Source of the DNA: Tachypleus tridentatus
Lineage: Eukaryota > Arthropoda > Merostomata > Xiphosura > Limulidae
DNA length: 64,000 nucleotides
Direction of reading: 5' to 3'
Assembly: GCF_004210375.1 (NCBI RefSeq)
Contig: NC_134825.1
Span: forward strand, 186,001 to 250,000
Position 1 is the first letter of the stretch. The number at the start of each line of letters is the position of its first letter. The notes beneath the pieces were generated by a model. It saw nothing but the letters and a program-made list of their open reading frames with translations, did not search any database and had not been told where the DNA came from. Position numbers and translations under genes: made by a program. Below, piece by piece: positions 1 to 64,000 of this stretch.

Positions 1-958
1 ACACAACAGTTCACTAAGTACTGGTGCAAACTGAACTAATACCACAACAGCTCACTGGTACTGGCGCAAACTGAAACGACAGAACAGCTCACTGGTACTG
101 GTGTAGGAACTGAAACGACAGAACAGCTCACTAGTGACTGGTGCAAACTGAAACGACAGAACAGCTTGCTAAGCACTGGTTACCCAAACCTGAAACAGAC
201 AGAACAGCTCTACCAGCACTGGTTGCAAACTGAACGACAGAACAGCTCACTAGCACTGGTGCAAACTGGAAACGACAGAACAGCTCACTCAGCACTGGTG
301 CAAACTGAAACGACACAGAACAGCTCACTCAGCACTGGTGCAAACTGAAACGACAGAACAGCTCACTAGCACTGGTGCAAACTGAACGACGAGAACAGTT
401 CACTAGCTACTGGCTGAAACTGAAACGCAGAGAACAGCTTCACTAGTGCTGGGCCAGAAACTGAAACGAGAGAACAGCTCACCAGTGCTGGTGCACAAGC
501 TGAAACGGGAAGAGAACAGCTCACTAGTGCTGGTGCAAACTGCAAAGGGACCACAGAACAGCAGAACACTCACTAGTGCTGGTGCAAACTGAAACGAGAG
601 AACAGCTCACTAGTGCTGGTTGCAAACTGAAACGACAGAACAGCTCACTAGTGCTGGTGCAAACTGAAACGACAGAACAGCTCACTAGTGCTGGTAAACT
701 GAAACGAAGAACAGCTCACTAGTGCTGGTGCAAACTGAAACGACAGAACAGCTCACTAGTGCTGGTGCAAACTGAAACGACAGAACAGCTCACTGCAGTA
801 CTGGTGCAAACTGAAAGAGAGAACAGTTCACTGGTACTGGTTTGTGCAAAACTGAAACGAGAACAGTTCACTGGTTCTGGGTGCAAACTGAAGCGAGAAA
901 ACAGTTCACTGGTACTGGTGCAAACTGAAACGACATAGAACAGGTTTTACTGGTGCTG
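1..958. repeat. 37-bp satellite, subfamily A (left array, cut by window edge)
   Basis: Tandem copies with a 37-bp period, built from an agaacagctcactag box, a ctggtgcaaactgaaacga box and short linkers; roughly 26 copies. Many copies carry single-base indels (for example near 840-860 and 470-560), more than in the right-hand A array. That noise could be real divergence or uncorrected long-read error. Short ORFs here are repeat translations and change frame every unit because 37 is not a multiple of three. Confidence 0.95.
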
Positions 959-1540
959 GTTTAAACATTATTAACTATTTGACTATGGTCTGAGTGGATT
1001 CCACCTGGCCAATATCCATCTAAGTAATCATGAGTCAGATATTGTAACTTTTAAAATATACACATATATATATATCTTAAGAAAATTTTGTATATTATCA
1101 GTAAACATTGCAAGGCTTTTGTACACAAAATATCAGATCTTATAATTAAGTTTAAATATTTTTGTAATTAATTTTTTGCTTGTAGATATTTTTCTTCTAA
1201 AATGTTAACTATCCAAGATGCAAGTAATTTTTATTATATGATTAATAATTCGTTTATGCATCAGAGATATCCCACATATGAATTATCTGTGACCTACAGT
1301 TAATTATGAAATATTTTTTTAGAAAACACTATATTTTACATGTTATTATCTCCGTTTTAATTCTGTATGGGTTTAGTTTTTTTTTGGACTGACCTTGTAA
1401 ATCACCATAAAAAATGTGAAATAGACATAAGTTCCATTTTTGTTGTTATAGAATGACTACAGATTATAACACACATACACAGACGTTTATCCTAAGTTTC
1501 TTAGATTTTGTAACATTATACGTGTGTCTATATTTATCAT
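959..1540. repeat. Single-copy segment, copy 1 of a ~583-bp duplication
   Basis: AT-rich non-coding DNA that begins right at the end of the A array and recurs at 4701-5282 with a constant offset of about 3743 bases. The copies differ by a few substitutions and homopolymer-length changes. No ORF or RNA gene is visible. It shows that the flank was duplicated together with the satellite. Confidence 0.93.
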
Positions 1541-1546
1541 TCACTG

Positions 1547-2852
1547 CCAGTACAGTTCACTAGTACTTGTGTAGACAGTACTACCAGAACAGTTCACTAG
1601 TATTGGTGTAGACAGTACTACCAGAACAGTTCACTATTGTAGAACAGTACTACCAGAACAGTTCACTACTACAGGTGTAGACAGTACTACCAGAACAGTT
1701 CACTACTACTTGTGTAGACAGTACTACCAGAACAGTTCACTGTCTACTTGTGTAGACAGTACTACCAGAACAGTTCACTACTACAGGTGTAGACAGTACT
1801 CTACCAGAACAGTTCACCTGTACTCTGTAGACAGTACCACCAGAACAGTTCATCTACTACTTGTGTGGACAGTACCACCAGAACAGTTCACTAGTATTGG
1901 TGTAGACAGTACTACCAGAACAGTTCACTAGTACTGGTGTAGACAGTACTACCAGAACACTTTCACTACTTTGTGTAGACAGTACTACCAGAACAGTTCA
2001 CTACTACTTGTGTAGACAGTACTACCAGAACAGTTCACTACTACTTGTGTAGACAGTACCACCAGAACAGTTCACTACTACTTGTGTAGACAGTACCACC
2101 AGAACAGTTCACTACTACTTGTGTAGACAGTACCACCAGAACAGTTCACTACTACTTGTGTAGACAGTACTACCAGAACAGTTCACTACTACAGGTGTAG
2201 ACAGTACTACCAGAACAGTTCACTATTACTTGTGTAGACAGTACCTACCAGAACAGTTCACTATACTTGTGTAGACAGTACTACCAGAACAGTTCACTAC
2301 TACTTTGTAGACAGTACTACCAGAACAGTTCACTACTACAGGTGTAACAGTACTACCAGAACAGTTCACTATTACTTGTGTAGACAGTACTACCAGAACA
2401 GTTCACTATTACTTGTGTAGACAGTACTACCAGAACAGTTCACTACTACTTGTGTAGACAGTACTACCAGAACAGTTCACTACTACAGGTGTAGACAGTA
2501 CTACCAGAACAGTTCACTACTACAGGTGTAGACAGTACTACCAGAACAGTTCACTACTACAGGTGTAGACAGTACTACCAGAACAGTTCACTACAGGTGT
2601 AGACAGTACCACCAGAACAGTTCACTAGTACTTGTGTAGACAGTACTACCAGAACAGTTCACCTGTACTTCTGTAGACAGTACTACCAGAACAGTTCACT
2701 AGTACTTGTGTAGACAGTACTCCCAGAACAGTTCACCTGTACTTCTGTAGACAGTACCGCCAGTACAGTTCACTAGTACTTGTGTAGACAGTACTACCAG
2801 AACAGTTCACTAGTACTTGTGTAGACAGTACTACCAGAACAGTTCACTAGTA
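1547..2852. repeat. 37-bp satellite, subfamily B
   Basis: About 35 tandem copies, also of 37 bp, with the box cagaacagttcactactact followed by tgtgtagacagtactac. The first half matches subfamily A; the second half does not. The last B unit passes into A at about 2852 without losing register, so the families share the same unit boundary. No coding potential. Confidence 0.95.
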
Positions 2853-4700
2853 CTGGTGCAAACTGAAACAACAGAACAGTTCACTGGTACTGGTGCAAAC
2901 TGAAACAACAGAACAGTTCACTGGTACTGGTGCAAACTGAAATGATAGAACAGCTCACTGGTACTGGTGCAAACTGAAACGAAAGAACAGTTCACTAGCA
3001 CTGGTGCAAACTGAAACAACACAACAGCTCACTAGTACTGGTGCAAACTCAAACAACAGAACAGTTCACTGGTACTGGTGCAAACTGAAACAACAGAACA
3101 GTTCACTGGTACTGGTGCAAACTGAAACAATAGCACAGTTCACCAGTACTGGCATGAAACTGAAACGACAGAACAGCTCACTGGTACTGGCGACACTGAA
3201 GCGATAGAACAGTTCACTGGTACTGGTGCAAACTGAAACGATAGAACAGTTCACTAGTACTGGTGCAAACTGAAACGATAGAACAGTTCACTAGTACTGG
3301 TGCAAACTGAAACAACACAACAGCTCACTGGTACTGGTGCAAACTGAAAGGATAGAACAGTTCACTAGTACTGGTGCAAACTGAAACGACACAACAGCTC
3401 ACTAGTACTGGTGCAAACTGAAACGACACAACAGCTCACTGGTGCTGGGCAAACTGAAACGACAGAACCGCTCACTCAGCACTGGTGCAAACTGAAACAA
3501 CAGAACAGCTCACTAGTGCTGGTGCAAACTGAAACGACAGAACAGCTTACCAGCACTGGTGCAAACTGAAACGACAGAACAGCTCACTAGCACTGGTGCA
3601 AACTGAAACGACAGAACAGCTCACTAGCACTGGTGCAAACTGAAACGACAGAACAGCTCACTAGCACTGGTGCAAACTGAAACGACAGAACAGCTCACTA
3701 GCACTGGTGCAAACTGAAACGACAGAACAGCTCACTAGCACTGGTGCAAACTGAAACGACAGAACAGCTCACTAGTACTGGTGCAAACTGAAACGAGAGA
3801 ACAGCTCACTGGTACTGGTGCAAACTGAAACGAAAGAACAGTTCACTAGCACTGGTGCAAACTGAAACAACACAACAGCTCACTGGTACTGGTGCAAACT
3901 GAAAGGATAGAACAGTTCACTAGTACTGGTGCAAACTGAAACGACACAACAGCTCACTAGTACTGGTGCAAACTGAAACGACACAACAGCTCACTGGTAC
4001 TGGGCAAACTGAAACGACAGAACAGCTCACTAGCACTGGTGCAAACTGAAACGACAGAACAGCTCACTAGCACTGGTGCAAACTGAAACAACAGAACAGC
4101 TCACTAGTGCTGGTGCAAACTGAAACGACAGAACAGCTCACTAGCACTGGTGCAAACTGAAACGACAGAACAGCTCACTAGCACTGGTGCAAACTGAAAC
4201 GAGAACAGCTCACTAGCACTGGTGCAAACTGAAGCACAGAGAACAGTTCACTAGCACTGGCGCAAACTGAAGCGAGAGAACAGCTCACTAGTGCTGGTGC
4301 AAACTGAAACGACGAGAACAGCTCACTAAGCAGCTGGTGCAAACTGAAACGAGAGAACAGCTCACTAGCACTGGTGCAAACTGAAACGAGAGAACAGCTC
4401 ACTAAGCTGGTGCAAACTGAAACAGAGAGAACAGCTCACTAGCTGGTGCAAACTGAAACGAGAGAACAGCTCACTAGTGCTGGTGCAAACTGAAACGACA
4501 GAACAGCTCACTAGTGCTGGTGCAAACTGAAGCGACAGAACAGCTCACTAGTACTGGTGCAAACTGAAACGAGAGAACAGTTCACTGGTACTGGTGCAAA
4601 CTGAAAGAGAGAACAGTTCACTGGTACTGGTGCAAACTGAAACGAGAGAACAGTTCTAGTACTGGTGCAAACTGAAACGATAGAACAGTTTACTGGTGCT
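2853..4700. repeat. 37-bp satellite, subfamily A (main array)
   Basis: About 50 copies of the A unit. Sub-variants (ggtact/agcact/agtgct before ggtgcaaac; acgaca/acgaga after ctgaa) come in runs. Parts of 3300-3480 resemble 3890-4010, indicating block duplication inside the array. It ends at the second copy of the single-copy flank. Confidence 0.95.
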
Positions 4701-5282
4701 GGTTTAAACATTATTAACTATTTGACTATGGTCTGAGTGGATTCCACCTGGCCAATATCCATCTAAGTAATCATGAGTCAGATATTGTAACTTTTTAAAA
4801 TATACACATATATATATATCTTAAGAAAATTTTGTATATTATCAGTAAACATTGCAAGGCTTTTGTACACAAAATATCAGATCTTATAATTAAGTTTAAA
4901 TATTTTTGTAATTAATTTTTTGCTTGTAGATATTTTTCTTCTAAAATGTTAACTATCCAAGATGCAAGTAATTTTTATTATATGATTAATAATTCGTTTA
5001 TGCATCAGAGATATCCCACATATGAATTATCTGTGACCTACAGTTAATTATGAAATATTTTTTTAGAAAACACTATATTTTACATGTTATTATCTCCATT
5101 TTAATTCTGTATGGGTTTAGTTTTTTGGACTGACCTTGTAAATCACCATAAAAAAATGTGAAATAGACATAAGTTCCATTTTTGTTGTTATAGAATGACT
5201 ACAGATTATAACACACATACACAGACGTTTATCCTAAGTTTCTTAGATTTTGTAACATTATACGTGTGTATATATTTATCAT
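4701..5282. repeat. Single-copy segment, copy 2 of the ~583-bp duplication
   Basis: Near-identical to 959-1540. The match ends at about 5282, where copy 1 runs into subfamily B and this copy runs into ordinary AT-rich DNA. No gene seen. Confidence 0.93.
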
Positions 5283-6013
5283 TTTTATTTTATTCACCTC
5301 TTAGTGTGTCTAGTTAACAATACAGGAGTTATATGTGGTTGTAGCAGCTCTGTGTTACCATGTTGAGTAGTATAAAACTGACCTTTATAAAGTGAAGCTG
5401 TTTTAGCTTTGTAGAATACAATTACATTTCAGTTATAATGCATTTTATAAGTATGTATATTTTATTACTATTTACAAGTAGTCTTAAATTCTTATTGTTT
5501 TTCTTAAACATAAAACAGCAAATAAAGAAATATAGAAAACAATTACTTTTTTAGGTTTTATATCATTTTGAAATAAAAAATCATAAATTACTATATATGA
5601 ATAAATATGTCATAGAAGTAAATATATATGTTAAGAAATACTACTGAAAACATGAACAGGGTGACCTTGTTTGATTTGCTAAATATAATAATATCTCAGA
5701 AAATATAAAAGATAGGAGGTTCTTATTTTGTATTTTAGCTTGTCAGCATCAATAATTTGAATTTCTTTTCCATAAGAAACTAAAAACTGTATGTGGACAT
5801 CCCAAACATCTATTTTGAATCAAAGCTTCATCCAATATACTAACATGCATAAATTGTTATTTAGGATTTTATGCCAATATTCACTTTTAATTTAAGAAAT
5901 TTGAATTATAATTTGACATCAAACTTATTGCTATACATTTATAAAACAAGCAGTAGTTCAGAACATTTGAATGTAAGTCTATAAATGTGATTATATGGAC
6001 TCCTCTTCATGGC
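5283..6013. other. Unannotated AT-rich stretch
   Basis: No convincing ORF, RNA gene or known repeat seen on either strand. Composition is like the rest of the non-coding background. Confidence 0.6.
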
Positions 6014-6095
6014 AATAGTGCTTGTGTAGACTGAAATACAGAATTATTAATTATTGAGAATACTAACAGAACAGTTCATTAATGCATGTATAAGC
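6014..6095. repeat. Diverged 37-bp satellite monomers, isolated
   Basis: Two weak matches to the satellite lie about 0.7 kb beyond the arrays. One has tgcttgtgtagactgaaat (B-like left part, A-like ctgaaa right part). The other has actaacagaacagttcatta. They look like old, uncorrected monomers. Confidence 0.5.
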
Positions 6096-6143
6096 AAGAA
6101 CAACAAAGCTGTACATTACATCTGAATGAAATGTTAGATGATT

Positions 6144-6324
6144 ATATATTTAAAAACAGCTGGTATGGGTGGATAAAGCACTAACAGAGGAGCAAACAAC
6201 GTTTTGACCTCTTCGGTCATTGTCAGGTTCGAAATGTTGTTCACTCCTGTACTAGTGCTTTCTCTACCCATACCAGCCATTTTAAATATATAATTTTCTA
6301 CAAGTGGGTTTACTCTTAATCATG
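6144..6324. mobile_element. Fold-back element with retroposon-like flanking repeats
   Basis: The core (about 6140-6296) is a long imperfect palindrome: cagctggtatgggtggataa on the left returns as its complement near 6270-6290, and the arms meet around 6218. The insert is flanked by 16-bp direct repeats, gaaatgttagatgatt (6128-6143) and gaaatgttagatggtt (6325-6340), which fit a target-site duplication. On the minus strand the centre reads CTGACAA, a GACC/GGTC hairpin, then AAAAC, resembling a decayed hammerhead core. No protein is encoded. Family unknown to me. Confidence 0.6.
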
Positions 6325-6406
6325 GAAATGTTAGATGGTTTTCTGATTTATTACTGTGTAGAGTGAAAGTTTTTTATTAAATGTAGTTCATAAGCATGAG
6401 TACTGG

Positions 6407-6803
6407 TAATACAGAGACTGAACATGTCCATGTTGTAGTATGTGTGAAATGAATACAGAGACTGAACATGTCCATGTTGTGGTATGTGTGAAATGAATAC
6501 AGAGACTGAACATGTCCATGTTGTAGTATGTGTGAAATGAATACAGAGATTGAACATGTCCATGTTGTAGTATGTGTGAAATGAATACAGAGATTGAACA
6601 TGTCCATGTTGTAGTATGTGTGAAATGAATACAGAGATTGAACATGTCCATGTTGTAGTATGTGTGAAATGAATACAGAGACTGAACATATCCAGGTTGT
6701 AGTATGTGTGAAATGAATACAGAGACTGAACATATCCAGGTTGTAGTATGTGTGAAATGAACACAGAGACCGAACATATCCAGGTTTTAGGAGATGTGAA
6801 ATG
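6407..6803. repeat. 44-bp minisatellite
   Basis: About nine copies of a 44-bp unit containing acagagactgaacatgtcca and a gtagtatgtgtgaaat box. Copies near the right end carry tatccagg instead of tccatg. Apparent minus-strand ORFs of up to 180 residues are artefacts of a stop-free repeat. Confidence 0.93.
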
Positions 6804-7754
6804 ACAAAAACAAAAGTAAATCATCAAAGTATGTGTATTTTTTGTTGATAAGCAATGTGTTGATATTAATACAGTAATTAATAGATGTTTCATGTATTTG
6901 TGATAAACTTATGTTACTAATACACAAATATTTTAAATAGTTTACGTAGCACTTTTCTACATATAATATCAGAGATATTGTTAGACACTGTATATAGTGT
7001 AGCACTTAGTGTTATAAGTACTTAATAATGCAACAGTAAATAGGTGTTGAAGTTAGCTATTAAAACTTATCTTTGTTTCATCTATGAAATCAATTTATTT
7101 CCATGTTATTTTATGTTATCTAATATTTTTTCTTTATCTTGACCTTGTAACCTTTTGAACTTAGACAGAAAGATGTTTTCTAATCTTTTTTTTCAGGATA
7201 TTTTATGCAGCAAATTTTATTTGAAAGCTCATGCCAATAATTTTTCACCCTATTAACAACTCACCAGGTCAGTACGTGTGACTACCCTCAACTCTCATGT
7301 TGTTTTAGTTGGTGTTATTCTCAAGTTACGTTGTACCTATTGTAGTACATTCTGTGTAAATGTGTTGGAAAGTATTACTACTGGTTATAATATAATTTTG
7401 TATGAACTCTGTTCTCTAGTTGCTTTGTTATATCTGAATTTTAGATGTTATTAGAGCAAAACTGTATAAAGAGTGTAAAGGTGACACCTTTGTGAAAAAC
7501 AATTTGTTTAACTTCATTACTTAACTCGTTTATTACATTCCAGTACTTAGCATACAAACAAGCCATACACTATTGTTTGTTCTACATGTGTAAAACTACT
7601 GCATTCCTTATACCTGTACTTCTGTTGAGCCTTATATTTTACTTTGGTGTAAGTGTGTATATCTGTGCTTACACTTAAAAGAATTTGTGGAAGGTTTATA
7701 ATGTCTTTTCATGCGCTTTATGTGAAAAGCTGCCCAAAGATATGGTTAGACTAA
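6804..7754. other. Unannotated AT-rich stretch
   Basis: No gene, RNA or repeat recognised. Confidence 0.6.
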
Positions 7755-8635
7755 TATGCTTGTTAAAGGAGAACAGAACTTTTGTCTGACTAACATGCTT
7801 GTTAAAGGAGAACAGAACTTTTGTCTGACAACATGCTTGTTAAAGGAGAACAGAACTTGTTTGTCTGACTAACATGCTTGTTAAAGGAGAACAGAACTTG
7901 TTTGTCTGACTAACATGCTTGTTAAAGGAGAACAGAACTTTTTGTCTGACTAACATGCTTGTTAAAGGAGAATAGAACTTGTTTGTCTGACAACATGCTT
8001 GTCAAAGGAGAACAGAACTTGTTTGTCTGACTAACATGCTTGTTAAAGGAGAACAGAACTTGTTTGTCTGACTAACATGCTTGTTAAAGGAGAACAGAAC
8101 TTGTTTGTCTGACTAACATGCTTGTTAAAGGAGAATAGAACTTGTTTGTCTGACTAACATGCTTGTCAAAGGAGAACAGAACTTGTTTGTCTGACTAACA
8201 TGCTTGTTAAAGGAGAACAGAACTTTTGTCTGACAACATGCTTGTTAAAGGAGAACAGAACTTGTTTGTCTGACTAACATGCTTGTTAAAGGAGAATAGA
8301 ACTTGTTTGTCTGACTAACATGCTTGTTAAAGGAGAACAGAACTTGTTTGTCTGACTAACATTCTAGTTATAGGAGAACAGAACTTTTTTCTGACAACAT
8401 GCTTGTTAAAGGAGAACAAAACTTGTTTGTCTGACTAACATTCTAGTTATAGGAGAACAGAACTTTTTTCTGACAACATGCTTGTTAAAGGAGAACAAAA
8501 CTTGTTTGTCTGACTAACATTCTAGTTATAGGAGAACAGAACTTTTTCTGACAACATGCTTGTTAAAGGAGAACAAAACTTGTTTGTCTGATTAACATGC
8601 TTGTTAAAGGAGAATTGAACTTGTTTGTCTGACTT
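7755..8635. repeat. 41-bp minisatellite
   Basis: About 21 copies of a ~41-bp unit with actaacatgcttgttaaagg and agaacagaacttgtttgtctg boxes. Length variants lack gtt or cta. At 8361, 8440 and 8519 a 79-bp two-unit block repeats, in which one unit has attctagttataggag. Confidence 0.95.
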
Positions 8636-10652
8636 GTTGAGAAGAAAGGTTTAGCACAGATATACAAACAAAGAAATTTATAAGTAATGATTAATTAAAA
8701 CTCTTGTAACTTTGATTTAGAAATCCTAGGATTGAGATTGTATTTATAATGATATTGTGTTAGGTTTGCAAATGTTCATATTATTGTTCACCCAATATTT
8801 TTTTATTTTAATCTATGTATATATGTGATGCTAACTCGTATGGTAATGTTGAATCATTACATTTTGGTATATTGTTTGAGAAAACACATGTTCATAATGT
8901 GTAGTACATTCTGAAGAGATTTACACTTTGTGATAAAAAGTTTAGAGAAAACTACCTTAATGGTCCAGATAAATATGAGATATGTTTTTATTTCATTTCA
9001 ACCAATGTTCTTCCTTCATGGTTTCATCAGGGTTAATATATGCAACTGTTTGATATTAGAATATTCATTAAATTATAAAACTGATTATAATGTTCTATTT
9101 CTCAAGCCTGCTGTAGTGTGCATCAGACAATGTATAGATTATTGTTAATGTTTCATTATTGTTCCTATAATTATATTTTCTATTCATGTATATTTTTTGC
9201 TAATCATAAAACAGTGTAGTTCTCTTCAGTTTTTATATCTTATATTAAAGTAATATATTCCACATGTTAGTATAGCAGTTTTATCATTTAATGAATATTT
9301 TGATATGAAACAGGTGCGTATATTATACCTGATGAAGTCGCAAAGGCAAAACTGTGGAGAAAACAAACTGAGTTCTGTAATTGTAAACAAAACTTCTGAA
9401 TGTAATTTGAAAAGCCAATATAGTTAATACAGTTTAGGAACTGTTAGAATATTTAAACTTTCAAATTTGAAAGGTGTTAACTGAAATATATAACAATAAA
9501 TATAGGGACTGTAAAACCATCCCATTATACATCTATTTTTACCATTCCGTTACTTCTGTAATGTTTTTCATTGTGAAATATTCTGTAATTTCTGTCCTAT
9601 TTTCTTTATATAATATCCTATTATTGTACTGTTGTACTCTCTCAAACATCTCCTGTGTTGTTTATTTCATGTTAGTTTTATTATAGTTTATGTACAAAAA
9701 AAATGTTCTTATTGTGATGTTTCATTTCTTAAGGTTTTCATATTAACGAAATTTATATATACCAGTTGTTTTGATTAAGCTGACCATTGTTGTTAATAAT
9801 GCTATTACAAAGAGAGTTTACTGTACAATTTATCTGTTTGTTCATTATATTTAAATACGCTTTTTGGAATTTGTTCTTCAACAACTAAACATAGTCATAG
9901 ACAAGTTAAATTTACTTTTTAATTAGATCTTTTGTGTGTATAGCCATTTTAAAGAGTGTCTAAGTACTGATTTAATGAGGTGAAGTCGAACAATGATAAA
10001 TGCTCATAAAATTTGTGACTCCTCAGAAAATTTTTACCAATTCTTTACTTTGATGTTGTGGTTTCAAATGCGGTAAAAAGCAGCCAATGGGAGTCACTCA
10101 AGTTTAACTACATTTACTGTAAATATATATTTTTTTCTTAAAGTTCTCGACGTGTTATTTACAGTTTTATAAATTTCTTTTATGAATAATTTCTTTTATA
10201 ATATTTTATTTTGATGTCTACTTGTTATGTATAACTTGTCTATAGAATATCAACCTGGCATATCATAAAAATATGAAACTTAAGCCTAAAATGTACTAAT
10301 GATGAAATGTGTGATGCTTTTAGCGTTAGCTTGCTTTAGATAACATTAACAATTACAATAGCAATGAATGGCCTACACATCGTTATTTCTTATCACTGAA
10401 CGAAACATTTATTAAGATTAAATATGTTTGAGCCGCAGTTTAGTGTTGAAAACAGTTCACATTTTAGCAGCATATTCAACTTTATACTAGAATATTATAT
10501 GATTCTTCTGGGTGTTTAACTTTCCAGTTGATTATTGTTGCCTTATTTTAGATTTAAATATGAATATGTATAGCTTACCTTTTGTCATTCGGCATAACTA
10601 ATTTTATTTTATATATCCTGTACAATATCATTGGTGTTTATTAAGGCTTAGA
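8636..10652. other. Unannotated AT-rich stretch
   Basis: Apart from the hammerhead-like motif at 9276-9354, I see no gene, RNA or transposon. The ORFs here (70-72 residues) have no recognisable motif and the low-complexity composition expected by chance. Confidence 0.55.
9276..9354 (+). other. Decayed hammerhead-ribozyme-like motif
   Basis: CTGATGA at 9329-9335 is followed by a short GTC...GGC hairpin and then AAAACTG (9348-9354). CAGTTTT at 9276-9282 can pair with AAAACTG as stem III. Hammerhead ribozymes have the core CUGANGA, stem II, GAAA. Here the first G of GAAA is A, so cleavage is not expected. The loop between the halves (stem I region) pairs poorly. Such motifs are known in Penelope-like retroelements, but no coding part of one is seen nearby. 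Confidence 0.3.
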
Positions 10653-11097
10653 AGCAGGGGCGTAGATTTTTACACCCAATGGGGATGATTTTTCAACCAC
10701 TTACGTGGACTGTTCAATTTACAAATTGATTATCTCTGATTACGTGAACCTGAAAGCTGTAAACATGTAGTCACAGAGTAATCTCGTTGTCACGATACTT
10801 GCATGTATACTTAGGCCTACTGACTGATACTGACGAACTATCGCTTAGATCGAAAAGCTTAGAAGCACGCCTATATTAAAGATATGTTTCGGCTACTGAA
10901 AAAGCCTACATATAGGCCTAATTATGTAATTCGATTGGTAAGAACACGAGAATCACAAGAACAAACACAATTTGTAGGCCTATGATGCAATAAAACAATT
11001 CAACAGACCAAACTGTAGGGGGGATGATTGTATGCACCATACCCCTCACCTAAAATGAAGGGGGGATATATACTTCCCCAGGATCTACGCTCCTGCT
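10653..11097. mobile_element. Non-autonomous TIR element (MITE-like), 445 bp
   Basis: Begins agcaggggcgtagat and ends atctacgctcctgct, 15-bp terminal inverted repeats with one mismatch. Near both ends lie G-rich motifs (ggggatgatt inside the left end, ggggggat before the right). No transposase ORF. The superfamily cannot be assigned because I see no clear target-site duplication. Confidence 0.65.
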
Positions 11098-11329
11098 CAG
11101 GAGTTAAATAAAACTCGTTGTGTTCAGTACTGAATATCAGTATGCAGTATGGTGGTGTGTTTGAACTCTTGTGACTTTTTGGATATTTACGTTAAATTCT
11201 GTAAACAAAGAATTTATCACAAAATTGTTTTATTAGTTCTATCAAAACTCTGAAAGAATGCAATATTGATGTATAATAAAAGTTGAATTATATGTATAAA
11301 GTTTTGTTTGGTAGTACATAATTAAAATA

Positions 11330-11562
11330 CCTGGCATGACTAGATGGTTAGGGTGTCGACTCGTAAACTGAGGATCATGGATTCGAATTTCCGTCACACT
11401 ATACTTGCTCGCCCTTTCAGCTGTGGGAGCGCTATACTGTGACAGTCAATCCTATCATTCGTTGGTAAAAGAGAAGCCCAAGAGTTAGCGGTGGGTGATG
11501 ATAACTCGCTGTTTTCCCCTTATCTTACACTGCTAAATTACGCGAAATTCAGAAACAAACAA
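11330..11562 (+). mobile_element. tRNA-derived SINE, family 1
   Basis: tRNA-like head with a D-arm-like catgactagatggtta, ctcgtaa anticodon-loop-like bases and a box B-like ggattcgaat. The family-specific body follows (ccctttcagctgtgggag, gttggtaaaagag, ggtgggtgatgat, cttacactgctaaatta), then a cgcgaaattc tail and A/C-rich end. The usual gggacggctagcgcagatag segment is deleted. Confidence 0.9.
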
Positions 11563-12425
11563 CTCTATTGTTTATTGTTGCGCACGATGTTCTTACACGA
11601 GGACAGAATGTAACGCGAGATAAAAATACGAGATTTATACGATACGGTAATAACATCATAAGAATGTTTAAAAAACATCGATGAACTCTTCATGAATATT
11701 ACGGAAATAAAAGTGTTAGAGTGTAAAAAATTAAATAAAACACACAATAAAAATACGTATAAAACATTTAAAGAAATAACAATACTTATGGTTATTTTAA
11801 AAAGTATCAAAACCACTAATATGCACGACATAACTTGGAAATATCGTTTTTCACGTGGTTCTTTTATTGATGTTGGAAAGGGAGTACCATAGAGCAGTGT
11901 TTATAAGTGCTCGCTGCTACAGGCTTATTTTAGCCTAATCAAAATTCTACATAAGTATTATGGTGCTATTTCAGAGAGCGGAATATTGTTGTTTTCAGCT
12001 ATTTAGTTGTGGTTGCAGTTGTAACAAATAAACATCGGCATCTACACTTGAAACGGCTATTTATAGAACAGACTGCTTTAAGACCCTTAACGTATACTCT
12101 GTGTAAAGGCGACCGTTGTAGCTGTTGTACTTAACTATTTTCAATATAACCCAATCGCTGTTGACATTGGACAAGTAAACCTTTGTCTCGTTTGTAAGAA
12201 ATCAGCGGTTAGCACGTGACTGACGGTATTGTCCTGTGTTATGATGTGAAAGTTGTCTAACAATATGAGTTTTGTGTGTTTTGAATGGATGATATGTAAT
12301 TGTAAAGGCAATGAGTCTATGATAAGAGGTAAAAAATGTGTTGATTTGATGAATTCGGGTTTGGACACACGTCGTTATAACACCAAATACGTTGGATAAT
12401 TATTGATATGATTGTGGTTAGAGAA
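11563..12425. other. Unannotated stretch
   Basis: Contains ORFs of 66-88 residues with no recognisable motif. No repeats, RNA genes or transposon ends recognised. Confidence 0.5.
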
Positions 12426-12435
12426 TATCTGAAGA

Positions 12436-12719
12436 ATTTGGTTTGGTTTGGTTTTTTGAATTTCCCGCAAAGCTACTCGAGGGCTATCTGTGCTAGCCAT
12501 CCCTAATTTAGTAGTGTAAGACAAAAGGGAAGACAGCTAGTCATCACCACCCACCGCCAACTTTTGGGCTACTCTTTTACCAACGAATAGTGGGATTGAC
12601 CGTGATATTATAACGCCCACACGGCTGAAAGGGCGCGCATGTTTGGCACGACGGGGATGCGAACCCGCGACCCTCAGATTACGAGTCGCACGCCTTAACA
12701 CGCTTGGCCATGCCGGGCC
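12436..12719 (-). mobile_element. tRNA-derived SINE, family 1, near full length
   Basis: Complete family-1 copy on the minus strand: the tail complement (gaatttcccgcaaagctact) is at the left and the tRNA-like head (tggccatgccgggc) at the right. It is flanked by the 10-bp target-site duplication tatctgaaga (12426-12435 and 12720-12729), indicating LINE-mediated insertion. Confidence 0.95.
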
Positions 12720-12730
12720 TATCTGAAGAG

Positions 12731-13578
12731 ATAAGGAAATAAAGAAAAATATAATTAAACTTCGCTAAGGTTAATTATCTCCAACGATATAATTTCATAA
12801 TGTCATCTTCGCATGTGGTCTATTTCTTCACTTCCTAACAAGTATGTTTCCGTCCTTCTATATTGACGATCTAACATCATCTGATTATGTATAATTTTAC
12901 TAATTTGACATTTGTCACCTTTTATTCTATGCCTACAAGTTAGTGGTATCTTTGTTTTATTACAATTTAAATGCAGTTATTTCAAACTTGAAATAATAAT
13001 TTTAGAGGGCGATAGTATACAACAATATGGAAACAAGAGGTATGCGTAATACAGTCTTGCATCAGACCTTTGGGCGTGGCTTATTTTGCCCAAGTTTTTA
13101 AGCTGGCAGTAGGTGTCAGAAACAATAATAAAGACAAAGGTAAAAAAGACAAAGAAAATTACAGAAACATGTAAGAAATAATACTTTAGGTAAAAATGAA
13201 AAATTCGGAAATAAATATTTTACTTTTTATTACCATATACCTGCTTGTAATGTAATGTAAGACTTCCTGTTTCAAGAATGGAATTAAATGACGCATTTAC
13301 TCACGACGTTCCAAAACACGTGCACGTAACGTGACATGTAATGCCACTGTTTAAATATATAGATGTAAAAACTGATTAGAAACCATTTTGAAATGTATGT
13401 AGATGTACAAAACAAATAAGTTATAAAAATGCCAAAGAGAACAGTAGAGTTTAATAGCAAACGTAGAACAATAATAAGTTTATAAGAGAAAGCCGTTGAT
13501 TAGGAAACTGTGTTAACAACAGCTTAATTATTGACTCGGTTGGTTTACCTGGTGTCAATAATTGGTTTAGGCTTACAT
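12731..13578. other. Unannotated stretch
   Basis: No gene, RNA or repeat recognised. Confidence 0.55.
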
Positions 13579-13664
13579 CAGCCGTTTGACTTACTTACCT
13601 TAGCTGTTTGACTTACTTACATTAGCTGTTTGACTTACTTACATTAGCTGTTTGACTTACTTAC
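13579..13664. repeat. 22-bp minisatellite, four copies
   Basis: Units start at 13579, 13601, 13623 and 13645 and read gctgtttgacttacttac plus four bases. The first copy has gccg for gctg. Confidence 0.95.
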
Positions 13665-14019
13665 TTGTAATTTTCTTTCTTTTCCCTATTGATGTTTTTT
13701 TAAGACTCTTTCCTCCACCTCCGTTGTTTATTTTACATAGATTCAGTTGAGGTACCAGAACTATAGAGGTTGGATTATAGTTTATAACACCAAATCTAAG
13801 ATTTACAATACAAAGTGTTATTAACATGTTAGTACTAAAACAAATATTGGAGGTTGGGTGAAAAGAATTGACGGTAACACATAGCATCGGATTTCTGAGT
13901 TTATGTCGCCAGGGGTAACTATATTCTGCCTACAAGTTATAGGACAAGAGTAGTATTGGAATATGAAACATTGGGGTTTTACCACTCGTATACTAACCCC
14001 ATTTTGAATATGTAGTGTG
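13665..14019. other. Unannotated stretch
   Basis: Holds a 76-residue minus-strand ORF without recognisable features. Nothing else seen. Confidence 0.5.
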
Positions 14020-14031
14020 CTTTCTACTTTT

Positions 14032-14246
14032 GGCCCGGCATGGCCAGGTGGGTTGAGGCGTTCGACTACCCGTCACACCATACATGCTCGCCTTTTCAGC
14101 CGTGGGAGTGTTATAATGTGACGCCAAATTCCATTGGCGGTGGGTGGCGATGACTAGCTGCCTTCCCTCTAGTCTTACATTGCTAAATTAGGGACGGCTA
14201 GCACAGATAGTCCTTGTGTAGCTTTACGCGAAATTCAAAATAAACC
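14032..14246 (+). mobile_element. tRNA-derived SINE, family 1, internally deleted
   Basis: Head ggcccggcatggccaggtgg, body and tail of family 1, with two internal deletions (part of the tRNA-like head, and the cactattcgttggtaaaag segment). Perfect 12-bp target-site duplication ctttctactttt at 14020-14031 and 14247-14258. Confidence 0.95.
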
Positions 14247-14258
14247 CTTTCTACTTTT

Positions 14259-15499
14259 CCATCTGTTGCTGATACAGCCCCAAACGTTTTCACTTCAAAA
14301 TGACACCACCTTTAGATGAATAATATATTTTACATTGATTTGTTACAGTTGTTGCATACATTTATAATAAATATGTATTCCTTAGACATCAGAAACTTTC
14401 TAAAAAATGTCTTTTATTGGAGTTTGAACATTATTTTATAATCTGTTAATGATAAATTTTATTGGTTAAACATTAAAATAATTACCGATCACATCAAATT
14501 AAAACGATTCGCTATCTAAACCTTCAACATCATATCCGTTCTTTTCAATTGGATATACCCTTTACAAATATAGTAGTCATAAAATCCTCTAGTTTGAAAT
14601 ACAGTGTTCATACCCATCCATATATCTTAGGTATCTGTGTGGTGTCACCACTATTCTTGCGCTTATGTACCCACGGTCTTCAAGTGTAAATGGGCATACA
14701 TCGGCCATATTTCTCTGAAAAAAACAAACAAATTTACAATACATGCGTAATTGAATATAACATAATAATGGATGGGTTGGGACTTACGGGCCACCCTGTA
14801 TAACAATATATTCTAACAGTACTCGTCTAGAGAGATTATATCAAGTTTATACTGTACGTCTCTTCTCAGATGTGGTCTGTACACAGTGGAAAGAGGAAAG
14901 ACATTTCTTCACTCTTATGTCATTAGTTGTTAGATACTGTTACACTGAATTATATGTATGTAAACCAAAAGTAGCCGTCCTCAGTGATGGAAAAGCTTTA
15001 AGTTAATCTACTTCATGTACTTTTAAAAATGTTGTGTTTCACTCAAAGCTCTGAGCCACTTACACCTTCCATCATGTAAAGTAATTATTGAGCTAATCAA
15101 CAATGACGTACCGTTACGTCATATTTTGTGTGTGAAATCAATTTTGGCATCAATGTTACTCGTGCCTATTCTCGCGTCATTTCAAAAGTGAGTGTTGAGC
15201 TTTGCCTGTGTGCGCAGTTTTCAAACGCAGCACAGTAAGCAGCCGCCATAAACGAGACAGACGAACAGACTCTCGGACAAACGCCACGCTCCGTAATGAA
15301 ACCTATATAAAACTAGTGTGTTTCGCGCCATGCTTAATTTCTCGAAATAGGAGAAGTTATAAAATCGAAAATGCATTTATCCAGATTACGGTCTGTTCAT
15401 TACGATGTTAATGAAAGGATGCAAGGGAGAGTGTGAAACCTTATAAGTGTTGTAAGTGTTTGTATAATAAGCCGTAGTCTGGGATCATCTAGCCTAGAG
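14259..15499. other. Unannotated stretch, part CpG-richer
   Basis: No gene recognised. The part 15170-15420 is less AT-rich than its surroundings, contains several CpGs and a TATATAAAA at about 15305, and includes a 69-residue ORF without a family match. It could be a promoter or first-exon region, but nothing in the sequence proves it. Confidence 0.4.
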
Positions 15500-15612
15500 T
15501 TTGTTTGGAATCAAGCACAGAATGGGCTATTTGTGCTTTGCACACCACAGGTATTGAAGCCCTGTTTCTAGCGGTGTGAACCACAGACATACCACTGTGC
15601 TACTGGGGAGAA
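15500..15612 (-). mobile_element. tRNA-derived SINE, family 3
   Basis: On the minus strand: tRNA-like head (cccagtagcacagtggtatg), box B-like region near cttcaatacctgtggtg, then the cagatagcc-type body and an A/C-rich tail (its complement is gtttgtttggaat at the left). No clear target-site duplication. Confidence 0.75.
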
Positions 15613-15904
15613 ACTAGTCTAGAGCCGTGAAACCAACAATATAAATTCATTAAGATTAAATCGTTTCTAAATTAAACTTTCTTCTGTTATATCCTAATGT
15701 TCTTAATATAAAACAAACCTCTTTAATCAACGGAGACTCTAAATTAATAAGTGAACAAATATTTTCCAGTTTTGTTGTCCATACATTTCATTTTTTAATT
15801 TCAGTGCAAAGACTAGCAACATTAAGTTCCTAGGTGGACTACCCGTCCCCTGGACGGAACTTATGCAAACTCCTGATTAATGAAAGGTTATTTTAGGCCA
15901 TGAA

Positions 15905-16045
15905 AATTGGCCCTTCCTCGCCAAGGTAGAACAGCAGTAAGTCTTTGGATTTGTAATGCTAAAATCAGAGCTTTGTTCCTCTCGGTTGACACCGCAAATA
16001 ACCCGATGTGGCTTTCTTATATTAAAACATTTCCTCATAAGTGAT
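15905..16045 (+). mobile_element. tRNA-derived SINE, family 2
   Basis: Contains cagcagtaagtctttggatt, taatgctaaaatcag, a decayed box B (gctttgttcctctcgg) and the family end acccgatgtggctttct. It matches the minus-strand copy at 16740-16850 in element order. Diverged. Confidence 0.65.
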
Positions 16046-16112
16046 TGTAAAAAACGTTTTTCAAAATGCAAAACTGAAAATTTGTTTCTAGGCCCATATT
16101 ATTATGTTTGTA

Positions 16113-16412
16113 TAGATAAGTAGCTACATGGACATATAACAGACATTACAGTCATATTTATATAGATAAGTAGCTACATGGACATACAACAGACACTACA
16201 ATCATACTTACATAGATAAGTAGCTACATGGACATACAACAGACACTACAATCATATTTATATAGATAAGTAGCTACATGGACATACAACAGACACTACA
16301 ATCATATTTATATAGATAAGTAGCTACATGGACATACAACAGACATTACAATCATATTTACATAGATAAGTAGTTGCATGGACATGCAACAGACAGTACT
16401 ATCATATTTATA
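16113..16412. repeat. 50-bp minisatellite, six copies
   Basis: Units start at 16113, 16163, 16213, 16263, 16313 and 16363, each with tagataagtagctacatgga and acaacagacactacaatcat. Unrelated in sequence to the 50-bp satellite at 38653 despite the equal period. Confidence 0.96.
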
Positions 16413-16739
16413 TACTAGCTTGACCTAAAAAAACTCCATGCCAATTAGAGGATCCATCAACAGGGGGCTAAGTAATGGTAAAAAAAAAAAAGCACTAAAA
16501 TATTCATAATAACCCCAAAATTGAAACTTTTGTATTACCCCCACATGCATGTCTAATTCTGATTATCTCGCAAAGGAATTTACAAACGTTTGACTAAATC
16601 GATTGCACTTTTCTGTCTCTTTGGTGGTCAAGACTGATTTCCAAAAATATTATTTATTTCAGTTAACTATGAAATGTAAAGTTAGGGTATACTATGGGTT
16701 GAAGGTGGCACCACTTGCCCTCTCATTTTCGACAGGGTG
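16413..16739. other. Unannotated stretch
   Basis: No gene or repeat recognised. Confidence 0.5.
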
Positions 16740-16850
16740 TGTGTGAGTGTGTATTCTTATAGCAAAACCACATCGAGCTCTCTGCTGAGTCCACCAAGAG
16801 GAATCGAACCCCCTGTTTTAAGCGTTGTAAATCTGTACTAGTGGGGGACA
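16740..16850 (-). mobile_element. tRNA-derived SINE, family 2
   Basis: Minus-strand copy with box B GGTTCGATTCC (complement at about 16800), gtggactcagcagag, atgtggttttgctataag and a short CA-rich tail (gtgtgtgagtgtgtat on the plus strand at about 16739). Confidence 0.8.
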
Positions 16851-16889
16851 TTTATGACAGCCCATTTTTTAGTCTATATAATATTGTAC

Positions 16890-17080
16890 AGCCTAACATG
16901 GCCAGGTGGTTAAGGCGCCTGACTCGTAATTCGAGAGTTGTAGGTTCGAATCCACGTCGTCCCAAACATGCTTGCCCTTTCAGCCGTGGGGACATTATGA
17001 TATAACGGTCAATCCCACTATTCGTTGATAAAAGAATAGTGCTCGTGGTGTTTTGTGCGAAATTCACAAACAAACAAATA
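16890..17080 (+). mobile_element. tRNA-derived SINE, family 1, internally deleted
   Basis: Head catggccaggtggttaaggc, ctcgtaa, box B ggttcgaatcc, and ccctttcagccgtgggg are well preserved. The body between gataaaagaa and ctcgtggtgttttg is deleted. Perfect 12-bp target-site duplication ataatattgtac at 16878-16889 and 17081-17092. Confidence 0.95.
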
Positions 17081-17188
17081 ATAATATTGTACCCTTTACC
17101 CCGTGCATACAGACAGTGGCGACATGTTGTGAATACGAATAGTCAAAGCAAAACTTTTTTTTTCAGTTAGTGTGTTTTAGGGTTACAA

Positions 17189-17455
17189 GGCCCGACATGG
17201 TCAAGCGTGTTAAGGCGTGCGACTCGTAATCCGAGGGTCGCAGGTTCGAATCCCGGTCGCACCAAACATGCTCGCCCTTTCAGCCGTGGGGGCGTTATAA
17301 TCTTACGGTCAATCCCACTGTTCGTTGGTAAAAGAGTTGGTGGTGGATGGTGATGACTAGCCGCCTCTCCTCTAGTCTTACACTGCTAAATTAGGGACGG
17401 ATAGCGCAGATAGCTCTCGAGTAGCTTTGTGCGAAATTCAAAACAAACAAACGAA
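17189..17455 (+). mobile_element. tRNA-derived SINE, family 1, near complete reference copy
   Basis: Best plus-strand copy: head ggcccgacatggtcaagcg, ctcgtaatccgagggtcgca, box B ggttcgaatcccgg, body, and the gtagctttgtgcgaaattc tail ending in aaacaaacaaac. The ctcgtaa resembles the anticodon loop of tRNA-Thr(CGU), but the stems do not close well, so this is not a functional tRNA gene. Only a short piece (about 12 bases) of the body is missing after aaaagag. Confidence 0.95.
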
Positions 17456-17750
17456 CAGCGTACAGCCTTCTCGACCCCTACCGGGAGCATTTAAACGACG
17501 AGTTACATGATTTAAGTGCACTAACTAGATGCATTATTTTATGTTGTTATTATTTGTGTTTTATAGGGGCTATTTGACTCCCATCTTGGGAGAGGGGGTC
17601 GTTTTATCCAACCTTGTAGTGAAACAGTTCCTCATCACAAAAAGAGTTTTTTTTTCAATATTAAAAAAGAATTGTTTTATTACAAAACGGGTTTAATTTA
17701 AAAAACTGTATATTTAATAACATTCATCTTCATTCGTGAAAACCGTGTTC

Positions 17751-18259
17751 TAAGTTAAGATGGCCGTCTTATTCCATCTTCCCTTATTACCGTTCTTACA
17801 GTAAGATAAGTCCCTGTACTAAATCCACTGTTAATCTAAGTTAAGATGGCCGTCTTATTCCATCTTCCCTTATTACTGTTCTTACAGTAAGATAAGTCCC
17901 TGTACTAAATCCACTGTTAATCTAAGTTAAGATGGCCGTCTTATTCCATCTTCCCTTATTACCGTTCTTACAGTAAGATAAGTCTCTGTACTAAATCCAC
18001 TGTTAATCTAAGTTAAGATGGCCGTCTTATTCCATCTTCCCTTATTACTGTTCTTACAGTAAGATAAGTCCCTGTACTAAATCAACTGTTAATCTAAGTT
18101 AAGATGGCCGTCTTATTCCACCTTCCCTTATTACTGTTCTTACAGTAAGATAAATCCCTGTACTAAATCCACTGTTAATCTAAGTTAAGATGGCCGTTTT
18201 ATTCCATCTTCCCTTATTACTGTTCTTACAGTAAGATAAGTCCCTGTACTAAATCCACT
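17751..18259. repeat. 86-bp minisatellite, six copies
   Basis: Unit starts at 17751, 17837, 17923, 18009, 18095 and 18181. Each has an inverted repeat aagatgg...ccatctt able to form a 7-bp hairpin, and a ttcttacagtaagataag motif that resembles a splice acceptor. Copies are nearly identical, so the expansion is recent. Confidence 0.97.
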
Positions 18260-18604
18260 AAAATTTTCTTTAAAGGTAAAAGATTCAAACAAGCTTCAGA
18301 AAACAATTCTATTCTAGTATAACGTACTATTTCACATAATTAGTGATAAATTTTAATTTTTCTCACGTGATACAATGTTTAGTTTTGATTTGTTCTTCCA
18401 ATTTTTAACTGATTGTTTATTTGGTAAATTATTGACCACGTTCAATGACGGATTTCGCTGAGATTAAAAGTTTCAGTTTGTCTATCATGTTATTGTACAT
18501 TAAAGCAATTACGAAAAAATATGGGTTTTATTTATTTATTTTATTTTTTGTAGAGAGTAATTGTTCTGGATATCGTGAGAATTGTTATTTTAATTATGTT
18601 TGTT
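18260..18604. other. Unannotated AT-rich stretch
   Basis: No gene or repeat recognised; low-complexity T-rich tracts. Confidence 0.5.
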
Positions 18605-19084
18605 TTAATTTCACACAAAGCTGCATGAGGGCTATCTGTCCAACAGCCTTGTTTCAGACAAAGCTGCATGAGGGCAATCTGTCCAACAGTCTTGTTTCAC
18701 ACAAAGTTGCATGAGGGCTCTCTGTCCAACAGTCTTGTTTCACACAAAGCTGCATGAGGGCTATCTGTCCAACAGTCTTGTTTCGCACAAAGCTACATGA
18801 GGGCTATCTGTCCAACAGTCTTATTTCGCACAAAGCTGCATGAGGGCTATCTATCCAACAGTCTTGTTTTACACAAAGCTGCATGAGGGCTATCTGTCCA
18901 ACAGTCTTGTTTCACACAGAGCTGTATGAGGGCTATCTGTCCAACAGTCTTGTTTCACACAGCTGCATGAGGGCTATCTGTCCAACAGTCTTGTTTCACA
19001 CAAAGCTGCATGAGGGCTCTTTGTCCAACAGTCTTGTTTCACGCAAAGCTGTATGAGGGCTATCTGTCCAACAGTCTTGTTTCT
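18605..19084. repeat. 43-bp minisatellite derived from a SINE tail
   Basis: About 11 copies of a 43-bp unit with cacacaaagctgcatgaggg, ctatctgtcc and aacagtcttgttt. The first 30 bases match the complement of the family-1 SINE tail (compare cgcacaaagctactcaaggg then ctatctgt at about 34733). The remainder is not SINE. Confidence 0.93.
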
Positions 19085-19399
19085 GGCTTGAAATCCATAA
19101 TTTTCTTGAGAAAATCGCCGTTAATAAAATGAAACCAAAGTTATTTTAATGTGATTTGTTTTCAACAGTCTTACTGCTATAATCTGTCACTTTGGATATT
19201 TGTTTTTCTTCGTTCGCTGACAACTATTTATTTAACTTCCATTATATTGATAATTTAATATTAATTAATAATCTATAAGTTAACCCTTTTGAAATTTATC
19301 CTGAAATTGAATTAGAGCGTTATAAATATTTAATTTACAAAATACACTTTTCAGAGTTAGATACTGGCTTCTTTTGTTTTTTTTACACAGACTGTTTGA
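19085..19399. other. Unannotated AT-rich stretch
   Basis: No gene or repeat recognised. Confidence 0.5.
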
Positions 19400-20650
19400 C
19401 AACGCATACGGATACGATAGTCTGTGGGGTAAATATGGAAAAGGAATCACATAATGTTATTCATGGTCACAGGTGGAGAATATAATTGACAGAACAGGAG
19501 ATATAGATGCTGCTGCTTTTGTTGTGTACGTAGGAGCTAATAGTGTAGGGAAAGATATGTCAGAGGAGGCAAATGATAAGCCCAGGGGTTGATGAAAGGA
19601 TTTATAGAAAAGCGTCACAACTTTACTGTGTCAGGGGTACTGCCCAAGATTAATACAATTATAAATAGGTCATTGCGGAAGAATGCTTGGCTAAGGATGA
19701 GTTGGTTTACTGGTTGGACTTTTGAAATCAGTTTACTGGGAGAAACGAGGTATTTGGATTGGATGGTTTGCGTTTAAATATGGTAGGAGCTATTAATAGC
19801 AGTCTGCAAGAACTAATTGCTTAGTTGTAAAGGAGTTTTAAACAAGGGCTATACAGTGGTAAGGGGCAGGATAAACTAAATAAGAAAACCCATCATGCAG
19901 AGAAAGTTTGGTATAGGAAGCGAGTACGAAAGTAGTTCTTAGGTTAGGCTTAACTGTTACTGTTGTCATACTAGAAATATAAGAAGTAAAATAGGTAATT
20001 TTAGTGCATTGGTAGGAGTGGGGAATTCTGATATAATGGGAATAACTGAAACCTGGTTAAATGTTGATGACAGAAATACGTGGTTATAAACTATTTAATA
20101 TAGAGTATCAAAGAGGAATAAGTTTATATGTAAATGTGAGTTACATATCATAGTTATTAACAAGGACATTTAATCCATCCGAGCTTCTGATCGTGAGTAT
20201 TGTTACAGACAACCAGATGGTACTGATGAAATTATTAGTGAAAGACTTTACAGTGAAATTAATTTGTTAGCTATTAATCAGATCATTATTATGGGCAATT
20301 CTAATTTCAAACATATAGATTAGGAAATGCTAGAGGCAAACCGTGAGGGAAAAATAATTTTAGAAACTATTGAACATGGCTTTCTTCACCAATGCGTCAA
20401 ACAACCTACAAGAAAAACCACTATTTTAGATTTATTGTTAACTTTTTAGGTGTAAATTGTTGAGTGGATGGAAACTGGGGAACATCTGGGTGTCACTGAG
20501 CGCTGCTCTATCAGGTTCGATGCTTTGCTCCATATGAAGATAAAGAATAATGATATTTTGGTTACAGATTTTAATAAAAAAGCAAATTTTGAAGGGATCT
20601 AAAGAAATTATTTGTTGTGAACTGGACACTTGCTTAACTGAAAACCCTTA
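19400..20650 (+). pseudogene. CR1-like LINE fragment: esterase-like ORF1 end and endonuclease
   Basis: Translation in shifting frames first gives an SGNH/esterase-like stretch: AFVVYVGANSVG, then KRHNFTVSGVLP, ending near a GLRLNMVGA-type motif. It then gives an apurinic-endonuclease domain: RNIRSKIGNF, IMGITETWLN, a YRQPDG motif, IIIMGNSNFKHID, and QPTRKTTILDLLL. A C-terminal endonuclease remnant follows (EHLGVTERCSIRFD). CR1-group LINEs combine such an ORF1 esterase with an APE endonuclease. No reverse transcriptase follows, and stops and frameshifts are frequent, so the copy is dead and 3'-truncated. Confidence 0.8.
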
Positions 20651-20684
20651 ACATGTTAACAGTGTAAGTTTGTTTTATCATTTA

Positions 20685-20820
20685 TAACGTTCTTTGTTGT
20701 GCAGCACAAAGCTACCCACTGGGCTACATACGTACTACCCATCGCTGGTATCAAAACTCGCTTTTTAACCTCTAAGTCCTCAGATGTACAGCTGAGCTCT
20801 TGGACGTATAAGACCACAGG
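20685..20820 (-). mobile_element. tRNA-derived SINE, family 3, diverged
   Basis: Minus-strand copy: the complements of the gtagctttgtgc tail and of the box B region (gctggtatcaaaactcg) are in the expected order. Heavily mutated. Confidence 0.6.
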
Positions 20821-21134
20821 AAGACATGATATATAGTATACCATCACAAGTAACTACAGTGTAGTATCATGAATTTGATAATGTTTTCTTGCTTGATTTA
20901 CTTTAATAATGTTATTAACATACATAATGAATATTCGTGTCGAATTGTTGGTTAACATAGTCGTAGTAAACGTGTTGTAAGTTTTTCCTTATTTTATTTC
21001 AAATTACTCCTTTGAATATATAAATAAATGAATTCCATTGTTTTGCACTGATACAAGTAAAGTCAAATTAAAATTATGGCGGTACATATTGAACATAAAT
21101 TTTTCTATAAGTAGTTTCTTTTCTTTTTTTTATC
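20821..21134. other. Unannotated AT-rich stretch
   Basis: No gene or repeat recognised. Confidence 0.5.
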
Positions 21135-21237
21135 TTTTTAAACAGAAATCTACACGATCATCTGTCTGTGCTTTGCCTACCACGGGTATTGAAACTCGAG
21201 TTTTAGGGCTGTATGCCTCCAGACTTACCGCTCAATC
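21135..21237 (-). mobile_element. tRNA-derived SINE, family 3
   Basis: Minus-strand copy; plus strand shows tctgtctgtgctttgcctac, cacgggtattgaaactcgag and a head remnant ccagacttaccgctca. The 114-residue ORF over it is incidental. Confidence 0.75.
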
Positions 21238-21464
21238 AATGGCGACTTCTATAAACATTAAAATTTCAGTTTATGTAATTTGTTTTAAGTATTATGTCAT
21301 ATATATTTTTAAGATTTGTTTGGAATACATCATTAGAAAGAAAAAAATGTATCACATGTTTTCCAGTTTACAAAACAACTGAATGAGAAACTGGCAAAAG
21401 CTAAATATTTATATTAATAATTCTCTTTCATCTTATGCTTCTGAGAAAGTGATCTAAATTACGG

Positions 21465-21620
21465 AGGTAGCGACATAGTTTAGAGTCCGTGCCATACCCC
21501 AAAATATTCTCCACTTCCTAAGCTGTGGGTGCGTTATAAGAATGACAGTCAATCCCTTACTACATTGTAGGGTGTTGCTGACTGGTTGTCTTCCCTCTGG
21601 TCAGTAGCTCAGAGACGGTA
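21465..21620 (+). mobile_element. tRNA-derived SINE, family 1, strongly diverged
   Basis: Keeps agctgtgggtgcgttataag, gacagtcaatccc, and gtcttccctctggtc in order, with gaps. Head and tail are barely recognisable. Confidence 0.55.
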
Positions 21621-22100
21621 ACAATCTGTTTGGTTTTTGATTGGACAACACTGAACACCTGATGACCTGAGCACTGGTGGTAACAGATTTATACCAGATA
21701 GATTCTGTCATATCATACTGCGTAGTTAGTGGGATTTCAGATTGGAATTTTCGTATGGGTCAGAAATGTATGTGGTTTGGTTATTTCATTTTGCCAATTT
21801 AGTTACCACATGTTTCATCTTGGTATTAATACTTTTATCTTTTACGTAATTTTCCCTGTCAAACAGTCGTCATATTAAAACGATTTAGAACACGTAAATC
21901 AGCAAATCACATGGATGACTGTCTGAGAAAAATCAAATGTCAAAAACAAAATGTGTTATAACTGATATTCTTAGCTAGTAAGTTGTTTGTACTTCCACAA
22001 AACGTACTCGTCTATTTATAAGGCTAAAATGAAAGGTTCTACATCTGCCGTGAACATAGCATAGATAGCCCATCGTGTGGTTTATCCGATGGTGTATATA
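21621..22100. other. Unannotated stretch before a Tc1 element
   Basis: No gene or repeat recognised. It ends in TATA at the transposon boundary. Confidence 0.5.
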
Positions 22101-23595
22101 CACTGCTGGCCAAATTCTTAAAGCCGATGAACATAAAGGAAAAATATGCATTTTCCATTGTTAGACTCAACCACTTATTTGAGTAGAGTTTCGAAAGATG
22201 AAAATAAGAAAAGAGAAAAAAAATATTTTTTAGTATTTAATAGGGAAAATGTGAACACTATGAAATTAGTCTAAATACTAGCTGGTCAAAATGTGAACAC
22301 TATGGAATTAGTCTAAATACCAGCTGGTCAAAAGTTTAAGACCATACTGAAACGAAGCGTTAATCGGTAAACACGTAACGAAATTTAGTCATTTGTGTTC
22401 AAGCATTAGCGTTGTCAACATCTCCCACTGACATCTCCTGTGTTACATTGGGTAAAACAATGGGGTTCAGTTCGGGCGAACACGCTGGATGGTCCAAAAG
22501 AATCACGTTATTCGCCATGAAAAAGTCCTTTGTCCTGCGAAAATTGTGGATTGCAACGTTGTCCTGCTGAAAGATCCAGTCATTTCCATACAAGCGAGGG
22601 CCTTAGTCAATAAGGATGCTCTTGCTCTCTCCGACATGCCAATGTAGCCATCTGCTGTTTGACGCCCCTGTATAAACTGAAGCTCTATTGTTCCATGGAA
22701 GGAGAAAGCACCCCAGATCATGATAGAACCTCCTCTACTGTGTCGTGTAGCAAACATCTCCGGTGGGATATCCTTATCTTGCCAGTAACGTTGGAAGCCA
22801 ACTGAACCATCCAGGTTAAATTTTCTTTCATCACAGAACAAAACTTTCGTCAACTTCTCTACGTCTCATGTTTGGTGCTTCTCAGCAAAGTTTAACCGAG
22901 CTGTTTCGTGGTGTGGAAGAAGGCGTGGCCTTTGAAGACGTTTACGGTTTTTAGCGCCTTTCTCTCGCAGATTCCGTCTTATTGTTCTTGAGCTGCATTC
23001 TGCATCCGTAAGGGCCTTAATCTGATTCGACGATCGGCTGGTGTCTTGCCGGACAACCCATCGAATCCTTCTGCTTCACGTCAGCGAAATTTTTTTGGGC
23101 CGATCACTTGAAATTCTCGTTTCGTATCCCTCAGGGTCTTTTAAGACATTTTCAACTGCAGTTTTACTACGCTTAATCTCACCAACGATGGCACGTTGAG
23201 AGATACCTTGCTTTTGCAGCTCTACAATTATGCCACGTTCAAACTCTGTCAACTTTTTAGCCTTTGCCATGTTTTTACCTAATGTAACACAGGAGATGTC
23301 AGTGGGAGATGTTGACAATGCTGATGCTTGAAACACAAATGACTAAATTTTGTTACGTGTTTACCGATTAACGCTTCGTTTCAGTATGGTCTTAAACTTT
23401 TGACCAGCTAGTATTTTGGCTAATTTCATAGTGTTCACATTTTCCCTATTAAATGCTAAAAAAGTTTTTATTTTTATTTTCCATTTTATTATTTTCATCT
23501 TTCGAAGCTCTACTTAAATAAGTGGTGGAGTCTAACAATGGAAAATGCATATTTTTTCTTTATGTTCATTGGCCTTAAAAATTTGGCCAGCAGTG
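22101..23595 (-). mobile_element. Tc1/mariner element with ~330-360-bp terminal inverted repeats
   Basis: Ends are cactgctggccaaattctta (22101 on) and its complement ending ggccagcagtg (23595). Both sides are flanked by TA, the Tc1/mariner target. The TIRs run inward to about 22458 and 23271, unusually long for the superfamily. The right TIR ends exactly at the transposase start codon and the left one exactly inside the transposase 3' end. The element is 1495 bp and its transposase is broken. Confidence 0.93.
22459..23270 (-). pseudogene. Tc1-like transposase, frameshifted and lacking the catalytic Glu
   Basis: Start ATG at 23270 gives MAKAKKLTEFERG, the usual Tc1 N-terminus, then a helix-turn-helix (QGISQRAIVGEIKRSKTAV). 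After a frameshift comes the catalytic region: [12 protein letters not shown] (first Asp), IMIWGAFS, and in another frame [13 protein letters not shown] (second Asp) and SPELNPI. In DD34E transposases Glu follows NPI. Here exactly 34 residues after the second Asp the sequence leaves the gene and enters the TIR, so Glu is replaced by Val. The product cannot be active. Confidence 0.9.
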
Positions 23596-23597
23596 TA

Positions 23598-24469
23598 TAT
23601 CACCTCATAAAGTGATAGTCGTAAGATAGTAAATGTTGAATATCGGACACGTGGGACAGTAAGAATGGAGAATAATTTGAAGGAATGTGTTTTCGACTCG
23701 GTAAATATACCTTAATGTACCGTTACAAATAAAGCTACGTGGTCAAAAAATAACTATTTCTTCTGAAAAACTCTGTGGGAGTTTGGAGATTCTATTTAAG
23801 TTCCAGAAAATGTGATTAACTATACAACAGTTCTAAAAGTACTCGCTGAATGTTGATTGTTTGTGACGATTATATTTTTGTCTTCTCACATGTGAGATAC
23901 GAAATGTAGTGTGTGTATATATATATATTTCGTCTAATTTTTCTTCTTAATAATATATTATGTGAAATCATTCACACGTTTCCATATAAATTAAGTGATA
24001 TTTTTGGATCCGAAAATACAGAGTAGCGGTTAAAAACTGGTATTGGTTGTTTGGCCTAAGCCTCGTCAACTTCTCTTTCCCACATCTAATGATTCATTAC
24101 GTGTCTTATATCATACAGCTACGATTATTTCATAATTGTGTCAATACTGCATACCTTCGTCAGGTTATAACTGAAGTGTTTTTTATTGTTACTGATTTTA
24201 AGCGCAAAACTGTTCAAAAGTTTATATGTGCTAATTGCAGAGATCGTGGCTCAAAAATGTGAATACAAATCTTTAAGCCTACTACTAAGCTGTCTAGCGC
24301 TAACATAACTTTTTCCCCTGATCTTGGTGTCGTTTACAGTTGTATGTCAAAAATACTTTTCTTTTTCATAATCACATTATTTTTATCTTTTGACTTTTAG
24401 TAAAATCATTAGAAATATCTGTTGTTCCTTAATGTACAGAGAAAACGGGAAAACATGACAGCCTGTTGT
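23598..24469. other. Unannotated stretch
   Basis: A short (TA)n run lies near 23917-23930. A 71-residue ORF has no recognisable motif. Nothing else seen. Confidence 0.5.
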
Positions 24470-26018
24470 CTTCTGTTCTCAGGTATAGATAGAATAGTGA
24501 CAAAATAACATGTTGTCTTCTGTATTCTGGTATAGATAAAATAGTGACAAAATAACATGTCTTCTGTTCTCAGGTATAGATAGAATAGTGACAAAATAAC
24601 ATGTCTTCTGTTCTCAGGTATAGATAGAATAGTGACAAAATAACATGTTGTCTTCTGTATTCTGGTATAGATATAATAGTGACAAAATAACATGTCTTCT
24701 GTTCTCAGGTATAGATAGAATAGTGACAAAATAACATGTTGTCTTCTGTATTCTGGTATAGATATAATAGTGACAAAATAACATGTTGTCTTCTGTATTC
24801 TGGTATAGATAAAATAGTGACAAAATAACATGTTGTCTTCTGTATTCTGGTGTAGATAGAATAGGGACAAAATAACATGTTGTCTTCTGTATTCTGGTAT
24901 AGATAGAATAGTGACAAAATAACATGTTGTCTTCTGTTCTCAGGTATAGATAGAACAGTGACAAAATAACACGTTGTCTTCTGTATTCTGGTATAGATAG
25001 AATAGTGATAAAATAACATGTTGTCTTCTGTATTCTGGTATAGATAGAATAGTGACAAAATAACATGTTGTCTTGTGTATTCTGGTATAGATAGAATAGT
25101 GACAAAATAACATGTCTTCTGTTCTCAGGTTTAGATAGAATAGTGACAAAATAACATGTTGTCTTCTGTATTCTGGTATAGATATAATAGTGACAAAATA
25201 ACATGTTGTCTTCTGTATTCTGGTATAGATAAAATAGTGACAAAATAACATGTTGTCTTCTGTATTCTGGTGTAGATAGAATAGTGACAAAATAACATGT
25301 TGTCTTCTGTATTCTGGTGTAGATAGAATAGGGACAAAATAACATGTTGTCTTCTGTATTCTGGTATAGATAGAATAGTGACAAAATAACATGTTGTCTT
25401 CTGTTCTCAGGTATAGATAGAACAGTGACAAAATAACATGTTGTCTTCTGTATTCTGGTATAGATAAAATAGTGACAAAATAACATGTTGTCTTCTGTAT
25501 TCTGGTATAGATAGAATAGTGATAAAATAACATGTTGTCTTCTGTATTCTGGTATAGATAAAATAGTGACAAAATAACATGTCTTCTGTTCTCAGGTATA
25601 GATAGAATAGTGACAAAATAACATGTTGTCTTCTGTATTCTGGTATAGATATAATAGTGACAAAATAACATGTTGTCTTCTGTATTCTGGTATAGATGGA
25701 ATAGTGACAAAATAACATGTTGTCTTCTGTATTCTGGTATAGATAGAATAGTGACAAAATAACATGTTGTCTTCTATATTCTGATACAGATAGAATAGTG
25801 ACAAAATAACATGTTGTCTTCTGTATTCTGGTATAGATAGAATAGTGACAAAATAACATGTTGTCTTCTGTATTCTGATACAGATAGAATAGTGACAAAA
25901 TAACATGTTGTCTTCTGTATTCTGGTATAGATAGAATAGTGACAAAATAACATGTTGTCTCTCTATTCTGGTATAGATAGAATAGTGACAAAATAACATG
26001 TTGTCTTCTATTCTGGTA
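24470..26018. repeat. 47-bp minisatellite
   Basis: About 33 copies of a 47-bp unit with tagatagaatagtgacaaaa, taacatgttgtcttctgtat and tctggta. A shorter form has catgtcttctgttctcagg. Rare markers such as tgtagatagaataggga recur 467 bases apart (24851 and 25318), showing duplication of a ten-unit block. The minus-strand ORFs (up to 290 residues) are repeat translations. Confidence 0.96.
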
Positions 26019-26020
26019 TA

Positions 26021-27090
26021 ACCTTAGTAGCCACTTTATTAGGTACACCTGCGCTTTAATGCAAATAGCGAATTATGTGGCTGCAACTCAATACATAAAG
26101 CATGCAGAAATGGTCAAGAGGTTCAGTTGTTGTTCGGTGAAACATTAGAATGGGGAAGATACGTGCTCTAAGCGACTTTGACAATGGAATGGTTATTGGT
26201 GTCATACATGGTGGTTCCAGCATCTCGGAAACTGCTGAGCAACTGGGATTTTCACGAACTACAGTGTCTTGAGTTTACATAGAATGGTGAGAAAAACATT
26301 TAGTATGCTGCAGTTCTGTGAGCTAAAACACGTTGTTAATGAGAGAAGACAAGTTGCCAGGAAAGCCACAAATACACAAATAACCACTCTTTAAAACAGT
26401 AATGTTCAGAAGCAGATGGTCTACAGCAGCAGACAAACACTCCGGGTTTCACTCCTGTCAGTTAAGAACAGGAAGATGAGGCTACAGTGTACACTGGATC
26501 ACCAAAACTGGATGATTGAAGATTGGAAAAACATCCCCTGGTCTGATGAATCTTGAATTCTGCTGTTACACACTCACAACTTGACGTAAACAACATTAAT
26601 CCATGGATTCATTCTGCCTTGTGTCAATAGTACAGGCTGGAGGTGGTGGTGAAATGGTGTAGGAGATGTTTTCTTGGGACACATTAGGCCCGTTAATACC
26701 AATTAAGCATTATCTGAATGTCACAGTGAACCTTAGCATTGCTGCTGACCATGTGCATTTCTTTATGGTCACAGTCCACCCATTTTCCAATAGCTGTATC
26801 TAGCAAGATAATCTGCAATATTACAAAGCACACATCATCTCAAGCTGGTTCCACGAACATGACAGTGACTTGAGTCACTGCAATAGCCTACACATTCCTC
26901 AGATCTTAATCCAATATAGCATCTTTGAGATGAGGTGGAAAGGGAGGTTCATAGCATGAATATGTGTCCGACAAATCTCCAGGAACTGCTTGGTCCTGTC
27001 GAGTCAGCATTGGTTCTCAACAGGTGTTTTGGACGTTGTGTCTGATGCTGGTGTTTGGGTACAGTGCTCAAGAAACCCTGGCATTGTTAA
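26021..27090 (+). mobile_element. Second Tc1-like element, decayed, right end missing
   Basis: Starts after a TA at the end of the 47-bp array with tagccactttattaggtaca, a terminus I recognise from fish and invertebrate Tc1-like elements. A transposase remnant starts at about 26151 (MGKIRALSDFDNGMVIGV, then SISETAEQLGFSRTTVS, a helix-turn-helix). The C-terminal part is traceable near 26890-27010 (a decayed NPIEHLWDE-type motif). Stops are frequent. No matching right TIR is found up to 27190. Confidence 0.8.
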
Positions 27091-27192
27091 AATGTCTTTG
27101 TTTAACATTGTAGTGCGCCCCTCGTAGGGCTTCATAGTGGGTGGGGTCAGTGGGCACTGAAATGTATTGCCTTTATTATAGATATCCCTATT

Positions 27193-27392
27193 CATGTCGT
27201 CCTTTCAGCCATGGGGGGCGTTATAATGTGACGATCAATCCAACAATGCGTTGGTGAAAAAGTAACCAAGAGTTGGCGGTGGGTGGTGATGACTAGCTGT
27301 CTTCCCGCTAGTCTTACACTGCAAAATTAGGGAAGGGTAGCGCAAATAGCCCTCGTGTAGTTTTGCGCAAAAATCCAAAACAAATTAAACCC
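27193..27392 (+). mobile_element. tRNA-derived SINE, family 1, 5'-truncated
   Basis: Begins within cctttcagccatggggg and continues through gttggcggtgggtggtgatg and cttacactgcaaaattaggg to the tagttttgcgc tail. The tRNA-like head is missing. Confidence 0.88.
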
Positions 27393-27447
27393 TATTCATG
27401 AAAAAATAAATAAAAATGAAAAACAGATTACTGGAAAACGATCACAC

Positions 27448-28130
27448 ATGGACGACTCTGATGTACCATCACCATCGCAGTCAGATTCTGTACTTCGATT
27501 TCTAATTATCCATTCCTTATCTGAGAAACTCTTAGGGCAGATGTCTCCATTTTTTTCAAAACGGATTAGAAGGGCTTGCTGGGTCCCCAGGTCAGTAAAG
27601 AAGTTGTGCTCTGGAGACGGTTTGGTGGAAACATCTTCACCACAACATACCAAACTCCTGAAACTGAAGGCCATTGGGGATATACCCATTGACTCTGCTC
27701 TTCATGCAACTCTGAATTCTTCCAGTAACGTTATGGTTGAGAGGACTTTAAAGAACATTCGTAAGTCAGAGATTCTCGCTGGTTTCTCCAGCCAAGGCAT
27801 TTCTGTGGTGCGCCGAATATCCACTCGCAAATAATGCCTACTAATGTTCTGATATTGACGTTTACATCACCACGTCCTTCTGATACAGTCAAAGCAGGTT
27901 ATCTGAACTGTAAGGTACGGCCATACATTCCAAATCCTCAAATACATCATGTTGTGGTTCTTTAACATGTGTTCGTTATGGTGGCAAAAACCACGACGCC
28001 TACGAGTGCAAACAGGAGCCACATTGAGTTAACTGTAGTGGTTCACACCTATCTTACTCTATTTCTTGCCCTGTGTGGGTGAAGAAAAAAGAGGTACAAC
28101 GCTTGAAGACTGTAAAAATATCTAGAGGTT
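27448..28130 (+). pseudogene. LINE ORF1 (Gag-like) remnant
   Basis: Open from ATG 27448 for 128 codons with LIIHSLSEKLLGQMSPFF, SVKKLCSGDGLVE and a GDIPID segment, typical of Jockey-type ORF1 N-terminal regions. After a stop near 27834, other frames give a decayed CCHC zinc-knuckle region (CVRYGGKNHDAYEC at about 27965, then VNCSGSH) and a CPVWVKKKEVQRLK end. One knuckle cysteine is Tyr. Confidence 0.75.
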
Positions 28131-28569
28131 CGGAAGTTATTGTCCCTACTCCATCTCAGACATATGTTGTCGTCTATGTTGTTCCATTACCACATTTGGA
28201 GTGTAGACAGATCTCTCCATGCCTCCAGCAAAGGTGTTTGCAAAACATTTGAAGAGTTTTTGCCCTCCGTGATTAAAAGAGTTGACGAATCTAGTCTATT
28301 TCCATCTCTGTCTCTGCCACTCCTTCTAGTGACAGCCCAGGTCTACTTCTTTTGGCTTCAAATTCGGGTGTTTCCTCGGTTACATCCTCTTCTGCAGCTC
28401 CAAGATGCAAAACGATTATTCAGTCGCTGGAATATTTGTCCACAGATAGAGACCTTCCTAGTCAACCCAGGGCAGGGTCCATGGAGGTCAATAGACCTTT
28501 GTCCAATAAAAAAAAATGTGGTTGCAAACAGAAGAGCTCCCTCTTCCATTCTCCTCTACATAAATAAAA

Positions 28570-31555
28570 ATGACCACTATGATGCAGTGGAACTGTCAGG
28601 GTTTTCATTCAAATATAGATGACATTAAAATTTTGATTGATTTTTATCATCCTGTATGTCTCTCTTTACAGGAAATGCTTCTGAAACCTGCTGATGCAAT
28701 CATCCTTTGGTACCTTTCTTTGTATAGAAATGACAGGTAGTGTGATGGAAGAGTGCATAAAGGGATGGTACTACTGGTCAATCAGCATGCACCCACTTTG
28801 TCTTTGACACTCGATACACCTGTATCGGGAGACCATAGTCATCCATATTTTCTTGGGTTGTACCATCACCATTCGTTCTCTCTACCTGTCTCCTGAAGAG
28901 ACCTATGATCAGTCAAACCTTGAAGCCCTCATTAAACAGTTGCTATCTCCCTTTTTAATCCTGGGGGATTTTAATGGACATAATTCCCTTTGGGGTGGTA
29001 CTGATATTCATGGGAGGGGTCGTTCCATAGAGTATATGTTCTTGGATCACAACCTTCTCTCTTCAATACTGATTCTTATACTTATTTTAAAGCACCAAGT
29101 TAGTCGTTTACTGCTATTTATCTCCATGCCTGCTCCCCTTCATTTTTCTCTTACTTTCCTTGGAGGGTTGACAGCAACCCATGGGGCAGTGATCATTTTC
29201 CTATCATACTGAGAGAGACTGGCCATAGTTGATGCAACCAGACCCGCGTGCGTCGATAGAAGTTGGACTAGACCAACTGGCCCTCTTTCACTGCTCTCTC
29301 AGAACTTGGTTCTACCATCGTCTGTAAGTTTCGATAGACGAGTGCATGGCAGCAGTGACTGACTGTATTGTACAGATAGCTCCTCAGTGTATTTCTTAAA
29401 CCTCGACAAGTTTTCCACAGTATCTTTGTCCGTGGTAAAATCTTGCCTGCCACGTGGCACGGAAGGCTCAAAAACGGGCCTGGGATACCACACTGCTTTT
29501 TAGTGGGATCGTGCACGTACTCAGAAGGTCATATGTCAAAGCTAGAAGAAATTTTGGATAAAGTACACATCTAGCATCTCTTCTACCACAAGTTCCAAAG
29601 TGATATGGGACAAGAATCGAAAAGTCAATGGACAGTATGCTTCTGTCCACCTTTCAATCTTGCTTTCTGATGGCCAGGAAGTTACTAATGCTCATAACAT
29701 CGCCGATACTGTCGGAGAAAGCTTTTCTCGTGCATCAAGCACTTCTGCTTAACCTCCCACCTTCTTAAACATGAAGACATGGGCAAAGTGATCGCTTATT
29801 TTCTGTCAGGCTGATAATCTCTATAATTATAATCGCCCCTTTACAGTGGTGGACCTCAAGCTCACTCTTTATCAGTCTGGCAGTACATCAGTCGGACCTG
29901 ATGATATTCACTATGAGATGTTGCGCCATCTATTTCCTGTTTTTGTTGCTGTTCTTCTGGTTGTTTTTAACTGGATCTGGCAGGAGAATGTTTTCTTTCT
30001 GAAGCTTGGCACCATGCTATTGTGTTACCTTTTCCTAGGCCTGGGAAAGATCCCAAGTTTCCTTCAAACTACTGTCCAATTGCTTTGATGAGCTGTCCCT
30101 CGAATCAAACAAATTCCTCTCACCCATCCAGTGTGGATTTTGACGACAACGCTCCACTGTGGACCACCTGATTCGACTTGAAACGTCAATCAGGGAAGCC
30201 TTACTCAAGTGACAACATCTTGTTTCTCTATTTTTTTACCTTGATAAAGCATATGATACTACTTGGAGGTATGGCATCCTGCGAAATCCCCGCTCACACT
30301 GGTTGCGTGGTCATTTGCCGATTTTTATTAAACATTTTAATGGACTGACGATTCCAAGTTGATGTGGGTCAGACTCTTTCCTATTATTTCCCACAGGAAC
30401 TTTGAGTTTTTGGAGGCTGTTTCTTGAATGCCACACTTTTCATTATAAAGATTAATGCCATTACTGGACAACTTCCCCCTACAGCTGCAAATGGTTTCTA
30501 TGTTGATGACTTCTACGCTTCTTGTTAGTCGTCGAACAGGAGGTTTATTGAGCAGAAGCTACAGACTGCCCTCAATTATTTACTGAAGTGGATCACAGTA
30601 AATGATTTTACTTTTTCTCTCTCTACATGCAATACGGGCATTCACTCAATTCCCGAGATCCGCTTTGATAAACTTGTGCTTCCTGTGGTCTACTGTCAGG
30701 CTGATAATCTCTATAATTATAATCGCCCCTTTCAAGTGGTGTAACTCAAGTGACTCATCAAACAGCTACGTGTCAAGTGTACAAAGACATTGAACTTCCT
30801 CTGTGTCCTCTCTTTCACCTCTTGGGGAGTGGATCTATGTTCTATGTTCAAGATCTATCGTCCCCTCATTCGATCAAAACTGGAATATGGGTCTCTGGTC
30901 TATGGCTCTGCCATGATTTCGGCCTTGAAGATGTTGGATCCTGTTTATCATTAGGGGCTTTGGCTCTGCACAGAGGCCTTCCACACTTCTCCAATCCAGA
31001 GTTTGTACACTGGGTCTCATGAACTTCCTCTATATATTCGCCATTTTCAACTGTCTTTACTGAATGCTTCAAAACTTTGTTCCTTACCATAGCATTCCAC
31101 CTGGAGATGAGTTTTCCTTCTTCAGTGGATCATGCTTTTTCAGAATAAACGGTCGGCCATTTTTTCTTTTGGGCTTTATATCCATTCACCAATTCAATGG
31201 GTGAATTGAGTCAGTTCTTGAATAACACTGCTGTATGCACTGGTCAGCCCATCCAACCATGGCTTATTTCTATTCCCAAGTGTGACCTTTCTTTACGTCA
31301 GCTGAGAAAGGGCAGATATTCCCGATTGGAATTACTGTCTTCTGTTGGCCATCTTTCCATTCCCATTCGTAGAGATGGTTCAAAATCACGTCACTCTGTC
31401 AGCTCTACCATGATTTGTTGTGGTTTGGTGGTTGTTGTACACAAAATCCCCACTACAGTTTCTGTGTTCACTGCCGAACTGTATAACATTTCTCTTGCCT
31501 TAGATAAATAGAAGCTATGTAGCACACGAACTGTACTATTTATACTGACTCGCTT
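28570..31555 (+). pseudogene. LINE ORF2 remnant: endonuclease, reverse transcriptase, RNase H start
   Basis: ATG at 28570 opens an APE-type endonuclease (MQWNCQGFHSNIDDIKIL, CLSLQEM with the metal-binding Glu). ILGDFNGHNSLWGG lies near 28960 and SDHFPI near 29195. Reverse-transcriptase pieces include SVGPDDIHYEML (about 29885), FDLDKAYD-type (about 30235) and the active-site FYVDD (about 30495). RNase H pieces are a DGSKS region (31377), FTAELYNISLALDK (about 31470) and YTDSLSSLLAL (31541). Many stops and frameshifts. Confidence 0.85.
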
Positions 31556-33668
31556 AGTTCTCTACTGGCCCTGGTATCGCTTCATGTTAGTTCTGTACTG
31601 GTCCTGGTATTGCTTCATGCTAGTTCTGTACTGGTCCTGGTATTGCTTCATGTTAGTTCTGTACTGGTCCTGGTATTGCTTCATGTTAGTTCTGTACTGG
31701 TCCTGGTATCACTTCATGTAAGTTCTGTACTGGTCCTCGTATCACTTCATGTTAGTTCTGTACTGGTCCTGATATAGCTTCATGTTAGTTCTCTACTGGT
31801 CCTGGTATCGCTTCATGTTAGTTCTCTACTGGTGCTGGTATCGCTTCATGTTAGTTCTGTACTGGTCCTAGTATCACTTCATGTTAGTTCTGTACTGGTC
31901 CTAGTATCACTTCATGTTTGTTCTCTACTGGTGCTGGTATCGCTTCACGTTAGTTCTGTACTGGTCCTAGTATCACTTCATGTTAGTTCTGTACTGGTCC
32001 TGGTATCGCTTCATGTTAGTTCTCTACTGGCCCTGGTATCGCTTCATGTTAGTTCTGTACTGGTCTTGGTATCGCTTCATGTTAGTTCTGTACTGGTCCT
32101 GGTATCGCTTCATGTTAGTTCTGTACTGGTCCTGGTATCGCTTCATGTTAGTTCTGTACTGGTCCTGGTATCGCTTCATGTTAGTTCTGTACTGGTGCTG
32201 GTATCGCTTCATGTTAGTTCTGTACTGGTCCTGGTATTGCTTCATGTTAGTTCTGTACTGGTCCTGGTATTGGTTCATGTTAGTTCTGTACTGGCCCTGG
32301 TATCACTTCATGTTAGTTCTGTACTGGTCCTGATATAGCTTCATGTTAGTTCTCTACTGGTCCTGGTATCGCTTCATGTTAGTTCTCTACTGGTGCTGGT
32401 ATCGCTTCACGTTAGTTCTGTACTGGTCCTAGTATCACTTCATGTTAGTTCTGTACTGGTCCTAGTATCACTTCATGTTTGTTCTGTACTGGTACGGGTA
32501 TTGCTTCATGTTAGTTCTGTACTGGTCCTGGTATCGCTTCATGTTAGTTCTGTACTGGTCCTGGTATCGCTTCATGTTAGTTCTGTACTGGTCCTGGTAT
32601 CGCTTCATGTTAGTTCTGTACTGGTCCTGGTATCGCTTCATGTTAGTTCTGTACTGGTGCTGGTATCGCTTCATGTTAGTTCTGTACTGGTCCTGGTATT
32701 GCTTCTTGTTAGTTCTGTACTGGTGCTGGTATCACTTCATGTTAGTTCTGAACTGGCCCTGGTATCACTTCATGTTAGTTCTGTACTGATCCTGGTATCG
32801 CTTCATGTTAGTTCTCTACTGGTCCTGGTATCGCTTCATGTTAGTTCTGTACTGGTCCGGGTATTGCTTCATGTTAGTTCTGTACTGGTCCGGGTATTGC
32901 TTCATGTTAGTTCTGTACTGGTCCTGGTATCGCTTCATGTTAGTTCTGTACTGGTCCTGGTATCGCTTCATGTTAGTTCTGTACTGGTCCTGGTTTCGCT
33001 TCATGTTAGTTCTGTACTGGTCCTGGTATCGCTTCATGTTAGTTCTGTACTGGTCCTGGTATCGCTTCATGTTAGTTCTGTATTGGTGCTGGTATCGCTT
33101 CATGTTAGTTCTGTACTGGTGCTGGTATCGCTTCATGTTAGTTCTGTACTGGTCCTGGTATCGCTTCATGTTAGTTCTGTACTGATCCTGGTATTGCTTC
33201 ATGTTAGTTTTGTACTGGTGCTGGTATCGCTTCATGTTAGTTTTGTACTGGTCCTGGTATCACTTCTTGTTAGTTCTGTACTGGTTCTGGTATTGCTTCA
33301 TGTTAGTTCTGTACTGGCCCTGGTATCGCTTCATGTTAGTTCTGTACTGGCCCTGGTATTGCTTCATGTTAGTTCTGTACTGGTCCTGGTATTGCTTCAT
33401 GTTAGTTCTGTACTGGTCCTGGTATTGCTTTATGTTAGTTCTGTACTGGTCCTGGTATTGCTTCATGTTAGTTCTCTACTGGTCCTGGTATTGCTTCATG
33501 TTAGTTCTGTACTAGCCCTGGTATCGCTTCATATTAGTTCTGTACTGGTCCTGCTATTGCTTCATGTTAGTTCTGTACTGGTCCTGGTATCACTTCATGT
33601 TAGTTCTGAACTGGTGCTGGTATTGCTTCATGTCAGTTCTCTACTAGTCCTGGTATCGCTTCATGTTA
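31556..33668. repeat. 33-bp (11-codon) minisatellite grown from RNase H coding sequence
   Basis: About 64 copies of a unit encoding LVSLHVSSVLV in the LINE frame. The span is 64 x 33 plus one base. The first unit continues the RNase H motif TDSLSS without a break. After the last unit the LINE resumes with HPVFVH and then WIPGHVSIHGHELA. Because 33 is a multiple of three, ORFs up to 465 residues (32393-33790) stay open, but they are part of a dead LINE. Confidence 0.95.
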
Positions 33669-34425
33669 TTTTTTCACCCTGTTTTTGTCCATACTCTAAA
33701 CTGACTGGTCCATTTCTCTCTATCATCTACTTCTGTATAGTTTTTCTGGATACCAGGCCACGTCAGTATTCACGGACACGAGCTTGCTAACATCGCAGCT
33801 AAGTGTCACCTCTGGTCGTATCACAGCCTTTCCTAGTCCATACATGGACTATGATTCTGTATTTAAGATTCGGCTCCGTGCCAGTTGGCAGTCGACTTGG
33901 AGTGAGCAACGTGATAACAAGCTTTTCCAAATAAAACCCTATATCGGACGTTGGCCGTCCTTATTTCAGTAAGGATCAGAAAGAGGAAGTTGTTCTAACT
34001 CAACAACACATTGGTCACAGTTTTATAACTCATCGTTTTCTTTTATCTGGAACTGATGCACTACTGTGTAGTCTGTGTATCACTCTGATCACAATAAGTC
34101 ACATTTTTCTGTCTTGTCGTCGTTACGACTCTTAACGACGGTACCATTTTAAATGTTTTATACACAGGTTTACCCCTAACGCTGGACAGTGTCACTGACG
34201 ATGGTGACACTGTCCACCTCAGTTGTGTTTTTAAATTTTTAAGGGCAGCTGTCCTTTCTAACTCTATTTAAGATTTTAATTAGAAAATTGGATTTTGTTT
34301 TTTCTCAAAATGATTTTTTTTACGTGTTTTAATAATTCTAATTTTATTTTTACTTTTTACCGGTTGTTTGGTGCAGATAGCCTTGTTGCTTTGCACCAGC
34401 AAACGCCAAACAACCAAAGAAATAC
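33669..34425 (+). pseudogene. LINE RNase H end and 3' region
   Basis: Gives HPVFVHT, WIPGHVSIHGHELANIAAKC (the usual final RNase H Asp is Asn here), then a Jockey-like C-terminal region with ASWQSTWSEQRDNKLFQIKP and IGRWPS. One extra T just after the array (attttttc) shifts this part out of frame with the array. The 3' tail ends near 34425. Confidence 0.8.
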
Positions 34426-34659
34426 AGTTGGGCTTCTTATATTGGTAAAGTGTATATATCATTTAGGAGGGGAGTTGGGTCATTTTGAATATATCCCGTA
34501 ATAACCTTCGTTAACTTTCGTGCATGAAAAATATTATGGCATTGCACCTAATTTATTATTCGAAATTTTACAGCCGATAATAAAATATAATAGTAAAAAA
34601 CATAACTGTTTAGTTTACCTTGTTACATAGAATTTGGTCGGATATTATATAATAGTTAT

Positions 34660-34705
34660 CGTTTCAGACTATGAATTCGAGAGTTGAAGGTTCGTGTCAC
34701 GTCAC
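34660..34705 (+). mobile_element. Fragment of a family-1 SINE head
   Basis: ttcgagagttgaaggttcgt matches the anticodon-arm to box B part of family 1. It is cut by the next SINE, which appears to have inserted into it. Confidence 0.5.
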
Positions 34706-34709
34706 AATT

Positions 34710-34990
34710 GATTGTTTGTTTGTTTTGGAATTTCGCACAAAGCTACTCAAGGGCTATCTGTTCTAGCCGTCCCTAATTTAGCAGTGTAAGACTAGAGGGA
34801 AGGCTGCTAATCATCACCACCCACCGCCAACTCTTGGGCTACTCTTTTACCAACGAATAGTGGGATTGACCGTCACATTATAACGCCCCCACGGCTGGGA
34901 GGGCGAGCATGTTTGGCGCGACTCGGGCGCGAACCCGCGACCCTCAGATTACGAAGCGCACGCCTTAACGCGCTAAGCCATGCCAGGCCC
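34710..34990 (-). mobile_element. tRNA-derived SINE, family 1, near full length
   Basis: Minus-strand copy from the tail complement (tgtttgttttggaatttcgc) to the head complement (taagccatgccaggccc), with no large gap. Short caatt repeats flank it. Confidence 0.95.
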
Positions 34991-35863
34991 AATTAAGTGA
35001 GAATGTTAGTTTTATTGATGAGTCACGTGTCATTATTTCATTACAATATTTATTTGGGAAAAATTCTGTGCAAACGTAAAGTTGTTTATAAATTATTGTT
35101 TTAAGTCGTTATATCATGAACCTTTGAATTACTGGTTTCACCACTTTAGATTAACTTTTCACGAAGTCAAAAAATCTACTCGTAAATTTTAGATTTCTTA
35201 AAATTAATAGTTTCACTGTGAATTTAAAATTTAACAGTGAAGCGAAACTTTCGCAAAATATTGAATGTTTTTATTGTGTTTTCAAGATGATTTGACGTAT
35301 ATTTCAGTTCTGGTATGTTTAACTCTATTCAGTTACCTATTGTGATGGTACTGGTCTCAGTCAGTTAATGTACTAAACGTGTTAAATGAACTGGACTAAT
35401 ACATACTGATAGTTATGCACGTGGACACAGGTTAGCACTGTGGTTCAGCTTTGTATTTCGAGCCAAGTGATTCGAGTTCTAATCTGTGCGATGCCATTAA
35501 ATAGTGTGTGTGGCTTATAAAAGTAAAAAAAATACATATAGTGTAAAGGAATGATTATTACACTGACCTTTGAACTCCTAAATGTAAATAAGAACTGTCT
35601 ACGTTTTTCTTTCGAATGAAATTAGCATTGAGTAATTTCAAGTTCAAATGTAAATATTCTATTCTAAGGATACTTAAGTGAATACAGAGAAGGATGCACT
35701 AAATCTGTCATATCTAGTGCTGATAATACGCTTAGTCCATCACCAGAACTTAGCAGACAGGCTGGGGTATGACAGACACTATTTATGTCATTAGTTGTAT
35801 GAACTACAACAACTCTAATGTTGTAAACTGTAGTTATTATTATTTATTCAAATAATTTACAAT
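34991..35863. other. Unannotated stretch downstream of the sHSP gene
   Basis: A possible very old tRNA-like remnant lies near 35425-35515 (gttagcactgtggttcagc, gtgattcgagttcta), too weak to classify. Otherwise nothing seen. Confidence 0.4.
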
Positions 35864-35873
35864 TTAGAATTAG

Positions 35874-36138
35874 TGTTTGGTTTCTGTTGAATATTGCGCA
35901 AAGCTACACGAGGGCTATCCGCACTAGTCGTCCCTAATTTAGAAATGGAAACTAGAAGGAAGGGAAGCTAGTCATCACCATCCACCATCAACTCTTGAAC
36001 CACTCTTTTACCAGCGAATAGTGAGAGTTACCGTCACATTATAACACTCCCGCGGCTGAAAGAGCGAGTATGTTTGGTGGGACGGGGATTCGAACCCGCG
36101 ACCCTCAGATTGCGAGTCAGTCGCCCTAGCCAGCTGGC
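35874..36138 (-). mobile_element. tRNA-derived SINE, family 1
   Basis: Minus-strand copy, moderately diverged (attgcgcaaagctacacgag tail side; gggattcgaacccgcgaccc box B side). Target-site duplication ttagaattag at 35864-35873 and 36139-36148. Confidence 0.95.
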
Positions 36139-36148
36139 TTAGAATTAG

Positions 36149-36490
36149 GGTAAGAATTTATAACACATTATTTGTATTCAAAACCAACTATTTAGTTATC
36201 AGTTTTATTTTTACTTGAATTAACGTTACTATGAATCGCAACTATTAGTCGTGTTGTTCTCGTCATGGGTCACTTCAACCATAACGTTAAAAGGAGAGAA
36301 AACTACACCAGCAATTCTGAGAACGGAAGTGTAAGAGTATATGTCAAACACACAATATCCAGCGTACCTAGTGCCGACGAGGTATTGTGAGAAATGCGAC
36401 GGTTCACCAGGCTGGCTGGGTTACGTAGTCGCTGTTGTTGTAGTATGAACCAGATTAACTAATAACATGACTTTAAGAGAGAGAAAGAAG
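36149..36490. other. Unannotated stretch
   Basis: No gene or repeat recognised; lies just beyond the likely 3' end of the sHSP transcript. Confidence 0.45.
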
Positions 36491-36493
36491 AAC

Positions 36494-36499
36494 TTTATT
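36494..36499 (-). terminator. Candidate polyadenylation signal of the sHSP gene
   Basis: AATAAA on the minus strand, about 500 bases after the stop codon and the first clear one I find. It would imply a 3' UTR of roughly 0.5 kb. Variant signals closer to the stop cannot be excluded. Confidence 0.4.
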
Positions 36500-37002
36500 T
36501 TTCTTTTAACAACATGTAAGTACAAAGAAATATCACACGAGATAAACAACACCGAGCATCGACGTAGGATAGCGAACTTGTCATTGTTTTTACGTGCTGT
36601 GTTCTACTGTTCTAACGTGTATTATTTCTTTAAAATGTGATTAGGTTGTAGAATTATATTTTAGTGGATGCGTAGACTATACTAATACAGATATAATGTT
36701 ACTGCTGTGACTTACTATCAAAGTAAGAACATTTCAACACAAGGAATGCCATTACAGGTGACTGAATATTGTAACAAGTAGCTTTTCAGAACAAACAAAG
36801 TATCGTTTCGATTAAGGGTTAATAAACGTTGGATGAAACCGAAATCTAAGTGCAACTTATTTTGAAATGTGAAACGATTTTTGTGTAAGTGGGAACATTA
36901 TCACAGGAAACCAAGAACAGCGAAAACTTTGCTTGAAAATAAAAGCTACTTTATATTCTTACGATAATATATTAATTACGATAAGTTTTGTCGTTGTTTA
37001 GT

Positions 37003-37200
37003 TTAAGCTGAGTGAATAGGAATCATTCGTTCTTGTGATCCTTCTAAGGCCGGTAGAGGCGCTTCAACTGTTAGAACGCCATCTTTTGATAAAGATGATT
37101 TAATCATTTCTGGGTTGGTTCCATTTGGCAACAGAAACTCTCTGTTGTACTCTCGATAAACTTGTCGGCACTCAGATTTCTCTTCGTGCTTAGCATGCAC
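37003..37200 (-). CDS. Small heat shock protein, last exon (C-terminal half of alpha-crystallin domain)
   Basis: Encodes residues 129-193 of the sHSP. It opens with VHAKHEEKSECRQVYREYNR, the loop and strands after the intron, then LLPNGTNPEMIKSSLSKDGV (the conserved S-x-DGVL motif of the alpha-crystallin domain). It ends ERMIPIHSA with an I-P-I motif, the C-terminal anchor that docks onto neighbouring subunits in sHSP oligomers. The exon is preceded on the minus strand by a T-rich tract and TATAG, a good splice acceptor. Joining at GTG (Val) is in phase 0 with the upstream exon and gives a continuous domain. The stop TAA is at 37003-37005. The ORF could be read as starting at GTG, but it is an internal codon. 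sHSPs are ATP-independent chaperones that hold unfolding proteins. Confidence 0.95.
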   Translation of the reverse strand: MHAKHEEKSECRQVYREYNREFLLPNGTNPEMIKSSLSKDGVLTVEAPLPALEGSQERMIPIHSA

Positions 37201-37994
37201 CTATAAAAATATAAATAAATAACAAAAAGAAGTTAATTAAACTAGGAAAATAATACGGAGCTAATAAAAAGACACATACATATATACATGAAAAGTACAA
37301 AATATATGTAATTTATATCTAATTTTAAAAAAAACTACAAATAAGATGTTTTATTTTGTAAGTACAGAAAAACTGTATATAAACGTTAAAATATTTTTTC
37401 AGTGCATGATTGCATACATAAGTTTATCAGAAATAATGATCATACTTACTGATTACTTGACAAGAAGAATTTTAACTGAACTTGTAACAACAAACAAATA
37501 TCCTAAAAGTTGAAAATGTATATAGAACTTGCAGTCCTGAATTGTTAAAAAATATTAACCTATGCAATTAAAAATTGATATTATTATTAATTATTGAAAC
37601 ACAACTAATCTTTTATTAAGAAATGCTAATGTTTTGCATTTTCCAAATCCTTCGTTTTTAGCTTCAGCATAGCGGCGTATAGAATGGTTGTAAGTTTTAT
37701 TTTTGTCACGTACAAACTTTTAGCTCGAGGCTTCACTTCTTCATTCATTTCAGATCTAATTACTTCCGCGGCTATTGAGGATTTCCTCTTTTTCAAATAG
37801 AAAAATAACTATAAATATTGATTTCGCTGCATGAAAAGTGCTATACACAAAATATCCATTTGATAAATGTTATTGAGAGGACTTATATATATGTTAGTGT
37901 TACTAATTTATATAACAGTTTAAAAATTGTGATCGTACAGATGACTAAAACGTTACAAAAATAACGTTCTTATTTCAAACCGTTGTAACAACTG
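37201..37994. other. Non-repetitive part of the sHSP intron next to the last exon
   Basis: AT-rich; no further exon is needed or seen, because the two coding exons join without missing residues. No repeat recognised. Confidence 0.6.
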
Positions 37995-38118
37995 GTCCCC
38001 AGTGGCCACAACGATATATCTGCGGAAGTACAACACTGTAAACGTGGTTTCCATATGCGTGTTGGACAGAGAACAGTTAGCAGTTTGTTTAGCTTTGTGC
38101 TTAACTACAAACAAACAG
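37995..38118 (+). mobile_element. tRNA-derived SINE, family 3, with preserved tail
   Basis: Head cagtggccacaacgatatat and ctgcggaagtacaacactgt, then the family tail tagctttgtgcttaactaca followed by aacaaacag. The tail matches the core of the 50-bp satellite that starts 535 bases further on. Confidence 0.75.
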
Positions 38119-38652
38119 GTAGCAACCGGTCTTGTTATGTTAGTGCAATTTTGCACATAAAGTCCTAAATAACCAAGAAAAACAAAGAAAGTCGGATACT
38201 GTGACCCTGTTGAAAAGTTGAAAATGTGTGAAATCTATTGGTTGGTCGTGACATCTTTAATGGCAACATTTTACTATATTTTGTGGCACAGAGACATTTG
38301 TTAAACAAAAGAAACACATGCAGTAGCAGCTTCCTTTAGTATTGAAGACGATATTTCTGGTGTAGGTTATGACTCAACCTTGGAACAGCTGAACTGAACA
38401 GAAGAAGACCAAGAACTATCTTAAGACATGTTCAGGGTCTTTAGAAACTCTAAACGTTTTAAAACATCTCTTTTTACAGGCAGTGAATAAAACAATAAAA
38501 GGTATGAGAGTAACATCCAGAAACTTGCCAACTAGTTGTACATAGGGCAGCCTTAACCCATCACCTTGTATAACACTCCCTGCCAAGTATAAAAATAAGC
38601 ATTGTTTCTAGCTGATGTGAATATTTAACCTCCTGTTAATAATAAAGATATC
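38119..38652. other. Intron stretch between SINE and satellite
   Basis: No gene or repeat recognised. Confidence 0.5.
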
Positions 38653-41600
38653 AAATAAACATCATAATGTCGACATTATGTAGCTTTGTCTTTAACTTCA
38701 AACAATAAACATCATAATGTCGACATTATGTAGTTTTGTCTTTAACTTCAAACAATAAACATCATAATGTCGACATTATGTAGCTTTGTCTTTAACTTCA
38801 AACAATAAACTTCATAATGTCGACATTATGTAGCTTTGTCTTTAACTTCAAACAATAAACATCATAATGTCGACATTATGTAGTTTTGTCTTTAACTTCA
38901 AACAATAAACATCATAATGTCGACATTATGTAGCTTTGTCTTTAACTTCAAACAATAAACATCATAATGTGGACATTATGTAGCTTTGTCTTTAACTTCA
39001 AACAATAAACATCATAATGTGGACATTATGTAGCTTTGTCTTTAACTTCAAACAATAAACATCATAATGTCGACATTATGTACCTTTGTCTTTAACTTCA
39101 AACAATAAACATCATAATGTGGACATTATGTAGTTTTGTCTTTAACTTCAAACAATAAACATCATAATGTGGACATTATGTAGCTTTGTCTTTAACTTCA
39201 AACAATAAACATCATAATGTGGACATTATGTAGCTTTGTCTTTAACTTCAAACAATAGACATCATAATGTCGACATTATGTAGCTTTGTCTTTAACTTCA
39301 AACAATAAACATCATAATGTCGACATTATGTAGTTTTGTCTTTAACTTCAAACAATAAACATCATAATGTGGACATTATGTAGCTTTGTCTTTAACTTCA
39401 AACAATAAACATCATAATGTGGACATTATGTAGCTTTGTCTTTAACTTCAAACAATAAACATCATAATGTCGACATTATGTAGCTTTGTCTTTAACTTCA
39501 AACAATAGACATCATAATGTCGACATTATGTAGCTTTGTCTTTAACTTCAAACAATAGACATCATAATGTCGACATTATGTAGCTTTGTCTTTAACTTCA
39601 AACAATAAACATCATAATGTCGACATTATGTAGTTTTGTCTTTAACTTCAAACAATAAACATCATAATGTCGACATTATGTAGTTTTGTCTTTAACTTCA
39701 AACAATAAACATCATAATGTGGACATTATGTAGCTTTGTCTTTAACTTCAAACAATAAACATCATAATGTGGACATTATGTAGCTTTGTCTTTAACTTCA
39801 AACAATAAACATCATAATGTGGACATTATGTAGCTTTGTCTTTAACTTCAAACAATAAACATCATAATGTCGACATTATGTAGCTTTGTCTTTAACTTCA
39901 AACAATAAACATCATAATGTCGACATTATGTAGCTTTGTCTTTAACTTCAAACAATAAACATCATAATGTGGACATTATGTAGCTTTGTCTTTAACTTCA
40001 AACAACATACATCATAATGTGGACATTATGTAGCTTTGTCTTTAACTTCAAACAATAAACATCATAATGTCGACATTATGTAGCTTTGTCTTTAACTACA
40101 AACAATAAACATCATAATGTCGACATTATGTAGCTTTGTCTTTAACTTCAAACAATAAACATCATAATGTCGACATTATGTAGCTTTGTCTTTAACTTCA
40201 AACAATAGACATCATAATGTGGACATTATGTAGCTTTGTCTTTAACTTCAAACAATAAACATCATAATGTGGACATTATGTAGCTTTGTCTTTAACTTCA
40301 AACAATAAACATCATAATGTCGACATTATGTAGCTTTGTCTTTAACTACAAACAATAAACATCATAATGTCGACATTATGTAGCTTTGTCTTTAACTTCA
40401 AACAATAAACATCATAATGTCGACATTATGTAGCTTTGTCTTTAACTTCAAACAATAAACATCATAATGTCGACATTATGTAGTTTTGTCTTTAACTTCA
40501 AACAATAAACATCATAATGTCGACATTATGTAGCTTTGTCTTTAACTTCAAACAATAAACATCATAATGTCGACATTATGTAGTTTTGTCTTTAACTTCA
40601 AACAATAAACATCATAATGTCGACATTATGTAGCTTTGTCTTTAACTTCAAACAATAAACATCATAATGTGGACATTATGTAGCTTTGTCTTTAACTTCA
40701 AACAATAAACATCATAATGTGGACATTATGTAGCTTTGTCTTTAACTTCAAACAATAAACATCATAATGTCGACATTATGTACCTTTGTCTTTACCTTCA
40801 AACAATAAACATCATAATGTGGACATTATGTAGTTTTGTCTTTAACTTCAAACAATAAACATCATAATGTCGACATTATGTAGCTTTGTCTTTAACTTCA
40901 AACAATAAACATCATAATGTCGACATTATGTAGCTTTGTCTTTAACTTCAAACAATAGACATCATAATGTCGACATTATGTAGCTTTGTCTTTAACTTCA
41001 AACAATAAACATCATAATGTCGACTAATGTATGTAGTTTTGTCTTTAACTTCAAACAATAAACATCATAATGTGGACATTATGTAGCTTTGTCTTTAACT
41101 TCAAACAATAAACATCATAATGTGGACATTATGTAGCTTTGTCTTTAACTTCAAACAATAAACATCATAATGTGGACATTATGTAGCTTTGTCTTTAACT
41201 TCAAACAATAAACATCATAATGTCGACATTATGTAGCTTTGTCTTTAACTTCAAACAACATACATCATAATGTGGACATTATGTAGCTTTGTCTTTAACT
41301 TCAAACAATAAACATCATAATGTCGACATTATGTAGCTTTGTCTTTAACTACAAACAATAAACATCATAATGTCGACATTATGTAGCTTTGTCTTTAACT
41401 TCAAAAAAATAAACATCATAATGTCGACATTATGTAGCTTTGTCTTTAACTTCAAACAATAGACATCATAATGTGGACATTATGTAGCTTTGTCTTTAAC
41501 TTCAAACAATAAACATCATAATGTGGACATTATGTAGCTTTGTCTTTAACTTCAAACAATAAACATCATAATGTCGACATTATGTAGCTTTGTCTTTAAC

Positions 41601-44600
41601 TACAAACAATAAACATCATAATGTCGACATTATGTAGCTTTGTCTTTAACTTCAAACAATAAACATCATAATGTCGACATTATGTAGCTTTGTCTTTAAC
41701 TTCAAACAATAAACATCATAATGTCGACATTATGTAGCTTTGTCTTTAACTTCAAACAATAGACATCATAATGTGGACATTATGTAGCTTTGTCTTTAAC
41801 TTCAAACAATAAACATCATAATGTGGACATTATGTAGCTTTGTCTTTAACTTCAAACAATAAACATCATAATGTCGACATTATGTAGCTTTGTCTTTAAC
41901 TTCAAACAATAAACATCATAATGTCGACATTATGTAGCTTTGTCTTTAACTTCAAACAATAAACATCATAATGTGGACATTATGTAGCTTTGTCTTTAAC
42001 TTCAAACAACATACATCATAATGTGGACATTATGTAGCTTTGTCTTTAACTTCAAACAATAAACATCATAATGTCGACATTATGTAGCTTTGTCTTTAAC
42101 TACAAACAATAAACATCATAATGTCGACATTATGTAGCTTTGTCTTTAACTTCAAACAATAAACATCATAATGTCGACATTATGTAGCTTTGTCTTTAAC
42201 TTCAAACAATAGACATCATAATGTGGACATTATGTAGCTTTGTCTTTAACTTCAAACAATAAACATCATAATGTGGACATTATGTAGCTTTGTCTTTAAC
42301 TTCAAACAATAAACATCATAATGTCGACATTATGTAGCTTTGTCTTTAACTACAAACAATAAACATCATAATGTCGACATTATGTAGCTTTGTCTTTAAC
42401 TTCAAACAATAAACATCATAATGTCGACATTATGTAGCTTTGTCTTTAACTTCAAACAATAAACATCATAATGTCGACATTATGTAGCTTTGTCTTTAAC
42501 TTCAAACAATAGACATCATAATGTCGACATTATGTAGCTTTGTCTTTAACTTCAAACAATAAACATCATAATGTCGACATTATGTAGTTTTGTCTTTAAC
42601 TTCAAACAATAAACATCATAATGTGGACATTATGTAGCTTTGTCTTTAACTTCAAACAATAAACATCATAATGTGGACATTATGTAGCTTTGTCTTTAAC
42701 TTCAAACAATAAACATCATAATGTCGACATTATGTAGCTTTGTCTTTAACTTCAAACAATAGACATCATAATGTCGACATTATGTAGCTTTGTCTTTAAC
42801 TTCAAACAATAAACATCATAATGTCGACATTATGTAGTTTTGTCTTTAACTTCAAACAATAAACATCATAATGTCGACATTATGTAGTTTTGTCTTTAAC
42901 TTCAAACAATAAACATCATAATGTGGACATTATGTAGCTTTGTCTTTAACTTCAAACAATAAACATCATAATGTGGACATTATGTAGCTTTGTCTTTAAC
43001 TTCAAACAATAAACATCATAATGTGGACATTATGTAGCTTTGTCTTTAACTTCAAACAATAAACATCATAATGTCGACATTATGTAGCTTTGTCTTTAAC
43101 TTCAAACAATAAACATCATAATGTCGACATTATGTAGCTTTGTCTTTAACTTCAAACAATAAACATCATAATGTGGACATTATGTAGCTTTGTCTTTAAC
43201 TTCAAACAACATACATCATAATGTGGACATTATGTAGCTTTGTCTTTAACTTCAAACAATAAACATCATAATGTCGACATTATGTAGCTTTGTCTTTAAC
43301 TACAAACAATAAACATCATAATGTCGACATTATGTAGCTTTGTCTTTAACTTCAAACAATAAACATCATAATGTCGACATTATGTAGCTTTGTCTTTAAC
43401 TTCAAACAATAGACATCATAATGTGGACATTATGTAGCTTTGTCTTTAACTTCAAACAATAAACATCATAATGTCGACATTATGTAGCTTTGTCTTTAAC
43501 TTCAAACAATAAACATCATAATGTCGACATTATGTAGCTTTGTCTTTAACTACAAACAATAAACATCATAATGTCGACATTATGTAGCTTTGTCTTTAAC
43601 TTCAAACAATAAACATCATAATGTCGACATTATGTAGCTTTGTCTTTAACTTCAAACAATAAACATCATAATGTCGACATTATGTAGTTTTGTCTTTAAC
43701 TTCAAACAATAAACATCATAATGTCGACATTATGTAGCTTTGTCTTTAACTTCAAACAATAAACATCATAATGTCGACATTATGTAGTTTTGTCTTTAAC
43801 TTCAAACAATAAACATCATAATGTCGACATTATGTAGCTTTGTCTTTAACTTCAAACAATAAACATCATAATGTGGACATTATGTAGCTTTGTCTTTAAC
43901 TTCAAACAATAAACATCATAATGTGGACATTATGTAGCTTTGTCTTTAACTTCAAACAATAAACATCATAATGTCGACATTATGTACCTTTGTCTTTACC
44001 TTCAAACAATAAACATCATAATGTGGACATTATGTAGTTTTGTCTTTAACTTCAAACAATAAACATCATAATGTCGACATTATGTAGCTTTGTCTTTAAC
44101 TTCAAACAATAAACATCATAATGTCGACATTATGTAGCTTTGTCTTTAACTTCAAACAATAGACATCATAATGTCGACATTATGTAGCTTTGTCTTTAAC
44201 TTCAAACAATAAACATCATAATGTCGACATTATGTAGTTTTGTCTTTAACTTCAAACAATAAACATCATAATGTGGACATTATGTAGCTTTGTCTTTAAC
44301 TTCAAACAATAAACATCATAATGTGGACATTATGTAGCTTTGTCTTTAACTTCAAACAATAAACATCATAATGTGGACATTATGTAGCTTTGTCTTTAAC
44401 TTCAAACAATAAACATCATAATGTCGACATTATGTAGCTTTGTCTTTAACTTCAAACAACATACATCATAATGTGGACATTATGTAGCTTTGTCTTTAAC
44501 TTCAAACAATAAACATCATAATGTCGACATTATGTAGCTTTGTCTTTAACTACAAACAATAAACATCATAATGTCGACATTATGTAGCTTTGTCTTTAAC

Positions 44601-47600
44601 TTCAAAAAAATAAACATCATAATGTCGACATTATGTAGCTTTGTCTTTAACTTCAAACAATAGACATCATAATGTGGACATTATGTAGCTTTGTCTTTAA
44701 CTTCAAACAATAAACATCATAATGTGGACATTATGTAGCTTTGTCTTTAACTTCAAACAATAAACATCATAATGTCGACATTATGTAGCTTTGTCTTTAA
44801 CTACAAACAATAAACATCATAATGTCGACATTATGTAGCTTTGTCTTTAACTTCAAACAATAAACATCATAATGTCGACATTATGTAGCTTTGTCTTTAA
44901 CTTCAAACAATAAACATCATAATGTCGACATTATGTAGCTTTGTCTTTAACTTCAAACAATAGACATCATAATGTGGACATTATGTAGCTTTGTCTTTAA
45001 CTTCAAACAATAGACATCATAATGTGGACATTATGTAGCTTTGTCTTTAACTTCAAACAATAAACATCATAATGTGGACATTATGTAGCTTTGTCTTTAA
45101 CTTCAAACAATAAACATCATAATGTCGACATTATGTAGCTTTGTCTTTAACTTCAAACAATAAACATCATAATGTCGACATTATGTAGCTTTGTCTTTAA
45201 CTTCAAACAATAAACATCATAATGTGGACATTATGTAGCTTTGTCTTTAACTTCAAACAACATACATCATAATGTGGACATTATGTAGCTTTGTCTTTAA
45301 CTTCAAACAATAAACATCATAATGTCGACATTATGTAGCTTTGTCTTTAACTACAAACAATAAACATCATAATGTCGACATTATGTAGCTTTGTCTTTAA
45401 CTTCAAACAATAAACATCATAATGTCGACATTATGTAGCTTTGTCTTTAACTTCAAACAATAGACATCATAATGTGGACATTATGTAGCTTTGTCTTTAA
45501 CTTCAAACAATAAACATCATAATGTGGACATTATGTAGCTTTGTCTTTAACTTCAAACAATAAACATCATAATGTCGACATTATGTAGCTTTGTCTTTAA
45601 CTACAAACAATAAACATCATAATGTCGACATTATGTAGCTTTGTCTTTAACTTCAAACAATAAACATCATAATGTCGACATTATGTAGCTTTGTCTTTAA
45701 CTTCAAACAATAAACATCATAATGTCGACATTATGTAGCTTTGTCTTTAACTTCAAACAATAGACATCATAATGTCGACATTATGTAGCTTTGTCTTTAA
45801 CTTCAAACAATAAACATCATAATGTCGACATTATGTAGTTTTGTCTTTAACTTCAAACAATAAACATCATAATGTGGACATTATGTAGCTTTGTCTTTAA
45901 CTTCAAACAATAAACATCATAATGTGGACATTATGTAGCTTTGTCTTTAACTTCAAACAATAAACATCATAATGTCGACATTATGTAGCTTTGTCTTTAA
46001 CTTCAAACAATAGACATCATAATGTCGACATTATGTAGCTTTGTCTTTAACTTCAAACAATAAACATCATAATGTCGACATTATGTAGTTTTGTCTTTAA
46101 CTTCAAACAATAAACATCATAATGTCGACATTATGTAGTTTTGTCTTTAACTTCAAACAATAAACATCATAATGTGGACATTATGTAGCTTTGTCTTTAA
46201 CTTCAAACAATAAACATCATAATGTGGACATTATGTAGCTTTGTCTTTAACTTCAAACAATAAACATCATAATGTGGACATTATGTAGCTTTGTCTTTAA
46301 CTTCAAACAATAAACATCATAATGTCGACATTATGTAGCTTTGTCTTTAACTTCAAACAATAAACATCATAATGTCGACATTATGTAGCTTTGTCTTTAA
46401 CTTCAAACAATAAACATCATAATGTGGACATTATGTAGCTTTGTCTTTAACTTCAAACAACATACATCATAATGTGGACATTATGTAGCTTTGTCTTTAA
46501 CTTCAAACAATAAACATCATAATGTCGACATTATGTAGCTTTGTCTTTAACTACAAACAATAAACATCATAATGTCGACATTATGTAGCTTTGTCTTTAA
46601 CTTCAAACAATAAACATCATAATGTCGACATTATGTAGCTTTGTCTTTAACTTCAAACAATAGACATCATAATGTGGACATTATGTAGCTTTGTCTTTAA
46701 CTTCAAACAATAAACATCATAATGTCGACATTATGTAGCTTTGTCTTTAACTTCAAACAATAAACATCATAATGTCGACATTATGTAGCTTTGTCTTTAA
46801 CTACAAACAATAAACATCATAATGTCGACATTATGTAGCTTTGTCTTTAACTTCAAACAATAAACATCATAATGTCGACATTATGTAGCTTTGTCTTTAA
46901 CTTCAAACAATAAACATCATAATGTCGACATTATGTAGTTTTGTCTTTAACTTCAAACAATAAACATCATAATGTCGACATTATGTAGCTTTGTCTTTAA
47001 CTTCAAACAATAAACATCATAATGTCGACATTATGTAGTTTTGTCTTTAACTTCAAACAATAAACATCATAATGTCGACATTATGTAGCTTTGTCTTTAA
47101 CTTCAAACAATAAACATCATAATGTGGACATTATGTAGCTTTGTCTTTAACTTCAAACAATAAACATCATAATGTGGACATTATGTAGCTTTGTCTTTAA
47201 CTTCAAACAATAAACATCATAATGTCGACATTATGTACCTTTGTCTTTACCTTCAAACAATAAACATCATAATGTGGACATTATGTAGTTTTGTCTTTAA
47301 CTTCAAACAATAAACATCATAATGTCGACATTATGTAGCTTTGTCTTTAACTTCAAACAATAAACATCATAATGTCGACATTATGTAGCTTTGTCTTTAA
47401 CTTCAAACAATAAACATCATAATGTGGACATTATGTAGCTTTGTCTTTAACTTCAAACAATAAACATCATAATGTCGACATTATGTAGCTTTGTCTTTAA
47501 CTACAAACAATAAACATCATAATGTCGACATTATGTAGCTTTGTCTTTAACTTCAAACAATAAACATCATAATGTCGACATTATGTAGCTTTGTCTTTAA

Positions 47601-50600
47601 CTTCAAACAATAAACATCATAATGTCGACATTATGTAGCTTTGTCTTTAACTTCAAACAATAGACATCATAATGTGGACATTATGTAGCTTTGTCTTTAA
47701 CTTCAAACAATAAACATCATAATGTGGACATTATGTAGCTTTGTCTTTAACTTCAAACAATAAACATCATAATGTCGACATTATGTAGCTTTGTCTTTAA
47801 CTTCAAACAATAAACATCATAATGTCGACATTATGTAGCTTTGTCTTTAACTTCAAACAATAAACATCATAATGTGGACATTATGTAGCTTTGTCTTTAA
47901 CTTCAAACAACATACATCATAATGTGGACATTATGTAGCTTTGTCTTTAACTTCAAACAATAAACATCATAATGTCGACATTATGTAGCTTTGTCTTTAA
48001 CTACAAACAATAAACATCATAATGTCGACATTATGTAGCTTTGTCTTTAACTTCAAACAATAAACATCATAATGTCGACATTATGTAGCTTTGTCTTTAA
48101 CTTCAAACAATAGACATCATAATGTGGACATTATGTAGCTTTGTCTTTAACTTCAAACAATAAACATCATAATGTGGACATTATGTAGCTTTGTCTTTAA
48201 CTTCAAACAATAAACATCATAATGTCGACATTATGTAGCTTTGTCTTTAACTACAAACAATAAACATCATAATGTCGACATTATGTAGCTTTGTCTTTAA
48301 CTTCAAACAATAAACATCATAATGTCGACATTATGTAGCTTTGTCTTTAACTTCAAACAATAAACATCATAATGTCGACATTATGTAGTTTTGTCTTTAA
48401 CTTCAAACAATAAACATCATAATGTCGACATTATGTAGCTTTGTCTTTAACTTCAAACAATAAACATCATAATGTGGACATTATGTAGTTTTGTCTTTAA
48501 CTTCAAACAATAAACATCATAATGTGGACATTATGTAGCTTTGTCTTTAACTTCAAACAATAAACATCATAATGTCGACATTATGTAGCTTTGTCTTTAA
48601 CTTCAAACAATAGACATCATAATGTCGACATTATGTAGCTTTGTCTTTAACTTCAAACAATAAACATCATAATGTGGACATTATGTAGCTTTGTCTTTAA
48701 CTTCAAACAATAAACATCATAATGTCGACATTATGTACCTTTGTCTTTACCTTCAAACAATAAACATCATAATGTGGACATTATGTAGTTTTGTCTTTAA
48801 CTTCAAACAATAAACATCATAATGTCGACATTATGTAGCTTTGTCTTTAACTTCAAACAATAAACATCATAATGTCGACATTATGTAGCTTTGTCTTTAA
48901 CTTCAAACAATAAACATCATAATGTGGACATTATGTAGCTTTGTCTTTAACTTCAAACAATAAACATCATAATGTCGACATTATGTAGCTTTGTCTTTAA
49001 CTACAAACAATAAACATCATAATGTCGACATTATGTAGCTTTGTCTTTAACTTCAAACAATAAACATCATAATGTCGACATTATGTAGCTTTGTCTTTAA
49101 CTTCAAACAATAAACATCATAATGTCGACATTATGTAGCTTTGTCTTTAACTTCAAACAATAGACATCATAATGTGGACATTATGTAGCTTTGTCTTTAA
49201 CTTCAAACAATAAACATCATAATGTGGACATTATGTAGCTTTGTCTTTAACTTCAAACAATAAACATCATAATGTCGACATTATGTAGCTTTGTCTTTAA
49301 CTTCAAACAATAAACATCATAATGTCGACATTATGTAGCTTTGTCTTTAACTTCAAACAATAAACATCATAATGTGGACATTATGTAGCTTTGTCTTTAA
49401 CTTCAAACAACATACATCATAATGTGGACATTATGTAGCTTTGTCTTTAACTTCAAACAATAAACATCATAATGTCGACATTATGTAGCTTTGTCTTTAA
49501 CTACAAACAATAAACATCATAATGTCGACATTATGTAGCTTTGTCTTTAACTTCAAACAATAAACATCATAATGTCGACATTATGTAGCTTTGTCTTTAA
49601 CTTCAAACAATAGACATCATAATGTGGACATTATGTAGCTTTGTCTTTAACTTCAAACAATAAACATCATAATGTGGACATTATGTAGCTTTGTCTTTAA
49701 CTTCAAACAATAAACATCATAATGTCGACATTATGTAGCTTTGTCTTTAACTTCAAACAATAAACATCATAATGTCGACATTATGTAGCTTTGTCTTTAA
49801 CTTCAAACAATAAACATCATAATGTCGACATTATGTAGTTTTGTCTTTAACTTCAAACAATAAACATCATAATGTCGACATTATGTAGCTTTGTCTTTAA
49901 CTTCAAACAATAAACATCATAATGTGGACATTATGTAGTTTTGTCTTTAACTTCAAACAATAAACATCATAATGTGGACATTATGTAGCTTTGTCTTTAA
50001 CTTCAAACAATAAACATCATAATGTCGACATTATGTAGCTTTGTCTTTAACTTCAAACAATAGACATCATAATGTGGACATTATGTAGCTTTGTCTTTAA
50101 CTTCAAACAATAAACATCATAATGTGGACATTATGTAGCTTTGTCTTTAACTTCAAACAATAAACATCATAATGTCGACATTATGTAGCTTTGTCTTTAA
50201 CTTCAAACAATAAACATCATAATGTCGACATTATGTAGCTTTGTCTTTAACTTCAAACAATAAACATCATAATGTCGACATTATGTAGCTTTGTCTTTAA
50301 CTTCAAACAATAGACATCATAATGTGGACATTATGTAGCTTTGTCTTTAACTTCAAACAATAAACATCATAATGTGGACATTATGTAGCTTTGTCTTTAA
50401 CTACAAACAATAAACATCATAATGTCGACATTATGTAGCTTTGTCTTTAACTTCAAACAATAAACATCATAATGTCGACATTATGTAGCTTTGTCTTTAA
50501 CTTCAAACAATAAACATCATAATGTCGACATTATGTAGTTTTGTCTTTAACTTCAAACAATAAACATCATAATGTCGACATTATGTAGCTTTGTCTTTAA

Positions 50601-51820
50601 CTTCAAACAATAAACATCATAATGTGGACATTATGTAGTTTTGTCTTTAACTTCAAACAATAAACATCATAATGTGGACATTATGTAGCTTTGTCTTTAA
50701 CTTCAAACAATAAACATCATAATGTCGACATTATGTAGCTTTGTCTTTAACTTCAAACAATAGACATCATAATGTCGACATTATGTAGCTTTGTCTTTAA
50801 CTTCAAACAATAAACATCATAATGTCGACATTATGTAGTTTTGTCTTTAACTTCAAACAATAAACATCATAATGTGGACATTATGTAGCTTTGTCTTTAA
50901 CTTCAAACAATAAACATCATAATGTGGACATTATGTAGCTTTGTCTTTAACTTCAAACAATAAACATCATAATGTGGACATTATGTAGCTTTGTCTTTAA
51001 CTTCAAACAATAAACATCATAATGTCGACATTATGTAGCTTTGTCTTTAACTTCAAACAATAAACATCATAATGTCGACATTATGTAGCTTTGTCTTTAA
51101 CTTCAAACAATAAACATCATAATGTGGACATTATGTAGCTTTGTCTTTAACTTCAAACAACATACATCATAATGTGGACATTATGTAGCTTTGTCTTTAA
51201 CTTCAAACAATAAACATCATAATGTCGACATTATGTAGCTTTGTCTTTAACTACAAACAATAAACATCATAATGTCGACATTATGTAGCTTTGTCTTTAA
51301 CTTCAAACAATAAACATCATAATGTCGACATTATGTAGCTTTGTCTTTAACTTCAAACAATAGACATCATAATGTGGACATTATGTAGCTTTGTCTTTAA
51401 CTTCAAACAATAAACATCATAATGTGGACATTATGTAGCTTTGTCTTTAACTTCAAACAATAAACATCATAATGTCGACATTATGTAGCTTTGTCTTTAA
51501 CTACAAACAATAAACATCATAATGTCGACATTATGTAGCTTTGTCTTTAACTTCAAACAATAAACATCATAATGTCGACATTATGTAGCTTTGTCTTTAA
51601 CTTCAAACAATAAACATCATAATGTCGACATTATGTAGCTTTGTCTTTAACTTCAAACAATAGACATCATAATGTGGACATTATGTAGCTTTGTCTTTAA
51701 CTTCAAACAATAAACATCATAATGTCGACATTATGTAGCTTTGTCTTTAACTACAAACAATAAACATCATAATGTCGACATTATGTAGCTTTGTCTTTAA
51801 CTTCAAACAATAAACATCAT
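38653..51820. repeat. 50-bp satellite, ~263 copies, with 18-bp palindrome
   Basis: The unit is 50 bp: aataaacat, the palindrome CATAATGTCGACATTATG, then tagctttgtctttaacttca. About 13.2 kb with almost no length change; indels are seen only at about 41025 (3 extra bases), 41404 and 44605 (A-run). Variable sites: C or G in the palindrome centre (G breaks perfect symmetry), tagC/Tttt, ttca/taca, aataaac/aatagac/acatac, and a rare tacctttgtctttacc form. These mark higher-order repeats of about 3.2 kb and 1.5 kb. All six frames contain stops. It lies wholly within the sHSP intron. Confidence 0.98.
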
Positions 51821-52006
51821 ACTTATTTTCACGTGAAGTAAAACTAACCTGAGTTAACAATAGTAATTTTTAGAGTAACAAAAATACTGTTGTTGCAAAA
51901 CGTCGATCACAAAGTTTCACGCTCACTATTCGTTTTTTGAAGCTGTTTTGTAAACATTATAATTTTTTTAAAGAAACAAAATAGGAAGGATCATTGCCCG
52001 AGAACA

Positions 52007-52623
52007 ATGTCTGTTACTGCATGTTATTACAGTATAGGAAGTGCAGGATGTTCGATGTCTGTTTCTGCATGTTATTACAGTATAAGAAGTGCAGGATGTT
52101 CGATGTCTGTTTCTGCATGTTATTACAGTATAGGAAGTGCAGGATGTTCGATGTCTGTTTCTGCATGTTATTACAGTATAGGAAGTGCAGGATGTTCGAT
52201 GTCTGTTTCTGCATGTTATTACAGTACAGGAAGTACAGGATGTTCGATGTCTGTTTCTGCATGTTATTACAGTACAGGAAGTGCAGGATGTTCGATGTCT
52301 GTTTCTACATGTTATTACAGTATAAGAAGTGCAGGATGTTCGATGTCTGTTTCTGCATGTTATTACAGTATAGGAAGTGCAGGATGTTCGATGTCTGTTT
52401 CTGCATGTTATTACAGTACAGGAAGTACAGGATGTTCGATGTCTGTTTCTGCATGTTATTACAGTGCAGGATGTTCGATGTCTGTTTCTACATGTTATTA
52501 CAGTATAAGAAGTGCAGGATGTTCGATGTCTGTTTCTACATGTTATTACAGTATAGGAAGTGCAGGATGTTCGATGTCTGTTTCTGCATGTTATTACAGT
52601 ATAGGAAGTGCAGGATGTTCGAT
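52007..52623. repeat. 48-bp minisatellite
   Basis: About 13 copies with ctgtttctgcatgttattac, agtataggaagtgcaggatg and ttcgatgt; one copy near 52465 is shortened. Since 48 is a multiple of three, ORFs of about 200 residues exist on both strands and in several frames, which argues against any one being real. It lies in the sHSP intron. Confidence 0.96.
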
Positions 52624-52991
52624 TTACTTCACGTGATCTAATGATTAACACATCGGGTGCTGATCGATCACAAAGAAGTGACTGAAGAAAAAAATTTTTC
52701 TTTAGTAACTATGCTTTGCGCAAGAGCGATAGGCATCACCGTTTGGATGATGTAAACACTTATTCAGACTAACACTCCTGGTAGTTGTTTCTCAGATTAG
52801 AATTTTCTTGTAGTTGGATTAGACTATATAAGGAAACTTGGTAAAAGAATACGTGGATAACAACAAATCAGTAAACAAACGGGAAGGTAACGAATAATGC
52901 TACACACATAGCATAAACACATTGTTATACTATCGTGACAGGTAATGAGCTTACTGAAAGAAGATGGGAGTAGAAAGACATTTGTAATCAT
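52624..52991. other. Unannotated intron stretch
   Basis: No gene or repeat recognised beyond a short inverted copy (52623-52636) of 51829-51842. Confidence 0.5.
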
Positions 52992-53225
52992 TGTTAACAT
53001 ACCTGACACCAGAGAGAGTCGTCAGCCCACTGTTAACATACCCGATACCAGGGAGAGTCGTCAGCCCACTGTTAACATATCTGATGCAAGGAAAGGTCTT
53101 CAGCTCACTGTTAACATACCTGACACTAGGAAGGGTCTTCAGCTCACTGTTAACATATCTGATGCTAGGAAGGGGCTTCAGCCCACTGTTAACATATCTG
53201 ATGCTAGAAAGTGTCTTCAGCCCAA
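52992..53225. repeat. 39-bp minisatellite, six copies
   Basis: Units start at 52992, 53031, 53070, 53109, 53148 and 53187; each has tgttaacatacctgacacc-like and gtcttcagcccac-like boxes. Confidence 0.95.
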
Positions 53226-53227
53226 TG

Positions 53228-53475
53228 TTTTCTTAAGATATGTTATTCGGTTTTCAATATGCTTCCTTAAGACATGTTATTCAGTTTTTTAAATATGCTT
53301 CCTTAAGACATGTTATTCAGTTTTTTATATATGCTTCCTTAAGACATGTTATTCAGTTTTTTATATATGCTTCCTTAAGACATGTTATTCAGTTTTTTAT
53401 ATATGTTTCCTTAAGACATGTTATTCAGTTTTCAATATGCTTCCTTAAGACATGTTATTCAGTTTTTCATATATC
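53228..53475. repeat. 34-36-bp minisatellite, seven copies
   Basis: Units with atgcttccttaagacatgtt and attcagtttttt; length varies by the T-run and a TA step. It directly abuts the 39-bp array. Confidence 0.95.
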
Positions 53476-54029
53476 TTCCATCTCGTTTTCTTTCGCTCGA
53501 GCTTTTTTAAGCAGTTAGGAAGGTTTACATCTGACCGAGTGTAACAGTCATTTGTTGTTGTGATTTATAAATTACTACTCTATCATGAAATGTTATTTGG
53601 GTATCTTTTGTAAGATCTGTATTTGGTAATATCACACAGCAAAACAAAACTATTAAGTAAAGCAAGGAATCATGGGTAAGTTGTAGAACCACGAACATCT
53701 TCTTGCATCTTCGTCATGAAATCTTGGAAACTTTCCAAACCGGTAGTTCTATTTCTCTCACATAGTTAAACACATGTATAACTCAAAGCTCACCCTGGAC
53801 TGAATACACTTGTCTTTGCTAAAAATAACTTAAGTCTGCCAAAGCAATTTTGACGCGTATTTCTTATAACATTAGGGCTTTTGATGTATAAATATTCGAT
53901 CTTCGAACTAATGGATTCAGCATTACTACTTCTTGGTGTAATGAACTTGAATTTATTAATTTATAGAAGCTTAATTAAATGATAATTAACAAAGAGTCTG
54001 GAAATGCTTTAATAAATCTGGGGGTCACA
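53476..54029. other. Unannotated intron stretch
   Basis: No gene or repeat recognised. Confidence 0.5.
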
Positions 54030-54125
54030 TTTTAAAGCGCTAAAATTCGGCTCTTGATACCCGCAAGTGAGCACAGCACAGATAGCCAATTATACAGATT
54101 TGTGCTTAGTAATAGAGAAAGAAAG
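54030..54125 (+). mobile_element. tRNA-derived SINE, family 3, 5'-truncated
   Basis: aaagcgctaaaattcggctc, box B-like ttgatacccgc, then cacagcacagatagcc and a decayed tail. Lies in the sHSP intron. Confidence 0.65.
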
Positions 54126-54847
54126 ACACAAAGAGATTTCTATTCCCATCTAAATTTTCACAGAAACATGTGTATCTTCTTCTGTTTTTCTGTGGGAACA
54201 TTTACTTAGAGCTATATACGAAGATGGATATTTGAAATGCATTCATTGAACGACCAATGAGAGATCAAACAGAAGCGTACCAAGATGACACAGAACGACG
54301 AGGATTTGTGAGTCACTGTCCTTGAGTCACTCAATGCGACGACTTTTATTACAATACTTAGAAATAGAGGGTAGTTATGCATCTGGACAGTTACTTACTG
54401 ATCCTTGGATTAAACCCGGTTCAGAGAACAACTCAGTAACCTTCTTAGTGGAACTGTTGATAATGTGGGCTGTGCATGCTATTCCTTTCTGTCTTTGTTG
54501 AAAGACGAAGATATGTGTGACTAACCAGATTGGGTGCTGGTTGTATTAATAGTTCCACATTTAAATGGCGAAGCTACATGAACTTCTTCCCAACGTTTGC
54601 AATATTTAACATCGTTACTATATAATCGTTATATCTCATAAACAATTTTAGCACGGCTTACAGTAGGTAAAATAAATGAGTAAAGAATAATGTTCTAATC
54701 CATCTTCTTACGACCTTACGTGCAATTGCAATAACGATATAAAGTGTAAGATTACTTTTTATAAATATCTGTTTATCTTTTGTACCTTGAAAGTTCTGAA
54801 AACTAACTTGTTAAAACTATATCCACTAAACCGAAAAGAGAAATTGT
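54126..54847. other. Unannotated intron stretch
   Basis: No gene or repeat recognised. Confidence 0.5.
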
Positions 54848-54965
54848 CTTTCTTTTGAGCGTAAAGCTACACAGTACGAAAAGTGTATTCTTCGCACAGT
54901 TGGTATCGAGCCCTTATTTTTAGCGTCATAATTTTTCAAGATTCGTTGGGCCGCCAGGGGGCTAC
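54848..54965 (-). mobile_element. tRNA-derived SINE, family 3, diverged
   Basis: Complement of tail (gcgtaaagctacacagt), of box B (gttggtatcgagccc), of the gacgctaaa segment and of the head (ccgccaggggg) appear in order. Confidence 0.65.
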
Positions 54966-55374
54966 AACGCAAATGATTTATTAGATGAACCTGTGTTTGC
55001 AAGATAAACAGATGTACAGAATCTTAGAATTATCTTAACTATGCATCACCAAGTTACTTGTGGGCCTATTACATTTTGAATGTAGAACCTAGAACCTTAA
55101 TATTGTAATTAATTCTAATGTTTGCTCCTTGGGTCTCCTATATATCTTATATGAAAAGGATAAAAGGATATATTTTAGTCATTGTTCTTTGTTCTTACCA
55201 CTAGGTGTTGTAACAGAAAAAAGAACGCAAAGTTTATTGGCTTGTTGCCAAATGTAGACTCGTTGATAAGAAACAGAATAGACCATTTTGTAACTTGAAG
55301 GTTAAAATTACTAAATTGTCTTCACAGTGTTAAATTCTGCTTACGAATATAACCACACACCTTTTACTTCGCTT
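54966..55374. other. Unannotated intron stretch
   Basis: No gene or repeat recognised. Confidence 0.5.
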
Positions 55375-55607
55375 TTGAGGGTCGCAGACTCGAATCCCCG
55401 TTACACCAAACATGCTCGCCCTTTTAGCCATGGGGGCGTTATATTATGACGGTCAATCCCACTATTCGTTGGTAAAAGGGTAGCCCAAGAGTTAGCGGTG
55501 GGTGGTGATGACTAGCTACCTTTCCTCTAGTCTTACACAGCTAAATTAGGGACGGCTAGCGCAGATAACCCTCGTGTAGCTTTGCGCGAAATTCCAAAAA
55601 AAAACAA
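55375..55607 (+). mobile_element. tRNA-derived SINE, family 1, 5'-truncated
   Basis: Begins at gagggtcgcagactcgaatc (box B region) and is otherwise intact through gttagcggtgggtggtgatg and gggacggctagcgcagataa to a gtagctttgcgcgaaattcc tail with a long A-run. Confidence 0.92.
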
Positions 55608-55671
55608 ACTTTTATTCAAAATATCACTGAATTTAACAGTCAACTCGTCGTGTATTACACGGAGAATCATC

Positions 55672-55733
55672 TAGCACTACAGGGGGAACTGAAAACTAAA
55701 GATAGCACTACAGGGGGAACTGAAAACTAAAGA
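55672..55733. repeat. 31-bp direct repeat, two copies
   Basis: tagcactacagggggaactg plus aaaactaaaga occurs twice in tandem (55672 and 55703). Copies are identical, so the duplication is young. Confidence 0.92.
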
Positions 55734-56994
55734 ATAAATTAATGCACTGAATTGTATACGGGAAGCCAATTAGCTGACCACTAGATGGAAAAGTAATTTT
55801 CAAGTTTTCAATTTGATTTCAATTTAAAGAAGCCGATATATTACAATGTTATTTAAAGTTTTAAAAAATTCACAGAAATAAAGAATACATCTCTTAAAAT
55901 AAATGTTAATACATAATATTTTCACATGTATAGTGCCGAAGTTGGTCCTCACTTCTTCTACCCATACCGAGACTTTTTCACGCATAATAGTTATTAGAAG
56001 GAAATATTAATTCATTTCTAGTTGGAAATGCCATTTTCATAAAGCTCTAGCAGATGGCGCTGGTGTATATCTCATTATACTCAGTTTATGAGAAAGTGGA
56101 TGGCTCTGTCGTTCTCAAAACTAATATCAAAAAAATATATATGTCTTAAGATACGATATTTACTTTAAGGTCAGTGTACTGAACATTAGGAGATAAAAAT
56201 AGTGTCTAATTTGATTTTAAATGTAAAATATGATAAGTGGAGTAAGAATTATTTCAGTAACTTTTATCTAAGGTGACTTCATCATTCATTAGTTAAGATC
56301 TCCCCTTCTTGAAAAAGTCATGCAAGCTTTATTTAAACCAAACTTAATCTATTATTATTATTCCGTTTCTACTGCTAAACACGCCAACTAGCTGGAGTAT
56401 ATTGCTTTCAGACAGAGCTGCGTGTGGATCGTTGATAGGTTTTACCAACGATTATCCGTTTTCGTGACAACGTTCATAACGTGTATTGGTTTCTATGACA
56501 ACATTCGAAAGATCATCTAGTTATACTGTAACTACCTTGGCAGTTTCAAACTCTATTTCGCATTAAAACAGTGTTAAGTTTCATGTAAAAACTAGTAAAT
56601 ATGTTTCAGCTTTTTAGACTAATACTGACTGGTCGTACCTTATAGGACAACTACAACTGACGTCACTACTGTATCCATTGTTTGTAGTTGCGTTGTTGTT
56701 ACTTTCAGGACTTCGAGGGAACCCAAGCATAGCAACGATGAACAAACTCTCGTTACAATAAACACATTTTCCAATTAATACGTTTTTTTACACTGTATTT
56801 AAAGTAGTACACGTCTTAACAAAAATACAATGTAATGACGAATACTGAAAACAATTATATTCAAATATTTTGTGTCAACTTAGAATATTTTAAAGAAAAT
56901 TAAAATCTCTTTTGTCCTTCAACGTGTTAATTTGTCAGTAACTCATGTCCTTTTTACACATCTATGTGAATGACATCACAAAATAATGTTTTGC
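55734..56994. other. Unannotated intron stretch
   Basis: No gene, RNA or repeat recognised in about 1.2 kb. Confidence 0.5.
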
Positions 56995-57100
56995 ATTAGC
57001 TCAGCAGTTAGTTTGGAGGTTCATAACACTAAAAACTTGGTTTATATATTCTTAGTGAGCAAACACAGATACCCTATTGTGTAGCTTAACAAGAAATATA
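56995..57100 (+). mobile_element. tRNA-derived SINE, family 3, old copy
   Basis: attagctcagcagttagttt, cataacactaaaaacttgg, gcaaacacagataccctatt and gtgtagctt follow the family order. Strongly mutated. Confidence 0.55.
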
Positions 57101-57599
57101 AACACAAACTAAAGATAATATAACAGAATTGTAATCTATAATTTATCTGAAAATTATAAGCGAAATATGAAGACGGGTGAGGTCCTTATCGATATGTGAT
57201 CACATGTTTCATAAGTAAGATATACTTTATTACTTCTTCAACGTTACTTTCATTCGAAGTAGTGGTTACAATGATTAGTATATGTACTTTTATTATTCTC
57301 CATTTTAATACATTTTCGATGGTTATATTTATGGATCGACATATGGATTTCGGGTTAACATAAAGCTCATAAGCTAGCCGAAACTCACCAGTTATTATTG
57401 TATTTACGGCCGAAAAGATCGATAACAATGCATTCTAACCTTATACATAAACAAAAATACATGAAAAGTATATTTCATTAGCTATACTTATGACGTAGGT
57501 TATTTTTGGTTTTGGTCTAAGTAAGAAGGGTTCTCTTATCGGAAACTAATATAATTAAGTGATGTTTGGCTGTTTTTCACAACCTGCTGGTGCTATTCT
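57101..57599. other. Unannotated intron stretch
   Basis: Holds an 80-residue minus-strand ORF without recognisable features; nothing else seen. Confidence 0.5.
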
Positions 57600-58082
57600 A
57601 GCAGCTTACCTGAAGACGGTTGTCCACAGTCTTCACCACGATTTCCTCAGGGCTGTACTCAGATACGTCAAACCTTTAGCAGCTTACCTGAAGACGGTTG
57701 TCCACAGTCTTCACCAGATTTCCTCAGGGCTGTACTCAGATACGTCAAACCTTTAGCAGCTTACCTGAAGGCGGTTTTCCATAGTCTTCACCACTTCACC
57801 ACGATTTCCTCAGGGCTGTACTCAGATACGTCAAACCTTTAGCAGCTTACCTGAAGGCGGTTGTCCACAGTCTTCACCACGATTTCCTTAGGGCTGTACT
57901 CAGATACGTCAAACCTTTAGCAGCTTACCTGAAGGCGGTTTTCCACAGTCTTCACCACTTCACCACGATTTCCTCAGGGCTGTACTCAGATACGTCAAAC
58001 CTTTAGCAGCTTACCTGAAGGCGGTTGTCCACAGTCTTCACCACGATTTCCTTAGGGCTGTACTCAGATACGTCAAACCTTT
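57600..58082 (-). repeat. Tandem array of the sHSP exon end plus its splice donor, six copies
   Basis: Units start at 57600, 57678, 57755, 57841, 57919 and 58005 (78, 77, 86, 78, 86, 78 bp). The seventh, genuine copy begins at 58083. Each unit, on the minus strand, repeats about 66 bases of exon (TTTGACGTATCTGAGTAC to CGCCTTCAG, 22 codons from FDV to RLQ) plus the first 12 intron bases (GTAAGCTGCTAA). All six keep CTTCAG|GTAAGC. The 86-bp units contain an 8-bp ttcaccac duplication and alternate with 78-bp units, giving a 164-bp dimer. Copies encode EYSP where the true exon has EYNP. Confidence 0.96.
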
Positions 58083-58092
58083 AGCAGCTTAC

Positions 58093-58476
58093 CTGAAGGC
58101 GGTTGTCCACAGTCTTCACCACGATTTCTTCAGGGTTGTACTCAGATACGTCAAACCGTAACTTTAATTCCTTTCCAGCTTCGCCTTCTTGAATAAGAGG
58201 AGACTTGAGCCCGTCCAACCAGGTTCGCAGTTCAGACTTATGCGTGGTGCCCTCGTTAGATGACGTTGATGTATGCGTGGTGCTAGTGCGTTGAGTTTGG
58301 CTGGTGCTGGTAAAAGAATCACGTTCACGGTCCAGTAGCTGTGACCGGAACTTGTTCATCTCTTCTTCCATCCGTTTCATCTCGGCATCGAAACGTTCTC
58401 GGACGGAGCTAAATTCCTGGTCGATGATGTGGGAGTCCGTTTTAAGGATGGGAAGCTTTCTTTCTGAGCTGGTCAT
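58093..58476 (-). CDS. Small heat shock protein, first coding exon
   Basis: Encodes residues 1-128 of a 193-residue sHSP. ATG at 58476; the codon just before it in frame is TAG. Residues 20-55 (from EFSSVRERFDAEMKRMEEEM) are highly charged and predicted helical or coiled-coil. Residues 56-80 form a Ser/Thr-rich linker (TSTSQTQRTSTTHTSTSS). SELRTWLDGLKSP leads into the alpha-crystallin domain, which starts at about 102 (KELKLRFDVSEYNPEEIVVK) and is cut after DNRLQ by the donor CAG|GTAAGC. The downstream exon completes the domain. The long charged N-terminus recalls invertebrate l(2)efl/HSP-25-type sHSPs; this is from memory. Reading past the donor would add only VSC and a stop. An AG directly before ATG could also be an acceptor of a 5' UTR intron. 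Confidence 0.95.
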
Positions 58477-58593
58477 CTATGGAATGAAGAAAACTGTGCA
58501 TAAACTAAGTTTTTACTGTAAAACATAATACTGACGGACAAAGACACCTAATATACGTAAACGTGTGAAAAACTTCCAAACCTAAACCAGTTG

Positions 58594-58601
58594 TTTATAT
58601 A
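58594..58601 (-). promoter_or_regulatory. Candidate TATA box of the sHSP gene
   Basis: TATATAAA on the minus strand, about 120 bases before the start codon, would place transcription start near 58565. About 35 bases further upstream (58632-58653) lies an imperfect heat-shock-element-like cluster, agaaattctagagaatc. Its GAA and TTC blocks are mis-spaced relative to the nGAAnnTTCn rule, so heat inducibility is only a suggestion. Confidence 0.35.
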
Positions 58602-58670
58602 ATTTGTTTTGTCGTGTAATAACGACCAGTATAAAGAAATTCTAGAGAATCAAGATATTACTTTGAAAAA

Positions 58671-58790
58671 AAAGATAATGTATCATTGTGTACCATAAGA
58701 GTGGTACTAACAAAATGAGATAAACCACAAAAAGATAATGTATCATTGTGTACCATAAGATTGGTACTAACAAAAATACCTACACAAAGA
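58671..58790. repeat. 60-bp direct repeat, two copies
   Basis: aaagataatgtatcattgtg followed by taccataaga and ggtactaacaaaa occurs at 58671 and 58731, just upstream of the sHSP promoter region. Copies differ by a few bases. Confidence 0.9.
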
Positions 58791-58910
58791 AATATACTTA
58801 TTATAATACTACAAGACGGATTAAGAAATGACAGAATAAGGAAAACGGACAAATAAAATAGATGTAGCAAATAACATTCCAAGAACTGAATGGAAATGGG
58901 CACGACATGT

Positions 58911-59550
58911 AGGAAAGATATGTGGGACATTAGGAACAATGAAATGGTAACCTAGGAGGAAAGATATGTGGGACATTGGGAACAATGGAATGGTAACCTG
59001 GGAGGAAAGATATGTGGGACATTAGGAACAATGGAATGGTAACCTAGGAGGAAAGATATGTGGGACATTAGGAACAATGGAATGGTAACCTGAGAGGAAA
59101 GATATGTGGGACATTAGGAACAATGGAATGATAACCTAGGAGGAAAGATATGGGACATTAGGAACAATGGAATGGTAACCCGAGAGAGGAAAGATATGTG
59201 GGACATTAGGAACAATGGAATGGTAACCTAGGAGGAAAGATATGTGGACATTAGGAACAATGGAATGGTAACCTAGGAGGAAAGATATGTGGGACATTAG
59301 GAACAATGGAATAGTAACCTAGGAGGAAAGATATGTGGGACATTAGGAACAATGGAATGGTAACCTAGGAGGAAAGATATGTGGGACATTAGGAACAATG
59401 GAATAGTAACCTAGGAGGAAAGATATGTGGGACATTAGAAACAATGGAATGGTAACCTAGGAGGAAAGATATGTGGACAATTAGGAACAATGAAATGGTA
59501 ACCTAGGAGGAAAGATATGTGGGACATTAGGAACAATAGAATGGTAACCT
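58911..59550. repeat. 46-bp minisatellite
   Basis: About 14 copies with aggaaagatatgtgggacat and taggaacaatggaatggtaa plus cct; a few copies have 1-4-base changes in length (for example gagaga at 59183). Lies 0.3-1 kb upstream of the sHSP promoter. Confidence 0.96.
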
Positions 59551-59583
59551 AGGATAAGGAAAAAAATCTGATAGAAGATAAAA

Positions 59584-62500
59584 AAGGAGATGCAGGTACA
59601 ATAAAGTGTTGTAAGCAGGAGTCAGAAGGAGATGCAGGTACAATAAAGTGTTGTAAGCAGGAGTCAGAAGGAGATGCAGGTATAATATAGTGTTGTAAGC
59701 AGAAGTCAGAAGGACATGCAGATACAATATATTGTTGTAAGCAGGAGTCAGAAGGAGATACAGGTACAATATATTGTTGTAAGCAGGAGTCAGAAGGAGA
59801 TGCAGGTACAATATATTGTTGTAAGCAGGAGTCAGAAGGAGATGCAGGTACAATATATTGTTGTAAGCAGGAGTCAGAAGGAGATGCAGGTACAATATAT
59901 TGTTGTAAGCAGGAGTCAGAAATAGATGCAGGTACAATATATTGTTGTAAGCAGGAGTCAGAAGGAGATGCAGGTACAATATATTGTTGTAAGCATGAGT
60001 CAGAAGGAGATGCAGGTACAATATATTGTTGTAGGCAGGAGTCAGAAGGAGATGCAGGTACAATATATTGTTGTAAGCAGGAGTCAGAAATAGATGCAGG
60101 TACAATATATTGTTGTAAGCAGGAGTCAGAAGGAGATGCAGGTACAATATATTGTTGTAAGCAGGAGTCAGAAGGAGATGCAGGTACAATATATTGTTGT
60201 AGGCAGGAGTCAGAAGGAGATGCAGGTACAATATATTGTTCTAAGCAGGAGTCAGAAATAGATGCAGGTACAATATATTGTTGTAAGCAGGAGTCAGAAG
60301 GAGATGCAGGTACAATATATTGTTGTAAGCAGGAGTCAGAAGGAGATGCAGGTACAATAAAGTGTTGTAAGCAGGAGTCAGAAGGAGATGCAGGTATAAT
60401 ATAGTGTTGTAAGCAGAAGTCAGAAGGACATGCAGATACAATATATTGTTGTAAGCAGGAGTCAGAAGGAGATACAGGTACAATATATTGTTGTAAGCAG
60501 GAGTCAGAAGGAGATGCAGGTACAATATATTGTTGTAAGCAGGAGTCAGAAGGAGATGCAGGTACAATATATTGTTGTAAGCAGGAGTCAGAAGGAGATG
60601 CAGGTACAATATATTGTTGTAAGCAGGAGTCAGAAGGAGGTGCAGGTACAATATATTGTTGTAAGCAGGAGTCAGAAGGAGATGCAGATACAATATATTG
60701 TTGTAAGCAGGAGTCAGGAGATGCAGGTACAATATATTGTTGTAAGCAGGAGTCAGAAATAGATGCAGGTACAATATATTGTTGTAAGCAGGAGTCAGAA
60801 GGAGATGCAGGTACAATATATTGTTGTAAGCAGGAGTCAGAAGGAGATGCAGGTACAATATATTGTTGTAGGCAGGAGTCAGAAGGAGATGCAGGTACAA
60901 TATATTGTTGTAAGCAGGAGTCAGAAATAGATGCAGGTACAATATATTGTTGTAAGCAGGAGTCAGAAGGAGATGCAGGTACAATATATTGTTGTAAGCA
61001 GGAGTCAGAAGGAGATGCAGGTACAATATATTGTTGTAGGCAGGAGTCAGAAGGAGATGCAGGTACAATATATTGTTCTAAGCAGGAGTCAGAAATAGAT
61101 GCAGGTACAATATATTGTTGTAAGCAGGAGTCAGAAGGAGATGCAGGTACAATATATTGTTGTAAGCATGAGTCAGAAGGAGATGCAGATACAATATATT
61201 GTTGTAAGCAGGAGTCAGAAATAGATGCAGGTACAATATATTGTTGTAAGCATGAGTCAGAAGGAGATGCAGGTACAATATATTGTTGTAAGCATGAGTC
61301 AGAAGGAGATGCAGGTACAATATATTGTTGTAAGCATGAGTCAGAAGGAGATGCAGATACAATATATTGTTGTAAGCAGGAGTCAGAAATAGATGCAGGT
61401 ACAATATATTGTTGTAAGCATGAGTCAGAAGGAGATGCAGGTACAATATATTGTTGTAAGCATGAGTCAGAAGGAGATGCAGGTACAATATATTGTTGTA
61501 AGCAGGAGTCAGAAGGAGATGCAGGTACAATATATTGTTGTAAGCAGGAGTCAGAAGGAGGTGCAGGTACAATATATTGTTGTAAGCAGGAGTCAGAAGG
61601 AGATGCAGGTACAATATATTGTTGTAAGCATGAGTCAGAAGGAGATGCAGGTACAATATATTGTTGTAAGCAGGAGTCAGAAGGAGATGCAGGTACAATA
61701 TATTGTTGTAAGCAGGAGTCAGAAGGAGGTGCAGGTACAATATATTGTTGTAGAGCAGGAGTCAGAAGGAGATGCAGGTACAATATATTATTTGTAAGCA
61801 GGAGTCAGAAATAGATGCAGGTACAATATATTGTTGTAAAGCATGAGTCAGAAGGAGATGCAGGTACAATATATTGTTGTAAGCAGGAGTCAGAAGGAGA
61901 TGCAGGTACAATATATTGTTGTAAGCTAGGAGTCAGAAGGAGATGCAGGTACAATATATTGTTGTAAGCAGGAGTCAGAAGGAGATGCAGGTACAATATA
62001 TTGTTGTAAGCATGAGTCAGAAGGAGATGCAGGTACAATATATTGTTGTAAGCAGGAGTCAGAAGGAGATGCAGGTACAATATATTGTTGTAAGCAGGAG
62101 TCAGAAGGAGATGCAGGTACAATATATTGTTGTAGGCAGGAGTCAGAAGGAGATGCAGGTACAATATATTGTTGTAAGCAGGAGTCAGAAATAGATGCAG
62201 GTACAATATATTGTTGTAAGCAGGAGTCAGAAGGAGATGCAGGTACAATATATTGTTGTAGGCAGGAGTCAGAAGGAGATGCAGGTACAATATATTGTTG
62301 TAAGCAGGAGTCAGAAATAGATGCAGGTACAATATATTGTTGTAAGCAGGAGTCAGAAGGAGATGCAGGTACAATATATTGTTGTAAGCAGGAGTCAGAA
62401 GGAGATGCAGGTACAATATATTGTTGTAAGCATGAGTCAGAAGGAGATGCAGATACAATATATTGTTGTAAGCAGGAGTCAGAAATAGATGCAGGTACAA

Positions 62501-63616
62501 TATATTGTTGTAAGCATGAGTCAGAAGGAGATGCAGGTACAATATATTGTTGTAAGCATGAGTCAGAAGGAGATGCAGGTACAATATATTGTTGTAAGCA
62601 GGAGTCAGAAGGAGATGCAGGTACAATATATTGTTGTAAGCATGAGTCAGAAGGAGATGCAGATACAATATATTGTTGTAAGCAGGAGTCAGAAGGAGAT
62701 GCAGGTACAATATATTGTTGTAAGCAGGAGTCAGAAGGAGATGCAGGTACAATATATTGTTGTAAGCAGGAGTCAGAAGGAGATGCAGGTACAATATATT
62801 GTTGTAAGCAGGAGTCAGAAGGAGATGCAGGTACAATATATTGTTGTAAGCAGGAGTCAGAAGGAGGTGCAGGTACAATATATTGTTGTAGGCAGGAGTC
62901 AGAAGGAGATGCAGGTACAATATATTGTTGTAAGCAGGAGTCAGAAATAGATGCAGGTACAATATATTGTTGTAAGCATGAGTCAGAAGGAGATGCAGGT
63001 ACAATATATTGTTGTAAGCTATGAGTCAGAAGGAGATGCAGGTACAATATATTGTTGTAAGCATGAGTCAGAAGGAGATGCAGGTACAATATATTATTTG
63101 TAAGCAGGAGTCAGAAGGAGGTGCAGGTACAATATATTGTTGTAAGCAGGAGTCAGAAGGAGATGCAGGTACAATATATTGTTGTAAGCAGGAGTCAGAA
63201 GGAGATGCAGGTACAATATATTGTTGTAAGCATGAGTCAGAAGGAGATGCAGGTACAATATATTGTTGTAAGCAGGAGTCAGAAGGAGATGCAGGTACAA
63301 TATATTGTTGTAAGCAGGAGTCAGAAGGAGGTGCAGGTACAATATATTGTTGTAAGCAGGAGTCAGAAGGAGATGCAGATACAATATATTGTTGTAAGCA
63401 GGAGTCAGGAGATGCAGGTACAATATATTGTTGTAAGCAGGAGTCAGAAATAGATGCAGGTACAATATATTGTTGTAAGCAGGAGTCAGAAGGAGATGCA
63501 GGTACAATATATTGTTGTAAGCAGGAGTCAGAAGGAGATGCAGGTACAATATATTGTTGTAAGCAGGAGTCAGAAATAGATGCAGGTACAATATATTGTT
63601 GTAAGCAGGAGTCAGA
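59584..63616. repeat. 42-bp minisatellite, ~96 copies
   Basis: The unit has ggagtcagaaggagatgcag and gtacaatatattgttgtaag plus ca. Variants: aaatag for aaggag, catgag for caggag, taggca for taagca, agataca for aggtaca, and ggtgcag. A rare block (aggacatgcagat) recurs 714 bases apart (59711 and 60425), which is 17 units. Another (gagtcaggagatgc) recurs near 60713 and 63405. The 14-codon period leaves frames open on both strands (up to 744 residues, unit VPASPSDSCLQQYI), with no start context, promoter or domain. I treat these as non-coding. Confidence 0.97.
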
Positions 63617-64000
63617 TGAACTTTCCAAGCAGGTTTTCTGGTTGTTCAATGAATAATCAGCTTCATATGTTAGTGAAATATCTAGTTGTTAGTAATTAAC
63701 AACCGTTTTAAACAATTACGTGAATGTCCTATAAATTACCTCTTTTCTCATTCAGTAGATCAAATAATTATCCAGCTTACTAGATAAGATATCTAGATAA
63801 GATAAGATAGGTAAGATATCAACTTGTGGATAATTAACCACTTTTATGGACAAGTTTTCCAATAATCACTTAACTTTAGAAGTAAATTATTTTGGTAATC
63901 CAATAACTTACAAGCATCTGGAAAGTTTTCCAATAATCAGTGCAATAATGAACAGGCTTTGGGGGTAAGCTTTCCAATAATTAGTTAACATTTTAAGTAA
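63617..64000. other. AT-rich end of window with short diverged repeats
   Basis: Three imperfect copies of a ttttccaataatca motif (about 63855, 63927 and 63970) and a gataagatatctagataag cluster near 63784. No gene seen. Confidence 0.5.

Follow-up and report, generated by a model that had tools for sequence, protein, structure and literature searches.

The sHSP gene and the array at the end of exon 1

The window, meaning the whole stretch of 64,000 nucleotides that was analysed (Tachypleus tridentatus, contig NC_134825.1, positions 186,001 to 250,000 of the forward strand), carries a two-exon sHSP gene on its minus strand. Exon 1 runs from the ATG at 58476 to 58093 (384 nt, phase 0), and the first intron base at the genuine donor is 58092. 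Exon 2 starts at 37200 and is preceded by ATTTTTATAG; position 37201, which an earlier note on this DNA had given as the acceptor, is the last intron base. The spliced product has 193 residues, and its HSP20/alpha-crystallin domain (residues 101-191, PF00011, E=1.8e-18) spans both exons. The best solved relative is alpha-crystallin B (E=4.2e-15).

Directly downstream of the genuine donor, the end of exon 1 together with the start of the intron is present in six extra copies, called decoys here, and every one of them contains CAG|GTAAGC. The features of the gene and of the array are as follows.

58093-58476, minus strand: coding portion of exon 1 of the sHSP gene (128 codons), with CTTCAG at its 3' end
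58080-58157, minus strand: genuine unit, with the last 65 exon bases, donor 58092 and 13 intron-side bases
58081-58083, minus strand: in-frame TAA after VSC, reached with any downstream donor or with intron retention
58002-58079, minus strand: decoy 1, donor 58014
57916-58001, minus strand: decoy 2, 86 bp with an 8-bp internal duplication, donor 57928
57838-57915, minus strand: decoy 3, donor 57850
57752-57837, minus strand: decoy 4, 86 bp, donor 57764
57675-57751, minus strand: decoy 5, 77 bp with a 1-bp deletion, donor 57687
57599-57674, minus strand: decoy 6, donor 57609, then unrepeated intron
37201-58092, minus strand: intron 1, 20.9 kb, containing a 13-kb minisatellite of 50-bp units
37003-37200, minus strand: sHSP exon 2 coding part including the stop, with the same sequence in the second gene copy

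From the genuine donor onward the donors are spaced by 78, 86, 78, 86, 77 and 78 bases. The unit consists of 65 exon bases and 13 intron-side bases, 11 of the 13 being equal to the true intron start; the tandem exon-end unit had thus been recognised correctly before, with its boundary one base off (66+12). Each of the 86-bp units contains an 8-bp internal duplication. The units were found via CAGGTAAGC itself, and inspection of the plain sequence gave no unit without CAGGTAAGC, hence a count of seven of seven. A chance origin of the array can be excluded because TRF detects it independently, at 57631-58157 (period 164, 95% matches) and at 57794-58157 (period 78, 91% matches). With head-to-tail units in the range of 10-100 bp (TRF periods 78 and 164), the array is a minisatellite whose repeated unit takes in the genuine donor. 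Both the six further donor copies behind the genuine one and their tandem origin from the exon end with identical donors, as described in the earlier note, are confirmed.

Any downstream donor is predicted to give the same read-through from the genuine exon, RLQ-VSC-stop, as had been proposed. The resulting product of 131 residues has no Pfam HSP20 match, in contrast to the full 193 residues, in agreement with the suggested truncation of the alpha-crystallin domain. The pairing energy with U1 was -11.0 kcal/mol for the array donors, compared with -10.7 for the related genes on contigs C7 and C12, -7.8 for the one on C3 and -11.8 for a perfect site; every decoy is therefore a strong donor.

Most of the sHSP intron is occupied by the 50-bp minisatellite (window 38654-51821, 13 kb, 263 copies, 97% matches). 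It is much shorter or missing in the second gene copy, the whole intron of which measures 8.9 kb.

A second gene copy carries a different array

At 4.432 Mb on C1, the contig that carries the window, the gene is found a second time, inverted and nearly identical. Here the genuine unit is followed by five decoys, with donor spacings of 78, 78, 86, 78 and 78 and a decoy order that differs from that in the window gene, and the intron has a length of 8.9 kb versus 20.9 kb. CAG|GTAAGC is kept in all 13 units of the two gene copies. In the coding sequence of 582 nt the copies differ by two synonymous changes, both in exon 1, and exon 2 has none. With one misplaced repeat row (27/270) dropped, the flanks are 0.64% divergent, at 97 of the 15,182 sites that align outside tandem repeats; including this row, the value is 0.80% (124 of 15,452). 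Because the second copy has five decoys in another order and flanks that are 0.64% apart, it is concluded that the array is genuine and variable in length. Growth of the array as a 164-bp dimer, which had been proposed earlier, agrees with the two 78/86 pairs in the window gene but not with the second copy, which has a single 86-bp unit.

Tandem repeats are error-prone in assemblies, and probes taken close to the beginning of C1 have further copies at about 99% or more, a part of which could be haplotypes that were not merged. An assembly artefact is nevertheless hardly credible as the source of the array, as two separately placed copies have different but related arrays and similar arrays are found at other exons (see below).

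The two near-identical copies, with six and five decoys, may be alleles or paralogues. They could be haplotypes, since a heterozygosity of 0.8% was published for the mangrove horseshoe crab (PMC7210998). Real duplications also fit: probes at C1:60 kb, at C1:1.2 Mb and in window 13700-14900, all three in the initial part of C1, identified further copies at about 99% or more whose centres differed, and one stretch was present in three copies. A single palindrome as the source of the second copy was rejected, because the near-identical probe copies have different centres, and a simple haplotype duplication does not fit either, with one stretch in three copies and differing centres. Over the first part of C1 (0-5 Mb), near-identical segments were seen in both orientations, either as unmerged haplotypes or as real duplications.

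Repeat content around the gene

Tandem repeats with a period of at least 10 cover 47% of the window; at L006, L011 and L012, which are neighbouring or copy loci, the values are 64%, 55% and 80%. At loci around three related genes (L008, L009, L010, L037 and L038) the cover is 0 to 13%. Ten probes placed 200 kb from contig starts had a mean of 34% tandem repeats, with none in four of them, and ten interior probes had a mean of 12%, with none in eight; this is suggestive of contig starts being richer in repeats than the interior, although with few probes the contrast is weak. Minisatellites abound in this stretch close to the beginning of C1, and the array is one of them.

Related genes and the direction of change

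Whole-genome duplications have been reported for horseshoe crabs (PMC7815833), and three genes related to the C1 gene, on C3, C7 and C12, perhaps derive from them. The exon boundary is common to all, and the three related genes have two exons, intact frames and one copy of the exon end each; an array at this place was found in none of the three. Nine HSP20 matches on C8 (69.7-70.4 Mb; L013-L016 and L018-L022) have the whole domain in a single open frame, unlike the two-exon family on C1, C3, C7 and C12.

The earlier note had pointed to a codon difference between the copies (EYSP) and the true exon (EYNP), which holds for all 11 decoys and both genuine exons of the two gene copies. The N of EYNP is present in both C1 exons; at this position the decoys have S in 11 of 11 cases, and the related genes A (C3 and C7) or S (C12). 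The first E codon is GAG in the related genes, GAG (7/11) or AAG (4/11) in the decoys, and GAA in both C1 exons. Judged from the three related genes, the simplest reading of the sequences is that the exon, and not the array, changed at both fixed differences after the array had formed. Of the two explanations previously offered, a change in the exon after duplication or homogenisation of the array, the codons of the related genes thus lean towards the first. The change from GAG to GAA in the exon is synonymous and creates GAAGAA. This purine motif is a known splicing enhancer, so the exon changes may be compensatory, a point against a purely neutral array.

Values of dN between the C1 gene and the three related genes were 0.085-0.122, and 0.093-0.112 among the related genes. 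The dN/dS ratios of 0.05-0.11 between the C1 gene and its relatives were somewhat above those among the relatives (0.042-0.046); dS is near saturation, and these values average over a time far longer than the life of the array. As judged from its coding sequence, the C1 sHSP gene itself is conserved.

Arrays of the same kind at other exons

The whole genome (2.17 Gb, 205 contigs) was searched with a pattern of three CAGGTRAG octamers spaced 68-98 bases, which covers a single donor consensus and part of the possible spacings. This resulted in 1,660 + 2,160 = 3,820 matches, versus 967 + 1,268 = 2,235 for the reversed pattern, where matches inside one array are not independent. In view of the high reversed control, much of the signal is general repeat content. 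Among the matches listed, all were on C1 and formed 21 groups, with the sHSP pair making up two of them (matches near 113.60 Mb were taken as one group). Of the 19 other groups among the matches listed, three are located at coding exon ends that are proven, one at a likely coding exon end and 13 are without exon evidence, and for the remaining two, near C1:113.60 and 113.65 Mb, the examined flanks lie inside the array. In the 13 groups, the open frame was taken at whichever consensus donor came first; in several of them (for example L070, L086, L087, L088 and L090) this donor is located inside the array, so that an exon origin is possible there.

The first proven case (C1:2304697, in C1:2303600-2310900; L071/L091/L097) is an exon that encodes part of the alpha-1 subunit of an L-type calcium channel (Cav1), with a phmmer E-value of 9.5e-17 to alpha-1D. 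The exon end, LWTFIKSIQ|GTGAGT, in the domain IV S4 region, is amplified with a basic unit of 43 bp, giving 14 consensus donors in the 1.3 kb examined. The next calcium channel exon is in place about 1.45 kb into the following stretch, with an AG acceptor before it. In the second case (C1:167161525, in C1:167160400-167162800; L077/L094), the exon EPLVAN...RFYQ|GTGAGA has an acceptor-like AG upstream and matches VWFA and cache domain-containing protein 1 (CACHD1-like, E=6.4e-12); its array has a 90-bp unit and 14 donors, and the first repeats are in frame without a stop. The third case (C1:113955801, in C1:113954700-113956500; L074/L092) is an open frame ending in LLLYQ|GTAAGA, with an 83-bp unit and six donors. 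The peptide gave no Pfam match, and a relative on C13, 59% identical, shares the exon end and has no array. The likely coding exon end (C1:75556276, in C1:75555900-75557500; L079/L093) is an open frame with an acceptor-like site and five donors, the peptide of which gave no PDB or Pfam match.

Three of the arrays, L070 (C1:1081003), L073 (C1:113950665) and L076 (C1:141885128), have units that read as an acceptor joined directly to a donor, e.g., TTCTTGACAG|GTAAGT. No long open frame is present at their first consensus donor, and they are possibly recursive-site-like repeats.

Consequences for splicing

Normal sHSP mRNA would be formed either with the genuine donor, which is the first in the row, or with a later donor and subsequent removal of the retained units. 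In transcripts from a downstream donor, the stop after VSC would precede the exon junction by 66 nt for decoy 1 and by as much as 471 nt for decoy 6. Such transcripts would likely be open to nonsense-mediated decay, so that the array would at most lower the output of the gene. The array could be tolerated if the first donor is used, or if AG|GT units are excised in register. The latter is possible in principle, because a tandem duplication across AG|GT keeps all GTs and all CAGs in one register, and this register is present at 7/7 donors in the window gene and at 6/6 in the second copy.

Such an array might erase itself from the message: a downstream donor is used, and internal excision from GT to CAG then restores the normal message with the frame kept, either as an iterated tandem-duplication intron or by recursive splicing at a distal exon site. 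A model for intron gain by tandem AGGT duplication, with a fission yeast intron across four AGGT repeats (PMC4974935), and the recursive splicing reported at distal exon ends (PMC10156609) provide precedents, and in the Cav1 unit the pyrimidine fraction before the internal CAG is 0.71, at the low end of true acceptors. The sHSP units, however, are pyrimidine-poor before the CAG (0.53-0.59, compared with 0.71-0.82 in the four true acceptors compared) and have other AGs close by, and the remaining exon-end arrays reach only 0.65, 0.47 and 0.47. Self-removal of the sHSP array is therefore judged unlikely. A TACAG acceptor in each decoy, at the EYSP codon, was also considered and rejected, with an implied mini-intron of 35 nt and a pyrimidine fraction of 0.53.

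Of comparable donors, the intron-proximal one tends to be favoured (PMC6002489); in DOK7 the favoured proximal donor is also the stronger site (PMC5585400). This preference predicts heavy mis-splicing of the sHSP gene and counts against an array that does little harm. Most transcripts of the C1 gene could then be mis-spliced, and the gene would persist only through cover by related genes, of which three intact two-exon relatives and the nine single-frame HSP20 matches on C8 are present. A failing gene is improbable, however, as the open reading frame, the splice sites and the protein identity are intact in both copies, and as the L-type calcium channel gene, for which the proximal-donor rule likewise predicts harm, has such an array and yet keeps its next exon.

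The earlier note had also raised the option of a tunable splice buffer. In this reading the decoys would divert a share of the transcripts to decay and the copy number would set the sHSP output, perhaps with stress. The stop after VSC for each downstream donor, the U1 pairing of the array donors, which is as good as or better than that of the related genes, and the variable copy number are in line with this. Comparison of the 11 decoys showed that five of the 76 core columns and none of the nine donor columns are variable, which is expected by chance with P=0.52 at low power, and there is thus no sign in the sequences of donors being specially kept. No HSE-like motif was found in the 1.5 kb upstream of either gene copy, and heat regulation was rejected on this basis. 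A search of 57000-58600 for structured RNA gave no Rfam match at the gathering score. As, moreover, the three related genes are without an array and arrays of like kind are located at unrelated genes, the splice buffer is not upheld and is considered very improbable.

Origin of the array and comparison with known systems

The array is most probably a minisatellite (VNTR) that arose when a segment across the donor of exon 1 and intron 1 was duplicated in tandem, and that then changed in length, like the neighbouring minisatellites. After the initial duplication, unequal exchange or slippage would have lengthened and shortened the array. The anatomy, the difference in copy number, the absence from three related genes, the derived state of the codons in the exon and not in the array, the repeat-rich setting and the recurrence at other coding exons were observed directly; from these we infer the route of growth and the absence of a selected function. 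Because the same accident is found at a few other exons of the genome, the array probably arose as a side effect of DNA that is rich in repeats; a neutral by-product, the other option raised earlier, is the better fit. Coding exon ends can hence seed minisatellites, and the reading frame is not destroyed.

A minisatellite with multiple splice donors in IFI6/G1P3 was reportedly described by Turri in 1995. In this gene, two downstream repeat units act as alternative donors of one exon and are said to yield different protein isoforms (PMC4526556), whereas the sHSP decoys would yield a stop. The VNTR in intron 18 of human ABCA7 likewise begins with the GT of the genuine donor and varies in length; retention of one unit via the donor one unit downstream, with a frameshift, was seen in mRNA (PMC5954066). 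The ABCA7 unit has 25 bp, starts with the intron and occurs in 12 to about 427 units, in contrast to the 78-bp sHSP unit with 65 coding bases and five or six decoys. The Rogers model of intron gain by AGGT tandem duplication, which includes a multi-copy case in fission yeast (PMC4974935), gives register-perfect splice pairs as found here, but it makes a new intron, whereas the sHSP array starts at an existing exon-intron junction and needs none. Distal exonic recursive splice sites use the AG|GT at an exon end as acceptor and donor (PMC10156609); the sites described are not in tandem, and those in the sHSP array are putative. For earthworm metallothionein, duplications of exon 4 and intronic minisatellite repeats are described, the exon copies being absent from the final transcript; there are two duplications, one of them inverted, and the account gives no donor array (PMC12783039).

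In a literature search of partial coverage, which is no proof of absence, no description of a donor array in a horseshoe crab was found, and the main texts of two horseshoe crab genome papers mention minisatellite, tandem repeat and heat shock zero times. Repeats that carry donors are known already from ABCA7 and IFI6; new are the large, mostly coding unit and the several independent cases in one genome. The choice among equal donors has been studied mostly with two sites. Natural genes, including that of an L-type calcium channel, carry between 6 and 14 consecutive consensus donors (seven in the sHSP gene), and these arrays offer a natural test of how the cell chooses among identical splice sites. 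A tentative and rather doubtful extension is that amplification of exon ends forms a recurrent class in this genome, tolerated at many coding exons because the spliceosome removes AG|GT units piecemeal and the arrays are splice-silent whichever donor is used first. If true, this would contradict the expected success of the intron-proximal donor at the cost of the gene.

The genome carries coagulin genes (PF02035, best E=1.5e-25), and coagulogen is the clotting protein of horseshoe crabs. These genes mark the source as a horseshoe crab, most likely Tachypleus tridentatus or a close species: two coagulogen exon peptides match the solved Tachypleus tridentatus coagulogen 1aoc without a difference, one at 41 of 41 and the other at 48 of 48 residues.
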